Source: Oscillospiraceae bacterium
GTDB lineage: Bacteria > Bacillota > Clostridia > Oscillospirales > Oscillospiraceae
Assembly: GCA_024697625.1 (NCBI GenBank)
Contig: JAILFJ010000095.1
Coordinates: 1 to 54,549, forward strand
Direction: 5' to 3'
Length of the DNA stretch: 54,549 nt
A model generated the notes under the pieces. That model saw only the letters and a list, made by a program, of their open reading frames with translations, did no database searches and was not told the DNA's origin. Shown piece by piece: positions 1 to 54,549 of the stretch (positions are counted from its first letter, which is position 1; every line of letters starts with the position of its first letter). The translations under genes were made by a program, and so were the position numbers.

Positions 1-179
1 TCCAGCGCGCCGCGCTCATTCTCCACCAGGCACAGACGGCAGCCGCCGTAGATGGAGAGGTTCTCGCAGTAGCACAGCGAGGGGATATCGATGCCGTTGT
101 TGCGCGCGACCTCAAGGACGTTGCGCTCGTCGGTAAACGGACATTCGATGCCGTCGATGATCATTTTCTTTTCAGCCAT
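1..179 (-). CDS. hydA: [FeFe]-hydrogenase catalytic subunit, N-terminal 59 codons only (partial)
   Basis: Reading leftward from an ATG at 179, the visible 59 residues form a plant-type [2Fe-2S] ferredoxin domain. It contains IPSLCYCENLSIYGGCRLC, matching the C-x(n)-C-x2-C pattern that opens group A [FeFe]-hydrogenases and NuoG. The gene leaves the window at base 1, so the H-cluster domain is not seen. It starts 3 bases after the stop of the NuoF-like gene, behind an AGGAGGGTT-type ribosome binding site, so it is the third gene of a hydC-hydB-hydA operon. In that family the subunit makes or oxidises H2 in the cytoplasm, exchanging electrons with ferredoxin and with NAD(P) via the NuoF-like partner. 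NuoG/formate-dehydrogenase-like proteins share this N-terminus, so the HydA call rests mainly on the operon. Confidence 0.8.
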   Translation of the reverse strand, partial: MAEKKMIIDGIECPFTDERNVLEVARNNGIDIPSLCYCENLSIYGGCRLCLVENERGAL

Positions 180-182
180 GCT

Positions 183-2069
183 TTAACCCTCCTTGATGGC
201 GCCGACCGGGCAGTTGGCCTTGCAGGTGCCGCACTTGATGCACTTGGTGGTGTCGATGACATGCTTGTGGCGCGGGGTGCCGGTGATCGCGTCGACCGGG
301 CAGTTGCGCGCGCACCTGGTGCAGCCGATGCACTTGTCGGTGATGACGTACTGCGCCAGCGACTTGCACACGCCGCAGTGGCAGCGCTTGTCGCGGATAT
401 GCTCGATATACTCCTCCTCAAAGTTCTGCAGGGTGGAGAGGACGGGGTTCGGGGCCGTCTTGCCCAGGCCGCAGAGGGAAGAGACCTGGATCATTTTGGC
501 AAGGCTTCTGAGCTCTTCGATATCGCTCATCCTGCCCTTGCCTTCGGTGATGTTCTTGAGGATCTCGTTCATGCGGGTCGTGCCCTCACGGCAGGGGGTG
601 CACTTGCCGCAGGATTCCTCGCAGATGAAGTTCATGAAGAACTGGGCGATGTTGACCATGCAGCTGTCCTCGTCCATGACGACAAGGCCGCCGGAGCCGA
701 TGATCGCGCCGACCTTCTTCAGCGAGTCGAAGTCCATCGGCAGGTCGAGGTGGGCCTCGGTCAGGCAGCCGCCGGAGGGGCCGCCGATCTGGACGGCTTT
801 GAACTTCTTGCCGTTCTTGATGCCGCCGCCGATGTCATAGACGACCTCGCGGAGGGTCGTGCCCATCGGGACCTCGATGAGGCCGGTGTTCACCACGTTG
901 CCGGTGAGGGCGAAGGCCTTGGTGCCGGGGCTGCCCTCGGTGCCGACCGAGCGGAACCAGGCGGCGCCCTTGCGGATGATGTCGGGGACGTTGGCAAAGG
1001 TCTCGACGTTGTTCAGGCAGGTGGGCTTGCCGAAGAGACCCTTGTCGACGCTGCGGGGCGGCTTGGTGCGCGGCATGCCGCGGTTGCCCTCGATGGAGGC
1101 CGTCATGGCCGAACCCTCGCCGCAGACGAAGGCGCCTGCGCCGCGGTTGATGTGCATATGGAAGCTCTTGCCGCTGCCGAGGATGTTGTCGCCGAGCACA
1201 CCCAGGGCCTCGGCCTGCTCAATCGCGATGGTGAGACGGGAGACAGCGAGAGGATACTCCGCGCGGACGTAGATGTAGCCCTCGGTGGAATCCGTCGCCA
1301 CGCCGGCGATGATCATGCCTTCCAGAATCTTGTGCGGGTCGCCTTCCATGCAGGAGCGGTCCATGAAGGCGCCGGGATCGCCCTCGTCACCGTTGCAGAC
1401 GATGTACTTGACGGGCTCCTCGGTGTGGGCGGCCACCTGGGCCCACTTCTTGCCGGTGGGGAAGCCTGCGCCGCCGCGGCCTCTCAGGCCGGAGTCGGAG
1501 ACCTCCTGGATGATCTCTTCGCCGCTGAGCTCGAAGAGACACTTCGCCAGGGCAGAATAGCCGCCGATGGAGAGATATTCCTCGATGCTCTCGGCGTCGA
1601 TGTGACCGCAGTGCTCCAGCACGCGGCGCGTCTGCTTCTTATAGAAGGGGATATCCTCCTGACGCTTGTAGAGCTCGCCGTTCTGGTGATAGCCGAGGCG
1701 CTCGACAAACTCACCGCCGACGAGGCTTTTGTCAATGATCTCTTCGACGTCGCCGACATGGACCTTGGTATAAAGCCAGCCTTCCGGCTCGATGCGGACC
1801 AACGGGCCCATCTCGCAGAAGCCGTGGCAGCCGGACTTCTTGATGCCGGTGGACTCGGTGCCGCAGTCGGAGAGGTTCAGGGTGACCTCAAAGGGGAGCC
1901 CCTTCTCCGCCATCCGGGTCTTGAACTCCTCATAGACCTTCAGGTTGCCGCCCGCGGCGCAGCCGGTGCCGCAGCAGACAAGGATCTTGCGCTTCTCGTT
2001 CTCACGCGCTTTGATACACTTCTCCTGCAGGGCGCGGAACTCTTCCAGGCTGTTGATCTTCTGTATCAT
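183..2069 (-). CDS. hydB: NuoF-like NAD(P)H/FMN subunit of trimeric [FeFe]-hydrogenase (HydB/HndC)
   Basis: The 628-residue protein has the full HydB architecture. A thioredoxin-like [2Fe-2S] domain lies around residues 30-115 (CCGTGCAAGG, then SGCHGFCEMGP). The FMN/NAD(P)H-binding NuoF core follows (GLRGRGGAGFPTGKKW near 195; GAGAFVCGEGSA near 315). Next comes a [4Fe-4S] site (ESCGKCTPCREGT with SLCGLGKTAPNP near 480-530), and last a two-[4Fe-4S] ferredoxin domain (CIGCTRCARNCP and CIKCGTCKANCP). This subunit passes electrons between NAD(P)H, ferredoxin and the H-cluster subunit, and in HydABC complexes it is where flavin-based bifurcation occurs. The usual CGEE of Complex I NuoF reads CGEG here, which may be a subfamily trait. 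It lies between hydC (4-base gap) and hydA (3-base gap). Bifurcation is inferred from architecture, not shown. Confidence 0.9.
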   Translation of the reverse strand: MIQKINSLEEFRALQEKCIKARENEKRKILVCCGTGCAAGGNLKVYEEFKTRMAEKGLPFEVTLNLSDCGTESTGIKKSGCHGFCEMGPLVRIEPEGWLYTKVHVGDVEEIIDKSLVGGEFVERLGYHQNGELYKRQEDIPFYKKQTRRVLEHCGHIDAESIEEYLSIGGYSALAKCLFELSGEEIIQEVSDSGLRGRGGAGFPTGKKWAQVAAHTEEPVKYIVCNGDEGDPGAFMDRSCMEGDPHKILEGMIIAGVATDSTEGYIYVRAEYPLAVSRLTIAIEQAEALGVLGDNILGSGKSFHMHINRGAGAFVCGEGSAMTASIEGNRGMPRTKPPRSVDKGLFGKPTCLNNVETFANVPDIIRKGAAWFRSVGTEGSPGTKAFALTGNVVNTGLIEVPMGTTLREVVYDIGGGIKNGKKFKAVQIGGPSGGCLTEAHLDLPMDFDSLKKVGAIIGSGGLVVMDEDSCMVNIAQFFMNFICEESCGKCTPCREGTTRMNEILKNITEGKGRMSDIEELRSLAKMIQVSSLCGLGKTAPNPVLSTLQNFEEEYIEHIRDKRCHCGVCKSLAQYVITDKCIGCTRCARNCPVDAITGTPRHKHVIDTTKCIKCGTCKANCPVGAIKEG

Positions 2070-2073
2070 GGGT

Positions 2074-2598
2074 TCAGGCCTCCCCTCTCAGTTCCGCCAC
2101 CAGGGCTCTCGCCTTCTCGGGAGTCATGGCGGGGTGTACGGTGTCGTTGACCATGACGACAGGGCTCAGACCGCAGGCGCCCAGGCAGGAGACGATCTCC
2201 ATGGTGAACAGGCCGTCGTCGGAGGTCGGCTTGTGCTCGTCGGTGCCGGTCGCCTCATACAGCGCCTGCAGCACGGTGCTGCTCTTGCGCACATGACATG
2301 CGGTGCCGCGGCAGACCTTCATCACATACTTGCCCTTTGCGTCCAGCGAGAAGTTGCCGTAGAAGGTCGCCACGCCGTAGAGCTTGGATTCGCTCATCCC
2401 GACCTTGCCGGCGATATACTCCAGCACTTCCTGCGGGAGATAGCGATACTTCTCCTGAACGTCCTGCATGATGGCGATGATCCTCGCCTTGTCGCAGCCG
2501 TATTTCTCAAGAATAGAGTCTACGAACTTCAGATCCACGTTTTGCAAAATGATCTCGTCCTTTCCTACTGTTTCGATGTTTTGACGGTTCAACCACAT
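2074..2598 (-). CDS. hydC: NuoE-like [2Fe-2S] subunit of trimeric [FeFe]-hydrogenase (HydC/HndA)
   Basis: A 24-kDa-subunit (NuoE) family protein. The four cluster cysteines are visible as CRGTACHVR and, about 35 residues later, SCLGACG. A helical N-terminal domain precedes the thioredoxin-like fold. It is the first gene of the minus-strand hydC-hydB-hydA operon and feeds electrons to or from HydB. The start is uncertain. The ATG at 2598 would lie only about 2 bases from the predicted transcription start of the promoter at 2607-2635 and has no good ribosome binding site. A TTG at 2547 follows GGAAAGGACGAG at a normal distance and starts just before the conserved NuoE region. The longer form is given here; the 157-residue form from 2547 is at least as likely. 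Confidence 0.88.
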   Translation of the reverse strand: MWLNRQNIETVGKDEIILQNVDLKFVDSILEKYGCDKARIIAIMQDVQEKYRYLPQEVLEYIAGKVGMSESKLYGVATFYGNFSLDAKGKYVMKVCRGTACHVRKSSTVLQALYEATGTDEHKPTSDDGLFTMEIVSCLGACGLSPVVMVNDTVHPAMTPEKARALVAELRGEA

Positions 2599-2606
2599 CT
2601 TTCTAT

Positions 2607-2635
2607 ATATTACTATTAAAATGACAAAAAGACAA
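2607..2635 (-). promoter_or_regulatory. Sigma-A-type promoter of the hydCBA operon
   Basis: On the minus strand TTGTCT (2635-2630) and TAATAT (2612-2607) are separated by exactly 17 bases, in an AT-rich pocket of an otherwise GC-rich region. Transcription would begin near 2600, immediately upstream of the ATG at 2598. This argues that the true hydC start is downstream. Confidence 0.6.
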
Positions 2636-2846
2636 GACTAACTTGCTAAATTTCTGACGATTTCGCAGATGGCCCGCCGCAGAGCCTGTTTCCGGGGGAT
2701 TCCGAAGGGCTTCCGGACGCTTCCGAGGGCGGTTCCGGAGCGCTTCAGCGGCCGGGCCGGGGAGCTTATGTGAGCGCCCGCGGCGGGGGATGCAGCGGGG
2801 GGAGCGGCGGGAATCTGTCCGAGCGCTTCCGCGACTGTTTTTTCAG
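2636..2846. other. Intergenic stretch without a recognisable gene
   Basis: GC-rich spacer between the divergent hydCBA promoter and the leader promoter at 2847. It is rich in TTCCG/CGGAA words (for example around 2690-2740) that can form weak stems. An open frame on the minus strand exists here but shows no family resemblance and no ribosome binding site, and it would run into the hyd promoter. I see nothing else. Confidence 0.5.
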
Positions 2847-2875
2847 TTGACAATTGCAGCGGACTGTCATACAAT
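2847..2875 (+). promoter_or_regulatory. Strong sigma-A-type promoter for the TM1266/ABC operon leader
   Basis: A consensus TTGACA (2847-2852) is followed after 17 bases by TACAAT (2870-2875). Transcription would start near 2882, giving a leader of about 200 bases before the first gene at 3090. The structured attenuator begins right at that predicted start. Confidence 0.75.
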
Positions 2876-2881
2876 ATCTTG

Positions 2882-3023
2882 CGTCCGAACCGTGAGGAGA
2901 CTCCTTCCGGCGAGGCGCCGAAAATCCACTGACGCTGAAGCGAAGACTAAAGCGGAAGGCTGAACAGAGTGACACATACCGTGACGGGTATGTGGGTTAC
3001 CGTGCCTTCCGGCGCGGTTTTTT
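2882..3023 (+). promoter_or_regulatory. Structured leader with terminator/antiterminator: riboswitch candidate of unknown class
   Basis: An intrinsic terminator is formed by CCGTGCC (3000-3006), loop TTCC, GGCGCGG (3011-3017) and six T (3018-3023). Its ascending arm is also complementary to an upstream segment: CGGAAGGC (2953-2960) pairs perfectly with GCCTTCCG (3004-3011). The two structures are mutually exclusive, the hallmark of attenuation. Inside the alternative pairing sits an 8-bp hairpin, CACATACC (2973-2980) with GGTATGTG (2987-2994). Further upstream, GCGTC (2881-2885) can pair with GACGC (2931-2935), enclosing a CGGCG-AGG-CGCCG hairpin. I could not match the conserved cores of TPP, SAM, cobalamin, FMN, glycine, THF, ZTP, guanidine or Moco RNAs. 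The downstream genes are a TM1266-type regulator and an ABC importer, so the ligand may be the imported compound. Confidence 0.65.
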
Positions 3024-3089
3024 GTTTGCAGAAGAAGCGCTCCGGTGAGAAAAACAGAGCCCCGGGAGGCTCTGAGAGAAAAGGAGGTT

Positions 3090-3347
3090 ATGCCCGTGGA
3101 AAAACGTATCGCAGCCGTTTCGATCATTGTGGAGGACCCGGAGTCGGTGGAGCCGCTGAACGCCGTTCTGCACGAATACGCAGCCTGTGTCCTTGGGCGG
3201 ATGGGCATCCCATACAGGGAGAAGGGAATCAGCATCATCTGCATCGCCCTCGACGCGCCGACGGATACCGTCAATGCCCTGACCGGGAAGATCGGCCGCC
3301 TGCCGGGGATCAGCGCGAAGGCGGTCTGGTCGCGCAGCAGCGGCTGA
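3090..3347 (+). CDS. TM1266-family putative iron-only hydrogenase system regulator
   Basis: An 85-residue protein beginning MPVEKRIAAVSIIVEDPES, with the compact alpha/beta (NikR C-terminal/ACT-like) pattern of the TM1266 family. Typical features are EYAACVLGRMGIPYREKGIS and the C-terminal IGRLPGISAKAVWSRS. Family members usually sit beside hydE, hydF or hydG or beside hydrogenases and are annotated as regulators of the iron-only hydrogenase system; their biochemical role is not established. The start is the ATG at 3090, which follows AAAGGAGG closely; upstream in-frame extensions lack this signal. It is the first gene after the attenuator and is followed, 120 bases later, by the ABC importer genes. 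No hydE/F/G maturase is visible in the window. Confidence 0.8.
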   Translation: MPVEKRIAAVSIIVEDPESVEPLNAVLHEYAACVLGRMGIPYREKGISIICIALDAPTDTVNALTGKIGRLPGISAKAVWSRSSG

Positions 3348-3467
3348 AGAAAAAACCTCCGTCCCGGAGAACGAAGAACAGACCGGCAGAAAGGCCGGAT
3401 CAGAAAAAGACTTCTGCAGCGCGAAGACCGCAGAATCAAGAATCAATCACGAAAGGAAAGACAAACC

Positions 3468-4460
3468 ATGAAAACACGCAACACCCGTTTATGCTCCGCC
3501 CTGCTGGTGCTCTGCCTGATGCTCGCCCTCGGCGCGGCGTCCGTCAGCGCGCAGACCGAGACCGCAGCCGACACCGACCTTCCCGTCCGCGTCCTCACCC
3601 TCAACGGGACGACCGGATTCGGCATGGCCGGCCTGATCGCCGCCCATAAGGCCGGGGACACCGCCCTCAACTACAGCTTCGGCGTCGAGACGGACGCCTC
3701 CAACGTGACGGCCGCCCTGGTCAGCGGCGACTGCGACATCGCGGCGCTGCCCACAAACGCCGCTTCGGCCCTCTACAACAAGACCGAGGGCAAGGTCCGG
3801 GCTCTGGCGCTGAACACCCGGGGCGTGCTCTATCTGGTGACCGGCGCCACCGCCGGGATCACCGGAATCGCGGATCTTGAGGGAAAGACAGTCTATGTCC
3901 CCGCACAGAATCCGACCTTTATCTTTGACCATATCTGCAAAGCCAACGGCGTCACGGTGACCATCGACAACAGCTATGCGCAGCCCGCGGAGCTGAACAC
4001 CGCGGTCGCCGCCGGCGAGGTGGAGCTCGCGGTGCTGCCGGAGCCCATGGTTACGATTGCACGGAGCCAGAACAAGGACCTGCAGGTGGCCCTTGACCTC
4101 ACGGAGGAGTGGGACCGGGTCTCGGAGCCGGGCAGCCTTGTCCAGGGCTGCGTGGCGGTGCGCGCGGAGTTTGCCGACGCGCATCCGGCGGAACTGGCGG
4201 CGTTCCTGGAGGACTATGCGGCGTCTGTCGCTCTGCTGAGCGAGGATCCCGCTGCCGCGGCGCAGGCGATCGAGGAGGCCGGCATCTTTGCCAAGGCGGC
4301 GGTGGCGGAGAAGGCCATCCCGAACTGCAACGTCTGCTTTGTGACCGGCGAGGAGATGAAGACACAGCTCTCGGCTTTCCTGGAGATCATGTTTGAGACC
4401 GCCCCGCAGTCCGTCGGAGGAAAGGTCCCCGGGGATGACTTCTACTGCATCCTGAAATGA
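3468..4460 (+). CDS. ABC transporter substrate-binding protein, NMT1/THI5-like
   Basis: A 330-residue secreted protein. It has a signal peptide (MKTRNTR, then a hydrophobic stretch ending ASVSAQT, with cleavage near residue 28 and no convincing lipobox). The type II binding-protein fold follows: VRVLTLNGTTGFG, SGDCDIAALPTNAA and a central VYVPAQNPTFIFDHICKANG. This belongs to the NMT1/THI5, SsuA or TauA-like set, whose ligands include pyrimidine precursors, sulfonates and other small organic compounds; the ligand here cannot be told from sequence. Its stop overlaps the permease start (ATGA), so the two are translationally coupled. Linkage to TM1266 and the hydC promoter suggests a compound relevant to hydrogenase or cofactor supply, which is inference only. 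Confidence 0.85.
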   Translation: MKTRNTRLCSALLVLCLMLALGAASVSAQTETAADTDLPVRVLTLNGTTGFGMAGLIAAHKAGDTALNYSFGVETDASNVTAALVSGDCDIAALPTNAASALYNKTEGKVRALALNTRGVLYLVTGATAGITGIADLEGKTVYVPAQNPTFIFDHICKANGVTVTIDNSYAQPAELNTAVAAGEVELAVLPEPMVTIARSQNKDLQVALDLTEEWDRVSEPGSLVQGCVAVRAEFADAHPAELAAFLEDYAASVALLSEDPAAAAQAIEEAGIFAKAAVAEKAIPNCNVCFVTGEEMKTQLSAFLEIMFETAPQSVGGKVPGDDFYCILK

Positions 4461-5221
4461 AAGCCTCGCTCCGAAAACCGCTTGCGGCGCTGGGCGTCCT
4501 GGTTTTCTGGATCGGGCTGTGGTTTCTGGCCGCAGGGCTCGTGGGGAAGGAGCTTCTGCTCCCTTCGCCGCTGCAGGTCCTGCGGAGACTGGGCGAGCTG
4601 GCCGCGCTTCCGTCCTACTGGAGCGCGGTCGGGTTCAGCATTCTCCGGGTCCTGACCGGGATCGCTGCGGCGACTCTGCTGGGGATCCTTCTGGCCCTGC
4701 TCACCGAGGGCAGCCCGCTTTTCAGGGCGCTGCTCTCGCCCATGATGACCGTGATCAAGAGCACACCGGTGGCCTCGTTTATCATCCTGGCGCTGCTGTG
4801 GCTCGGCAGGGCGGTCCTGCCCGCGTTTATCTCGGGGCTCATGGTGCTGCCCATCGTATGGTCGAACGTCTCGGCCGGGATCGCCGCCCGGGACCCGCTG
4901 CTGCTGGAGATGGGCCGCGTGTACGGCTTTTCCCGAGGAAAGGTTTTCCGCCTGATCACGGTGCCGACTGCCCTGCCTTATCTCCGCTCGGCCCTGCGCT
5001 CGGCCCTGGGGCTCGGCTGGAAGGCCGGGATCGCCGCAGAGGTGCTGACCGTGCCGGCCAATTCGGTGGGAAAGATGATTTTCGAGTCCAAGCTGTATCT
5101 CGAGACGACCTCGCTGTTCGCCTGGACGCTGACGGTCATCCTGCTCAGCCTTCTGCTGGAGCGGCTGATGCTCGCGGCGCTCCGGCGGACGGGGAAGAGG
5201 GGCGGTGAAGCCCATGCTTGA
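4457..5221 (+). CDS. ABC transporter permease (SsuC/ThiX-like, BPD_transp_1)
   Basis: A 254-residue inner-membrane protein with about six hydrophobic helices (for example VLVFWIGLWFLAAGL, and later LFAWTLTVILLSLLLERLML). The EAA loop region reads MGRVYGFSRGKVFRLITVPTA in the penultimate cytoplasmic loop, which contacts the ATPase. It starts inside the stop of the binding protein and its end overlaps the ATPase gene by 17 bases, a tightly coupled cassette. It forms the channel for the substrate delivered by the upstream binding protein. The family is clear; the substrate is not. Confidence 0.88.
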   Translation: MKASLRKPLAALGVLVFWIGLWFLAAGLVGKELLLPSPLQVLRRLGELAALPSYWSAVGFSILRVLTGIAAATLLGILLALLTEGSPLFRALLSPMMTVIKSTPVASFIILALLWLGRAVLPAFISGLMVLPIVWSNVSAGIAARDPLLLEMGRVYGFSRGKVFRLITVPTALPYLRSALRSALGLGWKAGIAAEVLTVPANSVGKMIFESKLYLETTSLFAWTLTVILLSLLLERLMLAALRRTGKRGGEAHA

Positions 5222-5813
5222 GTGCAGGGACGTCAGCGTTGCCTTCGGCGGAAGGCCGGTGCTCGCGGGCTGCGGGCTCGCCCTCGGGCCGGGAGACAGG
5301 CTCGCCCTGATGGGGCCCTCCGGCTGCGGCAAGACGACGCTGCTGCGGGTGCTCCTCGGTCTGCAGAGGCCGGACAGCGGGACGGTCCGGAACGGCTTCC
5401 GGCGCGTCGGCGCGGTGTTTCAGGAGCCGCGGCTGCTGCCCTGGTGCAGCGCGGAGGAGAACATCCGGGCGGTGCTGCCGGAGGGGCCGGAGGCGGCAGC
5501 GGAGGCTCGGCGGCTGCTGGAGCTCACGGAGCTGTCCGACGCCGCGGCAAAATACCCAGACGAGCTCTCCGGCGGCATGCAGCAGCGGGTCTCTGTCGCC
5601 CGCGCGCTGGCCGTCAGACCGGAGCTCCTGGTGCTGGACGAGGCCTTCAAGGGGCTGGATACGGCGCTGCGGGACCGGATGCTGCAGCTTGCAGACACCG
5701 AGACCCGCGGCCGGAACGGCGCGCTGCTGCTTGCGACCCACAGCGAGGAGGAGGCCGAGGCCCTCGGCTGCACGGTCCTTCGATACCGGGAGGGAAGCTT
5801 CCGACAGGAGTGA
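5205..5813 (+). CDS. ABC transporter ATP-binding protein (nitrate/sulfonate/NMT1-type)
   Basis: A short 202-residue ABC ATPase. It has Walker A GPSGCGKTT (near residue 36), a Q-loop at VFQEPRLLPW, the signature LSGGMQQR, Walker B LLVLDEAFKGLD and the H-loop LLATHSEEEAEAL. It powers the upstream permease. Two starts are possible: GTG at 5205, which is very close to GAGGGGCG, or ATG at 5214, which has better spacing from that site. Both overlap the permease gene. Walker B is followed by AFKGLD instead of the usual EPFGALD; the catalytic Glu is present in LDEA. The gene ends the operon about 90 bases from the convergent LysR gene. Confidence 0.9.
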   Translation: MKPMLECRDVSVAFGGRPVLAGCGLALGPGDRLALMGPSGCGKTTLLRVLLGLQRPDSGTVRNGFRRVGAVFQEPRLLPWCSAEENIRAVLPEGPEAAAEARRLLELTELSDAAAKYPDELSGGMQQRVSVARALAVRPELLVLDEAFKGLDTALRDRMLQLADTETRGRNGALLLATHSEEEAEALGCTVLRYREGSFRQE

Positions 5814-5906
5814 CCTGAGGGGCGGGGAGCGGCCGGCCTGTGCGGGTGTGGCCCGAAACTGCAGCGGCATACTGCCGCCGGATTCCACGCAGCGGCCCTG
5901 TATGCG

Positions 5907-6797
5907 TCAGCGCGCCGGGTCCGCGGGACTGCCTGCCCGGAAGAAGTCTCTGCAGCTGCACATGATCTGCTTCAGCCGGCCTTCGTCTTCGGCACGGCAC
6001 ATGAGACCGATCTCCACCTTCGGCGCGTCCGTGATGCGGATCTGGTGCATGCCGTCGGCCACATCCAGAAGACTGATCGAAGAGATCACGGCCTCATTCA
6101 TCATGCACATGGCGTCCGCCTGGTCCGGATGGTCGAAATCGATCACCTCGCTGTCCGGACAGCTTGCGGAAAAGAGCTTCTTCATCTGCTGCCGGTTTCT
6201 GTGCTCGGGCTCCAGCCTGGGCAGGAGGATGGTATGCCCGTTCAGCTCCGCCGCCCGGATCTCCGTCCGGTCCGCCAGAGGATGGCGGCGGGAGGTGATG
6301 ACGGTGTTGTATGCGTAAAAGACAGGCAAGCAGAAGATGCCCTCGTCCGCCTCCCGCGTCTCGCCCATCAGGATCAGATCGACGGTGCGGCGGTGCAGGA
6401 GCGCACAGGAGTCGGACAGCCTGCAGGAGGTGAAGGAAAACGAGACCCAGGGATACCGGCGCTTGAGCTCATTGCAGGCCTGTGAGATCTGCTTCCGGAG
6501 ATAGCTGTAGGTGCCGACCCGGATCAGCAGATGCCGGCTGTCGGCGCTGAGGGCGTGCTGCACGGCGGATCTGTATTCCCGGACGAGTTCTCTGGTCTCC
6601 CGGTAGAATACCTCTCCCTGCTCGGTCAGCCGGATCCCGTAGGCGGAGCGGGCGAAGAGGGGAAAGCCCAGTTCGGCCTCCATCGCAGTCACCTGACGGG
6701 TCAGGGTCGAGGTCGTGACAAAGCACTTCTGAGCGGCTTTCTTGAAGCTGCCCTGCTGGACAAGCACATCCAGCAGCTCCAGCTGATTGATCTCCAT
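5907..6797 (-). CDS. LysR-family transcriptional regulator, divergent from the Tat flavoenzyme gene
   Basis: A 296-residue LysR protein. The N-terminal winged helix-turn-helix has the typical FKKAAQKCFVTTSTLTRQV recognition region and an LGFPLFARS wing. A periplasmic-binding-like effector domain follows from about residue 90. The start ATG at 6797 has GGGAGGA nine bases upstream. It is divergent from the exported flavin reductase gene; the intergenic region holds a perfect inverted repeat of LysR type that overlaps this gene's own -35. The expected role is an activator of the reductase gene in response to a small-molecule effector, and an autorepressor. The effector, perhaps the enzyme's substrate, is unknown. 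Confidence 0.9.
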   Translation of the reverse strand: MEINQLELLDVLVQQGSFKKAAQKCFVTTSTLTRQVTAMEAELGFPLFARSAYGIRLTEQGEVFYRETRELVREYRSAVQHALSADSRHLLIRVGTYSYLRKQISQACNELKRRYPWVSFSFTSCRLSDSCALLHRRTVDLILMGETREADEGIFCLPVFYAYNTVITSRRHPLADRTEIRAAELNGHTILLPRLEPEHRNRQQMKKLFSASCPDSEVIDFDHPDQADAMCMMNEAVISSISLLDVADGMHQIRITDAPKVEIGLMCRAEDEGRLKQIMCSCRDFFRAGSPADPAR

Positions 6798-6871
6798 TTA
6801 TGTGATTCCTCCCGCAAATAACGGTGCAGATGTGGTGCAAGTCTGCAGCAAGTGTATAGACAGATGTCGGC

Positions 6872-6900
6872 ATTATAACAAATTGCACAGGGGTTTGCAA
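6872..6900 (-). promoter_or_regulatory. Promoter of the LysR gene, -35 inside the operator
   Basis: On the minus strand TTGCAA (6900-6895) and TATAAT (6877-6872) are separated by 17 bases, a near-consensus promoter. The -35 lies within the inverted repeat at 6890-6914, so operator-bound regulator should block it. Confidence 0.7.
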
Positions 6901-6914
6901 GATCTGCAAACCCC
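6890..6914. promoter_or_regulatory. LysR-type operator: perfect 10-bp inverted repeat
   Basis: GGGGTTTGCA and TGCAAACCCC flank a 5-base spacer (AGATC). The core fits the T-N11-A LysR box (TTTGCA-N5-TGCAAA). It lies between the two divergent genes, covers the -35 of the regulator gene and ends about 19 bases upstream of the -10 of the reductase gene, a normal activator position. Confidence 0.75.
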
Positions 6915-6933
6915 GGTCTGCGCTGTACCGTGC

Positions 6934-6939
6934 TATAAT
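6934..6939 (+). promoter_or_regulatory. -10 element of the flavoenzyme promoter, without a good -35
   Basis: A consensus TATAAT lies 47 bases before the start codon. At the 17-base distance there is no TTGACA-like hexamer (the sequence is C/G-rich), as expected for a promoter that depends on the LysR protein bound just upstream. Confidence 0.6.
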
Positions 6940-6985
6940 AAAACATCCCAATCCGGGTAAAACAATCTACAGGAGGAATGCTGTT

Positions 6986-9196
6986 ATGAACATTTCACGC
7001 AGAGATTTTCTGAAAGGAACCGCCGCGGGCGCCCTGAGCATTGCCGCGACCTCGCTTCTCAGCCCGGCAGCGGCGTTTGCGGACGGAGAATCTGCAGGAG
7101 CGGAAGAGGCCGTCAACGTATACAAGACGCTGTCGGGGATGAATCCGCAGGACTATGACTTCCGCAGCGCGGATACCGACCTCTCGGCGGTGTTCAGCCC
7201 TTGGAAGTTCGGCGGCCTGAACCTGAACCACCGCATGGTGAAGTCCGCCGCGGGCTCCGACACCCAGAAGGGCAGCGAGGAAGAAGCCGTCGAGTACTAC
7301 GCCGCGTTTGCCAAGGGCGGCGTGGAGATGGTCTGGGTCGAGGACTTCCTGAAGTTCCACGACAACTTCCCGAGCGCCCGTGCGACCGCCATCGAGGACT
7401 CGCACGTGAAGGCGGTTGTGGACGGCGTCCACGCCGCGGGAGGCTACATCGGCTATCAGCTCAGCTGCATGGGCAGATCCTTCAGCGGCTTTGACGCGGC
7501 GACCGCCGCGATGTACGAGTCCGCCTTTGCCGAGCATCTGACCCGTGAAGAGGTCAAGCTGGTTCAGGAGGATTTCATCAACGGCGCAAAGAAGATGAAG
7601 GACCTCGGCTTTGACGCAGTGGAGATCAACGCGGCCGGCAACAACATCGGCCAGGCCTTCTTCTCCCGGCAGAGAAACCACAGAGACGACGAGTACGGCC
7701 CCCAGAGCTTTGAAAACCGCGCCCGTTTCGTCGGCGAGATCATCACCGGCATCAAGGAGGTCTGCGGCAAGGACTTCCCGGTTCAGGTCCTCATCAACGG
7801 CATCGAGGAGAACGACATTGACATCGGCCAGGCGGACCTGTCCACGACCGTGGAGGAGAACTGCAAGATCTGCAAATCCCTGGAGGAGTTCGGCGCGGAT
7901 TCGCTCCATGTGAGACTCGGCGTGTTCCGTATGCACGTATGTCAGTTCGCCTCCGACCTTTACTTCACCGGCAACGGAATCATCGGCACCACGGCCAACG
8001 GCACCCGCTTCGACTTCTCACGCCACTTTGAGGGCAAGCTGCTGGCCAACCACGACGCCTACGGCATGATGCTGAACGTGGCGAAGGAGATCAAGCAGGC
8101 CGTGAGCATCCCGGTCGGAACCGTCACCTGCATGAACCCCGCCCACGCCCCGAAGTTCTTCAACGACGCCATCGCCAACGGCATGTGCGACTTCTTCATC
8201 ATGAACCGCCCGCTCACGGTCGACACCGAGTACGTCAACAAGCTGCGTGAGGGACGTCTTGACGAGATCGCCCCCTGCACCCGCTGCATGCACTGCCACT
8301 TCGACTATGACGAAGAGGGCAAGACCTACGAGCACTGCCGTGTCAACGCCGCGACCCAGAGAGCCTGGCATGCCGAGATGCCGGAGGGCGCCACGCCGCT
8401 GCCCGCAGACGGCGAGAAGAAGGTCATGGTCATCGGCGGCGGACCTGGCGGAATGGAGGCCGCGAGGATTGCCGCACAGCGCGGATACGACGTCACGCTG
8501 TATGAGAAACAGAACGTCCTGGGCGGCCTGCTGACCTTTGCCAACGTCATCAAGGGACCGCATGAGAATCTCGACGACCTGAAGAAGTACCTGATCCGTC
8601 AGCTGGAGCTCAAGGGCGTCAAGGTGGTTACCGGCACCGAGGTCACCCGCGAGATGATCGAGCAGGAGGCGCCGGACTACGTGGTACTGGCCGTCGGCGG
8701 ACAGCGGCCCGCACTGGAGCTCCAGTCGAATGGTGCTACCGAGGTGATCTCTCTGGACGATATCGCGTTCAAAAAGATCGGCGACCACGTCACCATCCTC
8801 GGCGGAAACGCGCAGGCGGTCGATGCGGCCCAGTATCTGATTGCCCAGGGCAAGCACGTCACGATGGTCTTGCCCGAAGGAAAGGAAAAGCTGGACAAGG
8901 GCCAGTCCTCCTGGGTCAAGCAGTTTACGATCCCGATGCTGTACGCAAACGGCACCCGTCTCTGGCCGAACGCCTCCGTCAAGGAAGTCCGCGACGGTGA
9001 GATCGTGATCGACGGCGAGACCGGCTGCGACATCGTTGTCAAATGCGAGACCGTGATCGATGCCCGGGATATGCTGCCGAACACCGGCCTGATCGACGGG
9101 CTCAGCATCCCCGCGGTGGCGGTCGGCGACTGCAATGCTCCGTTCAACATCGCGGAAGCCATCGCAGCCGGCAACCTGGCAGCCAGAAAGATCTGA
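6986..9196 (+). CDS. Tat-exported FMN/[4Fe-4S]/FAD ene-reductase-like flavoprotein (OYE/2,4-dienoyl-CoA reductase architecture)
   Basis: The 736-residue protein starts with a twin-arginine signal, MNISRRDFLKG, then a hydrophobic stretch with likely cleavage after AFA (near residue 32). Behind it is the full enoate/2,4-dienoyl-CoA reductase layout. A TIM-barrel FMN domain spans about 65-450. A [4Fe-4S] motif is C-x2-C-x2-C-x11-C (CTRCMHC then EHCRVN, near 433-452). A dinucleotide-binding domain has VMVIGGGPGGMEAARIA (near 482). The barrel motif usually reading EIHAAHGYL reads EINAAGNNIG, so both active-site histidines of classical members are missing. The start has AGGAGGA upstream. An exported, folded flavoprotein suggests use of an extracellular electron acceptor, as with other Tat-exported gut reductases. 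The substrate is unknown, and no Tat translocase or cytochrome partner is visible nearby. Confidence 0.85.
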   Translation: MNISRRDFLKGTAAGALSIAATSLLSPAAAFADGESAGAEEAVNVYKTLSGMNPQDYDFRSADTDLSAVFSPWKFGGLNLNHRMVKSAAGSDTQKGSEEEAVEYYAAFAKGGVEMVWVEDFLKFHDNFPSARATAIEDSHVKAVVDGVHAAGGYIGYQLSCMGRSFSGFDAATAAMYESAFAEHLTREEVKLVQEDFINGAKKMKDLGFDAVEINAAGNNIGQAFFSRQRNHRDDEYGPQSFENRARFVGEIITGIKEVCGKDFPVQVLINGIEENDIDIGQADLSTTVEENCKICKSLEEFGADSLHVRLGVFRMHVCQFASDLYFTGNGIIGTTANGTRFDFSRHFEGKLLANHDAYGMMLNVAKEIKQAVSIPVGTVTCMNPAHAPKFFNDAIANGMCDFFIMNRPLTVDTEYVNKLREGRLDEIAPCTRCMHCHFDYDEEGKTYEHCRVNAATQRAWHAEMPEGATPLPADGEKKVMVIGGGPGGMEAARIAAQRGYDVTLYEKQNVLGGLLTFANVIKGPHENLDDLKKYLIRQLELKGVKVVTGTEVTREMIEQEAPDYVVLAVGGQRPALELQSNGATEVISLDDIAFKKIGDHVTILGGNAQAVDAAQYLIAQGKHVTMVLPEGKEKLDKGQSSWVKQFTIPMLYANGTRLWPNASVKEVRDGEIVIDGETGCDIVVKCETVIDARDMLPNTGLIDGLSIPAVAVGDCNAPFNIAEAIAAGNLAARKI

Positions 9197-9312
9197 AGCG
9201 ATGCGGCCGGGCCGGAACGGCGCTGCAGACCGATGACCGGAAGCAGCGCTGCCCGGACCCTGCCGCAGAGAGTGTCAACCGGGACAGCAGATCCCCGGAC
9301 AGCAAACTGAAC

Positions 9313-9354
9313 AGAAAATCCGGGGTTCCTCCGATCGGGAACCTCGGATTTTCT
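9313..9354 (+). terminator. Intrinsic terminator after the flavoenzyme gene
   Basis: A 17-bp stem (AGAAAATCCGGGGTTCC with GGAACCTCGGATTTTCT, one G-T pair) and a short loop are followed by GATTTT. It lies about 115 bases after the stop codon. The spacer 9197-9312 shows no gene. Confidence 0.75.
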
Positions 9355-9434
9355 GATTTTCACATGTCACAGTCTGCGTAAAGTGCAGTTCCTGACAGAA
9401 AAGAACACTGCGTACTGCGCGATTCTGTGAGAAA

Positions 9435-9470
9435 GTCCCCGTTCCGTGCTCAGCAGAGAGGAACGGGGAC
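9435..9470 (-). terminator. Intrinsic terminator after glmM
   Basis: An 11-bp perfect stem, GTCCCCGTTCC (9435-9445) with GGAACGGGGAC (9460-9470), is followed on the minus strand by TTTCT. It lies 24 bases beyond the glmM stop at 9494. Confidence 0.7.
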
Positions 9471-9493
9471 CTCGTATTTCATATCAGGCGGGA

Positions 9494-10840
9494 TCAGACC
9501 AGATGGCCCTTCTCGCGGATCACGTCGATGACGGAATCCACGTACTTTTCGCAGATCTCGTCGCTGCCGGCCTCCACCATCACGCGGATGACGGGCTCGG
9601 TGCCGCTTTCACGGACCAGGATCCTTCCGTCGCTGCCGAGCTCAGCCGCGACCTTCGCGACCGCGGCCTGAACGTCGGGGTCGTTCTGTGCGTCGGGCTT
9701 GCTCTTCACCCGGACATTCTTCAGTACCTGCGGATAGAACACCACGGGCGCTGCCAGCTCGCTCATGGGCTTCTTTTTGGCGAGCATGACCTCCATCAGC
9801 TTCAGCGAGGTCAGGATCCCGTCGCCGGTGGTCTCATACTTCAGGAAGATCGTATGGCCGCTCTGCTCGCCGCCGATGCGGTGGCCGTTCTGGACCATGT
9901 TCTCGTAGACGTACTTGTCGCCGACCTTGGTCTTCTCGTACTCGATGCCCACCTTGTCCAGCGCCTTGTACAGGCCGAAGTTCGACATGACCGTCGTGAC
10001 GACCTTGTTGTTCAGGAGCTTTCCGCGCTCCTTCATGTACAGGCCGTAGATATACAGTGTGTGGTCGCCGGTGACGACGTTGCCCTTCTCATCCACGCAG
10101 AGGCAGCGGTCCGCGTCGCCGTCGAAGGCGAAGCCCACGTCCAGCCTGTTGTCGACGACAAACTTCTGCAGATGCTCGATGTGGGTGCTGCCGCAGTCGG
10201 TGTTGATGTTGTAGCCGTCCGGGCTGTCGTTCATGACGTAGGTCTTCGCGCCCAGCGCGTCGAAGATGCCCTTTGCGATCTGCCACGCGGCGCCGTTGGC
10301 CACGTCCAGGCCGACCTTCATGCCCTTGAAGCTGTACTTGCTCATGGAGATCAGGTGGCCGATATAGCGGTTGCGCCCGGCGACATAGTCCACGGTGCGG
10401 CCGATCTCTTCGCGCTCGGCCATGGGGACCTCGACAACGCCGTCAATGTAGTCCTCGATCTCGAGCAGGGTCTCCTCCTCCATCTTTTCGCCGTTGGAGT
10501 TGAGCAGCTTGATGCCGTTGTCATAGAACGGGTTGTGGGAGGCCGAGATCATGATGCCGCAGTCAAAGTCATCCACGCGGGTGATGTAGGCGACCGAGGG
10601 CGTGGTGGTGACGTGCATGATGTAGGCGTCGGCGCCGGAGGCCATAAGCCCGGTGCAGAGCGCATACTCGAACATGTAGGAGGAGCGGCGGGTGTCCTTG
10701 CCGATGACGACCTTGGCCTTGCGGTTCAGCCGTCTGCCGTAGTACCAGCCGAGGAAGCGTCCGATGCGGATGGCGTGCTCGAAGGTCAGGTTTTTGTTTG
10801 CCTCACCGCGGAAGCCGTCTGTGCCGAAGTATCTGCCCAT
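9494..10840 (-). CDS. glmM: Phosphoglucosamine mutase GlmM
   Basis: A 448-residue alpha-D-phosphohexomutase that interconverts glucosamine-6-P and glucosamine-1-P for UDP-GlcNAc and peptidoglycan synthesis. It opens with GRYFGTDGFRGEANKNL. The phosphoserine loop is ISASHNPFYDNGIKL, the metal loop FDGDADRCL and the phosphate-binding loop RESGTEPVIRVMVE near the C-terminus. The ATG at 10840 is chosen because GGAG precedes it and the family begins there; a longer in-frame extension reads through the upstream gene. It begins one base after the nagB stop, so the two are co-transcribed and probably coupled. A terminator follows. Confidence 0.95.
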   Translation of the reverse strand: MGRYFGTDGFRGEANKNLTFEHAIRIGRFLGWYYGRRLNRKAKVVIGKDTRRSSYMFEYALCTGLMASGADAYIMHVTTTPSVAYITRVDDFDCGIMISASHNPFYDNGIKLLNSNGEKMEEETLLEIEDYIDGVVEVPMAEREEIGRTVDYVAGRNRYIGHLISMSKYSFKGMKVGLDVANGAAWQIAKGIFDALGAKTYVMNDSPDGYNINTDCGSTHIEHLQKFVVDNRLDVGFAFDGDADRCLCVDEKGNVVTGDHTLYIYGLYMKERGKLLNNKVVTTVMSNFGLYKALDKVGIEYEKTKVGDKYVYENMVQNGHRIGGEQSGHTIFLKYETTGDGILTSLKLMEVMLAKKKPMSELAAPVVFYPQVLKNVRVKSKPDAQNDPDVQAAVAKVAAELGSDGRILVRESGTEPVIRVMVEAGSDEICEKYVDSVIDVIREKGHLV

Positions 10841-10841
10841 C

Positions 10842-11645
10842 TTATAGACGCTCCTTCTTCTCGATGTCCAGGAAGTACTTGTAGGTATCGACGGTGAGCT
10901 CGCCGCAGGCTGCCTCGTCGCAGGCGATGATCGCCGCATTGTGAAGCTGCAGTGCGGAGCAGGTCCACTTCTGGCTGACGCCGCCCTCGACCGTCGCGGC
11001 GAGCGCGCGGGCCTTGTTGTGGCCGCTGATCAGGACCAGGACCTCTCTGGAATCCGTGACCGTGCCGATGCCGACGGAGAGCGCCCGGGCGGGGACCTTT
11101 TCGGGGTCGTTGCCGAAGAAGCGGGAGTTGACGATGCGGGTGTCCGTGGTCAGATCGCGGACGCCGGTCCGGGAGGAGAGGGAGGTGTAGGGCTCGTTGA
11201 AGGCCAGGTGTCCGTCGACACCGATGCCGCCCATGAAGAGATCGATGCCGCCGTAAGAGGCGATCTTCTCCTCGTAGCGGGCGCACTCCGCCTCGGGGTC
11301 GTCGGTCATGCCGTTGAGAATGTTGATGTTCTCGGGCTTCATGTCGACGAGGTGGTCGAAGAAGTTGTCGTGCATGAAGTACCAGTAGCTCTGGTCATGC
11401 TCGTGGGGAAGCCCCAGATACTCGTCCATATTGAAGGTGACGACATTCGCGAAGGAGAGCTCGCCGGCCTGATTCTTGCGGATCAGCTCCTGATAGACAC
11501 CGATGGGGCTCGAGCCGGTCGGAAGCCCGAGCACAAAGGGACGGTCCTTCTCCGGACCTTCATTGTGGGCCTTGATCCGCGCGGCAATGTGGCATGCTGC
11601 CCATCTGCACATCTTGGTATAATCGTCCTGAATAACTACGCGCAT
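10842..11645 (-). CDS. nagB: Glucosamine-6-phosphate deaminase NagB
   Basis: A 267-residue cytoplasmic enzyme converting glucosamine-6-P to fructose-6-P and ammonia. Recognisable are LGLPTGSSPIGVYQELI (phosphate loop), TFNMDEYLGL (catalytic Asp), the active-site segment GGIGVDGHLAFNEP and the C-terminal SALQLHNAAIIACDEAA. The ATG at 11645 follows AAAAGGAG with seven bases spacing. It is immediately upstream of glmM, pairing a catabolic and an anabolic use of the same metabolite in one transcript; nagA is not visible here. Confidence 0.95.
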   Translation of the reverse strand: MRVVIQDDYTKMCRWAACHIAARIKAHNEGPEKDRPFVLGLPTGSSPIGVYQELIRKNQAGELSFANVVTFNMDEYLGLPHEHDQSYWYFMHDNFFDHLVDMKPENINILNGMTDDPEAECARYEEKIASYGGIDLFMGGIGVDGHLAFNEPYTSLSSRTGVRDLTTDTRIVNSRFFGNDPEKVPARALSVGIGTVTDSREVLVLISGHNKARALAATVEGGVSQKWTCSALQLHNAAIIACDEAACGELTVDTYKYFLDIEKKERL

Positions 11646-11678
11646 GGTTTTGCTCCTTTTCTGTTCTGTGTGCGTCCT

Positions 11679-11696
11679 GAAAAGAGATCTCTTTTC
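11679..11696. repeat. 18-bp perfect palindrome in the hup-nagB spacer
   Basis: GAAAAGAGA and TCTCTTTTC abut without spacer about 35 bases upstream of nagB. The same CTGAAAAGAG word recurs in the neighbouring hairpin at 11707. It could be an operator (for instance for an amino-sugar regulator) or part of a termination structure. Confidence 0.4.
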
Positions 11697-11706
11697 TCTT
11701 CTCTGC

Positions 11707-11742
11707 CTGAAAAGAGGCCGCCTCACGGCAGCCTCTTTTCAG
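11707..11742 (-). terminator. Hairpin after the HU gene
   Basis: CTGAAAAGAGG (11707-11717) pairs perfectly with CCTCTTTTCAG (11732-11742), 14 bases past the HU stop. Only part of the U-rich tract is in the stem, so its strength as a terminator is uncertain. Confidence 0.55.
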
Positions 11743-11756
11743 TGTGTAAGGTGTGA

Positions 11757-12032
11757 TTATCCGTTGACCTTGTCCTTGAAAGCCTTGCCGGCCTTGAAGA
11801 CCGGGGTCTCGCTGGCGGCAAACTCCATGGCCTCGCCGGTAGCGGGGTTGCGGCCGACGCGGGCGTCGCGATGCTTCTTCTCGAAGGTGCCGAAGCCGAT
11901 CAGGCTGACCTTGTCACCGGCGGCGACAGCGTCGACGACGGCATTCAGAACGGAATCAACAACACCGGCAGCCTGCTTCAGGCTGATCTCGTTGGCGGTG
12001 GCGACTTTCTTGATAAGTTCGGTTTTGTTCAT
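11757..12032 (-). CDS. hup: HU-family nucleoid DNA-binding protein
   Basis: A 91-residue HU/IHF-fold protein of standard length. It starts MNKTELIKKVATANEIS; the DNA-binding arm carries GFGTFEKKHRDARVGRNPATGE and the C-terminus ends in a basic, lysine-rich stretch. It bends and compacts DNA as a homodimer. It has a strong ribosome binding site (AAAGGAGTT) and its own near-consensus promoter at 12072-12100. Confidence 0.95.
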   Translation of the reverse strand: MNKTELIKKVATANEISLKQAAGVVDSVLNAVVDAVAAGDKVSLIGFGTFEKKHRDARVGRNPATGEAMEFAASETPVFKAGKAFKDKVNG

Positions 12033-12071
12033 GAGAATAAACTCCTTTGTCTTTGTTGTTCACGGGAAGGG

Positions 12072-12100
12072 ATTATAGCATCAGAAAAGCGGTTTGACAA
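12072..12100 (-). promoter_or_regulatory. Promoter of the HU gene
   Basis: TTGTCA (12100-12095) and TATAAT (12077-12072) on the minus strand are 17 bases apart, about 40 bases upstream of the start codon. Confidence 0.75.
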
Positions 12101-12228
12101 TAGGCTTTGAGAAAAATCCTGAAAAAACCTTATCATCTGCGAAAACTCCGCAGTCTGACGGCTCAGCGACGGCCTCACACAGAGGCTGCTCCCTCCCGAA
12201 AGCCCTCCTCCGGACCGGGGATGCGGAT

Positions 12229-13752
12229 TCAGACGCTCTCAAACTCCCTGACGATCTCAGCCTCAGGGGCTTTGGTGATCAGACTGAAGAGCACGATCAT
12301 GACACAGCTTACCACGAAGGCGGGCAGCAGCTCATAGATGTCCCAGATGCCGCCCATGGGCCGCACCGCGTACTTCCAGACGAAGATCATGACGGCGCCC
12401 GAGATCATGCCCGCGATGGCGCCGAACTTGTTGCAGCGCTTCCAGAACAGGGCGAAGAGCACGATGGGACCAAAGGTCGCGCCGAAGCCGGCCCAGGCGA
12501 AGGAGACGACCCGGAAGATCGAGCTGTTGGGATCCATGGCGAAGAAGACGGCGATGACGGCGATGGCGATGACGCCGATGCGGGCGATGAGAAGGTTCTT
12601 CTTCTCGTCCAGCTTCAGCCCGAAGACATCCAGCAGGAGGTTCTGCGTGATGCCGGAGGCCGCAGCCAGAAGCTGCACGTCGGCGGTGGACATGGTGGCG
12701 GAGAGAATGCCGGCGAGGATGATACCCGCGATGATGGCGAAGAAGACGTTCTTCTGGCTCATCAGGGCCGAGACACGCACCAGGACCGACTCGGCCTCGG
12801 AGCTGCTGGCGAAGCCGTCAATGATGCCCGCGTTGACCATCGCGAAGCCCACGAGGCCGATGATCACGGCGACGCCCAGCGAAATGATGACCCAGCCCGC
12901 GGCGATCCGGCGGCTGACGGTGATGTTCTTCTCATCCTTCGCGGCCATGAAGTGGATCAGGATATGGGGCATGCCGAAGTATCCGAGACCCCAGGCCATC
13001 GTGGAGAGGATCGTGATGCCGCCGTAGGTTCCGGCGGAGCTGGCCTCGATGTTGGTGTTGGCGAAGAAGCTCAGATAGCCGGGGACGGTCTGTGCATTCG
13101 CGACGACAGCGTCCCAGCCCCCGGCGCTGTGGATCCCGAAGATCAGCACAACGATCAGGGCGAAGGTCATGACCATGCTCTGGATCAGGCTGGTGATGGA
13201 GGCCGCCATGAAGCCGCCCATGGTGCAGTAGGCGACGATGACGACGGCCGAGATGATCATGGTCGTAGTATAGTCCCAGCCGAACATGTTGTTGAAGAGC
13301 TTGCCGCAGGCGACAAAGCCGGAGGCGGTGTAGGGGACAAAGAAGATGATGATCACCAGCGCGCCGACGGTCTCGATGATCCTGGTGTTGTCGCGGAAGC
13401 GGCGGGCCAGAAAATCAGGCACCGTGATGGCGTCCAGCCTGGCCGAATAGACACGCAGCCTGCGGGCGACGATCAGCCAGTTCAGATAGGTGCCGGCGGC
13501 GAGACCGATGGCGGTCCAGCCGGCCTCGGCGACGCCGCAGAAGAGGGCGAGGCCAGGGACACCCATCAGCAGATAGGCGCTCATGTCGGAGGCCTCGGTG
13601 CTCATGGCGGCGGTGATCGGACCCAGCCGGCGCCCGCCGAGATAGAAGTCGGAGCTGCTCTTGGTATCCCGGGAATGGCGGTAGCCGATGAACAGCATGC
13701 CGGCCAGATAGACCAGGATGGCGATGATAACGAATACTGCGGATGAAGACAT
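12229..13752 (-). CDS. putP: Sodium:solute symporter, PutP (sodium/proline) type
   Basis: A 507-residue membrane protein of the SSS family with about 13 predicted transmembrane helices. The N-terminal signature is SSSDFYLGGRRLGPITAAMSTEASDMSAYLL, divided here as SSSDFYLGGRRLGP and STEASDMSAYLL, which contains the sodium-site region. PutP-type members take up proline with Na+. The ATG at 13752 is chosen because AGAGAGGTTG precedes it; the longer open frame would begin in the promoter region. It is divergent from a LysR gene with an intervening operator, so uptake is probably under that regulator. Substrate assignment to proline is moderate. Confidence 0.85.
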   Translation of the reverse strand: MSSSAVFVIIAILVYLAGMLFIGYRHSRDTKSSSDFYLGGRRLGPITAAMSTEASDMSAYLLMGVPGLALFCGVAEAGWTAIGLAAGTYLNWLIVARRLRVYSARLDAITVPDFLARRFRDNTRIIETVGALVIIIFFVPYTASGFVACGKLFNNMFGWDYTTTMIISAVVIVAYCTMGGFMAASITSLIQSMVMTFALIVVLIFGIHSAGGWDAVVANAQTVPGYLSFFANTNIEASSAGTYGGITILSTMAWGLGYFGMPHILIHFMAAKDEKNITVSRRIAAGWVIISLGVAVIIGLVGFAMVNAGIIDGFASSSEAESVLVRVSALMSQKNVFFAIIAGIILAGILSATMSTADVQLLAAASGITQNLLLDVFGLKLDEKKNLLIARIGVIAIAVIAVFFAMDPNSSIFRVVSFAWAGFGATFGPIVLFALFWKRCNKFGAIAGMISGAVMIFVWKYAVRPMGGIWDIYELLPAFVVSCVMIVLFSLITKAPEAEIVREFESV

Positions 13753-13797
13753 GGTACAACCTCTCTTTTCTTTGCCGATATTTTTGCGATGTTCTGC

Positions 13798-13825
13798 ATT
13801 ATAAAGCAAACGCGGAAACAGACAA
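13798..13825 (-). promoter_or_regulatory. Promoter of the symporter gene
   Basis: TTGTCT (13825-13820) and TATAAT (13803-13798) on the minus strand, 16 bases apart, about 45 bases before the symporter ATG. Confidence 0.6.
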
Positions 13826-13847
13826 GAGAAAAATCGGAGGATTTCTC

Positions 13848-13875
13848 TTGAAAACGCAAAAAAGAACGCTATAAT
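13848..13875 (+). promoter_or_regulatory. Promoter of the second LysR gene
   Basis: TTGAAA (13848-13853) and TATAAT (13870-13875), 16 bases apart. The inverted repeat at 13890-13915 lies just downstream of the expected start of transcription. Confidence 0.65.
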
Positions 13876-13889
13876 AGAAATAAAAATAA

Positions 13890-13915
13890 TTTTACTCATA
13901 AAATCATGAGTAAAA
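13890..13915. promoter_or_regulatory. LysR-type operator: perfect 10-bp inverted repeat
   Basis: TTTTACTCAT and ATGAGTAAAA flank a 6-base spacer (AAAATC). Its position just after the regulator's own promoter suggests autorepression. It is about 90 bases from the symporter -10 and may also control that gene. Confidence 0.7.
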
Positions 13916-13949
13916 GTAATTTATCACGGAGCAGAGGAGAGGACCGAAG

Positions 13950-14867
13950 ATGAATCTTGCCAAGTACGAAGCGCTGGCGGCGACCGTGGAGCAGGGGAGC
14001 CTGACCCTGGCTGCGAGGCAGCTCAACATCACCCAGTCGGCGGTGAGCCACCACATCGACGGGCTGGAGAAGGAGCTCGGCTTTCCGATCCTCCGGCGGG
14101 GCCGGGGCGGGGTGCGGCTCACGGCGGAGGGCGAGCAGCTGATGCCGGCGGTCCGGACACTGCTGAACAGTGCGGAGCAGCTCAGCCAGACCGCGGCCGC
14201 CATCCGGGGGCTGGACACCGGCACGGTGCGGATCGGCGCCTTTACCTCGGTGGCTGTGCACTGGCTGCCGGGGGTGCTGAAGGAATTCCAGGCGGACTTT
14301 CCCCGGGTGGAGTTCCGTCTGCTGAACGGGGACTACGGCGACGTGGAGCAGTGGCTCTCGGACGGCAGCGTGGACATCGGCTTCGTCACGCTCCCCAGCG
14401 CGCTGGACTGCGAGTGCATCCCGCTGATGGAGGACCGGCTCCTGGCAATCCTGCCGCTGAACAGCCGGTTCTCGAGCTATCCGAAGTTCCCCCTGGTGGA
14501 ATGCGAAACGGAGCCCTTCATCAGCCTGCTGAAGAGCTCCGACCACGACGCCCGGCGCGCCCTGGAGGCGGCGGGGGTCGAACCGAATGTGAGATTCTAT
14601 ACCAAGGACGATTACGCGATCCTCGCGATGGTGGAGCAGGGCCTCGGCATGAGCATCATGCCGGAGCTGCTGCTGAAGGGACGGAACGACCGGCTTCTGA
14701 CGCTGCCGCTGGTCCCGGAGGCCAGACGGGTGATCGGCATGGCGATCGCGGCGGGGGAGAAGGCCGGGCCCGCCACCAGGCGCTTCGCGGACTATGTGGT
14801 GCGCTATGTGAAGAAGCAGGTCTCCGCAGCCGCTCCGGCTCAGGGGAACGTCAGCGCTCCGGCGTGA
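13950..14867 (+). CDS. LysR-family transcriptional regulator, divergent from the PutP-type symporter
   Basis: A 305-residue LysR protein. The helix-turn-helix region is AATVEQGSLTLAARQLNITQ followed by SAVSHHIDGLEKELGFPILRR. The effector-binding domain starts around residue 90 (GTVRIGAFTSVAVHWLPGVL). AGGAGAGGA precedes the ATG. It is divergent from the symporter gene and overlaps the convergent phosphoesterase gene by 17 bases at its 3' end. It likely regulates the symporter and itself through the operator at 13890-13915. The effector is unknown. Confidence 0.9.
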   Translation: MNLAKYEALAATVEQGSLTLAARQLNITQSAVSHHIDGLEKELGFPILRRGRGGVRLTAEGEQLMPAVRTLLNSAEQLSQTAAAIRGLDTGTVRIGAFTSVAVHWLPGVLKEFQADFPRVEFRLLNGDYGDVEQWLSDGSVDIGFVTLPSALDCECIPLMEDRLLAILPLNSRFSSYPKFPLVECETEPFISLLKSSDHDARRALEAAGVEPNVRFYTKDDYAILAMVEQGLGMSIMPELLLKGRNDRLLTLPLVPEARRVIGMAIAAGEKAGPATRRFADYVVRYVKKQVSAAAPAQGNVSAPA

Positions 14868-15330
14868 TGCGGACGATGTCGGCGCAGACGGAGTCTCCCT
14901 CGAGAAAGATCCGCCCGTAGCTGGCGTAGATGCTGCCGCAGGGGCCGGGGTTGAGAAGCAGCATGCCGCCGCGCTCGTCCTGATAAGCTCTGTGGGTGTG
15001 GCCGAAGAGAACGATATCCGCCTGCTCCAGCTTCGCCGCGTACCGCAGGGCGAGGAGCTCCGGGTCGTGCTTGACGTCGTAGTAATGGCCGTGGGCCGCA
15101 AAGATCCGGTGCCCGCCGAGGGGGATGCAGAGCTTCAGCGGAACGGAAGAGCAGAGGTCGCAGTTGCCGCGGACGGAATTGACCGGCAGCAAAGGATACC
15201 GCTTCGCGAGCGCTTCGGCATCCCGCTCTCCGTCGCCCAGAAAGAAGACCAGATCCGGCTCCTCGGTATAGACCGCGTGCAGCATGTTGTCCCGATACCC
15301 GTGCGAATCGGAAAAGACACAGATTTTCAT
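14851..15330 (-). CDS. YfcE/MJ0936-family metallophosphoesterase
   Basis: A 159-residue calcineurin-like phosphoesterase with the ordered metal motifs FSDSHG (D-x-H), FFLGDGERDAE (GD), VRGNCD (GNC/D), AAHGH (GH) and FGHTHRAYQD (GHTH). Small members of this family hydrolyse phosphodiesters with two metal ions in the cytoplasm; the natural substrate is usually unknown. The ATG at 15330 is preceded directly by an in-frame GTG and no strong ribosome binding site, so the first residue is uncertain by one codon. Its 3' end overlaps the convergent LysR gene by 17 bases. The spacer 15331-15500 shows no gene. Confidence 0.88.
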   Translation of the reverse strand: MKICVFSDSHGYRDNMLHAVYTEEPDLVFFLGDGERDAEALAKRYPLLPVNSVRGNCDLCSSVPLKLCIPLGGHRIFAAHGHYYDVKHDPELLALRYAAKLEQADIVLFGHTHRAYQDERGGMLLLNPGPCGSIYASYGRIFLEGDSVCADIVRITPER

Positions 15331-15501
15331 CACTTCAGCCTGTTTGCTCCCTTCTGCCGCTGTGCCTCAGACATATCCTGTGAGCGGGACTGGATGCATC
15401 CCCGCCGCGCCGGCAGGTCTGCATCAGCCCGCGCCCTAAAAAATAGCACAGACCGGGGGCGGATTTCAAGGGGGAGACGGCTCACGGCGGGAGAAATCTT
15501 C

Positions 15502-15530
15502 TTGACTTTGATGTTCTCAGAAGATACAAT
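15502..15530 (+). promoter_or_regulatory. Promoter of the sensory hydrogenase operon
   Basis: TTGACT (15502-15507) and TACAAT (15525-15530) are 17 bases apart, giving a transcript start near 15537 and a leader of about 85 bases to the ATG at 15622. A second TATAAT (15590-15595) has no matching -35. Confidence 0.7.
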
Positions 15531-15544
15531 AGGGCGAACAAAGT

Positions 15545-15562
15545 TTGTGAGAGAAATGACAA
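15545..15562 (+). promoter_or_regulatory. Rex-like operator (TTGTGA-N6-TGACAA)
   Basis: The 18-bp site TTGTGA-GAGAAA-TGACAA matches the redox-sensor Rex consensus TTGTGA-N6-TCACAA with one mismatch in the right arm. It lies about 8-25 bases downstream of the predicted transcription start, a position where a bound repressor would block transcription. Rex responds to the NADH/NAD+ ratio and controls hydrogenase and fermentation genes in Clostridia. No rex gene is visible in the window, so this is a candidate only. Confidence 0.5.
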
Positions 15563-15621
15563 ACTCTCGGACCGCCGGTACAAATACAATATAATTATAG
15601 TGATCAGAAAGGTTGAAAGAG

Positions 15622-15867
15622 ATGCTGGATGTATCAATCTGCGTGGGAAGCGCATGTCATATGAAGGGCTCCAGAGAGGTGGTCTCGAAGCTCAAAGAGC
15701 TGGTCGCCGCCCATCAGCTGGAGGGAAAGGTTCTGCTGAACGGCTCGTTCTGCACGGGGAACTGCCAGTATGCGGTCTGTGTGGTGATCGACGACACGGT
15801 CTATTCGGTCAGCCCGGAGACAACGGAGGAATTCTTCAATAACGAGATCCTGACCCGGGTGAGCTGA
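15622..15867 (+). CDS. [2Fe-2S] thioredoxin-like ferredoxin (HfsA/NuoE-C-terminal-like)
   Basis: An 81-residue protein equal to the C-terminal half of NuoE. It begins MLDVSICVGSACHMKGS (C-x4-C) and has NGSFCTGNCQYAVCV (C-x3-C) about 35 residues later, the four ligands of a thioredoxin-like [2Fe-2S] cluster. The ATG at 15622 follows AGAAAGG at normal distance; an in-frame TTG at 15613 touches that site and is less likely. It is the first gene of the operon and probably the electron donor/acceptor of the PAS-hydrogenase that follows 24 bases later. The order matches hfsABCD of Thermoanaerobacterium, where this is HfsA. Confidence 0.85.
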   Translation: MLDVSICVGSACHMKGSREVVSKLKELVAAHQLEGKVLLNGSFCTGNCQYAVCVVIDDTVYSVSPETTEEFFNNEILTRVS

Positions 15868-15891
15868 AGCCGGAGGGGACAGGGAAGCGGA

Positions 15892-17847
15892 ATGAGAATC
15901 ATCGACTTCAACTCCACCAAGTGCCGCCACTGCTATAAGTGTGTCCGCAACTGCGAGATCAAGGCGATCTCAGTGCTGGGCGGAAGAGCAGAGATCATGG
16001 AGGACCACTGCATCCTCTGCGGGCGCTGCCTGGCGGTCTGCCCGCAGGAGGCCAAGACCATGACGAGCGAGCTGGAGCAGGTGCGGAATATAATCCGCAG
16101 AGGCGAGCGCGTGGCAGCCCAGCTTGCACCGTCGTACATGGGCCTGCTGCAGTTTCGGGAGCTCGGCCAGGTCCGCTGCGCACTGCGGCGGCTCGGCTTT
16201 GCGGAGGTCTTCGAGACCGCAGAGGGAGCGGCCGCCGTGACGGACGCCTATCTGCAGCTCATCGGGCAGGGGGAGATGGACAACATCATTACGACCTGCT
16301 GCCCGGCGGTCAACGATCTGATCGAGATGTACTTTCCGGCGCTGGTGCCCTCTCTTGCCCCGGTGGTCTCGCCGATGATCGCCTCTGGACGCATGATAAA
16401 GAAGAAGCTGGGCGCCGACACCCGCGTGGTCTTCGTCGGGCCCTGCATCGCAAAGAGAAAAGAGGCCAGGGACCCCCGGCATGCGGATGCCGTCGACGCG
16501 GTGATCAGCTTCCGCGAGCTGAGCGCCTGGCTGGAGGAGGAAGAGATCCGGATCGACGACTGCGTGGACGAGCCCTTCCCCTTCAACCCCGCAGCCAACC
16601 GGCTCTACCCTGTCACGGGGGGCGTACTGACGTCGGTATGGGCGTCGATGGAGCCCCGTGAGGAGAAGAACCCGAAGGGCTACCGGCAGCTCTGCGTCCA
16701 CGGCCTGCGGAGCTGCATCGAGTTCTGCAGGGACCTGGAGGCGGGCTCGGTGCACCGCTGCGTGGTAGAGATGAACATCTGCGAGAACGGCTGCATCAAG
16801 GGTCCGGCGGTCAGCGAAAGGGAGGTCTATCCCTATCGGATCCGTCTGGACATGGAGGAGAAGATAGAACCCGTCCCGGCTCCGGCTCCGGAGCTGCGGC
16901 GCTCGGTGGAGGGCGTCGAGCTGAGGAAGCGCTTTGAGGACCGGTCGATCCGGGAGCCGGAGCCGAGCGAAGAAGAGATCCGGGCCATCCTTGCCAAAAC
17001 CGGCAAGCACAGCCCCGCGGACGAGCTCAACTGCGGCGCCTGCGGCTATCCCAGCTGCCGTGAGAAGGCCGTTGCGGTGTTTCAGGGCAAGGCGGAGCTG
17101 GAGATGTGCATCCCGTATCTGACCTCCCAGGCCGAATCGATGGCGAATCTCATCCTGAAGGAGAGCCCGAACGCCGTGATCATCGCCGACGCGGCGCAGC
17201 GTATCCTGGAATACTCCGAGGTCGGGGAGCGCTTCTTCGGCGTCAGCCGTGAGCAGGCGCTGCAGCGGTATCTGTCGGAGCTGATCGACCCGGTGGACTG
17301 CGAGACCGTCTACCGCAGCCACCGGAACATCTACGGCAAGAAGGTCTACTACAGGGAATACGACCTCTGGACGCTGCAGAATATCGTCTACATCCCGAAG
17401 CTGGACAGCACGCTGATGACCTTCATCGATGTGACCGCCCAGGAAAAACGTGCCCGGAGCGAGCAGGAGCGGCGAAACGCAACCGTGGAGATGGCCGAGA
17501 AGGTCATCCGGAACCAGATGTTTACCGCGCAGAAAATCGCCGCCCTGCTGGGCTCGACGACTGCGGAGACCAAGATGACCCTGACCAACCTGATGAAGTC
17601 CATCCAGGAACCGACCGGGGAGGCGGAGAACACTCCGGACGGGAGCCTGCCTGCCGATTCTGGCGCCGACCCGGACGAAGTCCCGGCCTTCCCGGACGGA
17701 CCCGGCGCCCCCGGCCTGCCGGAGGGGCTGCCGATGCCGGCGCCTGTCCGGAAGCCGAAGCTCCGTGTGGATACCCGTTATGCCAGACCGAGGCAGCCTG
17801 CGGAGCCTCAGCCCGCCCGGCCGGGCGCTGCGGAAGGCAAGGCATGA
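15892..17847 (+). CDS. Putative sensory [FeFe]-hydrogenase with PAS domain (HydS/HfsB-like, group C)
   Basis: A 651-residue multidomain protein. Residues 1-65 hold a two-[4Fe-4S] ferredoxin (CRHCYKCVRNCEIKAI; CILCGRCLAVCP). About 75-310 is the H-cluster domain, with TTCCPAVND, VGPCIAKRKEA and MNICENGCIKGP, so all four cluster cysteines and the extra Cys next to the first ligand are present. About 365-415 is a Fe-S domain (CGACGYPSCREKA, then MCIPYL). About 425-525 is a PAS domain, followed by a helical NQMFTAQKIAALLG segment and a proline-rich tail. This is the layout of sensory hydrogenases thought to report H2 or redox state to a partner rather than serve bulk catalysis. The next gene, a PP2C phosphatase, starts in the stop codon (ATGA). 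Confidence 0.88.
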   Translation: MRIIDFNSTKCRHCYKCVRNCEIKAISVLGGRAEIMEDHCILCGRCLAVCPQEAKTMTSELEQVRNIIRRGERVAAQLAPSYMGLLQFRELGQVRCALRRLGFAEVFETAEGAAAVTDAYLQLIGQGEMDNIITTCCPAVNDLIEMYFPALVPSLAPVVSPMIASGRMIKKKLGADTRVVFVGPCIAKRKEARDPRHADAVDAVISFRELSAWLEEEEIRIDDCVDEPFPFNPAANRLYPVTGGVLTSVWASMEPREEKNPKGYRQLCVHGLRSCIEFCRDLEAGSVHRCVVEMNICENGCIKGPAVSEREVYPYRIRLDMEEKIEPVPAPAPELRRSVEGVELRKRFEDRSIREPEPSEEEIRAILAKTGKHSPADELNCGACGYPSCREKAVAVFQGKAELEMCIPYLTSQAESMANLILKESPNAVIIADAAQRILEYSEVGERFFGVSREQALQRYLSELIDPVDCETVYRSHRNIYGKKVYYREYDLWTLQNIVYIPKLDSTLMTFIDVTAQEKRARSEQERRNATVEMAEKVIRNQMFTAQKIAALLGSTTAETKMTLTNLMKSIQEPTGEAENTPDGSLPADSGADPDEVPAFPDGPGAPGLPEGLPMPAPVRKPKLRVDTRYARPRQPAEPQPARPGAAEGKA

Positions 17848-19025
17848 GCATCACGACCGAAATGGCCAGCAGGAGCCTGAACCACGTGGGTGAAATCCTG
17901 TGCGGCGACGCGGTGCAGTTCGTGCACCGAGACGACTCGGACATCCTCGTGCTCGCCGACGGCATGGGCAGCGGCGTCCGGGCAAATATGCTGTCCACCC
18001 TGACCAGCCAGATCTTCGGGAAGATGCTGGAAGAGGGAGCGGCGCTGGAGGACTGCGTCGAGACGGTCGTCGACACGCTGCCGGCGGATCCGCTCACGGG
18101 GGTGTCCTTCTCAACCTTCACCGTGCTGCAGATCTTTCATGACGGCAGGGGGATCCTCTTTGAATATGAGAACCCCGGATGCATCTTCATCCGGGGCGGG
18201 GAGCTGGTCCGCATCCCGCGGAACGAGCAGCTCATCTCCGGGAAGGCGATCAACACCTACCGCTTTACCGCGAAGGTCGGAGACACCTTCCTCATCATGA
18301 CCGACGGCACGGTCCATGCGGGCCTCGGCAGCCTCATGAGCTTCGGCTGGCCGTGGGAAGAGATCGCCGACTTCGCCCTGCGGGGCCACAGCGAAGGGCA
18401 GTCGCCGCTGCGCGAGGCCGTGCGGATCTGTGACACCTGCAACGACCTCTACGGCGGTGCGCCCGGTGACGACACCACGGTCGCCTGTGTCCATGTGACC
18501 GGGCAGAAGCGGCTGCATCTGATGACGGGGCCGGCGCGCAACCGGGCGGACGACGAGAGAATGGTCCGGGCCTTCATGAGCGGTGACGGGACGGTCCGGC
18601 GGATCGTGAGCGGCGGAACCAGCGCCTCGATCGTCTCACGGGTCCTGAAGCGGCCGATGACCGTCTCGATGGACTACGGGGATTCGGACCTCCCGCCGGA
18701 AGGCCATATCGCCGGCATCGACCTGGTGACGGAGGGAGTGCTGACCCTGGCCCGGGTGATCCAGATCCTGAAGGAGTATGCCGATCCGGAGCAGGTCGGC
18801 GAAGCCTTCTTCCGGAAGCTGGATGAGCAGAACCCCGCCTCCCGGGTCGCCCGGATGATCATTGAGGACTGCACGGAGGTCCGCCTCTATGTCGGGACTG
18901 CCGTAAACGCCGCCTACCAGAACCCGGACCTGCCTCTGGAGCTCGGCCTGCGGATGAATCTCACCAAACAGCTCTCCGAGGCCCTGGAGGCCATCGGAAA
19001 GAAAGTGGAACATGAATACTATTGA
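17844..19025 (+). CDS. SpoIIE/PP2C-type Ser/Thr protein phosphatase of the sensory hydrogenase operon
   Basis: A 393-residue protein with a PP2C catalytic domain in the first ~220 residues. Visible motifs are ILVLADGMGSGVRAN (metal-binding D and G), GVSFSTFTVLQI, FLIMTDGTVHAG and GGAPGDDTTVACVHV (metal-binding DD). The remaining ~170 residues resemble the accessory domain found in HydS-linked phosphatases. It overlaps the hydrogenase-PAS gene by four bases and is followed nine bases later by a second hydrogenase. The likely role is the output of the sensory hydrogenase, dephosphorylating an unknown protein. A paralogue with the same domain order is at 22287. Confidence 0.85.
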   Translation: MSITTEMASRSLNHVGEILCGDAVQFVHRDDSDILVLADGMGSGVRANMLSTLTSQIFGKMLEEGAALEDCVETVVDTLPADPLTGVSFSTFTVLQIFHDGRGILFEYENPGCIFIRGGELVRIPRNEQLISGKAINTYRFTAKVGDTFLIMTDGTVHAGLGSLMSFGWPWEEIADFALRGHSEGQSPLREAVRICDTCNDLYGGAPGDDTTVACVHVTGQKRLHLMTGPARNRADDERMVRAFMSGDGTVRRIVSGGTSASIVSRVLKRPMTVSMDYGDSDLPPEGHIAGIDLVTEGVLTLARVIQILKEYADPEQVGEAFFRKLDEQNPASRVARMIIEDCTEVRLYVGTAVNAAYQNPDLPLELGLRMNLTKQLSEALEAIGKKVEHEYY

Positions 19026-19034
19026 GGGATAAAG

Positions 19035-20504
19035 ATGATTACAAACGACAGTACAACCAGCAACATCACCAGGAGAATCTTCCGTGAGGTCGCAAGACTG
19101 ACCTGGAACGGAGAGCTCGAGGCAAAGAAGGACTTCATCCCGGAGACGATCATTCCGGGGCCGCTGCCGCAGTTTCGCTGCTGCATCTACCGTGAGCGCG
19201 AGATCATCCGCGAAAGGGTGCGGCTGGCGAGGGGCATGTGTCCGGGAAAGAACGACACCCGAAACATCGTGCAGGTGATCCCGGCCGCGTGTGACGACTG
19301 CGCCATCGCTTCCTACACCGTGACGGACAACTGCCACGGCTGCCTCGGTCATGCCTGCTACGAGTCCTGCCGATTCGGGGCGATCTCCATCGTCCGCGAC
19401 CACGGACGGATCCGGGCCCACATCGACCCGCAGAAGTGCCGCGAGTGCGGGATGTGCTCAAAGAACTGCCCCTATCAGGTCATTGTGCACCAGGTGCGCC
19501 CCTGCAAACAGGCCTGCCCGGTCGGAGCGATCACCATGGACGAGGAGACCGGGCTTTGCAGGATCGACGAGAGCAAGTGCATCCAGTGCGGCCAATGCAT
19601 CCACGCCTGCCCCTTCGGCGCTCTGGGTGCGAAGACCTTCCTCGTCGACGTCATCCATATGATCCTCGCCGGGCGCCGGGTCTACGCAATGGTCGCACCT
19701 GCGGTGGAGGGCCAGTTTGGGCCTGACATCACCCCGGATTCGTGGCGGAATGCGCTGAAGAAAGCTGGCTTTGCGGACATGATCGAGGTCTCGCTTGGCG
19801 GCGACATGACCGCTGCCGCGGAGGCGGCGGAGTGGGCTGAGGCCGCCGAAAAGAGAGAACGCAAGACAACTTCGTGCTGCCCGGCCTTCGTGAACATGAT
19901 CCGGAAGCATTTCCCGGAGCTGAGCGGAAACATCTCCACTTCAGTGAGTCCGATGTGCGCGGTCTCCCGCCTGATCAGGGAGCGGGATCCGGAGGCGGTC
20001 ACGGTCTTTATCGGACCCTGCCAGGCCAAGAAGAGCGAGGCGCTGGACATCAGCATCGCAGACAACGCGGACTACGTCCTCACGTTTGACGAGGCGGTCG
20101 AGATGCTCCGCGGCAGGGATATCGAGCTGGAGCCCGCGCCGGAGTATACGCAGCAGGGCTCGACCTACGGCAAGCGCTTCGGAAACAGCGCCGGTGTCAC
20201 GGCGGCGGTGGTGCAGTGCCTGAAGGAGCAGAACATCGATCCGGAGCAGATCAGCGTCAAGGTATGCAACGGCGCCGTGGAATGCAAGAATGCCCTGACC
20301 CTGATGAAGCTGGGACGTCTGCCCGAGCACTTCATGGAGGGCATGATCTGCGAGGGAGGCTGCATCGCCGGTCCCGCGCGGCAGAAGGCGGCCACTGAGC
20401 TGAAGAAGGACCGCGATGCCATGATCGGGCGCGCGGATGCGAGAGGCGTGCATGAGAACCTGAAGCTCATGGATGCCGATGCAATCCACATGCACCGGGA
20501 CTGA
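19035..20504 (+). CDS. Monomeric [FeFe]-hydrogenase (HfsD-like, group B)
   Basis: A 489-residue hydrogenase. The N-terminal region carries several [4Fe-4S] motifs (CHGCLGHACYESCRFGAI, CRECGMCSKNCPYQVI, CIQCGQCIHACPFGAL). The catalytic domain has TTSCCPAFVN, IGPCQAKKSEAL and EGMICEGGCIAGPARQ, retaining the four H-cluster cysteines and the neighbouring proton-relay cysteine. The spacing and motif variants (GPCQAKK, GMICEGGC) fit ferredoxin-linked group B enzymes rather than the HydABC type. It is the last gene of the operon, nine bases after the phosphatase gene (TTGAGGGATAAAG before the ATG), and is followed by a hairpin at 20562. It may be a catalytic H2-producing enzyme regulated by, or acting with, the upstream sensor. 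Confidence 0.9.
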   Translation: MITNDSTTSNITRRIFREVARLTWNGELEAKKDFIPETIIPGPLPQFRCCIYREREIIRERVRLARGMCPGKNDTRNIVQVIPAACDDCAIASYTVTDNCHGCLGHACYESCRFGAISIVRDHGRIRAHIDPQKCRECGMCSKNCPYQVIVHQVRPCKQACPVGAITMDEETGLCRIDESKCIQCGQCIHACPFGALGAKTFLVDVIHMILAGRRVYAMVAPAVEGQFGPDITPDSWRNALKKAGFADMIEVSLGGDMTAAAEAAEWAEAAEKRERKTTSCCPAFVNMIRKHFPELSGNISTSVSPMCAVSRLIRERDPEAVTVFIGPCQAKKSEALDISIADNADYVLTFDEAVEMLRGRDIELEPAPEYTQQGSTYGKRFGNSAGVTAAVVQCLKEQNIDPEQISVKVCNGAVECKNALTLMKLGRLPEHFMEGMICEGGCIAGPARQKAATELKKDRDAMIGRADARGVHENLKLMDADAIHMHRD

Positions 20505-20561
20505 AGGAAAAAAACGGAAAACGGAACAGCACCCGGCAGCGTTTTGCTGCGGGCAGATAAA

Positions 20562-20591
20562 CAGCAGAGCCCGCATGTCCGGGCTCTGCTG
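20562..20591 (+). terminator. Hairpin after the sensory hydrogenase operon
   Basis: A 12-bp perfect stem, CAGCAGAGCCCG with CGGGCTCTGCTG, and a six-base loop. The U-tract is poor (CTGTATG), so termination strength is uncertain. Confidence 0.55.
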
Positions 20592-20677
20592 CTGTATGTG
20601 CGGATTCAGGTCTCGTGTACGGAAAATGCACGCTGCCGAGGATCATTCCCATGTGAATGCGGAAGTCTGCCTTCTCC

Positions 20678-20980
20678 TCATCTCACATATCTCTGATCCA
20701 CATAGCCGAAGGTGCCGTCCTTAAAGGCGAGAAGATATCCGTACTCGGAGACGAATTTGTTTACAAGGATCTGCTCGCCGTTGGAGAAGCTGGTCCCCAG
20801 AAAGGCGCCTCCGGGGCTGTCCTGCATGACAAGAAGCGTTCCCGCCGGCACGTTGACCGTTCTGTAGGCATAGTTGCCGAGATTGAAGTACTGATCCTGC
20901 ATGTATGCACCGCCGGCAACCGTCTCCAATGCTTCGCCGTCCAGATTCACGACGTTTTTGCTGTTCGGTTCATTGTTCAT
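20678..20980 (-). CDS. Small protein with double-glycine-type leader and SH3-like C-terminus
   Basis: A 100-residue protein of unknown function. Residues 1-24 look like the leader of a peptide exported and cleaved by C39-peptidase ABC transporters: acidic and polar, ending LDGEALETVAGG. Residues 25-100 do not look like a short bacteriocin core; they resemble a compact beta-rich SH3 fold, with TVNVPAGTLLVMQDSPGG, then LAFKDGTFGYVDQRYV at the end. AAAGGA precedes the ATG. It is a single gene on the minus strand, and no transporter, peptidase or modifying enzyme is encoded nearby. It may be a secreted surface or signalling protein that uses the double-glycine route; the transporter would be elsewhere. 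Confidence 0.7.
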   Translation of the reverse strand: MNNEPNSKNVVNLDGEALETVAGGAYMQDQYFNLGNYAYRTVNVPAGTLLVMQDSPGGAFLGTSFSNGEQILVNKFVSEYGYLLAFKDGTFGYVDQRYVR

Positions 20981-21212
20981 GGTTCTCTGTCCTTTCTTTT
21001 ATCTGTGTTGTGTGCTGTGCTTCTCCTGATTTCAGCCTCAGTATAGCACGGGAACTGTCACAGATCCCGCACACGGTGTCGGAGAATTCACTATCCCGGC
21101 CCCGTCGCGGTTTCCGGACAAAAGAATCCCGTCTGTGCCGACTTCTGTACCGTTTCGTGCATTATAGCATGTTCCGGCTGCACATTCAACAGTTCAAGAC
21201 AGGCCCGGCGGC

Positions 21213-21241
21213 TTGCATCCTGCGCGATTTCATGCTATCAT
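21213..21241 (+). promoter_or_regulatory. Promoter of the zinc-ribbon/TM2 gene
   Basis: TTGCAT (21213-21218) and TATCAT (21236-21241), 17 bases apart, 32 bases upstream of the chosen GTG start. It overlaps the longer open frame, arguing against a start at 21213. Confidence 0.55.
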
Positions 21242-21272
21242 AAACAAAAGAACAAAGAGAGGTGAGAATACA

Positions 21273-22211
21273 GTGTTCTGCCCAAACTGCGGCGCCAATG
21301 CCGGCAATGCAAAGTTTTGTCCGGAGTGCGGAACCAGGATCCCGGTCCAGGACGGCGCTTCCTCCGCGGCAACCGGCACGCTGACCCTGCGTAAATACAG
21401 CTCCGGAAGGATGCGCGAGATCTCCGCCGATCTCTATATCGACGGTGACTTCAGGGATGTGCTCGGCAGCAGCGACAGCATCACCGTCACCCTGCCCGCC
21501 GGAGAGCATGAGCTGCTGGTCCACGCGGACGGCTGTGTTGACGCGATCCAGAGCGTGCATGTGGATCCGCTGGAGAACCGCCTCTGTGTTCTCTCGGTCG
21601 ACGATGCGGGCTTTATCAGCATCACCCAGCAGGGCAGCCTGTCCCGTGCCGTCCCCCCGCGCGCGGAACAGCCGGCCAGCTCCGGGACGAGGTCTCAGGC
21701 ACAGGCTTACGGCGCCTCTGCAGATGCCTTTGCCTATCAGGAGGTGGAACTGCCTCAGCGCTGTGCCGAAGCGGAGCCGCTGACCGTGTCAGAGCCCCGG
21801 AAGGCGGAGGAGGACTGGCGCTATGGGAGCAGACAGGCCTTTACGCTGCCGGAGGACGCGAAGTACTGCAAGTTCTGCGGCTCCGTCATCCACAGAGAGT
21901 GCGTCGTATGCCCGGAATGCGGCAGACAGGTGGAGCGGCTGAAGGTGGAGGAACCGCAGGTGATCCACCAGACCTATAACAGCCAGAACGTGTATGATCA
22001 CCGCACGACGGTTGTGGCGGGAGGAAGAGAAAAGAACAAGTGGATTTCGTTCCTGCTCTGCCTGATGTTCGGCTGGTTCGGTTTTCACAAGTTCTATGAA
22101 GGCCGGGTCGGCATGGGGATCCTGTACCTCTTCACGATGGGGCTGTTCGGGATCGGTGTCCTGATCGACCTGATTGCGATCCTGCTGAAGCCCAATCCCT
22201 ATTATGTATAA
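21273..22211 (+). CDS. Zinc-ribbon and TM2-domain membrane protein
   Basis: A 312-residue protein. An N-terminal zinc ribbon reads VFCPNCGANAGNAKFCPECG. A beta-rich cytoplasmic region follows, then a second zinc ribbon (YCKFCGSVIHRECVVCPECG near residue 200). The C-terminus is a TM2 domain with two helices and a conserved turn (FGWFGFHKFYEGRVGMG, then FGIGVLIDLIAILL). The GTG at 21273 is chosen because GAGGTGAG precedes it at correct distance and the zinc ribbon starts directly. Such proteins are common in Clostridia and of unknown function. A hairpin follows the stop. Confidence 0.8.
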   Translation: MFCPNCGANAGNAKFCPECGTRIPVQDGASSAATGTLTLRKYSSGRMREISADLYIDGDFRDVLGSSDSITVTLPAGEHELLVHADGCVDAIQSVHVDPLENRLCVLSVDDAGFISITQQGSLSRAVPPRAEQPASSGTRSQAQAYGASADAFAYQEVELPQRCAEAEPLTVSEPRKAEEDWRYGSRQAFTLPEDAKYCKFCGSVIHRECVVCPECGRQVERLKVEEPQVIHQTYNSQNVYDHRTTVVAGGREKNKWISFLLCLMFGWFGFHKFYEGRVGMGILYLFTMGLFGIGVLIDLIAILLKPNPYYV

Positions 22212-22218
22212 ATCTGCA

Positions 22219-22269
22219 CATACACTCAGCCCCGCGGCAGAACCTGGATGCCGCGGGGCTGAGCGTATG
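22219..22269. terminator. Bidirectional hairpin between convergent genes
   Basis: CTCAGCCCCGCGGCA pairs with TGCCGCGGGGCTGAG around a nine-base loop, extended by CATAC/GTATG past one mismatch. It lies between the TM2 gene and the convergent phosphatase gene. No clear T-tract is seen on either strand. Confidence 0.55.
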
Positions 22270-22286
22270 TACGGGGACCCCGGGAT

Positions 22287-23486
22287 TCAGAAAAAGCGGA
22301 GCGTGACGGTTTTGCCGAGCTCTGTCAGAAGCTGTCGGAGAACGAGAATCTGCTCCGCACTCCCGGTACCGGAAGGGAGCGCGTCCTCCTGTATCGGGTC
22401 AGACGCAGCGGAGCACAGGATATCTACATCACTGGCCTGCACCGCCAGCGCCTTCAGAAGCAGAGAGGCGCCGTCCGACGCCTGTCGGAGACCGAGGCTC
22501 ATCATCCCGTCCTGCCGGTAACGGCGGATTGCGTAAAGAAGCTCCTCAAAGGTCCGGCCCCTCTCGACGGCGAGGTCGACACCCTCAATCCCAAGGGGGG
22601 GAGGGAGCTCTCCGTCGCCGGCACGGGGGAGCGTGCGCAGTTCCTTCCCGAGGAACCGGGCCGCGGCGTGGGCGGCTCCGCTTCCGCAGATCACATGCAG
22701 GCCCTCTGCGCTGAAAAAGGAAGATAGAACCGCGTCGTCGGGCTGCCATACGTCGTCAGGGCCGATCAGCAGGGCTGCACTGAGCTTTTCACGCAGGCGG
22801 AGGACCGCCACACTGGTGTCATCATGGAAGTCATAGAGGTCCAGCGCCTGCACGGCGGAGACAATGTTGGCGGCGACATACAGCGCGTCGTCGTCCGGCC
22901 TGACGCTGCGGAACAGGTAGTCCTCCATCTTGCGGCGATCCCATCCGGAATAGGTGGTGACGCCGCGGCCGGCCTCCGAAACGCCGTCGCTGAAGAGCAC
23001 CAGCATATCGCCGCTCTTCATGGTCAGGACACTCTCCTGCAGCGTTTTGTCCAGCACCGTGCGGGACTCGGAAGGATAGTTCAGCGAGACGCCGTCACGG
23101 AGAAAAACGGCCGGAGGACTGTCGTACTGGATCAGACGGACCCGCTGCCCTTCGGTGCAGACCAGGTTGAAGGTGGCATAGGCAAGCCCCTGCCGCTTTG
23201 TGACGGGCAGAACCGCATCGACAGACCGGATGCTGTCCTCCAGAGGGAGGCCGCGCTCCGTCAGACCGGAGATCAGGGTCGCGGTCAGCGTGGCTGCGAT
23301 GTTGGCCTGAATCCCTGAGCCGAGCCCGTCGGAGAGAACCAGCAGCACACGGCCGTCTTCGCGGGAGACGGTGATCCGGTCTCCGCAGACGCTCTCAGTG
23401 TGCTTGTTCTGCTGGAGCGTTCCGATCTCCCAGCAGAGCCCCGGAGCGGGGCCGGAGCCATGCTCAAAAAGCGCCTGTTCAACCAT
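22287..23486 (-). CDS. SpoIIE/PP2C-type phosphatase, paralogue of the hydrogenase-operon phosphatase
   Basis: A 399-residue protein with the same two-part layout as the phosphatase at 17844. The PP2C domain has LLVLSDGLGSGIQANIAATL, GLAYATFNLVCTE, MLVLFSDGVSEAG and LYDFHDDTSVAVLRL. A C-terminal accessory domain follows, containing a GIEGVDLAVERGRTFEELL-like segment comparable to GIDLVTEGVLTLARVIQ in the paralogue. It overlaps the upstream PAS gene by eight bases, so the two form an operon. The pair is divergent from phosphoketolase. The target phosphoprotein is unknown. Confidence 0.82.
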   Translation of the reverse strand: MVEQALFEHGSGPAPGLCWEIGTLQQNKHTESVCGDRITVSREDGRVLLVLSDGLGSGIQANIAATLTATLISGLTERGLPLEDSIRSVDAVLPVTKRQGLAYATFNLVCTEGQRVRLIQYDSPPAVFLRDGVSLNYPSESRTVLDKTLQESVLTMKSGDMLVLFSDGVSEAGRGVTTYSGWDRRKMEDYLFRSVRPDDDALYVAANIVSAVQALDLYDFHDDTSVAVLRLREKLSAALLIGPDDVWQPDDAVLSSFFSAEGLHVICGSGAAHAAARFLGKELRTLPRAGDGELPPPLGIEGVDLAVERGRTFEELLYAIRRYRQDGMMSLGLRQASDGASLLLKALAVQASDVDILCSAASDPIQEDALPSGTGSAEQILVLRQLLTELGKTVTLRFF

Positions 23487-24015
23487 GCCGGTCTGCCCCG
23501 TCGGGAAGGAGCGCCTTCTTCAGTTCGTAAACCGCGGCCTGCGTTTCGACTGCGGCCTCCCCCAGAAGCCCGGCGATCTGTGAGACGATGCTCAGCTGCT
23601 TCTCGCAGATGGTATCGGCGAGCCCGGCTGCCTCCAGACGGGACCGGAGCTGTTCCTCCTCCGGCTGCGTCTGCGGCGGCGCTTCCCTTATGACACAGAC
23701 GAAGAGAGAACGGCTGCTGTCACAGTAGCAGGAGCATTCCAGCTGAGGGGTTCCGGCTTCGCGGTGCAGCGTGACACGGACAGAATCCTGTGCCGCGCCT
23801 CCGTCGAGAAGCTGCAGAAGACCGGCATCGTCCATGAGGCGGCTGACCGGTCCGCCGATGTATTCCAAGGCATCGCAGAGAGAAAGCAGGCGGCAGGCGG
23901 CGGGGTTGATCAGGCGGATGTGCAGCCCGCGATCTGCAGCGACGATGCCGTCGGGGATCAGATCCAGAATTCTGTTTTCAGTGAAAACGGCGGAACCGCT
24001 GTCCAGATTGTCCAT
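23479..24015 (-). CDS. PAS-domain sensor resembling the C-terminal part of the sensory hydrogenase
   Basis: A 178-residue cytoplasmic protein. A PAS domain covers about residues 10-115 (ENRILDLIPDGIVAADRGLHIRLINPA). A helical region then reads CEKQLSIVSQIAGLLGEAAVETQAAV. The last segment lines up with QMFTAQKIAALLGSTTAETK, which follows the PAS domain of the sensory hydrogenase at 15892. Thus the PAS plus helix module exists both fused to a hydrogenase and alone, each time next to a PP2C phosphatase. AGGGGG precedes the ATG. The ligand or cofactor of this PAS domain is not evident. Confidence 0.75.
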   Translation of the reverse strand: MDNLDSGSAVFTENRILDLIPDGIVAADRGLHIRLINPAACRLLSLCDALEYIGGPVSRLMDDAGLLQLLDGGAAQDSVRVTLHREAGTPQLECSCYCDSSRSLFVCVIREAPPQTQPEEEQLRSRLEAAGLADTICEKQLSIVSQIAGLLGEAAVETQAAVYELKKALLPDGADRHG

Positions 24016-24053
24016 AGTGAGCCCCCTGTCCGGAAGAATCCAGTACTTCTATC

Positions 24054-24082
24054 AGTATAGCACGTCCAGCCTCCGACCACAA
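24054..24082 (-). promoter_or_regulatory. Promoter of the PAS/PP2C operon
   Basis: TTGTGG (24082-24077) and TATACT (24059-24054) on the minus strand, 17 bases apart, about 40 bases upstream of the PAS gene start. Confidence 0.5.
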
Positions 24083-24117
24083 GCGCAAGATGGTGGCTGA
24101 AAACGTTGACTTTCAGT

Positions 24118-24146
24118 TTGACAGGCAGAACGGAGTATGGTATCGT
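24118..24146 (+). promoter_or_regulatory. Promoter of the phosphoketolase gene
   Basis: TTGACA (24118-24123) and TATCGT (24141-24146), 17 bases apart; transcription would start near 24153, about 70 bases before the ATG. Confidence 0.6.
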
Positions 24147-24220
24147 AGCAGATGCACAGATCCATACAGACAGAACAGAGATCAACCGTATGATTCAAAT
24201 ACAAATAAAGGAGTGAACCA

Positions 24221-26617
24221 ATGAGCGATCAAACCAACCTTTCCTGCACCTGCCCGGAAAAGGGCCCCATCACGGACGAGCTTCTCACCCGCATGAATCA
24301 GTGGTTCCGTGCCGCAAACTATCTGTCCGCAGGACAGCTGTACCTGCTGGACAACCCCCTCCTGCGCAAACCCCTCACCATGGACATGATCAAGAAGAAA
24401 ATCGTCGGACACTGGGGAACCGTACCGGGGCAGAACTTTGTCTTCGTCCACCTCAACCGCGCCATCAAGCGCTATGATCTGGACCTGATTCTGCTCTCCG
24501 GCCCGGGCCACGGCGGCAACTTCTTCATCGCCAACGACTATCTGGACGGGAGCTACTCCGAGGTCTATCCCAACATCTCGGAGGACGAGGACGGCATGAG
24601 GAAGCTCTTCAAGCAGTTCTCCTTCCCAGGCGGCGTTCCCTCCCACTGCGCGCCCGAGACCCCGGGCTCCATCAACGAAGGCGGCGAGCTGGGCTACGGC
24701 ATCGCCCACGCCTTTGGCGCGGTGTTCGACAATCCCGATCTGATCGCCGCTGTGACCGTCGGCGACGGCGAGGCGGAGACCGGACCGCTGGCCACCTCCT
24801 GGCAGTCCAACAAGTTCCTCAACCCCGTCTCGGACGGCGCAGTGCTGCCCATCCTGCACCTGAACGGATACAAGATCGCCAACCCCACCATCTTTGCCCG
24901 CATGAGCCGTCAGGAGATTGTGGACTTCTTCCACGGCTGCGGCTGGGAGCCCTTCTTTGTCGAGGGCGACGACCCCATGACCATGCACCGTCTGATGGCG
25001 GAGACCCTGGACACCGTCATCGAGCGGATCAAGGCCATCCAGCTCCACGCCCGGGAGAACAACGACAGCACCAGACCGGTGTGGCCGATGATCGTCCTGC
25101 GCACCCCGAAGGGCTGGACCGGACCGAAAGTGGTGGACGGCCAGCGCATCGAGGGCAACTTCCTGGCGCATCAGGTCCCCATCTCGATGGCAAAGCCCGC
25201 GGAGCATCTGAAGATCCTGGAGGAGTGGCTCCGCTCGTATCATCCGGAAGAGCTCTTCGACGAGAACGGACGCATTCTCCCCGAGATCAGAGCCCTGGCA
25301 CCCGAGGGGAAAGCCCGCATCGGCGCCAACCCCCACTCCAACGGAGGTCTCCTCCTTCGCGACCTGCGCCTGCCGGACTTCCGCGACTATGCCTTCGACA
25401 CCCAGGGCCACGGCGAGCGGGAAGGCCAGGATATGATCGAGCTGGGCAAATTTGTCCGGGATATCTTCCGCCTGAACGCCGATGCGAAGAACTTCCGCAT
25501 CTTCGGACCGGACGAGACGGCCTCCAACCGCCTCAATGCGGTCTTTGAGGTCGAGAACCGCGACTGGAATGCCGGCCACCTCGACACCGACGACCATCTC
25601 GCCTCGGACGGCCGCGTGATGGACTCCATGCTCTCCGAGCACATGTGCGAGGGCTGGCTGGAGGGCTATCTGCTGACCGGGCGTCACGGCTTCTTCGCTA
25701 CCTATGAGGCCTTTGCCCGCATCATCGACTCGATGGCGGCTCAGCACGCCAAATGGCTGAAGGTCTGCAACCAGCTGCCCTGGCGCGAGGAGCTGGCTTC
25801 CCTGAACCTGATCATGGCCTCCACCGTCTGGCAGCAGGACCACAACGGCTTTACCCACCAGGATCCCGGCTTCATGGACCATATCGCCAACAAGAAGGCG
25901 GACGTGGTGCGCCTGTATCTGCCGCCGGATGCCAACTGCCTGCTCTCGTGCTTTGACCACTGCATCCGTTCCCGCAACTATGTGAACGTCCTGGTGGCCT
26001 CGAAGCATCCGCGCCCCCAGTGGCTCAGCATGCCGGAGGCCGTGAAGCACTGCACCCAGGGGATCGGAATCTGGGACTGGGCCTCCAACGACCAGGGCCA
26101 GGAGCCGGACATCGTTTTCGCCTGCGCCGGTGAGACTCCCACCCTGGAGGCACTGGCTGCGGTATCCATCCTCAACAGCGAGCTGCCCGACGTCAGGATC
26201 CGCTTCATCAATGTGGTGGACCTCTTCAAGCTGCAGCCCTCCACAGAGCATCCCCACGGTCTGACGGATGCGGAGTATGACATCCTCTTCACCCAGGACA
26301 AGCCCGTGCTCTTCGCCTTCCACGGCTACTCGTCGCTGGTGCACGAGCTCACCTACCGCCGCCACAACAACCGCCAGATGCATGTGCGCGGATACAAGGA
26401 AGAGGGCACCATCACCACACCCTTCGACGTGCGCGTACAGAACAATGTGGACCGGTTCCACCTGGTGCAGGAGGCCATCAAGTACCTCCCGCAGCTGGGC
26501 AACCGCGGCGCATATCTCTATCAGCGCATGAGCGACAAGCTGGTCGAACACAAGCAGTACATCCAGCTCCACGGCGAGGACCTCCCCGAGGTCGCCGGCT
26601 GGAAGTGGAAGCGCTGA
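24221..26617 (+). CDS. xfp: Xylulose-5-phosphate/fructose-6-phosphate phosphoketolase
   Basis: A 798-residue thiamine-diphosphate enzyme of normal family length. It splits xylulose-5-P (and often fructose-6-P) with phosphate into acetyl-P and glyceraldehyde-3-P (or erythrose-4-P). Family features include [35 protein letters not shown], the ThDP/Mg motif [27 protein letters not shown], and [26 protein letters not shown] lies before the ATG. It is a single-gene transcript with its own promoter and a strong terminator at 26656, divergent from the PAS/PP2C operon. In this organism it provides acetyl-P from sugars independent of pyruvate. Confidence 0.96.
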
Positions 26618-26655
26618 GCGCAGCCACCCCGGCCCGGAGCGGCCCTGTCTGAGAA

Positions 26656-26700
26656 CAGACCCGTGCGGAACCGGTTTTCAGCCGGCTCCGTACGGGTCTG
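26656..26700 (+). terminator. Intrinsic terminator after phosphoketolase
   Basis: CAGACCCGT-G-CGGA-A-CCGG pairs with CCGG-C-TCCG-T-ACGGGTCTG around a TTTTCAG loop. The stem is about 19 positions long with two mismatches. It is followed by CATAAAAC and not a clean T-run. Confidence 0.6.
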
Positions 26701-26722
26701 CATAAAACATACCTGGAGGCAT

Positions 26723-27352
26723 ATGAAGATGAAAGTGCTTTTGATAAACGGCAGTCCCAACCGGAACGGCTGCACAAACCGGGCGCTGGCCGAGGTGGCG
26801 GACACCCTGAAGAAGGAGGGGATCGACACCGAGATCTTCCAGATTGGAAACCGGCCGGTGTACGGATGCAGCGGCTGCGGGGCCTGTGAGAAAACCGGAC
26901 GCTGTGTGCACGACGACGATGCGGCGAACAGGATCCTGGAGCGGATGAAGGAAGCCGACGGTGTCGTGATCGGCAGCCCGGTATACTATTCCGGAGCCAA
27001 CGGAGCACTCTGCGCGCTGCTTGACCGGGTCTTCTTCGCGGGAGGGAACGAGCTGGTCGGAAAGCCCGCTGCCGCTGTGGTCAGCGCGCGGAGGAGCGGA
27101 ACGACGGCGACCTTCCAGCGGCTGAACCAGTACTTTGCGATCAAGAAGATGCCGATCGTCACGTCACAGTATTGGAACAATGTCCATGGCTATACGCCGG
27201 AGGATGTGGAGCAGGATCTGGAAGGGCTGCAGACGATGCGCACACTGGGCAGAAACATGGCGTGGATGCTGAAGCTCACGGAGAACGGGGCGGCTGCGGG
27301 GATCTGTTTCCCGGAGGCAGAGGAGCCGGTGGCTACGGACTTTATCCGATGA
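26723..27352 (+). CDS. NAD(P)H-dependent flavodoxin-like oxidoreductase (iron-sulfur flavoprotein-like)
   Basis: A 209-residue flavodoxin-fold protein. It starts MKMKVLLINGSPNRNGCTN (FMN phosphate loop) and has a cysteine cluster YGCSGCGACEKTGRCVHDDD near residues 47-66, typical of NADPH-dependent FMN reductase/iron-sulfur flavoprotein relatives. It also has VVIGSPVYYSGANG near residue 82. These cytoplasmic proteins transfer electrons from NAD(P)H to quinones, disulfides or unknown acceptors. TGGAGG precedes the ATG at 26723. The stop overlaps a tiny ORF (ATGA). Confidence 0.85.
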   Translation: MKMKVLLINGSPNRNGCTNRALAEVADTLKKEGIDTEIFQIGNRPVYGCSGCGACEKTGRCVHDDDAANRILERMKEADGVVIGSPVYYSGANGALCALLDRVFFAGGNELVGKPAAAVVSARRSGTTATFQRLNQYFAIKKMPIVTSQYWNNVHGYTPEDVEQDLEGLQTMRTLGRNMAWMLKLTENGAAAGICFPEAEEPVATDFIR

Positions 27353-27417
27353 CGGAAGAGAAAAAAGGAAAACGCCCTCCCGAAGTACAGAAAATGATCC
27401 GGGTGATGCTGCCGTGA
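27349..27417 (+). CDS. Possible 22-residue coupling ORF
   Basis: An ATG overlaps the stop of the flavoprotein gene (ATGA) and the reading frame ends in a stop overlapping the GTG start of the next gene (GTGA). It encodes a lysine-rich peptide, MTEEKKGKRPPEVQKMIRVM plus two more residues. There is no good ribosome binding site of its own; it may serve only to couple translation of its neighbours. Low confidence that a functional peptide is made. Confidence 0.3.
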   Translation: MTEEKKGKRPPEVQKMIRVMLP

Positions 27418-28031
27418 TCAGACGATACAGCAACAGACGCGTGCGGAGGATCCTGGACGACAATTCCGCACTGATCGAGAGCATCTGCGCTTCCTGCCGG
27501 CTGACGCCGGCCTGCCTGAGGGCGATTCTGCTGATGGAGCTGCCGGAGATCAATCTCTCGGATACCCTCGCGGATCTGCTCGTCAGCCTGAACTGGCAGA
27601 GATATTCGCGCTTCGGGAACTTTGTCCTGGATCGCCATACGCGGAATCCGCTGCATAAATTCGACAGCTCGACAGGCTACGGGCAGATCTTCGCACAGGT
27701 GGCGATCGAGGCGATCCTGTTCGCCGAGAGCGAGGGGATCCCGGTGCTTCTCGGCATTCCCGGCGAGCTGCTTCCCTTCAACCCGGACGATCTGAAGCTG
27801 GTATGGAGCAGGCTCCATCGGGACAGGGTCTTCAATCTCTCCTGCGCGGCACTGAATCTGATCCACGCGGCCTTTCAGATGACGGGACGGATCGACGTCG
27901 AAGGCTGCAGCGAGGAGGAGAAGAAGCTGATTTTTTCCCGATACAACGGAAATGTGCGAAAGATCACTCCCTACGGGGAGCGGGCGTATCAGCGCTATCT
28001 GGAGTGCGGCGGCAGCCCTTCGGAAGCCTGA
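27414..28031 (+). CDS. Uncharacterised protein, possibly lysozyme/transglycosylase fold
   Basis: A 205-residue protein that I cannot assign firmly. The pattern resembles lysozyme-like enzymes: an early helix with a candidate acidic residue (LRAILLMELPEINLSD), then SSTGYGQIFAQVAI at the place of the usual GxxQI motif. Near the end comes FSRYNGNVRKITPYGERAYQRY, similar to the AYN-G-...-Y motif of lytic transglycosylases. It has no signal peptide and begins with an arginine-rich stretch. The GTG start at 27414 overlaps the preceding tiny ORF. If the fold is right, it would need export by another route or act inside. Confidence applies mostly to it being a gene. Confidence 0.65.
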   Translation: MIRRYSNRRVRRILDDNSALIESICASCRLTPACLRAILLMELPEINLSDTLADLLVSLNWQRYSRFGNFVLDRHTRNPLHKFDSSTGYGQIFAQVAIEAILFAESEGIPVLLGIPGELLPFNPDDLKLVWSRLHRDRVFNLSCAALNLIHAAFQMTGRIDVEGCSEEEKKLIFSRYNGNVRKITPYGERAYQRYLECGGSPSEA

Positions 28032-28040
28032 CGGCCCGGG

Positions 28041-29060
28041 TCACGGAGACCGCTTCTCAAAGGGGTAGACAAGCCCCCACTGGGCGCGGATCTCATCGCA
28101 CATCTGCAGGACATGGCCGGTCATCGCGTGCGTGACGAGCGGGGATTCGGTCAGCCCTCTGCGGAGACAGTCGTTTACATGGCGGATCTCATACTGATAC
28201 CCCTCGTCGAGAATCCCGGGGACCTGCTGAGGAACCTGAGACATAATCTGCCGCTCCGATCCTCCGCGGCTGATGAAGGCGGATTCGGGCTTCCAGAAAA
28301 CCGGCATCCGAATGCTGCCCTCGGTCCCGTAGATCCAGGCCGTATCGGGCATATCGGTCCGGATGGCGCTGGTCACCGTAAAGAGGGCTCCGTCGTCATA
28401 CCGCCCGATCACGACACTCTGCTCATCCACCTGCAGATGAAGCCGGTCCGTGTCGATCGATGCGAGAGACAGAATCCGCTCCGGTGTCTTTTCATAGACG
28501 AAGCTCACAAAATGGAGCCCGTAGACGCCCACGTCCAGAAGCGCCCCGCCCGCCTGCGCGGGGACGGTCAGGCGTCCCTGATAGCTGTCCGGCACGCGGT
28601 AGGCAAAGGTCGCCTCGATATGCCGGACCTCACCGATCTCGCCTGAGCGGATCACATCCAGCACCTGCTGCATCACGGGGAAAAAGCGCGTCCACATCGC
28701 TTCCATGAGAAAGACCTTATGCTCCTTCGCACAGGCGGTCATCTCGGCCCATTCGGCTGCGGATACCGCTGCGGGCTTTTCAACCAGCACCGGGAAGCCG
28801 GCCTCCAGCGCCCGGAGCGCAAGCTCCTTATGGGCTGAATGCGGGACCGGAATATACATGATATCGATGTCGTCCCGCTTCAGGATCTCTTCATAGGTCA
28901 GAGCCTCACGAATCCCAAAGCGGTCGGCCATCCGCCGGGCGGTCTCCGGCGTCCGTGATGCGACTGCCGCGATCTCGGCGTCCTCCACCTGCCGAAAGCC
29001 CTTCATCCAGCGCTCCAGCAGATTGCCGGCTCCCAGCAGTCCCCAACGTGTTTTCTTCAT
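28041..29060 (-). CDS. Gfo/Idh/MocA-family oxidoreductase
   Basis: A 339-residue NAD(P)-dependent dehydrogenase. The N-terminal Rossmann motif is MKKTRWGLLGAGNLLERW. The conserved EKP of the nucleotide/substrate interface is in FPVLVEKPAAVS. The C-terminal alpha/beta domain begins near residue 125 (EAMWTRFFPVMQQVLDVI), typical of the trans-dihydrobenzenediol dehydrogenase-like or 1,5-anhydrofructose-like subgroup. The substrate is probably a sugar, sugar acid or cyclitol and cannot be chosen from sequence. The ATG at 29060 follows TTGAGGTG. It is convergent with the preceding gene (9-base gap) and divergent from surE. Confidence 0.88.
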   Translation of the reverse strand: MKKTRWGLLGAGNLLERWMKGFRQVEDAEIAAVASRTPETARRMADRFGIREALTYEEILKRDDIDIMYIPVPHSAHKELALRALEAGFPVLVEKPAAVSAAEWAEMTACAKEHKVFLMEAMWTRFFPVMQQVLDVIRSGEIGEVRHIEATFAYRVPDSYQGRLTVPAQAGGALLDVGVYGLHFVSFVYEKTPERILSLASIDTDRLHLQVDEQSVVIGRYDDGALFTVTSAIRTDMPDTAWIYGTEGSIRMPVFWKPESAFISRGGSERQIMSQVPQQVPGILDEGYQYEIRHVNDCLRRGLTESPLVTHAMTGHVLQMCDEIRAQWGLVYPFEKRSP

Positions 29061-29287
29061 CTGATACACCTCAATGCTGTTGTATTCTGCCTGTTTTCCT
29101 GTTCTGCGTATCCGCTCCGTGATGCCGAAGAACTCACAGGCTGATGTTCTTCCGCCCTTCCTGCGCGAAGCGGTTTCGGTCAGAGCTGTTATCTGAACTA
29201 TATCCGAGACGGGACGGAATAGCAAGAGGAAAGCGAGCCTGCGGGGATCTTTTTTTCGCTACATCAATAACGGAAGAGGAAGAGTGC

Positions 29288-30022
29288 ATGAGAAAGAAAA
29301 TCCTGATTGTCAACGATGACGGCATCGCATCGGAAGGGCTGAGAAAGCTGGCGGAGGCTGCCGCCCGTTTCGGACCGGTCTGGGTCGCGGCCCCGACGGA
29401 GCAGTGCAGCGCGATGAGCCAGAGAATCACGGTCTTTGACAAGATTACCGTTGCCCCGTATCCGTTTCCGGCTCCGGTCGAGGCGGCCTGGGCCGTGGGA
29501 GGGACGCCCGCGGACTGCGTCAAGGCCGCGCTGAATTATCTCCTGCCGGAACGGCCTGACCTGGTTATCTCCGGGATCAACAACGGCTATAACACGGGTT
29601 TTGACATCGCGTATTCCGGCACGGTGGGAGCCGCCATGGAGGCGCTGATGCAGGGGATCCCTGCGATGGCTTTCTCAAACGGCTACAACGGCAGCTTTGA
29701 GACGACCGATGCGTACCTGCCTCTTCTGCTGGAGGATCTGATTCAGGACCCTCCGCCGGAGAACGGAATCTGGAACGTGAATTTCCCGGGGATCCCGCTG
29801 GAGGAATGCCAGGGAATACAGAGAGACTGCGCCATCGCCCCGCTACAGCTCTACGGGGACTTTTTCCGACGGGAGGAGCTGGAAGACGGTGCGTTCACAC
29901 TGCACAACCAGGCGATCCTCGCAGTGGCGAAGGATGCGCCGGAGGGGACGGATGTGAGAGCGGTCCTCAGCGGATATGTCTCGGTCGGGACGGTGCGCTG
30001 CAGTGTGCTGACAGGAAGGTAA
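29288..30022 (+). CDS. surE: 5'/3'-nucleotidase SurE
   Basis: A 244-residue SurE phosphatase. The metal-binding start is MRKKILIVNDDGIASEGL, the phosphate loop is PTEQCSAMSQRIT, and SGINNGYNTGFDIAYSGTVG carries the Asn ligand and conserved glycines. It removes phosphate from nucleoside 5'-monophosphates in the cytoplasm with a divalent metal. AGGAAGAG precedes the ATG at 29288; upstream in-frame codons lack this signal. A hairpin follows the stop. Confidence 0.93.
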   Translation: MRKKILIVNDDGIASEGLRKLAEAAARFGPVWVAAPTEQCSAMSQRITVFDKITVAPYPFPAPVEAAWAVGGTPADCVKAALNYLLPERPDLVISGINNGYNTGFDIAYSGTVGAAMEALMQGIPAMAFSNGYNGSFETTDAYLPLLLEDLIQDPPPENGIWNVNFPGIPLEECQGIQRDCAIAPLQLYGDFFRREELEDGAFTLHNQAILAVAKDAPEGTDVRAVLSGYVSVGTVRCSVLTGR

Positions 30023-30035
30023 AAATGCCTGATGA

Positions 30036-30076
30036 GCCTGACACTTTACGGAGTACGGAACCGTGAAGTGTCAGGC
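30036..30076 (+). terminator. Hairpin after surE
   Basis: GCCTGACACTT-TACGG and CCGTG-AAGTGTCAGGC pair over about 15 positions with one mismatch; the 3' flank is TTCTCTG. The remaining spacer to 30284 shows a possible -10 TATACT (30129-30134) but no gene. Confidence 0.55.
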
Positions 30077-30284
30077 TTCTCTGCAAAAAAACATCATTAC
30101 AGGGCTATCATCGGAGATGGCTTTATGCTATACTGTATCATGCGTTATTTTATCTGTGATCCACTGCCACAGAGAATGACCTGCCTGATAAAGTCGGCAG
30201 GCCGTATTCCCGGCAGGCAGGAAACGGGGAGTATCGGCAGCGGGCCGGTTTCCCGATATATGGTATTTTCAGGAGTGAGGCAGA

Positions 30285-32687
30285 TTGGTGTACAAACGGA
30301 GTCTCTCCGCAAAAATCATCCTTCTGGTGGAGATCATACTGCTTCTGTCCAGCGTGCTGTTCTGCGGAGTGTCCATCTACAGAGCCAGGATCGGCATCCG
30401 GAAAGCCATCCAGCAGCGGATGCTGGATATCGCGAACTGTGCCTCGGGATCAGTGAGCGGCGATGTGCTGAAAAGCCTGACCAAAGAGGATGTCGGCAGC
30501 GAAGAGTACAACAGGGTCTATCATACGCTTTCGATTTTCCGTGACAACGTAGAGCTGGAATACGTCTACAGCATCCGGGACGAGGGCAACGGCAGCTTCA
30601 TCTTTACCATCGATCTGGACCCGGAGACACCGGCCAGCTTCGGCGACAGCGTGAAGTATACCGAGGCGCTTGCCAGTGCCGCCAGAGGACAGGCGGCGGT
30701 GGACGAGGTCCCGTATTCGGACGCGTGGGGCGAGTTCTACAGCGCATACAGCCCGGTGCGTGATTCGACCGGCGCGGTGGCAGGCATCATTGCGGTGGAT
30801 TTTTCGGCCGACTGGTTTGAGGATCAGCTCTCGGCACAGACGCGCTCTACCATCCTGAGTTACGGTGCCATCCTGGTTCTCACGCTTTTTGTGGCGGCGT
30901 TTCTGGCCCTTATCACGGTGAGACCGTATGTCCGGATGCATGAGGAACTCCTGAAGGAGAAGGTCAGCGCCGAGAGCGCCAACCGGGCGAAGAGCGATTT
31001 CCTGGCGAACATGTCGCACGAGATCCGCACGCCCATCAACGCAGTGCTCGGCATGAACGAGATGATCCTGCGGGAGAGCCGGCAGGCCCTCGGGATGAGG
31101 GACGGCGGCCGGGAGAACGCCCTGCAGAACATCAGCATCTATGCCGGCGATGTGGAGAGCGCGGGACACAGCCTGCTCGGGATCGTCAACGACATCCTGG
31201 ACTTCTCAAGGATCGAGGCCGGGCGGATGGATCTCGCGGAGGCGCCTTACCAGCTGGGCTCGCTCCTCAACGACGTCAGCAACATGGTGCTCTTCAAGGC
31301 GCAGGAAAAGGGCCTGGACTTTGCCGTCGATGTGGATGAGACGCTCCCGGATCATCTGTGCGGAGACGGGCAGCGCGTGCGGCAGATCTTCACCAACCTC
31401 CTGAACAACGCTGTCAAGTATACGGAACAGGGCTCCGTCCGCCTGACACTGCGCGGGGAGAGGAAGGGCAGCGCCGATCTGGTGCTGAAGGCCTCAGTAG
31501 AGGATACAGGCATCGGAATTCGGGCGGAGGATATGGACAAGCTGTTTACCAAGTTCCAGCGCCTGGATCTGGAGCACAACAGCACCGTCGAGGGCGCCGG
31601 CCTCGGCCTCGCTATTACGAGGCGCCTGCTGGAGCTGATGGGCGGCGGGATCGAGGTGCAGAGCGAGTACGGAAAGGGCTCGGTCTTCCGTGTAACGATT
31701 CCGCAGAAGATCGTCTCGGACGAGGCGGTCGGAGATTTCCAGAAGCGCTTCGAGGCCGCCGCAGCGGAGGCCGAGGGCTACCGGGAGTCCTTCCATGCAC
31801 CTTCTGCGCACGTCCTGATAGTGGACGACACCAGAATGAACCTGACCGTGGCGGTGAACCTCCTGAAGAAAACGCTCCTGCAGATTGACACGGCCGACAG
31901 CGGTGCGGATGCGGTTGCGCTGGCGCAGAAGAAGGTCTACGATGTCATCCTGATGGATCAGCGCATGCCGGAGATGGACGGCACCGAGGCGCTGAATCGG
32001 ATCCGAAACGACGCGGACGGATTAAACCGCCTCACGCCTGTCATCTGCCTGACCGCGGACGCGGTGATCGGGGCGAAGGAGCGGTATCTGGCGGAGGGCT
32101 TTTCGGATTACCTGACCAAACCGATCGACAGCGCGGCGCTGGAGAGAATGCTGAGAAAGTACCTGCCGGCGGAAAAGATCACCGTTGTGTATGAGGAGAA
32201 GAAACCGGAAGAGCCGGGCGCGGGAAAGGGGACGGGCACCTCTCCGGAGGAAACGGCGCTCGAGGCGCTGCGCCCGGCCGGGATCGACCCCGACGTCGGC
32301 CTCGGATACTGCATGAACGACATCGGCTTCTATCTCTCGGTGCTGCGGGACTATGCGGGCAACGCCGGGGAGGCGGGCGAAAGGCTGCAGCGCTTCTGCG
32401 ACAACCGCGACTGGAAGAGCTATGAGATTCAGGTCCACGCCCTGAAGAGCACCTCGAAAACCATAGGCGCGAAGGAGCTCTCGGATGCGGCTTCCTTCCT
32501 GGAAGAGGCTGCGAGTGTGGGAGATGCCGCCGGAATCCGGGAGAGACATGGGGCGATGATGGCACGTTACGAAGCTCTGGTCCGGAGTATCCGGGAAGCG
32601 GTCCCGGGGGCGGAGCCGGATCTCCCGGATGCTGAGATCCTGGAGTTTGAACCGATGGAGTTCGTACCGGACGGTGAGACGGTCTGA
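30285..32687 (+). CDS. Membrane hybrid sensor histidine kinase with REC and HPt (first of three)
   Basis: An 800-residue protein. An N-terminal transmembrane helix (about 10-30) and a second (about 187-210) enclose a ~155-residue extracytoplasmic sensor, probably a Cache-like fold (EYVYSIRDEGNGSFIFTID). Then follow a HisKA dimerisation domain with phospho-accepting His245 (FLANMSHEIRTPINAVLGM), a HATPase domain (N box FTNLLNNAVKYT, G boxes VEDTGIGI and GAGLGLAI), a receiver domain with phospho-Asp558 (ILMDQRMPEMDG) and an HPt domain with His718 (VHALKSTSK). It starts at TTG 30285 or GTG 30288 after AGGAGTGAGG. It is the first of three tandem kinases with near-identical cores; no DNA-binding response regulator is adjacent. 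Confidence 0.9.
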   Translation: MVYKRSLSAKIILLVEIILLLSSVLFCGVSIYRARIGIRKAIQQRMLDIANCASGSVSGDVLKSLTKEDVGSEEYNRVYHTLSIFRDNVELEYVYSIRDEGNGSFIFTIDLDPETPASFGDSVKYTEALASAARGQAAVDEVPYSDAWGEFYSAYSPVRDSTGAVAGIIAVDFSADWFEDQLSAQTRSTILSYGAILVLTLFVAAFLALITVRPYVRMHEELLKEKVSAESANRAKSDFLANMSHEIRTPINAVLGMNEMILRESRQALGMRDGGRENALQNISIYAGDVESAGHSLLGIVNDILDFSRIEAGRMDLAEAPYQLGSLLNDVSNMVLFKAQEKGLDFAVDVDETLPDHLCGDGQRVRQIFTNLLNNAVKYTEQGSVRLTLRGERKGSADLVLKASVEDTGIGIRAEDMDKLFTKFQRLDLEHNSTVEGAGLGLAITRRLLELMGGGIEVQSEYGKGSVFRVTIPQKIVSDEAVGDFQKRFEAAAAEAEGYRESFHAPSAHVLIVDDTRMNLTVAVNLLKKTLLQIDTADSGADAVALAQKKVYDVILMDQRMPEMDGTEALNRIRNDADGLNRLTPVICLTADAVIGAKERYLAEGFSDYLTKPIDSAALERMLRKYLPAEKITVVYEEKKPEEPGAGKGTGTSPEETALEALRPAGIDPDVGLGYCMNDIGFYLSVLRDYAGNAGEAGERLQRFCDNRDWKSYEIQVHALKSTSKTIGAKELSDAASFLEEAASVGDAAGIRERHGAMMARYEALVRSIREAVPGAEPDLPDAEILEFEPMEFVPDGETV

Positions 32688-32773
32688 GTAACGGCAGTGC
32701 GCTCCGGTGACCATCGCTTCTGCGGTGCATGCGGCATCGGAACTGTTCAGAAGGGAAGGGGGGATGAGATCAG

Positions 32774-35185
32774 ATGTATGCCTACGTCATATCGGTGAAG
32801 GGACAGCTGGTGTGCCTGTGCGTGCTGTTGTTTATCGCAAGGACGTACTTCTCGGCACCGCACCGAAAGACCACCGCCCACAGGCTGTTTTCGGCGCTGA
32901 TTGCGGTCTCAGTGGTCAATCTGGTCTTTGACATGACGACGGTCTATACCATCAACCATGTGGACATGATCCCGATGCGCCTGAACCATTTCTTCCACAT
33001 CATCTTTGTGTCAAGCATCGTGACCGTGCTGTTCATCATCTTCATGTACGTACGCATCCTGGCCTACGGCGAACAGCCCTTCCGGCTCTACTGGCTGATT
33101 CCGCTGGTGCTCTCTCTTGCGGCTGTCACGCTGCTTCCCTTTGAGTATACGGTGGGAGAATATACCAACCATTCCTCCGGCCCTTATGCGACGGTCGCCT
33201 TTGTATGCGGCTATATCTACTGTTTCCTGATCATGTATATCCTGATCCGACGCGGCCAGTCGATGCAGAAGAAGTTCCGGCAGGCGATCCTGATCTCGAT
33301 CTGCATCATGCTGTTTGTGACGGTGCTGCAGGGAATTTTTCAGCAGCTTCTGATCTCCGGCGTCGGCGTGACCATCATCTGCGTCGCGCTGTTCTACACG
33401 GTTGAGAGCCCGGACGCGCTGCTGATCGAAAAGCTGGAGGTGGAGCGCAGAAACGCCGAGAGTGCCAACCGGGCGAAGAGCGACTTCCTGGCGAACATGT
33501 CCCACGAGATCCGCACGCCGATCAATGCCGTGCTCGGCATGAACGAGATGATCCTGCGGGAGAGCCGGCAGGCCGGAAACCTGACGGACGGGTCGGCGGA
33601 ACCGCTGCAGACGGCGCTGCAGAACATCAGGGTATACGCCGGCGACGTGGATAGCGCCGGACAGAATCTGCTGGCCATCATCAACGATATCCTGGACTTC
33701 TCGAAGATCGAAGCCGGCCGGATGGAGCTCGCGGAAGCGCCGTACCAGCTGAGCTCCGTACTGAACGACGTCAGCAACATGATTCTCTTCAAGGCCCGGG
33801 AGAAGGGACTGGACTTCGCCGTCGACGCAGACGCGGAACTCCCGGATCTGCTCTTCGGGGACGAGGTCCGTGTGCGGCAGGTTATCACAAATATTCTTAA
33901 CAATGCCGTCAAATATACGGAGCACGGCTCGGTGCACATGACGGTGCGCGGTGACATGCCGGACGGAGAGACGCTCCGGCTGACCGTCTCTGTAAAGGAT
34001 ACGGGCATCGGCATCCGGGCGGAGGATCTGGACCGGCTGTTTACCAAGTTCCAGCGCCTGGATATGGTGCGCAACAGCACGGTGGAGGGGACAGGGCTCG
34101 GCCTCGTGATTACGCAGAGCCTGCTGGCGATGATGGGCGGCAGCATCGAGGTGCAGAGCGAGTACGGCAAGGGCTCGGTCTTTACGGCTGTGATCCCGCA
34201 GAAGATCCTGTCCGCAGCGCCGATCGGTGATTTTCAGAAGCGCTTTGAATCCAGCCTGCGCGAGGCCGAAGCCTATCGGGAGACCTTCCGGGCGCCGTCA
34301 GCCCGGATCCTGATTGTGGACGACACCAGGATGAACCTGACCGTGGCGATCAGCCTGCTGAAGGACACCTGCATGCAGATTGATACCGCCGCCAGCGGCG
34401 CGGACGCCGTTGCGCTGGCGGAGAAAACGGCCTATGATGTCATCCTCATGGATCAGCGTATGCCGGAGATGGACGGCACCGAGGCGCTGAACCGGATCCG
34501 GAGCGATGCGGAGGGGCGGAACTGCAGGACACCCGTCATCTGCCTGACCGCAGATGCCGTGATCGGGGCGAAGGAACGCTATATCTCGGAGGGCTTTTCG
34601 GATTATCTGACCAAACCGATCAACAGTCAGGCGCTGGAGAAGATGCTGATGAAGCATCTTCCGAAGGAGAAGCTGAGTGTCGTCCGGGGACAGAAGGAAG
34701 AGGCGAGTGCCGGTGCTCCGGGAGAGACAGATGCCCGCGGCGAAGTAGAGGCTTTCGCCTCGCTCCGCACAGCGGAGATTGACCCTGCGATCGGCCTCAG
34801 CTACTGTCAGAACGACGAGGGCTTCTACCGCTCCATCCTGCGCGACTATGCGCTCAGCGCCCGGGAGACGGACGAAAAGCTGCGCCGATACCGCAGGGAT
34901 CAGGACTGGAAAAACTATGGGATTCAGGTCCACGCGCTGAAGAGTACGTCAAAGATGATCGGCGCGGAGCGACTGGCCGGGCTGGCTGCCGAACAGGAAG
35001 ACGCGGCGGGGGCGGGGGACAGAGAGCGGATCTCTGATGGCTTCGAGGAACTGATGAGCCTCTACGCGATGACCCTGGAAGCCATACGCGGTCTGTGGAA
35101 GGAGAATGTTTTGGATTTCGACGGGGCGGCTGCGCCGGAATTCGGGGAAGACGGAGTCCTTGAGTTCCTGCCGGAAGAGCCCTGA
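32774..35185 (+). CDS. Membrane hybrid sensor histidine kinase with REC and HPt (second of three)
   Basis: An 803-residue protein. The first ~215 residues form about seven transmembrane helices with short loops (7TM sensor region, for example SIVTVLFIIFMYVRILAYG). The cytoplasmic core is HisKA with His244, HATPase (ITNILNNAVKYT; VKDTGIGIRAEDLDRLF; GTGLGLVI), REC with Asp560 (ILMDQRMPEMDGTEALNRIR) and HPt with His720. The core is co-linear with the genes on both sides, while the sensor is unrelated to that of the first kinase. The ATG follows GGGGGGATGAGATC. The sensor ligand is unknown. Confidence 0.9.
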   Translation: MYAYVISVKGQLVCLCVLLFIARTYFSAPHRKTTAHRLFSALIAVSVVNLVFDMTTVYTINHVDMIPMRLNHFFHIIFVSSIVTVLFIIFMYVRILAYGEQPFRLYWLIPLVLSLAAVTLLPFEYTVGEYTNHSSGPYATVAFVCGYIYCFLIMYILIRRGQSMQKKFRQAILISICIMLFVTVLQGIFQQLLISGVGVTIICVALFYTVESPDALLIEKLEVERRNAESANRAKSDFLANMSHEIRTPINAVLGMNEMILRESRQAGNLTDGSAEPLQTALQNIRVYAGDVDSAGQNLLAIINDILDFSKIEAGRMELAEAPYQLSSVLNDVSNMILFKAREKGLDFAVDADAELPDLLFGDEVRVRQVITNILNNAVKYTEHGSVHMTVRGDMPDGETLRLTVSVKDTGIGIRAEDLDRLFTKFQRLDMVRNSTVEGTGLGLVITQSLLAMMGGSIEVQSEYGKGSVFTAVIPQKILSAAPIGDFQKRFESSLREAEAYRETFRAPSARILIVDDTRMNLTVAISLLKDTCMQIDTAASGADAVALAEKTAYDVILMDQRMPEMDGTEALNRIRSDAEGRNCRTPVICLTADAVIGAKERYISEGFSDYLTKPINSQALEKMLMKHLPKEKLSVVRGQKEEASAGAPGETDARGEVEAFASLRTAEIDPAIGLSYCQNDEGFYRSILRDYALSARETDEKLRRYRRDQDWKNYGIQVHALKSTSKMIGAERLAGLAAEQEDAAGAGDRERISDGFEELMSLYAMTLEAIRGLWKENVLDFDGAAAPEFGEDGVLEFLPEEP

Positions 35186-35221
35186 GCGGACCACAGGTTC
35201 AGACGGAACAGGGGCACAGCT

Positions 35222-37642
35222 ATGTTTGAATTCATAAGACTCCACCAGCTCAACATCATGCTCTCGCTGAGCAGTACCTGCGGCATCACGGCGGTCTTTG
35301 TGATGCTGACAGGAAAGCCGAGCCGAAAGAAACGGGCGCTCTTCCTGCTGGAGGTGGCGGCTACGATCCTGCTCGCGTCCGGCCGGCTGGCCTTCCTCTA
35401 TGCAGGGGATACCAGCATGCGGGGATACCGGATGGTGAGGATCTTCAATTTTCTGGATTTTTCGATGGTCCTGGCAACCCTTGCCGCCTTTGTCCTGTAC
35501 CTGAAGGAGATGTTCACCGACAGAGGCCTGGAACGCAGGCTGATTCTGTTCCGGGTGACGGATATCCTGCTGACCGTGGGCGGGGTTCTGATTGTGGTCT
35601 CGCAGTTTACGGGGCTGTATTATACCTTTGACGAGGCAAACCAGTACCACCGGGGAGCCGGGATCGTACTGGGCTTTGCCATACCGATGGTCACGATCCT
35701 GATCCTGATCGCGCTGATCATAAGATACTATACGTACCTGTCGAAGAACATGCGGCTGGCCCTGCTGCTGTTCGTGACCGTGCCGCTGATTGCGTCGGCC
35801 GTTCAGCTCTTTACTTACGGGGTTGAGACGGCCAACATGACGATTGCATGCATGGCCGTGCTCCTGTATATCTTCGATCTGATGGATGTGTACCGGACTG
35901 CGGATCTGTCGGAACGTGCGATTGCAGCGAACGAGGCCAAATCCGAGTTCCTGGCACAGATGTCCCATGAGATCCGCACGCCGATCAACGCAGTGCTGGG
36001 TATGAACGAAATGATCCGCCGGGAGAGCCGGAAGGCGGAACTTCTGGCAGACGGCGACACGGCAGGTGTGCGGGACGCGCTTCGGAACATCGGCAGCTAT
36101 GCCGATGATGTGGAGAACGCCGGCAGCAGCCTGCTCGCCATCATCAATGACATTCTGGACTTCTCGAAGATCGAGGCCGGCCGTATGGAGCTGGTCGAGG
36201 CGCCTTACCGGCTTGGGGCGATGCTCAGCGACGTCGGCAACATGATTCTGTTCAAGGCCCGGGAGAAGGGGCTGGAGTTTGACGCCGACGTGGACGGAGA
36301 GCTTCCCGACCGGCTGTGCGGCGATGAGCTCCGTGTGCGGCAGATCATCACCAACATCCTCAACAACGCGGTGAAGTATACCGAGCGGGGCTCTGTCCGG
36401 ATGACCGTGCGCGGAGAGACCCGGGAGGACGGTGTGCTGCAGCTGAGGGTGGCTGTGCAGGATACGGGCATCGGGATCCGGACGGAAGACCTGGACAGGC
36501 TGTTCGGCAGATTCGAGCGCCTGGATCTGAACCGGAACAGCACCGTCGAGGGGACCGGGCTGGGCCTTGTCATCACACAGCACCTGCTGGAAATGATGGG
36601 CGGAAGCATTGAGGTGCAGAGCGAGTACGGCAGGGGCTCGGTCTTTACGGTTACGATCCCGCAGAAGACGGTATCCGACGAACCGGTCGGGGAGCTCGGG
36701 GAGCGCTTAGAGACCGGAACATCAGAAACAGGAAGCTTCCGCGAGACCTTCCGCGCACCCTCGGCCTGCATCCTGATCGTGGACGATACGAGGATGAATC
36801 TGACCGTGGCAGTCAGTCTGCTGAAGGACACCCAGCTCCGGACCGACACCGCCGGGAGTGCCGCGGACGCCATCGCACTGACGGAGAAGAATCCCTATGA
36901 TGTCATCCTGATGGACCAACGTATGCCGGAGATGGACGGCACCGAAGCCATGAAGCGCATCCGGGCAGCCAGAAACGGCAAAAACCGGGAAACCCCCGTC
37001 ATCTGCCTGACGGCGGATGCCGTGATCGGGGCAAAGGAGCGCTACCTGGCCGAGGGCTTCTCGGATTACCTCAGCAAGCCGATCGACAGCCGGGCGCTGG
37101 AGGCCATGCTGCTGAAGTACCTGCCGAAGGAGAAGGTTACCGTGATTCGGGAAGAAAGGCCGGCAGCGGAAAAGACCGGCAGCCCGGAAAGAGAGATGCG
37201 CCCTGTCGGAAGCGGGGTGTCCGCAGAGCTCCGGAAGGCGGGGATCGACCCGGATATCGGGTATCTGTACTGCCAGAACGACGGGAGCCTCTATGCTTCG
37301 ATCCTGCAGGACTATGCTCTCAGCGCGCGGGAAACGGACGAAAAGCTGCAGCGCTTCTATGAGGCGCAGGACTGGAAAAACTATGAGATTCAGGTCCATG
37401 CCCTGAAAAGCAGCTCAAAGATGATCGGCGCGGAGAAGCTGGCCGGGTTGGCGGCCTGTCTGGAAACGGCCGCGGGCAGCGAAGACAGCGCCGCGATCCG
37501 CGAGAGGCATAAAGAACTGATGTCGCAGCATGAGGCGACAGTCCGGGCCATCCGGAGCCTGCCTCTGAGCCCAGGGACCGAAACCGCCGTAGCGGCCGAG
37601 GCCGATGAGGAGATCCTGGAATTCATCCCGGAGGATCCGTGA
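35222..37642 (+). CDS. Membrane hybrid sensor histidine kinase with REC and HPt (third of three)
   Basis: An 806-residue protein with about seven N-terminal transmembrane helices in the first ~225 residues (LLTVGGVLIVVSQFTGLYY; GIVLGFAIPMVTILILIALI). Then follow HisKA (His249, QMSHEIRTPINAVLGMNEMI), HATPase, REC (Asp565) and HPt (His726, VHALKSSSK). The sensor is like that of the second kinase in topology but not in sequence. The gene begins 36 bases after the previous stop, in one operon. The C-terminal tails of all three kinases end in an EILEFxP-like motif (EILEFIPEDP here), a shared short acidic tail of unknown meaning. Confidence 0.9.
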   Translation: MFEFIRLHQLNIMLSLSSTCGITAVFVMLTGKPSRKKRALFLLEVAATILLASGRLAFLYAGDTSMRGYRMVRIFNFLDFSMVLATLAAFVLYLKEMFTDRGLERRLILFRVTDILLTVGGVLIVVSQFTGLYYTFDEANQYHRGAGIVLGFAIPMVTILILIALIIRYYTYLSKNMRLALLLFVTVPLIASAVQLFTYGVETANMTIACMAVLLYIFDLMDVYRTADLSERAIAANEAKSEFLAQMSHEIRTPINAVLGMNEMIRRESRKAELLADGDTAGVRDALRNIGSYADDVENAGSSLLAIINDILDFSKIEAGRMELVEAPYRLGAMLSDVGNMILFKAREKGLEFDADVDGELPDRLCGDELRVRQIITNILNNAVKYTERGSVRMTVRGETREDGVLQLRVAVQDTGIGIRTEDLDRLFGRFERLDLNRNSTVEGTGLGLVITQHLLEMMGGSIEVQSEYGRGSVFTVTIPQKTVSDEPVGELGERLETGTSETGSFRETFRAPSACILIVDDTRMNLTVAVSLLKDTQLRTDTAGSAADAIALTEKNPYDVILMDQRMPEMDGTEAMKRIRAARNGKNRETPVICLTADAVIGAKERYLAEGFSDYLSKPIDSRALEAMLLKYLPKEKVTVIREERPAAEKTGSPEREMRPVGSGVSAELRKAGIDPDIGYLYCQNDGSLYASILQDYALSARETDEKLQRFYEAQDWKNYEIQVHALKSSSKMIGAEKLAGLAACLETAAGSEDSAAIRERHKELMSQHEATVRAIRSLPLSPGTETAVAAEADEEILEFIPEDP

Positions 37643-37696
37643 CGTGAGCATGACCTGACCCGAATCCATCCGAAATCAGAAGGAGAATAGAAACGC

Positions 37697-38983
37697 ATGG
37701 CGAGAAACACCGACAGCGCTCTGCAGAAGCAGGTGATCTACTCGATCTATGTCCGCGCCCACACGCCGGAGGGGAGCTTCCTCTCCCTGATCCCCGATCT
37801 TGACCGCATCAGGGCCCTGGGCACCGACATCATCTGGCTGATGCCGATCCATCCCATCGGCGTCGAGGGAAAGAAGGGGAGCCTGGGCTGCCCCTACGCC
37901 AACCGGGACTACCGGACGGTGAACCCGGAATACGGGACGATGGAGGAGTTCCGGACCCTGGTGGAGGAGATCCACAGACGCGGGATGAAGTGCATCATTG
38001 ATGTGGTGTACAACCACACCTCGCCGGACGCGGTCCTGCTGAAGGAGCACCCGGAATTCTACTATCGGGACGCAGACGGCAACACGGGCAACAAGATCGG
38101 AGACTGGGCCGATGTCATCGACCTGGATTACGGCGTTCCGGCGCTCTGGGACTATCAGATCGAGACCCTCATGGGCTGGGCGAAGCTGGTGGACGGCTTC
38201 CGCTGCGACGTGGCATCCTTCGTCCCGGTCGCCTTCTGGAAGATGGCCCGGAGCTTTGTGGAGAAGGTCCGCCCCGGCTGCATCTGGCTGGCAGAGACCG
38301 TGCATCAGAGCTTCGGGAACCTGGCCCGGCGCGAGGGCTTCTACTGCGACCGGGATACCGAGGACTATGAAGCCTTTGACCTGGAGTATGAATACGACGT
38401 CCGGGAGAGCTTCGACCGCTATCTGGACGGCAGGGCGGTGCTCAGCCAGTGGCTGGACCTGCTGAACTTCCAGGAGGCGGTCTATCCGGCCAACTACAAC
38501 AAGATGCGCTTCCTGGAGAACCACGACCAGCCGAGGATCTGCGCGAGAGTGCGGACGGACAGCGACAGGGACAACTTTACGGCGATGCTGTTCTTCCTGA
38601 AGGGGACGACGCTGCTCTACGCCGGACAGGAATTCAGCTGCGAGCACACCCCGAGCCTCTTCGAGAAGGAGGTCTTCCCGCGGGACGGCAGGGACATCAG
38701 CGCGTACCTCCGCCGGCTGAGCGACCTGAAGCATACGGTCCTGGATGCGGACGATGCCTTCGCCGCCCGGGCGGACGATGCGCATGACATCGCGGTCCTT
38801 CTGAGGCAGAGCGGAAGGAGAAAAAAACTGGGTGTCTTCAGCCTGAAATCCGCATGCGCCGAGGTGAAAGTGCCGGCCCCGGACGGGAGCTATGAGAACC
38901 TGATCGACGGCACAGAGCTCTCCGTCCGTGACGGAAAGCTGACATGCAGCGGAAAGCCCGCGATTTTCTGCTGGGAGGACTGA
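37697..38983 (+). CDS. Small cytoplasmic GH13 (alpha-amylase family) glycosidase
   Basis: A 428-residue TIM-barrel enzyme. GH13 motifs are visible in order: IIDVVYNHTSPD (region I), GFRCDVASFVP with the nucleophile Asp (II), CIWLAETVH with the acid Glu (III) and FLENHDQPRI with the third carboxylate (IV). There is no signal peptide, so it should act on intracellular alpha-glucans or oligosaccharides. It is shorter than typical amylases and has only a small C-terminal beta domain; the preferred linkage cannot be told. AAGGAGAA precedes the ATG. It is in the same direction as, and 54 bases after, the kinase array. Confidence 0.88.
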   Translation: MARNTDSALQKQVIYSIYVRAHTPEGSFLSLIPDLDRIRALGTDIIWLMPIHPIGVEGKKGSLGCPYANRDYRTVNPEYGTMEEFRTLVEEIHRRGMKCIIDVVYNHTSPDAVLLKEHPEFYYRDADGNTGNKIGDWADVIDLDYGVPALWDYQIETLMGWAKLVDGFRCDVASFVPVAFWKMARSFVEKVRPGCIWLAETVHQSFGNLARREGFYCDRDTEDYEAFDLEYEYDVRESFDRYLDGRAVLSQWLDLLNFQEAVYPANYNKMRFLENHDQPRICARVRTDSDRDNFTAMLFFLKGTTLLYAGQEFSCEHTPSLFEKEVFPRDGRDISAYLRRLSDLKHTVLDADDAFAARADDAHDIAVLLRQSGRRKKLGVFSLKSACAEVKVPAPDGSYENLIDGTELSVRDGKLTCSGKPAIFCWED

Positions 38984-39027
38984 GGCGGTGAGACCGCAGC
39001 GGTACGGACTGAGAAAGGAGACAGAAA

Positions 39028-39360
39028 ATGTTTGAACCGATCTGTATGATCGAGGGTAAGGCGATAGCCGACGCAAAGGAGGACCTCCGCATCGCGCAGA
39101 AGGTGGAGCAGTACCGCATCAGCAGCAGGGCGCTGTATCTGCCGGAGGGGCTCCGGTGGAAGTATCTCCCCCTGACGGAGATCGAGCGGGTGGACAGCTC
39201 CTTCCGCGTCATCAGCGGGGGACACTGTGTGCCGGTACGCGAAAAACGGCCAGAGATCGACCTCATGACCGCCATGGGCCCGGTGCACCTGCAGTTGGAG
39301 AAGCAGGCCAGCGTCCAGACCATCCTGGACATGCTGGACGGAAAAGCGGAACAGGGATAA
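39028..39360 (+). CDS. Uncharacterised 110-residue protein, possibly PH-like
   Basis: No family is recognised with certainty. It is a soluble protein without signal peptide. It has alternating beta segments (ALYLPEGLRWKYLPLTEI; SSFRVISGGHCVPV) and a C-terminal amphipathic helix (KQASVQTILDMLDG), an order resembling bacterial PH-like domains. AAAGGAG precedes the ATG. It follows the GH13 gene by 44 bases and is probably co-transcribed. Confidence 0.65.
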   Translation: MFEPICMIEGKAIADAKEDLRIAQKVEQYRISSRALYLPEGLRWKYLPLTEIERVDSSFRVISGGHCVPVREKRPEIDLMTAMGPVHLQLEKQASVQTILDMLDGKAEQG

Positions 39361-39469
39361 TCTGCGGGAAGAACCGAGGACCGACGCCGCAAGGATAAAG
39401 AGACGCAGACAGAGGGAGCACCGTCAGCAGAAGCGCAGACAGAGACACAGAACAGGACGCATGAAAAAG

Positions 39470-39497
39470 CCCGCACCGCGAAGAGCCGCGGTGCGGG
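39470..39497 (-). terminator. Intrinsic terminator beyond the small ORF
   Basis: An 11-bp perfect stem, CCCGCACCGCG with CGCGGTGCGGG, and a six-base loop are followed on the minus strand by CTTTTTC. It is oriented to end minus-strand transcripts. A second GC-rich hairpin (GAAGCCGGGA/TCCCGGCTTC, 39511-39533) stands just before it. Confidence 0.7.
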
Positions 39498-39532
39498 AGG
39501 GAGTGCGGAGGAAGCCGGGAGGGTCCCGGCTT

Positions 39533-39637
39533 CTATTTCCTGAACAGCTTTCGGACAAGACGCGTGACGGCGCGCTCTGCGGCGGTCTCCATACGGCTGC
39601 CCAGATCATAGAGCTTCCTGATCACAGATTTTTTCAT
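39533..39637 (-). CDS. 34-residue cationic amphipathic small protein
   Basis: An ATG at 39637 follows GGTAGGTGG on the minus strand and opens a 34-codon frame ending in TAG at 39533. The peptide starts MKKSVIRKLYDL and ends RLVRKLFRK. It is strongly basic with leucine/valine/isoleucine spaced as one face of a helix. Downstream are two hairpins, the second a good terminator for this strand, which supports a real transcription unit. Upstream lies the terminator of the pot operon, so expression may depend on read-through or an unseen promoter. Function is unknown; possibilities are a membrane-associated regulator or a leaderless toxin-like peptide. Confidence 0.45.
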   Translation of the reverse strand: MKKSVIRKLYDLGSRMETAAERAVTRLVRKLFRK

Positions 39638-39653
39638 ATTCCACCTACCCTGA

Positions 39654-39688
39654 AAAAGCTATGGGGCCTGCCGGCACCCATAGCTTTT
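39654..39688 (-). terminator. Intrinsic terminator of the potABCD operon
   Basis: A 12-bp stem, AAAAGCTATGGG with CCCATAGCTTTT, is followed on the minus strand by CTTTTTCAG. It lies 38 bases after the potD stop. Confidence 0.75.
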
Positions 39689-39725
39689 GAAGTTTCCGTG
39701 TGCGGCAGCATGCTGCCGGAAGCGC

Positions 39726-40790
39726 TTACTGACCGCAGAGGGACTTGAATTCGGTCCAGATCTCAGCCTGACGCTCGGAGGCCTCTGCACTGATGTTGCC
39801 GATCATCTCCATGTCCTCGGCACGGAACTCCTCCGGAAGGACCAGGAATTCCTTCATATCGTCCGAGATCAGAGCGTCGGCAGCTTTGTTGGTGCAGTAG
39901 TAGCCGAGCCATTCATAGCTCTGCGCACTGACTTCGGGCCGGAGGATAAAATCGATAAAGGCATGGGCGGCGTCAGCGTTGGGGGCCGCAGAGGGGATGA
40001 ACATGCCCATGATGCCGAAGCCGAGGCCCTCCTTCGGATAGACGACCTCGAGAGAGGGAGCCGCCAGCTTGGCCTGCGTGACCTGAGAGGTGTACATCAC
40101 GGCGGCGGCCACCTCACCGGAGACCAGATCGTCATTGATGAAGTCGTCCTTGATGAGGCGGATGTTGGGGGCCAGTCTGTACAGGAGCTCAGCCGCTTCG
40201 TTCAGCTCGTCGACATTGTTGGTGTTGTAGCTGTAGCCCAGTATCTTCAAGGCCATGCCGATCATGACACGGTAATTGGCCGTGATGGCGAGATTGTCCT
40301 CGAAAGCCTCATTCCACAGATCCTCATATCCGGTGACAGCCACGTCAACAGCCTCGGGGTTGTAGCAGATGGTCTGGACGCCGGCACCGTAGGGGACGGT
40401 GTACTCGTCGGTGGGATCGTAGAACTGCCCCTGATAGACAGGGTTGATGTTCCCAAAGTTGGAGAGCCTGTCTTTGTCCAGCTTCTGGGCCAGCCCCTCC
40501 TGAATCACAGTCTCGATGATATAGTCGTCCGCGATCACCAGGTCATAATCCCCGCCTTTCGCGGATTCCAGCTTTGCCAGCATGGTCTCGTCGTAGTCAA
40601 AGTTGGTGTAGTTGATGCGGATCCCTGTTTCCTTTTCAAAGGAGGCCAGCACATCCGGATCGAACATCTCGGCCCAGGTGTAGAGATTCAGGGTCCCGGA
40701 AGGGCCTTCGGCACAGGCGCTTACGCCCCCGGCGGCAAGGAGACCGAGGAGAAGCGTGAGGGTGAGCAGCAGGGAGACGGTTTTTTTCAT
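39726..40790 (-). CDS. potD: Spermidine/putrescine-binding lipoprotein PotD
   Basis: A 354-residue extracellular binding protein. The signal peptide ends in a lipobox (GGVSAC, Cys26). The mature part has the polyamine-binder features LNLYTWAEMFDPDVL, YDLVIADDYIIETVIQEG, VPYGAGVQTICYNPEAV and YEWLGYYCTNKAA. It captures polyamines for the PotBC permease. AGGAGG precedes the ATG. It is the last gene of the minus-strand operon, after potC by a 46-base gap, and has a terminator behind it. Preference between spermidine and putrescine is not assigned. Confidence 0.92.
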   Translation of the reverse strand: MKKTVSLLLTLTLLLGLLAAGGVSACAEGPSGTLNLYTWAEMFDPDVLASFEKETGIRINYTNFDYDETMLAKLESAKGGDYDLVIADDYIIETVIQEGLAQKLDKDRLSNFGNINPVYQGQFYDPTDEYTVPYGAGVQTICYNPEAVDVAVTGYEDLWNEAFEDNLAITANYRVMIGMALKILGYSYNTNNVDELNEAAELLYRLAPNIRLIKDDFINDDLVSGEVAAAVMYTSQVTQAKLAAPSLEVVYPKEGLGFGIMGMFIPSAAPNADAAHAFIDFILRPEVSAQSYEWLGYYCTNKAADALISDDMKEFLVLPEEFRAEDMEMIGNISAEASERQAEIWTEFKSLCGQ

Positions 40791-40836
40791 GGTGACCTCC
40801 TGTGGGTAGTCTGGATTTTTGGATACGGTTCGGAAT

Positions 40837-41643
40837 CTACTCTCGGGTGCGGTTTCTTTTATTGCCGAGCCTGCCCAGAAGGACAGACAGGATCACGATG
40901 ATGAGCGTGGCGAGGAAGAGAAGCGTGCAGAGCGCATTCGTCTTCGGGGTGACGCCGGTTTTGAGCTGGGTGTAGATCAGGATCGGCAGAGTGTTGACCT
41001 TTACCCCGGTGACAAAGACGCTGACAATCACATCGTCAAAACTCATGGCGAAGGACAGCAGCATCCCGGACAGAATGGCGGGAAGCAGGAGCGGCATGGT
41101 GATGTCCAGAAAGACTCTGGCTCTTCCGGCGCCCAGATCGCGGGCGGCCTCCTCATAGCTCGGATCCATGCCGGCAAGACGGGCCTTCACCTGCATGTAG
41201 ACATAGGGAATACAGAAGGCGGTGTGGCTGATCACCAGCGTTGTCATACCGAAGGGCAGGCCGAGGAGCGAGAAGAAAGCCAGAAAGATCATGCCCAGGA
41301 TGATCTCGGGGGTCATCATGGGGAGCGTCGCGATGTATTCCATGACGCCGCGCCCGCGGAACCTGCTGCGCGACGTGCCAATGGCGCCGAGCGTCCCGAT
41401 CACGGCGGCGGCCAGGCTGGAGAGCAGGCCGAGTATGAGGCTGTTCATGACGGCGGCTGCCACGTTCCGGTCGCGGAACAGCTCCCGGTACCACTTCAGC
41501 GAGAAGCCCGCCCAGACGGAGCTGAGCTTGCTCTCGTTGAAGGAGTAGATCATGACGATCAGGATGGGGACATACATGATGACAGTCAGCACCGCGAGGT
41601 AGACCGCCGGAAAACGGGAGCTGCGCCTGTTGTTCCTCTTCAC
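40837..41643 (-). CDS. potC: Spermidine/putrescine ABC permease PotC
   Basis: A 268-residue membrane protein with six helices and the EAA loop YEEAARDLGAGRARVFLDITMP. It starts with GTG at 41643, overlapping the potB stop (GTGA), which explains the tight coupling. It forms the heterodimeric polyamine channel with PotB. Confidence 0.92.
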   Translation of the reverse strand: MKRNNRRSSRFPAVYLAVLTVIMYVPILIVMIYSFNESKLSSVWAGFSLKWYRELFRDRNVAAAVMNSLILGLLSSLAAAVIGTLGAIGTSRSRFRGRGVMEYIATLPMMTPEIILGMIFLAFFSLLGLPFGMTTLVISHTAFCIPYVYMQVKARLAGMDPSYEEAARDLGAGRARVFLDITMPLLLPAILSGMLLSFAMSFDDVIVSVFVTGVKVNTLPILIYTQLKTGVTPKTNALCTLLFLATLIIVILSVLLGRLGNKRNRTRE

Positions 41644-42497
41644 AGCATCCCCTCCATCTCGGCCGCGCCCGTCAGCTTCCGGTAGAGCAGGATCATCAGG
41701 CTGGTCATCAGCATCAGTATGACGGAGAGCGCGGCGGCGAAGGGCCAGTCGTGGACCTTCATCAGCTGCTCCTGGATGACGTTGCCGAGCAGGACGATCT
41801 TGTTTCCGCCGAGAATGTCCGCAATGAAGAAGAGCCCCACGGAGGGCACAAAGGTCAGAATCACCCCGGACAGCAGCCCCGGCATGCTGAGGGGCAGCGT
41901 GACGGTCAGAAAGGCCTTCGCGGGACCTGCCCCGAGATCGCGGGACGCCTCCACGAGGGTCCAGTCCATCTTCTCCACCGACGAATAGACGGACAGAATC
42001 ATGAAGGGCAGCAGCGCATAGACCATGCCGACGGTGACGGCCGGCCAGGAATAGAGAAGCTTCAGAGGCTTCTCCGTCAGGTGCAGCAGCATCAGGAGCT
42101 TATCCAGGATCCCGTTGGCACGGAAGATGATGATCCAGCCGTAGAGCCGCATCAGGGAGTTGGTCCAGAAGGGGATCATCAGAAGAAGCATCATGAGACC
42201 GCGCTTCCTCGGAGGGAGCTTGGCCATGAAGTAGCCGAAGGGATAGCCGAAGAGAATCACGAGAAAGGTGACATCCAGCGCCAGCTTCAGCGAGTTGAAC
42301 ACCGTGCTCCGATAGACGGGCTCCAGGATCCGGGTGTAGTTCCGGAAAGTGAATTCATTCACCACGCCCCAGGTCTCCGCCCGAGTCAGGAAGCTCAGGA
42401 TGATCATATAGACGAAGGGCCCGATCAGAAAAAGCAGGGTGAAAATATACATGGGGGCCAGGAAACCGGCTTGGGAGCCTTTCTTGTCAGAGCGCAT
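41640..42497 (-). CDS. potB: Spermidine/putrescine ABC permease PotB
   Basis: A 285-residue membrane protein. It starts MRSDKKGSQAGFLAPMYIFT, has six helices, and its EAA loop is LVEASRDLGAGPAKAFLTVTLP. The ATG at 42497 lies inside the end of potA, overlapping it by 11 bases; a longer in-frame start is further inside potA and less likely. Confidence 0.9.
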   Translation of the reverse strand: MRSDKKGSQAGFLAPMYIFTLLFLIGPFVYMIILSFLTRAETWGVVNEFTFRNYTRILEPVYRSTVFNSLKLALDVTFLVILFGYPFGYFMAKLPPRKRGLMMLLLMIPFWTNSLMRLYGWIIIFRANGILDKLLMLLHLTEKPLKLLYSWPAVTVGMVYALLPFMILSVYSSVEKMDWTLVEASRDLGAGPAKAFLTVTLPLSMPGLLSGVILTFVPSVGLFFIADILGGNKIVLLGNVIQEQLMKVHDWPFAAALSVILMLMTSLMILLYRKLTGAAEMEGML

Positions 42498-43557
42498 CTT
42501 CGGCCTCCACGCAGACGGCGTGTTCGGGCGAAAAGCAGATCCGGACACTGTCACCGGAACTCAGATCCGAATCGATCCCGTGGCGGCTGGCGACCAGCTC
42601 GGTTCCGGAGGCCGTTGTCAGTGTGATCCGGAGCATGCCGGCGGAGAAGCTCTTCTCCCGGACCGTGGCGGGAATCCCGTCTGCGCCCTCGCAGGCAAAG
42701 TCCAGATACTCGCTGCGGACAGCTACGGTCAGAGCGTCGCCCTCCTGCGGATGCAGATCCCCGGGATTCACCGGGAGTGCGATGCCGTCGGTGTCCAGAC
42801 AGAGCCTGCCGTCACGGAAAGCGGCTTTCCCGCTCAGAATGTTGGCAGAGCCGACAAAACGGGCCACATAGGCGTTTCTTGGACGGTCATAGATCTCATT
42901 CGGGCTGCCGAGCTGCTGGAAGATCCCGTTCTTCATCACGGCGATGCGGTCGGACATGTTCAGCGCTTCTTCCTGATCGTGGGTGATATAGATGAACGTG
43001 ATACCCAGCTGCTTCTGCAGCCGCTTCAGTTCAATCTGCATCTGCCGGCGGAGCTGCAGGTCCAGCGCACCGAGAGGCTCGTCCAGCAGAAGCACCTTCG
43101 GACGGTTCACAATGGCGCGGGCAATGGCGACGCGCTGCCGCTGACCGCCGGAGAGCTCGGAGGGAGCGCGCTGCTCATAGCCTTCGAGCTGAACAAGACG
43201 CAACGCCTCGGAGACGGCCCCGGAGATCTCCTGCCGGTTCCGATGCCGGATCTTCAGACCGTAGCCGATGTTCCGGGCCACGTCCATGTGAGGAAAGAGC
43301 GCATAGTTCTGAAACACCGTGTTGACGTCGCGCTTCTCCGGCGCTTCCCCGGTGACATCCCGGCCCTCCAGAATCACGCTGCCGCTGTCGCAGGTTTCCA
43401 AACCGGCAATAATGCGCAGTGTGGTGGTCTTGCCGCAGCCGGAGGAACCGAGCAGCGTGATAAACTCTCCGTCCTCCGCAGCGAGATCAATCCCCCGCAG
43501 AACCTCCGTGCTGCCGAAGCTCTTCCGTATGCTGTTCAGTTCAAGTATCCTGCCCAT
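42487..43557 (-). CDS. potA: Spermidine/putrescine ABC ATPase PotA
   Basis: A 356-residue ATPase. It has Walker A GSSGCGKTTTL, a Q-loop at TVFQNYALFPHMDV, the signature LSGGQRQRVAIARA, Walker B LLLDEPLGALD and the H-loop YITHDQEEAL. A C-terminal TOBE/regulatory domain starts near residue 270. It is the first gene of the potABCD operon on the minus strand, with a consensus promoter about 60 bases upstream. The ATG at 43557 is where the family starts; the ribosome binding site (GGGGT) is modest. Confidence 0.93.
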   Translation of the reverse strand: MGRILELNSIRKSFGSTEVLRGIDLAAEDGEFITLLGSSGCGKTTTLRIIAGLETCDSGSVILEGRDVTGEAPEKRDVNTVFQNYALFPHMDVARNIGYGLKIRHRNRQEISGAVSEALRLVQLEGYEQRAPSELSGGQRQRVAIARAIVNRPKVLLLDEPLGALDLQLRRQMQIELKRLQKQLGITFIYITHDQEEALNMSDRIAVMKNGIFQQLGSPNEIYDRPRNAYVARFVGSANILSGKAAFRDGRLCLDTDGIALPVNPGDLHPQEGDALTVAVRSEYLDFACEGADGIPATVREKSFSAGMLRITLTTASGTELVASRHGIDSDLSSGDSVRICFSPEHAVCVEAEDAL

Positions 43558-43617
43558 CAGAGACCCCGTCTTGCCCTTGCGTTTAATCAAACACCACTGA
43601 TATGGTATGTTGGCTCT

Positions 43618-43646
43618 TTTATACGCTAAAGTGCATGATTTGTCAA
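43618..43646 (-). promoter_or_regulatory. Strong promoter of the potABCD operon
   Basis: On the minus strand, consensus TTGACA (43646-43641) and TATAAA (43623-43618) are 17 bases apart. Confidence 0.8.
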
Positions 43647-43693
43647 GTGAACAATTCGCGTCGAAGCGTGACAGCAGGGACACAGATAACAGG

Positions 43694-43722
43694 TTGAAGA
43701 ACGGTACCGGATGTGATAGAAT
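43694..43722 (+). promoter_or_regulatory. Promoter of the ridA gene
   Basis: TTGAAG (43694-43699) and TAGAAT (43717-43722) are 17 bases apart, about 70 bases upstream of the ATG and back to back with the pot promoter. Confidence 0.6.
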
Positions 43723-43792
43723 ACCACTGCTCCGCTGCGGAGAGAATATCGGAAACTACGGATGTAAATGAAAAAGAAAGGAACGATATACT

Positions 43793-44167
43793 ATGAAGAC
43801 TATCGCAACAGACAAGGCCCCGGCGGCAATCGGACCCTATACACAGGGCAAGGTGATTAACGGGCTGCTCTTCACCTCCGGTCAGGTGGCGCTGCTGCCG
43901 GGCAGCGGCGAGGTTGCCGGGACGACGATTGAGGAACAGGCGGAGCAGTGCTGCAGGAACATCGGGGCGATCCTCGAAGCTGCCGGCACGGATTTCGGCA
44001 AGGTCGTCAAGACCACCTGCTTCCTCGCCGACATGAAGGATTTTGCCGTGTTCAACGGAATCTATGAGAAGTACTTCGTCAGCAAGCCCGCCCGCTCCTG
44101 CGTTGCTGTGAAGGAATTGCCGAAGCAGCTCCTCTGCGAGATCGAAGCGATCGCGGCAGTCGAGTGA
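43793..44167 (+). CDS. ridA: RidA family enamine/imine deaminase
   Basis: A 124-residue YjgF/YER057c/UK114 protein with KAPAAIGPYTQGKVINGLLFTSGQ at the start (divided APAAIGPYTQG and LLFTSGQVAL). The active-site Arg is in KPARSCVAVKELP and the final Glu in CEIEAIA. It hydrolyses reactive 2-aminoacrylate-type enamines made by PLP enzymes and thus protects the cell. AAAGGAAC precedes the ATG. Spacer 44168-44311 separates it from the next gene. Confidence 0.93.
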   Translation: MKTIATDKAPAAIGPYTQGKVINGLLFTSGQVALLPGSGEVAGTTIEEQAEQCCRNIGAILEAAGTDFGKVVKTTCFLADMKDFAVFNGIYEKYFVSKPARSCVAVKELPKQLLCEIEAIAAVE

Positions 44168-44311
44168 TGTCGAGGCTTCTGCTCCCGGGAGGCATTCCAG
44201 AACGGCAGGCGCAGGCAGAACGACTGATGCAGGCAGACGACAGAAACAGAGAATTGTGCCGGATGGACCCGGATCAGGGGACATCCGGCGAGTCCCGGAG
44301 TCAGATACGGC

Positions 44312-46030
44312 ATGATCGCTGAGATCTCGGACCAGCAGAGACAGCGGGCCTATAACCTGATCTGGAACACGGCTGAGGATTACGGATTTGTCCCTGACTT
44401 CAAGTTCTATACCGAAGACGGACAGGCGGACATCTACTGGAACAGCATCATCGGCCTTGCCCGGAAATACTACGATTACGACCGGCTGAAGAAGATCTTC
44501 CGGGGGCTGGAGCAGGAAGAGGATGCCGACCTCTACGAGAGCCTGATCTGGCTCGGTCTGGAAAATGCCCTGGCTGCAAAGGAGGCCCCCAGCAGGCCGG
44601 TCCTCATGCGGCTGAGGCGGGAGTATGCCGAGGCCTATCTGGAACGCTGGGGCAGAGAGTACGCGGAGGACGACCGCTTCTGGGAATACCTTGCGAAGGC
44701 GCATTACAGACGGATCCTCGGCCTGCCGGAGGAGATATCCCCTTACGACCGGGCGCTGCTGGATGAGCTGGAGTTCTCACCGGCGCTGGATACGGAAGAG
44801 CTCATCAGCCGGATCCGCAGCCTGCTGGAGAAATGGTTCCACCTGCGGGCTGAGGAGCGCAGCAGGGAACATCAGACCTGGAGCCTGCCCTTCCTGAAGC
44901 ACGGCGAGCACCGGAAGCGGGGAAAGTCGAAGCTTCGCCCCTTCGGGATCGGTCTCGCAGAGCATCCGCATGCTTCCGACGGCGGGGACGAACTGCCCCA
45001 GGATCCCATGAACCGGCGGACGACGCTGACCGAGGCGGAGCTCAGAGCGTTTATGGCGGAGAAGTACGGCAGATCCGTCTACCGGGACAAGGAGACCGCG
45101 GAGCTGGAAAAGGAACTCTGCACCGGAAACCATCAGAGCTGCCATCTGCACATCACGAGAGGGGAGGCCGCGGCGGCACATATCCGCAACGGTTTCGAAG
45201 CCCTTCAGAAGGAGAAGGAGGCTGCCCAGATCGCTCACAACCGGACCGTCTGGCATGCCCATGAGGCGGAGAACCGCACCGCGATCGCGAGGCTCACCGA
45301 GAGGATCCGGAATTCGGTCCTGCTGTACCTGCGGCCCTGTGATGTACGTGCCGATGCAGGGAAACTGGAGGGCGGCCGCGTCTGGCGCGCACTCCGGCTG
45401 GATGACGGCACAGTCTTCCGGCGGGAGGAGAACGGCAGCGCCGGGGATGTCAGCGTGGACATCCTGCTGGATGCCTCAACCTCGCAGCGGGGGAGACTGG
45501 AGAGCATCTCCGGACAGGCCTACTGCATCGCCGAAGCTCTGACGCGCTGCAGGATCCCCTGCCGGGTGATGTCTTTCTGTTCCATGACCGGGTATACGGT
45601 GCTGCGGATCTTCCGGGATTACAATGAGACGGACCAGAACGGAAAGATTTTTGAGTACGTCGCGAACGGGTGCAACCGGGACGGGCTTGCCGTGCGCACG
45701 GCGCACCGCCTGATCAGCCGTTCGGCCTGCGAACACCGGATGCTGATCCTCCTGTCTGATGTGAAGCCGCAGGATATCGTGCGGATCTACGACCGGGAGG
45801 ACGACAGCTTCATCCCCTACGAGAAGGAAACCGGTATCCGGGACACCGCCTTCGAGGTCAGAAAAGCAAGGGCGGACGGGATTGCGGTGATCTGTGTGTT
45901 TACGGGTACGGACGAGGATCTCCCCGCGGCGAAGACGGTGTACGGCAGAGACTTCGCCAGGATCCGCTCGGCGGATCAGCTGGCGGACACGGTCGGACTT
46001 CTGATCCAGAATCAGATCAGAAACCTCTGA
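44312..46030 (+). CDS. Large protein with C-terminal VWA domain (NorD/CobT-like), no MoxR partner
   Basis: A 572-residue soluble protein. The first ~370 residues are helical and charged, without a recognised family. From about residue 380 a von Willebrand A domain follows, with the metal-binding DILLDASTSQ (D-x-S-x-S near residue 387), NGCNRDGLAVRTAHRLI and MLILLSDVKPQD. This C-terminal pattern is like NorD/CobT, which normally work with a MoxR-type AAA+ ATPase to insert metals or remodel proteins. No such ATPase is encoded nearby. GGAG lies 11 bases before the ATG. The target is unknown. Confidence 0.8.
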   Translation: MIAEISDQQRQRAYNLIWNTAEDYGFVPDFKFYTEDGQADIYWNSIIGLARKYYDYDRLKKIFRGLEQEEDADLYESLIWLGLENALAAKEAPSRPVLMRLRREYAEAYLERWGREYAEDDRFWEYLAKAHYRRILGLPEEISPYDRALLDELEFSPALDTEELISRIRSLLEKWFHLRAEERSREHQTWSLPFLKHGEHRKRGKSKLRPFGIGLAEHPHASDGGDELPQDPMNRRTTLTEAELRAFMAEKYGRSVYRDKETAELEKELCTGNHQSCHLHITRGEAAAAHIRNGFEALQKEKEAAQIAHNRTVWHAHEAENRTAIARLTERIRNSVLLYLRPCDVRADAGKLEGGRVWRALRLDDGTVFRREENGSAGDVSVDILLDASTSQRGRLESISGQAYCIAEALTRCRIPCRVMSFCSMTGYTVLRIFRDYNETDQNGKIFEYVANGCNRDGLAVRTAHRLISRSACEHRMLILLSDVKPQDIVRIYDREDDSFIPYEKETGIRDTAFEVRKARADGIAVICVFTGTDEDLPAAKTVYGRDFARIRSADQLADTVGLLIQNQIRNL

Positions 46031-46154
46031 ACGTACCGCGGGACGGTGACAAAATAATTCGGACGGGCATTGACCGCGACAGCGGAAAATGATAGAATGT
46101 ACCCACTGCGGAACGGATACAGCCACAGGATATCAGATACGGGAGTGTTGAAGC

Positions 46155-47054
46155 ATGTATTACAGCAGACCGGTCAGAGTTTTTCTCGGGATTCTTTTCC
46201 TGGCGTTTTTTGCCTGGTATATGCACACGCATTTTGCGGGGGCGACGATGAGCAATGACGTCGGGAAGGCACAGCCCGCTGCATCCGTGCAGACGGTCCA
46301 GGCCGAGCTGCAGCCCCAGGAGGCGGAGCCTGTGGAGCCGGAGGCGGTTCCCACGCCGGAGCCCACACCGGAGCTCAGTCCGCTCATGCAGACGGCGAAG
46401 GCCAACGCGGATGCGAAGGGGCTTCCGATGCCTCCGGAGATCGATATCGACGACTTCCAGTACATCCTGGTAAACGGGGATCACCCGCTGGATCCCATCA
46501 ACTATGAGCCGTCCAGCTTTGCCTACCTGAACATGACCGGCGAGGACACGGAGGTCCGCACGGGCTATGACCCGAACCGCCAGCAGGTGGATTATCGGAT
46601 CGGACAGCCGCTGGTGGACATGACCCAGGCCTGCAAGGCAGCTGGGAACCCGATTTATCTCTCGTCCGGATATCGCAGCTACAACGATCAGCAGCAGAAC
46701 TTTGCCCGCGTATGCTACAACAACGGCATCACGGACGGCAAGAATGCCGAGGGCAACTATATCACGATGCCAGCGGGCTGCAGTGAGCACCAGACCGGCC
46801 TGTGCTGCGACATTACGGACAGATACTACGAGATCAAGAACGACAGCATCGCAGAGGTTCCCACGGTGCAGTGGCTGGCGCAGCACTGTGCGGAATACGG
46901 CTTTATCCTTCGGTTCCCCCAGGATAAGCGGGATATCACCCATGTCATGGGAGAGTCCTGGCACTTCCGCTATGTCGGTGTGGAGGCAGCTCAGTATATG
47001 ACGGAGAACAACCTCGTCCTCGAGGAGTTTGTCGCGCTGTACGGCGTGGCCTGA
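46155..47054 (+). CDS. VanY-like D-alanyl-D-alanine carboxypeptidase (M15B), membrane-anchored
   Basis: A 299-residue protein with an N-terminal anchor (residues 8-28), a proline/glutamate-rich linker (about 50-75) and an M15 peptidase domain. The zinc ligands and catalytic Glu are complete: SEHQTGLCCDI (His, Asp) and GESWHFRYVG (Glu, His). The family trims the terminal D-Ala from peptidoglycan stem peptides outside the membrane. Its 3' neighbour, 29 bases on, is a paralogue with an altered active site. Confidence 0.88.
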   Translation: MYYSRPVRVFLGILFLAFFAWYMHTHFAGATMSNDVGKAQPAASVQTVQAELQPQEAEPVEPEAVPTPEPTPELSPLMQTAKANADAKGLPMPPEIDIDDFQYILVNGDHPLDPINYEPSSFAYLNMTGEDTEVRTGYDPNRQQVDYRIGQPLVDMTQACKAAGNPIYLSSGYRSYNDQQQNFARVCYNNGITDGKNAEGNYITMPAGCSEHQTGLCCDITDRYYEIKNDSIAEVPTVQWLAQHCAEYGFILRFPQDKRDITHVMGESWHFRYVGVEAAQYMTENNLVLEEFVALYGVA

Positions 47055-47083
47055 TGTGATCACGGGAAAGCAGATAACAGCTC

Positions 47084-47920
47084 ATGCGGATCGTATGTAA
47101 CAGCAAGATAAAGCAGAGCCTGTGTTTCGTCCTTCTGATATCTCTGATGCTCTGCCTCTGCGCCTGCCAGATCGGAAGACCCGAACCCGCCCCGACCCCG
47201 ACCCCGGAGCCGACTCCGACACCGACACCGGAGCCCACCCCGGAACCTGTTCCGACCCTGCCGCCGCCTCCCAACCTCGATATCACGAGCTGGGAATTCA
47301 AGCTGGCAAACTCCTACAACTCCATCGGGGTGGATTACATCATCCCGCACAGCTCCCTCAACTATCTTGAAGGACAGGAGATGTACCTCAACATCTATGA
47401 CGCTGCGGATTCCTTCCTCAAGGCGGCCCGGGCGGCCGGCTTCGAAGTCTGGATCAGCGTAGCCTACCGGAACAACGAGTGGAACAACACCATGTTCATG
47501 AACGCGCTGTACGCGGCGGACAACGATCCGGTGCTGGCGTCCACGCAGGTGCTGGCGCCGGGACTCAGCGACCATCAGACAGGGCTGGCGATCGACTTCA
47601 GTGACAAGGGCTCCTACAGCGGCTACTACGGAGAGTTTGAAGATCCGGAGATGGCGGATACCGAGCTGCTTGCCTGGCTAAAGGAGCACTGTGCGGAGTA
47701 CGGCTTCATCTTCCGCTACCCGGAGGGGAAGGAAGATTTCTACGGCGTGAAGTGCAAGCACCCCGCCCACTTCCGCTATGTCGGACAGGAAGCCGCCCGC
47801 TACATTACCGAGAACAACCTCTGTCTGGAGGAATTCCTGATGATGTATGACGGGACGGAGGTCTATATCCCCGAAGCCGGTTACGGAATGAGGATCGATG
47901 AAAGAAGAAACCAGAAATAA
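47084..47920 (+). CDS. VanY-like M15 lipoprotein lacking the catalytic Glu
   Basis: A 278-residue lipoprotein. The signal peptide has lipobox LCLCAC (Cys at about 27-28), and a PTPEPT-type proline linker precedes the M15 domain. Zinc ligands are kept (SDHQTGLAIDFS and the His of AHFRYVG), but the usual E-x-W-H reads H-P-A-H in KHPAHFRYVG. The general-base Glu is His and the conserved Trp is Ala. It may be inactive, have changed chemistry, or act as a binding/scaffold protein. Its stop overlaps the next gene by 23 bases. Confidence 0.85.
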   Translation: MRIVCNSKIKQSLCFVLLISLMLCLCACQIGRPEPAPTPTPEPTPTPTPEPTPEPVPTLPPPPNLDITSWEFKLANSYNSIGVDYIIPHSSLNYLEGQEMYLNIYDAADSFLKAARAAGFEVWISVAYRNNEWNNTMFMNALYAADNDPVLASTQVLAPGLSDHQTGLAIDFSDKGSYSGYYGEFEDPEMADTELLAWLKEHCAEYGFIFRYPEGKEDFYGVKCKHPAHFRYVGQEAARYITENNLCLEEFLMMYDGTEVYIPEAGYGMRIDERRNQK

Positions 47921-48275
47921 ATCCTATCAACGAGACCTGCTGCTGGTCGGCGTTCTGCTGCTGGCAGCACTTCTTGTGTTTGCCTTTGTACGCACAGGCC
48001 AGAAGACCGGCGCGGAGGCGGTCGTAACCGTGGACGGGGAAGAGATCGGGCGCTATCCGCTGAACCGGTCGGGAACCTTCCCGCTGAACGGAGGGACAAA
48101 CACGCTGGTGATCGGAGACGGAATGGCCTGGGTCATCGAGGCGAACTGCCCGGACAAGGTCTGCATGGGCATGGGGAAGATCAGCCGAAACGGCGAATTT
48201 ATCGCCTGCCTGCCGAACCGCCTGATCGTGGTGGTCGAGGGCGGCGAGGACTCCCCGATTGATGCGCGCACATGA
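47898..48275 (+). CDS. NusG domain II-containing membrane-anchored protein
   Basis: A 125-residue protein: an N-terminal transmembrane anchor (DLLLVGVLLLAALLVFAFV) and an extracytoplasmic beta-rich NusG-II domain with VTVDGEEIGRYPL and EANCPDKVCMGMGKIS (the two-cysteine CPDKVC motif), then FIACLPNRLIVVVE. Such proteins typically precede Gx-transporter/heptaprenyl-diphosphate-synthase component I genes, as here (ATGA overlap at 48272). The role is unknown, possibly redox or flavin related. Confidence 0.85.
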   Translation: MKEETRNKSYQRDLLLVGVLLLAALLVFAFVRTGQKTGAEAVVTVDGEEIGRYPLNRSGTFPLNGGTNTLVIGDGMAWVIEANCPDKVCMGMGKISRNGEFIACLPNRLIVVVEGGEDSPIDART

Positions 48276-48763
48276 AGACAAGGAAGCTGACGGTCATGGC
48301 GCTGACCACGGCGCTGGCGATGATCCTGTCCTTCGTGGAGAGCCAGATCCCGGCTTTTGTGGCGGTGCCGGGCGTGAAGATGGGCCTTGCCAACATCGCG
48401 GTGGTCTTCGCCATGTACAAGCTGGGCTGGAAGGAAGCAGTCCTGATCTCCCTGATCCGCGTGGTGCTGGTTTCGATGCTCTTCGGGAGCATTGCCGCCA
48501 TGTTCTACAGCCTGGCGGGAGCGGCGCTGAGCCTCCTCGGCATGGGACTGCTGAAGAAAACCGGAAAGTTCACGGAAATCGTGGTCAGCGTGGCGGGCGG
48601 CATCCTGCACAACATCGGCCAGATCGCCATGGCGAGCATCCTTTTGGAGACAGATGCCCTGAAGTACTACCTGCCCTTCCTGCTCATAAGCGGCATCCTG
48701 GCCGGCGTGGTGATCGGCATTGTCTCGGCAGTCATGGTGAAGAGAATTGCGGTAAAGCTGTAG
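48272..48763 (+). CDS. Gx transporter family membrane protein (Hpre_diP_synt_I)
   Basis: A 163-residue protein with five to six hydrophobic helices. It starts MKTRKLTVMALTTALAMILS and contains PGVKMGLANIAVVFAMYKLG and FYSLAGAALSLLGMGLLKKT, which define this ECF-S-like family. It is often annotated as heptaprenyl diphosphate synthase component I, but the structure suggests substrate uptake. It is coupled to the NusG-II gene by a 4-base overlap. The spacer 48764-48907 holds no gene. Confidence 0.85.
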   Translation: MKTRKLTVMALTTALAMILSFVESQIPAFVAVPGVKMGLANIAVVFAMYKLGWKEAVLISLIRVVLVSMLFGSIAAMFYSLAGAALSLLGMGLLKKTGKFTEIVVSVAGGILHNIGQIAMASILLETDALKYYLPFLLISGILAGVVIGIVSAVMVKRIAVKL

Positions 48764-51043
48764 GGAAGATGCAGTTCTGCAGGAAAGCAGCCCGGATCGA
48801 TAATAACCCCGAAAAGCCTCTTGAACTAAGACCTGTCATGAAAGACGGTATACGACAGTCTCCTGCCTGAAGATGCTGAATACCGTATCTATATGGAACA
48901 AAGACAATGAAAATCTGTTATAACTGCTTCAAAGAAAACCGAATAAAGGACCCTGTCCTTTCTGCGGCTATGATGACAGCGATGCGGCAGAGAAATACCC
49001 TCTTGCTTTGAGGCAGGGCTCCATCCTGGAGGGGCGATACACTGTCGGGAGAGTTCTGGGGCAGGGAGGCTTCGGCATCACGTACATCGCCCTGGACGAC
49101 CAGACAAAAGAACGGGTCGCAATCAAGGAGTACCTTCCCACAGACTTTGCGGGAAGAAGCGAAGGATCCAGTATCGTCAGAGCTTTCTCCGGCAACAGAA
49201 GAGAGAACTTTGAGTACGGCAAGGAGCAGTTTCTCTCCGAAGCAAAGACGCTTGCCGCCTTCATAGGAGACAGCCATATCGTCCGGATCTACAGATATTT
49301 CGAGGAGAACGGAACGGCATACTTCTCGATGGAGTATGTGGATGGTCTGCCCCTGAACAGATATATGAGGGAGAAGGGCGGAAGGCTTACAGCAGAAGAT
49401 GCGAACCGTCTGCTTCTGCCGCTGATGGACTCGCTGGACCGGGTGCACGCAAAAGGCATCGTCCACCGGGACATTGCCCCGGACACATCATCATCCAGCC
49501 GGATGGAAGTGCGAAGCTGATCGACTTTGGGGCTGCGCGTTACAGCACGGGTGAGAAGAGCAAGAGCCTGGACGTGGTGCTGAAGCACGGCTTTGCCCCG
49601 AAGGAGCAGTATATCCGCCGGGGCCGGCAGGGGCCGTTCACGGATGTCTATGCGATGGGCGCGACATATTACTATGCGCTCACGGGAAAGATACCGCCGG
49701 AGGCCATCGAGCGGATGGACGAAGAATGCCTGATTCTTCCGAGTACGCTCGGGACGGGATTAGACGAACCTACTGAGGAAGCCCTTCTGAAAGCGCTGGA
49801 GGTGAGCGCACCGGACCGCTGGCAGAGCATGGCGGACTTCCACAATGCACTTTTGGAGGCGGAGCTGCAGACTCGCAGAGACGCTCTTGGGGAAAGGGAG
49901 AGGGAGCGCGGACATCGCAACGGTGAGGAACCCGAACGAAGACAGCGCGAGACAGCAAATCAGGCAAGATCTGCGGAGTCGGAGCGCAGGAGTCGGCGGA
50001 ATGCCAGAGAAACTGCGGAAGGTGCAACGGCTGACGCAGCGGAACACCAGCGCCGTGAGAATGAGGCGATAGAACGTCAGTATCAGAAGATCGATAACGG
50101 AAAGCCGCAGGCGGAATCTACATCTCATGAGTCAGCGAGAAAGAGCGGCGGGAAAAAGGTTCTGCCGATCCTGCTGATCCTGCTTGTCGCAGCAGTCGGA
50201 GGGTTCTTCGTTATGCGCTCAAGGAGTACTCCGGCAGTCCCGAAGCAAACCGCTGAAGTGACAGTGACGACAGCGCCGACAGCAACGCCTGTGACGCCCG
50301 CAGAAACTCTCGAACCGACTCCGGCGCAATCGACAGAAGCGACATCTACCGCAACGCCGACACCGAAGCAAGAGCCGCTCCCAACGGTGGAACCCACAGA
50401 AGCACCGACACCTTCGGTTACTGCCCCGACACCGGCACAGACGCCGATATCAACGCCAACACCCACACCCACGCAGACTCCCTCACCGAGTGCGGCGCCA
50501 ACACCAACACCGACGCCCGAACCTGCACCAACACCCTCTCTCGCTCCGATTACGCCGTCCTCCGAACAGAAATCCAGAATTGACATGGAGGTTGGAGATA
50601 TTGTCATCTTCGGTCATTATGAGCAGGACAACGATACAGCCAACGGAAAAGAAGAAATCGAGTGGCAGGTGCTGAATGTGCAGGGAGATTCGGCACTTCT
50701 GATCAGCCGATTTGGACTTGACACAAAACCATATCATACAGAACGCACCAGCGTGACATGGGAAACCTGCAGTCTTCGTTCCTGGCTGAACAGCGACTTT
50801 CTGGAGGAAGCATTTGGTGCAGATGAACAGACGGCAATCCTGACAACTGCTGTGGACAACAGCCAGAGTCAGGGAAACAGCGCTTGGAAGATGAGCGGCG
50901 GTATTGATACACAGGATAAGGTCTTCCTCTTGAGCTATCAGGAAGCAGGAGACTGTTTTGGTGCTGACAGTGTTAGAGTATGTAAGCCGACGAAATACGC
51001 CAAAGCAAACGGAGCTTATGTCAGCACGAACGGAAATGGCAGG

Positions 51044-51163
51044 TGGTGGCTGCGGTCCCCCGGCCGCGATTCGAACAACGCTGCGGATGTCGACATCGAC
51101 GGCTCCGTCCACGGATACGGCAACTATGTCAACTACGACGATGACGCCGTCCGCCCCGCTTTC
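51044..51163 (+). repeat. Candidate variable region, first DUF6273 domain
   Basis: From WWLRSPG to RPAF, 40 codons dominated by NNC/NNT codons for Asp, Asn, Tyr, Ser and His (for example AAC-AAC, GAC-ATC-GAC, AAC-TAC-GAC-GAT-GAC). It is homologous to 52058-52174 and 54249-54365. The pattern fits a diversity-generating-retroelement target. Confidence 0.45.
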
Positions 51164-52057
51164 CGGATCAATCTTGAATCTGACATCATCCAATCTGTTA
51201 TCCGGAAAGGAAACACCATCGACTCATTGATTTCCGAGGGAATTGAAAAGCTGGAAACAAAAGATCTGGCCGGAGCAGAAGTGGCTTTCTCAATGGCTGC
51301 GTCCTTTGAACTTTCCAAGGAGCAGCTCGAGAGGATAAAGGAGGGCTGGTACAGCGCAGGGATCATACTTAGAGATTCTGAAGATTGGGACAATGCTATA
51401 AAGGCGTTTACTGAAGCGGGCGATTACAAAGACGCTACCGAACAGATTGAACAGATTCTGGAAGACATATACCAAATGGCAGAACGGCTGCGTGAAGCCG
51501 GTGACTACGGAGAGGCGATGAAGCTGTATGCGGAAATTGCCGATTACAAAGACGTTGCAGAACGTATCAAGTCGCTCAAAACCATTTCGGCCTCTTCCTG
51601 GAAGGTGGGGGGCACGGTCTTCTTCGGGAAGTATGAGCAGGACAATGACAGGGCGAACGGGAAGGAAGATATTGCCTGGAAGATCCTCGCTGTAGAAGGT
51701 GACAAGGCCCTGCTTATCAGCCAGTACGGACTGGATGCGAGAAGCTATCATACAACAAGCGCCAGTGTAACCTGGGAATCCTGTTCACTGCGGAGCTGGC
51801 TGAACGGAGAATTCCTGAATCAGGTGTTCTCTTCCAAAGAACAGGGCGCCATCCTGACAACTGAGATCTTTAATCACACCGGTCAGTTGAACCCAGAGTG
51901 GAGCACCTACGGCGGAAACAAGACACAGGATAAGGTTTTCCTGCTGAGCTATCAGGAAGCAGAGCGTTACTTTGCGAATGATGATGCCAGAATGTGCAAG
52001 CCGACGGCCTATGCCCAGGCAAATGGAGCCACTGTTTTCGGTGAAGGGAACTGCAGG

Positions 52058-52174
52058 TGGTGGCTACGGTCGCCGGGCGAGAATCAGCGCCGTGCTGCCC
52101 TTGTGAGCAGTAATGGCTATCTTGGCTACGGCTTCAGCGTGCACGATGTCCGCAGTGTGGTTCGCCCCGCTTTC
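52058..52174 (+). repeat. Candidate variable region, second DUF6273 domain
   Basis: 39 codons from WWLRSPG to RPAF, the same length as the copy at 54249 with no gaps; 19 of 39 residues differ between the two while flanking RPAFWLNLESD is identical. 18 of the 19 differing codons here end in a pyrimidine. Confidence 0.45.
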
Positions 52175-52241
52175 TGGTTGAATCTGGAATCTGATACCTT
52201 CTAATCAGTTTTATGCGTTTTGAAGGATGGTTTGAGACACA

Positions 52242-54395
52242 ATGTTAATCTGTTACAGCTGTTTCCGGAAAAAACCGAATAAAGGACCCTGCCCCTTCTG
52301 CGGCTATGATGACAGCGACGCGGCAGAGAAGTATCCGATTGCTCTGAAGCAGGGAGCGACCCTCAACGGACGTTATACCGTCGGACGGGTTCTGGGCCAG
52401 GGCGGCTTCGGGATCACGTACGTCGCCTATGATGACCGGACACAGACCCGGGTGGCGGTCAAAGAGTACTATCCCGCGGAGTTTGTTGGAAGAACACAGG
52501 GCACCTGTATGGTGCAGGTGCATTCTGAGAACCAGCGGGACAACTTCAACTACGGAAAGGAACAGTTCCTCTCTGAAGCGAAGACCCTGGCGGAATTCAT
52601 CGGAGACGAGCACATCGTCCGGGTCCACAGCTACTTTGAAGAGAACAACACTGCGTACTTCACGATGGAGTACGTGGAAGGTCTGCCGCTGAACAAGTAC
52701 ATGTTGGAGCGCGGCGGGAAACTCAGTGTGGAGGAGACCAACCGGCTTCTCCTGCCGCTGATGGACTCGCTGGACCGGGTACATGCAAAAGGAATTGTCC
52801 ACCGGGACATCGCCCCGGATAACATCATCATCCAGCCGAATGGAAGCGCAAAGCTGATTGACTTCGGCGCGGCACGCTACAGCACGGGAGAAAAGAGCAA
52901 GAGCCTCGACGTGGTGCTGAAGCACGGCTTTGCCCCAAAGGAGCAGTATATCCGTCGCGGACGGCAGGGTCCTTTCACGGATGTCTACGCGATGGGAGCA
53001 ACTTATTACTATGCCCTTACGAGGAAAATACCGCCGGAGTCCATCGAACGGATGGACGAGGAATGCCTGATTCTTCCGAGCACCCTTGGCACGGGAATTG
53101 ACGAACATACTGAGGAAGCGCTTTTGAAAGCGCTGGAGGTAAGTGCGCCGGACCGCTGGCAGAGCATGGCGGGCTTCCATAACGCGCTTCTGGAGGCGGA
53201 GCTTCAGACCCGCAGGGGTGCCCTTGAGGAGCGGGAAGCCGAGCGACGGAAGAGAGAGACGGAAGAGCAGACACGCCGCGAGGCGGAGGAGAAAGCCAGA
53301 GCGGAAGAAGAACGGCAGCGCCGCGAAGCGGAGGAAAGGGCCCGTGCGGAACGAGACCGCCGCGAAGCGGAAGAAGCGGAGCGAAAAAAAACAGCCATTC
53401 GACAGCAAACAACAGAAGCGTCGAAACCGGTCGGCAGAAGGAAAAAGATTATTCCAATTCTGCTGATTCTTGCGATTGCGGCAATCGGCGGCTTCTTCAT
53501 CCTGCGGCAGAAAGGGTCTACTGCTGTACCGAAAGAAACCGGCTCGGTGACGGCGACTGCGACTCCGGGAGTGACATCGACACCAAAGGCGACGCCAACC
53601 CCCACACCTGCGCATACGCCGACTGCGACACCTGCCCCGACTGCTACGCCTGCATCTTTGCCCACGCCAACCCCAACCCCAACACCTACATCTATACCCA
53701 CACCCACGCCCACGCCTGCCACCCCTAAACCGGATTCTGCAGTTACTCCAGCGACTGAGAAAAAACAGGGCTCATATTCCATCGGAGATATTGTTTCCTT
53801 TGGGCACTACGAACAGGACAACAACCCATCGAACGGCAAGGAAGCGATCGAATGGCTGGTTCTGGACGTACAGGACAACAAGGCACTTCTGATCAGCCGG
53901 TACGGTCTGGATGCAAAAGCTTATCACGATAAGTTTGAAGATATTACCTGGGAGAACTGTACACTTAGGACATGGTTGAATAATGACTTTATAAATGCGG
54001 CTTTCAGTGCAGATGAGCAGAAAGCGATTCTGACAACAACTGTGGACAACAGCAAGGGGCAGGGGAACAGTGCATGGAGCACGAATGGCGGAAACAATAC
54101 GAAGGACAAAGTGTTTCTGCTGAGCTACAAGGAAGCAGAGGATTGTTTCTCCGGTGATAATGCCAGAATGTGTAAGCCAACAGAATATGCCCTTGCAAAT
54201 GGCGCATATACCTATAGTGGAGAAGGTAGATCCAACGGTAATTGCTGGTGGTGGCTGCGGTCGCCCGGTGAGATTCAGGACTACGCTGCGCGTGTGGGTA
54301 CCGGTGGTTTCCTTGGCTCCAGCAGCGTTGTGAACTACGGCAACACTTCGGCGCGCCCCGCTTTCTGGTTAAATCTGGAATCTGACATCTTCTAA
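52242..54395 (+). CDS. Membrane Ser/Thr protein kinase with extracellular DUF6273 domain
   Basis: A 717-residue protein. A zinc ribbon (ICYSCFRKK...CPFCGYDD, residues 3-25) precedes a kinase domain (about 40-300: LGQGGFGITYVAYDD, VAVKEYYP, HRDIAPDN, LIDFGAARYS; catalytic Asp, Asn and DFG present). Then come an E/R/A-rich coiled coil (about 325-395), one transmembrane helix (about 402-420), a TPTPT-type linker (about 430-505) and a DUF6273 domain (about 515-717, ending WWWLRSPGEIQD...RPAFWLNLESDIF). The kinase faces the cytoplasm and the DUF6273 domain the outside, suggesting a receptor kinase. GAAGGATGG lies upstream of the ATG. It is an intact tandem paralogue of the broken gene at 48908. 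The kinase substrate is unknown. Confidence 0.85.
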   Translation: MLICYSCFRKKPNKGPCPFCGYDDSDAAEKYPIALKQGATLNGRYTVGRVLGQGGFGITYVAYDDRTQTRVAVKEYYPAEFVGRTQGTCMVQVHSENQRDNFNYGKEQFLSEAKTLAEFIGDEHIVRVHSYFEENNTAYFTMEYVEGLPLNKYMLERGGKLSVEETNRLLLPLMDSLDRVHAKGIVHRDIAPDNIIIQPNGSAKLIDFGAARYSTGEKSKSLDVVLKHGFAPKEQYIRRGRQGPFTDVYAMGATYYYALTRKIPPESIERMDEECLILPSTLGTGIDEHTEEALLKALEVSAPDRWQSMAGFHNALLEAELQTRRGALEEREAERRKRETEEQTRREAEEKARAEEERQRREAEERARAERDRREAEEAERKKTAIRQQTTEASKPVGRRKKIIPILLILAIAAIGGFFILRQKGSTAVPKETGSVTATATPGVTSTPKATPTPTPAHTPTATPAPTATPASLPTPTPTPTPTSIPTPTPTPATPKPDSAVTPATEKKQGSYSIGDIVSFGHYEQDNNPSNGKEAIEWLVLDVQDNKALLISRYGLDAKAYHDKFEDITWENCTLRTWLNNDFINAAFSADEQKAILTTTVDNSKGQGNSAWSTNGGNNTKDKVFLLSYKEAEDCFSGDNARMCKPTEYALANGAYTYSGEGRSNGNCWWWLRSPGEIQDYAARVGTGGFLGSSSVVNYGNTSARPAFWLNLESDIF
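54249..54365 (+). repeat. Candidate variable region, DUF6273 domain of the intact kinase
   Basis: 39 codons from WWLRSPG to RPAF. Relative to 52058-52174, differing codons are mostly changed in the first two positions, and 17 of 19 end in a pyrimidine. It lies 30 bases before the stop codon, the usual 3' position of a variable region. Confidence 0.45.
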
Positions 54396-54422
54396 TCTTT
54401 ATTATCCTATATGGGTATCGGC

Positions 54423-54549
54423 TTAACTCAGCAATGTACAAGATGTAGCGACAGCCCTTGAGAGCCTTGTAAAGAGTTCCGCAGGATGGAATCTACGGTT
54501 GTATCGGAAACAGAACTCATTCAGGTACGGCTGGTAATCACCACAGCTT
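54423..54549 (-). mobile_element. 3' end of an IS1595-like (ISXO2-type) transposase gene (partial)
   Basis: On the minus strand an open frame enters from the right edge and ends in TAA at 54425-54423. The visible 41 residues read CGDYQPYLNEFCFRYNRRFH and a further helix (LFTRLSRAVATSCTLL). The YLNEFCFRYNRR stretch is typical of the C-terminus of ISXO2/IS1595-family DDE transposases. No terminal inverted repeat can be recognised in the 27 bases before the kinase stop. The gene may be intact outside the window. Confidence 0.6.

Follow-up and report, generated by a model that had tools for sequence, protein, structure and literature searches.

A kinase with a DUF6273 sensor is the target of a diversity-generating retroelement in an Oscillospiraceae bacterium

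We analysed a stretch of 54,549 nucleotides, here called the window, from an Oscillospiraceae bacterium (GenBank assembly GCA_024697625.1, contig JAILFJ010000095.1, positions 1 to 54,549 of the forward strand), the genome of which is 89% complete. Two related kinase genes, K1 and K2, and the truncated end of an IS1595-type insertion sequence (IS) lie at the end of the window (Table 1). K1 is frameshifted in its kinase part, which is split over the ORFs at 49008-49520 and 49574-52204 and matches K2 in two frames, at 48927-49487 and 49475-50434. Three DUF6273 domains, proposed in the initial annotation of this DNA, were recovered by Pfam, two in the ORF at 49574-52204 and one in K2. The ten window proteins that were scanned were metabolic, cell-wall or regulatory.

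Table 1. Positions of the kinase genes, their domains and variable blocks, and the IS end in the window
Feature	Position	Strand	Evidence
K1 5' part: N-terminal kinase piece, out of frame with the remainder	49008..49520	+	Pkinase E 2.8e-18; split match to K2
K1 3' part: rest of broken kinase domain, membrane segment, two DUF6273	49574..52204	+	ORF; DUF6273 twice; split match to K2
VR1: internal block, apparently an old variant	51044..51160	+	Against TR2: A 17/35, non-A 16/82
VR2: block at K1 3' end, apparently an old variant	52058..52171	+	Against TR1: A 22/33, non-A 19/81
K2, 717 aa: kinase domain, predicted membrane segment, Pro/Thr-rich linker, DUF6273 ending in VR3; retroelement target gene	52242..54395	+	ORF; Pkinase E 2.8e-31, DUF6273 E 9.9e-32
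K2 protein kinase domain, residues 45-272	52374..53057	+	Pfam PF00069 (domain match)
Predicted K2 membrane segment	53442..53498	+	Kyte-Doolittle hydropathy peak 2.1 over 19 residues
K2 DUF6273 domain, C-type-lectin-like fold	53874..54374	+	Pfam; model of 53754-54392, pLDDT 93; fold matches
VR3, variable region	54249..54362	+	Adenine-specific mismatches to TR1; repeat with TR1 extends over 54247-54365 (BLAST)
IS1595-type insertion sequence end, cut by contig end	54411..54549	.	Repeat copies, intact copy and flanks, transposase domains

The PF00069 match identifies the kinase domain of K2 as Hanks-type. Its single hydropathy peak, detected with a simple Kyte-Doolittle scan rather than a topology predictor, lies between the kinase and DUF6273. 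In this arrangement of Hanks-type kinase, membrane segment and sensor beyond, K2 resembles the PASTA-type receptor kinases (PknB/Stk1), but its sensor is DUF6273 and not PASTA. The best NCBIfam match, PknB_PASTA_kin, scored 155.9 bits where the family cut-off is 450, too low for K2 to count as a PASTA kinase by this score, and the Pfam scan detected no PASTA domain in K2.

The initial annotation had taken the blocks between WWLRSPG and RPAF in the three DUF6273 domains for targets of a diversity-generating retroelement (DGR). Our recount for the last two blocks gave the same figures: equal length, 19 of 39 residues different, and C or T at the third base in 35 of the 38 differing codons, compared with 71/130 in the remainder of the same two domains (Fisher p 1.5e-5). 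A location at the 3' end of the gene holds for the blocks at 52058 and 54249 and not for that at 51044, which is internal and followed by approximately 1 kb of the same gene.

The contig of the window lacks a reverse transcriptase (RT), as had been noted, and the two RVT_1 matches of the genome are on contigs C38 and C24. A search of the genome, proposed in the initial annotation, thus yielded two RTs, each in a cassette of Avd, template and RT, together with a template carrying adenine-specific mismatches to the block at 54249. This template, TR1, lies on C38 (G000:C38), flanked by the gene for an Avd-like protein on one side and that for a DGR-type RT on the other. Between TR1 and VR3, 19 of the 33 template adenines and one of the 81 other bases were changed, without gaps (p 7e-12); the sole non-adenine change is at a third codon position, with no differences among the non-adenine bases at positions 1 and 2. 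The TR1 adenines occupy first, second and third codon positions 15, 17 and 1 times, respectively. The adenines were replaced by G in ten cases, T in five and C in four, and this was counted in favour of a DGR, for which G is described as the commonest and C as the rarest substitution (PMC3521204). In addition, VR3 lies near the 3' end of its gene within a C-type-lectin-like fold, as is expected of a DGR target, for which a C-type-lectin or an Ig fold is typical. Since TR1 accounts for the block at 54249-54362, K2 is a true target of a DGR.

Ordinary diversifying selection on lectin loops, with no retroelement involved, would agree with the strong divergence of the blocks in three paralog pairs (identity 0.27-0.34, compared with 0.76-0.77 in the flanks), and may account for many DUF6273 kinases elsewhere and for part of the old blocks described below. 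However, it leaves unexplained why a template lies between Avd and RT and differs from VR3 specifically at adenines, and bias is absent from several further DUF6273 blocks in this genome, for example C154:8911 (15/32 versus 38/79). Selection alone is thus refuted for VR3, although not for VR1 and VR2, and we give this explanation almost no credence.

The cassette on C24 likewise consists of Avd, a template (TR2) and RT, and 20 of 31 adenines but only 1 of 80 other bases differ between TR2 and its neighbouring target. The RT of this cassette carries LGNQTSQ, an exact fit to the motif (I/V/L)GxxxSQ described for DGR RTs (PMC3521204), while that on C38 carries MGNQTSQ, with M in the first place. 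Both Avd proteins matched NCBIfam DivGenRetAVD (E 1.5e-11 on C38, 2.5e-14 for the second cassette), in each case below the cut-off: the C38 protein scored 44.6 against a cut-off of 80, and 28.2 against 40 for Pfam bAvd, for which the second Avd reached 40.6 bits. The homing signals of DGRs are a GC-rich 3' end common to template and variable region, followed by a stem-loop. TR1 and VR3 are identical over their terminal 18 bases on the 3' side and 23 bases on the 5' side; no stable fold was found in the folded stretch 3' of VR3, which includes IS sequence.

The window ends within the IS1595-type element, the intact copy of which is 991 bp long, and C38 ends in the opposite end of the same element in a fitting orientation. 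Directly before the IS end at 54411 is a 10-bp duplication, ATTATCCTAT, and the same 10 bp are present in the flank on C38 (10/10); among 100 flank pairs, four matched 10/10, two of which were AT-only and prone to chance. The opposite IS ends and the shared duplication indicate that K2 and the C38 cassette are probably in cis. Most likely, the cassette follows immediately after K2 in the downstream direction, on the same strand and separated from it by the IS, which broke the assembly, and the resulting order of K2 variable region, IS, Avd, TR1 and RT is probably the usual cis order. We infer this adjacency (C166-C38) from the contig ends. Action in trans, as initially proposed, with C38 elsewhere in the chromosome, would suit the separate contigs of K2 and the cassette as well as the remote targets with clean template pairs in two other genomes (G755 and probably G756), but in view of the IS ends and the matching target duplication it is probably wrong, and we consider it improbable.

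The two blocks of K1 gave a different result, so that the proposal of DGR targets stood for the K2 block and not for those at 51044 and 52058 as present targets of the two templates of the genome. Against these templates, adenine-specific mismatches were not found: even the best comparisons left the non-adenine differences listed in Table 1, and 12 of the 19 in VR2 fall on third codon positions. Templates from other genomes were tried and rejected as sources, the test covering ten Asn-rich candidates, among them TR1 and TR2 and the doubtful L224. The best for VR1 was the L095 template (A 16/36, non-A 14/81, 12 of these 14 at third codon positions), and for VR2 the lowest non-adenine counts were those of TR1 and of L106 (19/77). 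VR1 and VR2, both within the frameshifted K1, have the appearance of variants that were written long ago and have since drifted. Current targeting of both blocks through a third template would be compatible with the incomplete assembly and with six kinase blocks in which columns with at least three bases are concentrated at TR1-adenine positions (21/33, versus 5/81 elsewhere). Against this, only TR1 and TR2 were found among 28 matches to the DUF6273 profile and in searches with both templates as DNA queries, the non-adenine drift is largely at third codon positions, and the paralogs C11:3913-5925 and C88:787-2889 share nearly the same block (4/39 residues differ, 25/240 in the kinase part). 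We therefore assign such current targeting a low probability.

The genome contains 14 kinase DUF6273 blocks, and eight related ones have drifted. We tentatively suggest, as somewhat less probable than not, one hot locus, K2, beside the retroelement, and a frozen archive in which copies of earlier variants were locked and kept by selection. The archive would hold no fewer than eight additional ectodomain blocks of kinases, of which K1 has two and C11 and C88 three each. Five blocks in two C88 genes (49894-53751 and 53732-56902), with weak or absent adenine bias (p 0.006 to 0.6), were left out of this reading.

VR3 might also have been written recently by an element that has since become dormant or died, perhaps upon the IS insertion, which may have disturbed the retroelement; K2 would then be approaching the fixed condition that its paralogs have reached. 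This would agree with the IS between target and cassette, with the drifted blocks, and with the close homologs: in 8/8 pairs with flank identity of at least 0.87, the kinase DUF6273 block was approximately as conserved as the flank, and none was hypervariable. The latter is a weak test, since it covers only the listed 120 of 3840 homologs (69 with the motif), among which there was no near-identical K2 homolog from another genome, and since the clustering of the database at 90% hides the closest variants. Conversely, 80 of the 81 non-adenine bases of VR3 are still those of TR1, and the RT and Avd frames are open; dormancy is accordingly rated as unlikely, though a serious alternative.

Clean template-target pairs with the same cassette type were detected in five of ten relatives' genomes and also in G176. 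The closest relatives (L090, L092 and L113) have the order target, Avd, RT, while in 13 of the 61 loci examined by tblastn a DUF6273 match follows the RT instead. No kinase was found beside any other cassette by tblastn in these 61 loci (two of them own) or by motif in 25 loci, 17 of which are also in the tblastn set; many of the loci are short. Kinase-DUF6273 genes are present in the genome of one relative (G753) away from its searched cassette contig (L232 by Pfam, L249 by motif only). Four related clostridial cassettes (L090, L093, L094 and L096) lie near genes for TIR-DUF6273 proteins, which have the sensor domain and the Avd and RT relatives in common with K2 and carry TIR in place of the kinase. 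The pair was clean for L094 (G751; A 21/34, non-A 0/83) and weak in the L090 genome (16/28 and 11/83); the L093 block was masked, and no template was found in the L096 genome. Within the genus, an RT match at 1e-40 or better was present in 6 of 102 genomes, the own included, the other five being 34-37% identical.

Taken together, K2 very probably combines a Ser/Thr-type kinase, one predicted membrane segment and a C-type-lectin-like DUF6273 sensor, with VR3 as the variable region of a DGR, the cassette of which is most likely directly downstream. TR1 RNA would be copied to cDNA by the RT with Avd, with errors at adenines, and this cDNA would replace VR3, which makes up the final 38 sensor codons, so that binding residues would change while the scaffold stays fixed. 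The sensor would lie beyond the membrane segment, and binding would alter kinase output; we infer the topology, the present activity, the outside ligand and the effect on output. The binding specificity of the receptor could thereby change.

For cyanobacterial DGRs, variable proteins that combine a kinase with a CLec domain are described (PMC7517822), similarly with an N-terminal Ser/Thr kinase, a C-terminal C-type-lectin-like domain ending in the variable region, and paralogs both with and without a template match. As far as that description goes, K2 differs in its clostridial origin, its DUF6273 sensor and the membrane segment between kinase and sensor, most of the cyanobacterial proteins being predicted as cytosolic. 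DUF6273 itself is a described DGR target in phages, in tentaclins (PMC10743442) and Faecalibacterium prophages (PMC11792537), where the variable region likewise lies in DUF6273 with a modelled C-lectin-like fold; those targets are virion receptor-binding proteins, whereas K2 is a kinase. The DGR targets of Thiohalocapsa, described as putative antigen sensors (PMC10907252), include CLec with TM, TIR and protein kinase among their domains, and there also IS elements shape the loci and trans action is discussed; by that description, they are set apart as gammaproteobacterial and by other target domain families. DGR kinases and DUF6273 targets are thus already known, and the combination of kinase, predicted membrane segment and DUF6273 sensor under a DGR in Clostridia is a new variant.

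With programmed hypermutation joined to an apparent transmembrane kinase in Clostridia, the triggering signal could change while the phosphorylation pathway is kept. The paralogs on C11 and C88 provide a natural gradation between sensors written lately and sensors fixed long ago, by which ligands can be tested comparatively, and the four cassettes near TIR-DUF6273 genes link the sensor module to possible conflict signalling. If the archive reading is true, the bacterium would have built a receptor repertoire by mutating a sensor in a programmed way, duplicating it and fixing the copies. Such a repertoire might serve to sense competitors, phages or the surfaces of a host, as might the TIR-DUF6273 proteins encoded close to related cassettes.

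A search of the genome holding the window (3.55 Mb, 181 contigs, 89% complete) for the reverse transcriptase (RT) of the diversity-generating retroelement (DGR) proposed in the initial annotation detected two RTs, on contigs C38 and C24. Both lie in one-stranded cassettes of an Avd-like gene, a template block (TR1 on C38, TR2 on C24) and then the RT, and both templates read WWLRSPG, numerous Asn codons and RPA. The Avd-like proteins matched NCBIfam DivGenRetAVD with E values of 1.5e-11 (C38) and 2.5e-14 (C24), both under the family cut-off, and Pfam bAvd with 28.2 and 40.6 bits, respectively (cut-off 40). The RT motifs are MGNQTSQ (C38) and LGNQTSQ (C24); the DGR RT motif is (I/V/L)GxxxSQ in the available part of PMC3521204. 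The DUF6273 profile matched 28 places in the genome, namely 26 domains and the two templates. The C24 cassette belongs to a second complete DGR, whose target and TR2 form a clean A-only pair with 6 gap columns (p=3e-13). Large proteins on C75 and C87 (L205, L203 and L204) carry DUF6273 followed by LRR_5 repeats, with DUF4132 in two; no membrane segment was detected in them by hydropathy.

Every WWLRSPG–RPAF block was aligned to both templates, and changes were counted at template adenines (A) and at other template bases (non-A). VR3, the block of gene K2 (kinase, predicted membrane segment, DUF6273), aligned to TR1 without gaps and with strong adenine bias (p=7e-12), ten adenines being changed to G, five to T and four to C. 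The 33 adenines of TR1 are distributed as 15 at codon position 1, 17 at position 2 and one at position 3; codon position alone does not explain the pattern, because none of the non-A bases at positions 1 and 2 was changed. TR1 and VR3 have identical ends of 23 bases (5′) and 18 GC-rich bases (3′). K2 is nearly certainly a DGR target. The proposal that three blocks are targets stands for VR3; for VR1 and VR2, both in the frameshifted paralog K1, it is not supported with TR1 or TR2 as template, given their non-A changes. Adenine bias was absent in some other DUF6273 blocks, for example on C154.

Coordinates of features and adenine test of blocks (fractions are changed/total template bases; G-numbers denote other genomes)
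Feature	Location	Content	A	non-A
K2 ORF (+)	52242-54395	protein kinase domain, one DUF6273
K1 3′ part ORF (+)	49574-52204	two DUF6273 domains
VR1	51044	versus TR2	17/35	16/82
VR2	52058	versus TR1	22/33	19/81
VR3	54249	versus TR1	19/33	1/81
DUF6273 block	C154:8911		15/32	38/79
Second DGR	L004:2061-6838 (C24)	target LRR_5, carboxypeptidase-regulatory-like, DUF6273; versus TR2	20/31	1/80
G751 pair	L094		21/34	0/83
G752 pair			20/36	0/81
G754 pair			20/32	2/79
G755 pair			20/39	2/78
G755 block	separate contig		20/39	1/78
G755, three further blocks				9/78, 23/78, 15/74
G756 pairs			21/34; 24/34	1/83; 0/83
G176		sixth clean case	22/35	0/79
G747 pair		weak, best match	16/28	11/83

The earlier counts for VR2 and VR3, which are of the same length with 19 of 39 residues different and with C or T ending 35 of the 38 differing codons, were reproduced exactly, whereas in the rest of the two domains 71 of 130 differing codons end in C or T (p=1.5e-5). 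The reported position at the 3′ end of the gene holds for two of the three blocks, but not for the remaining one. The kinase catalytic region of K1 (49008-49574) carries a frameshift, from either decay or sequencing error; a possible second shift near 48935 was judged by eye. The window also contains tandem VanY-type carboxypeptidase genes (46155-47920) and a tandem array of hybrid histidine kinases that carry receiver and Hpt domains (32774-37642).

The element had been expected to act in trans; it probably acts in cis, because the window and C38 end in opposite ends of one IS1595-type insertion sequence (IS) with a matching 10-bp duplication, ATTATCCTAT. On C25 the IS is intact, with a length of 991 bp, a transposase carrying both IS1595 domains and a 10-bp target duplication. 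Ten left and ten right flanks were compared, taken from the best-listed copies only (19 loci; 15 and 14 matches listed for the two ends), and among these 10/10 matches occurred in four of the 100 pairings: the intact copy, the window with C38, and two pairings that share a single AT-only flank. The orientation is consistent, with K2, IS, approximately 305 bp, Avd, TR1 and RT on a single strand. Nine related loci (L090, L092–L096, L106, L113 and L171) show the order DUF6273–Avd–RT, including all those with the closest RTs (L090, L092 and L113); in 13 related loci a DUF6273 match lies beyond the RT. Between IS and Avd, an 85-aa ORF (L001:3142-3399; no matches in a Pfam search) shows similarity (45% over 53 residues) to the C-terminal region of a 373-aa ORF located upstream of the L092 target, indicating earlier rearrangement at this spot. 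The cis layout K2–IS–Avd–TR1–RT is likely.

Six kinase blocks align to TR1 without gaps (VR2, two on C11 and three on C88), and at least three different bases were found in 21 of 33 TR1-adenine columns versus 5 of 81 other columns (p=2.8e-10). Third positions account for 12 of the 19 non-A mismatches to TR1 in VR2 and for 13/18, 9/15 and 11/17 in three other blocks; the share is lower in C11:5782 (7/16) and C88:930 (8/18). Protein-level differences between VR1 and the template of locus L095 are confined to Asn codons, with 12 of 14 non-A differences at third positions. The paralogs C11:3913-5925 and C88:787-2889 have nearly identical blocks (4/39 residues different; kinase part, 25/240). We read the six blocks and VR1 as variants that would have been written long ago and maintained by selection since, VR1 and VR2 probably being relics. 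Diversifying selection on binding loops could instead have concentrated the change in the TR1-adenine columns. The reading as old variants is weakened by L201:3895-10903 on C88, because adenine bias is weak or absent in all five blocks of its two kinases, one of which has three DUF6273 domains and the other two.

Among named genomes, the closest RTs are from Clostridia MAGs; 30 of the RT hits came with sequence, and ten genomes were compared. Clean template–target pairs were found in five of the ten (G751, G752, G754, G755 and G756). G748, G749 and G753 yielded no template, and the target block of G750 is masked. Proteins combining a TIR domain with a C-terminal DUF6273 are encoded close to the L090, L093, L094 and L096 cassettes; of these loci, only L094 has a clean pair. 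No kinase was detected beside the other related cassettes examined. K2 has 3840 homologs at 1e-20, and the block motif is present in 69 of the 120 listed. In eight of eight close pairs among these 120, block and flank are conserved to about the same degree, suggesting that at this distance most compared homologs are not undergoing rewriting; the test is limited by clustering of the database at 90%.

Of five papers found to mention DUF6273, two describe it, in their available parts, as a DGR target in phages. Kinase–CLec targets, mostly predicted to be cytosolic, are described in the accessible text of PMC7517822; these are cyanobacterial, whereas K2 is a clostridial kinase target. Cellular DGR targets are mostly membrane-anchored according to PMC8144416, the available portion of which lacks the word kinase. 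No title in the DGR and DUF6273 literature searched, with many subscription papers outside it, names a clostridial kinase target. As far as this literature extends, DGR-diversified kinases and DUF6273 targets are known, and the clostridial kinase target is new. Current activity of the K2 DGR and a putative tunable reception are both plausible.
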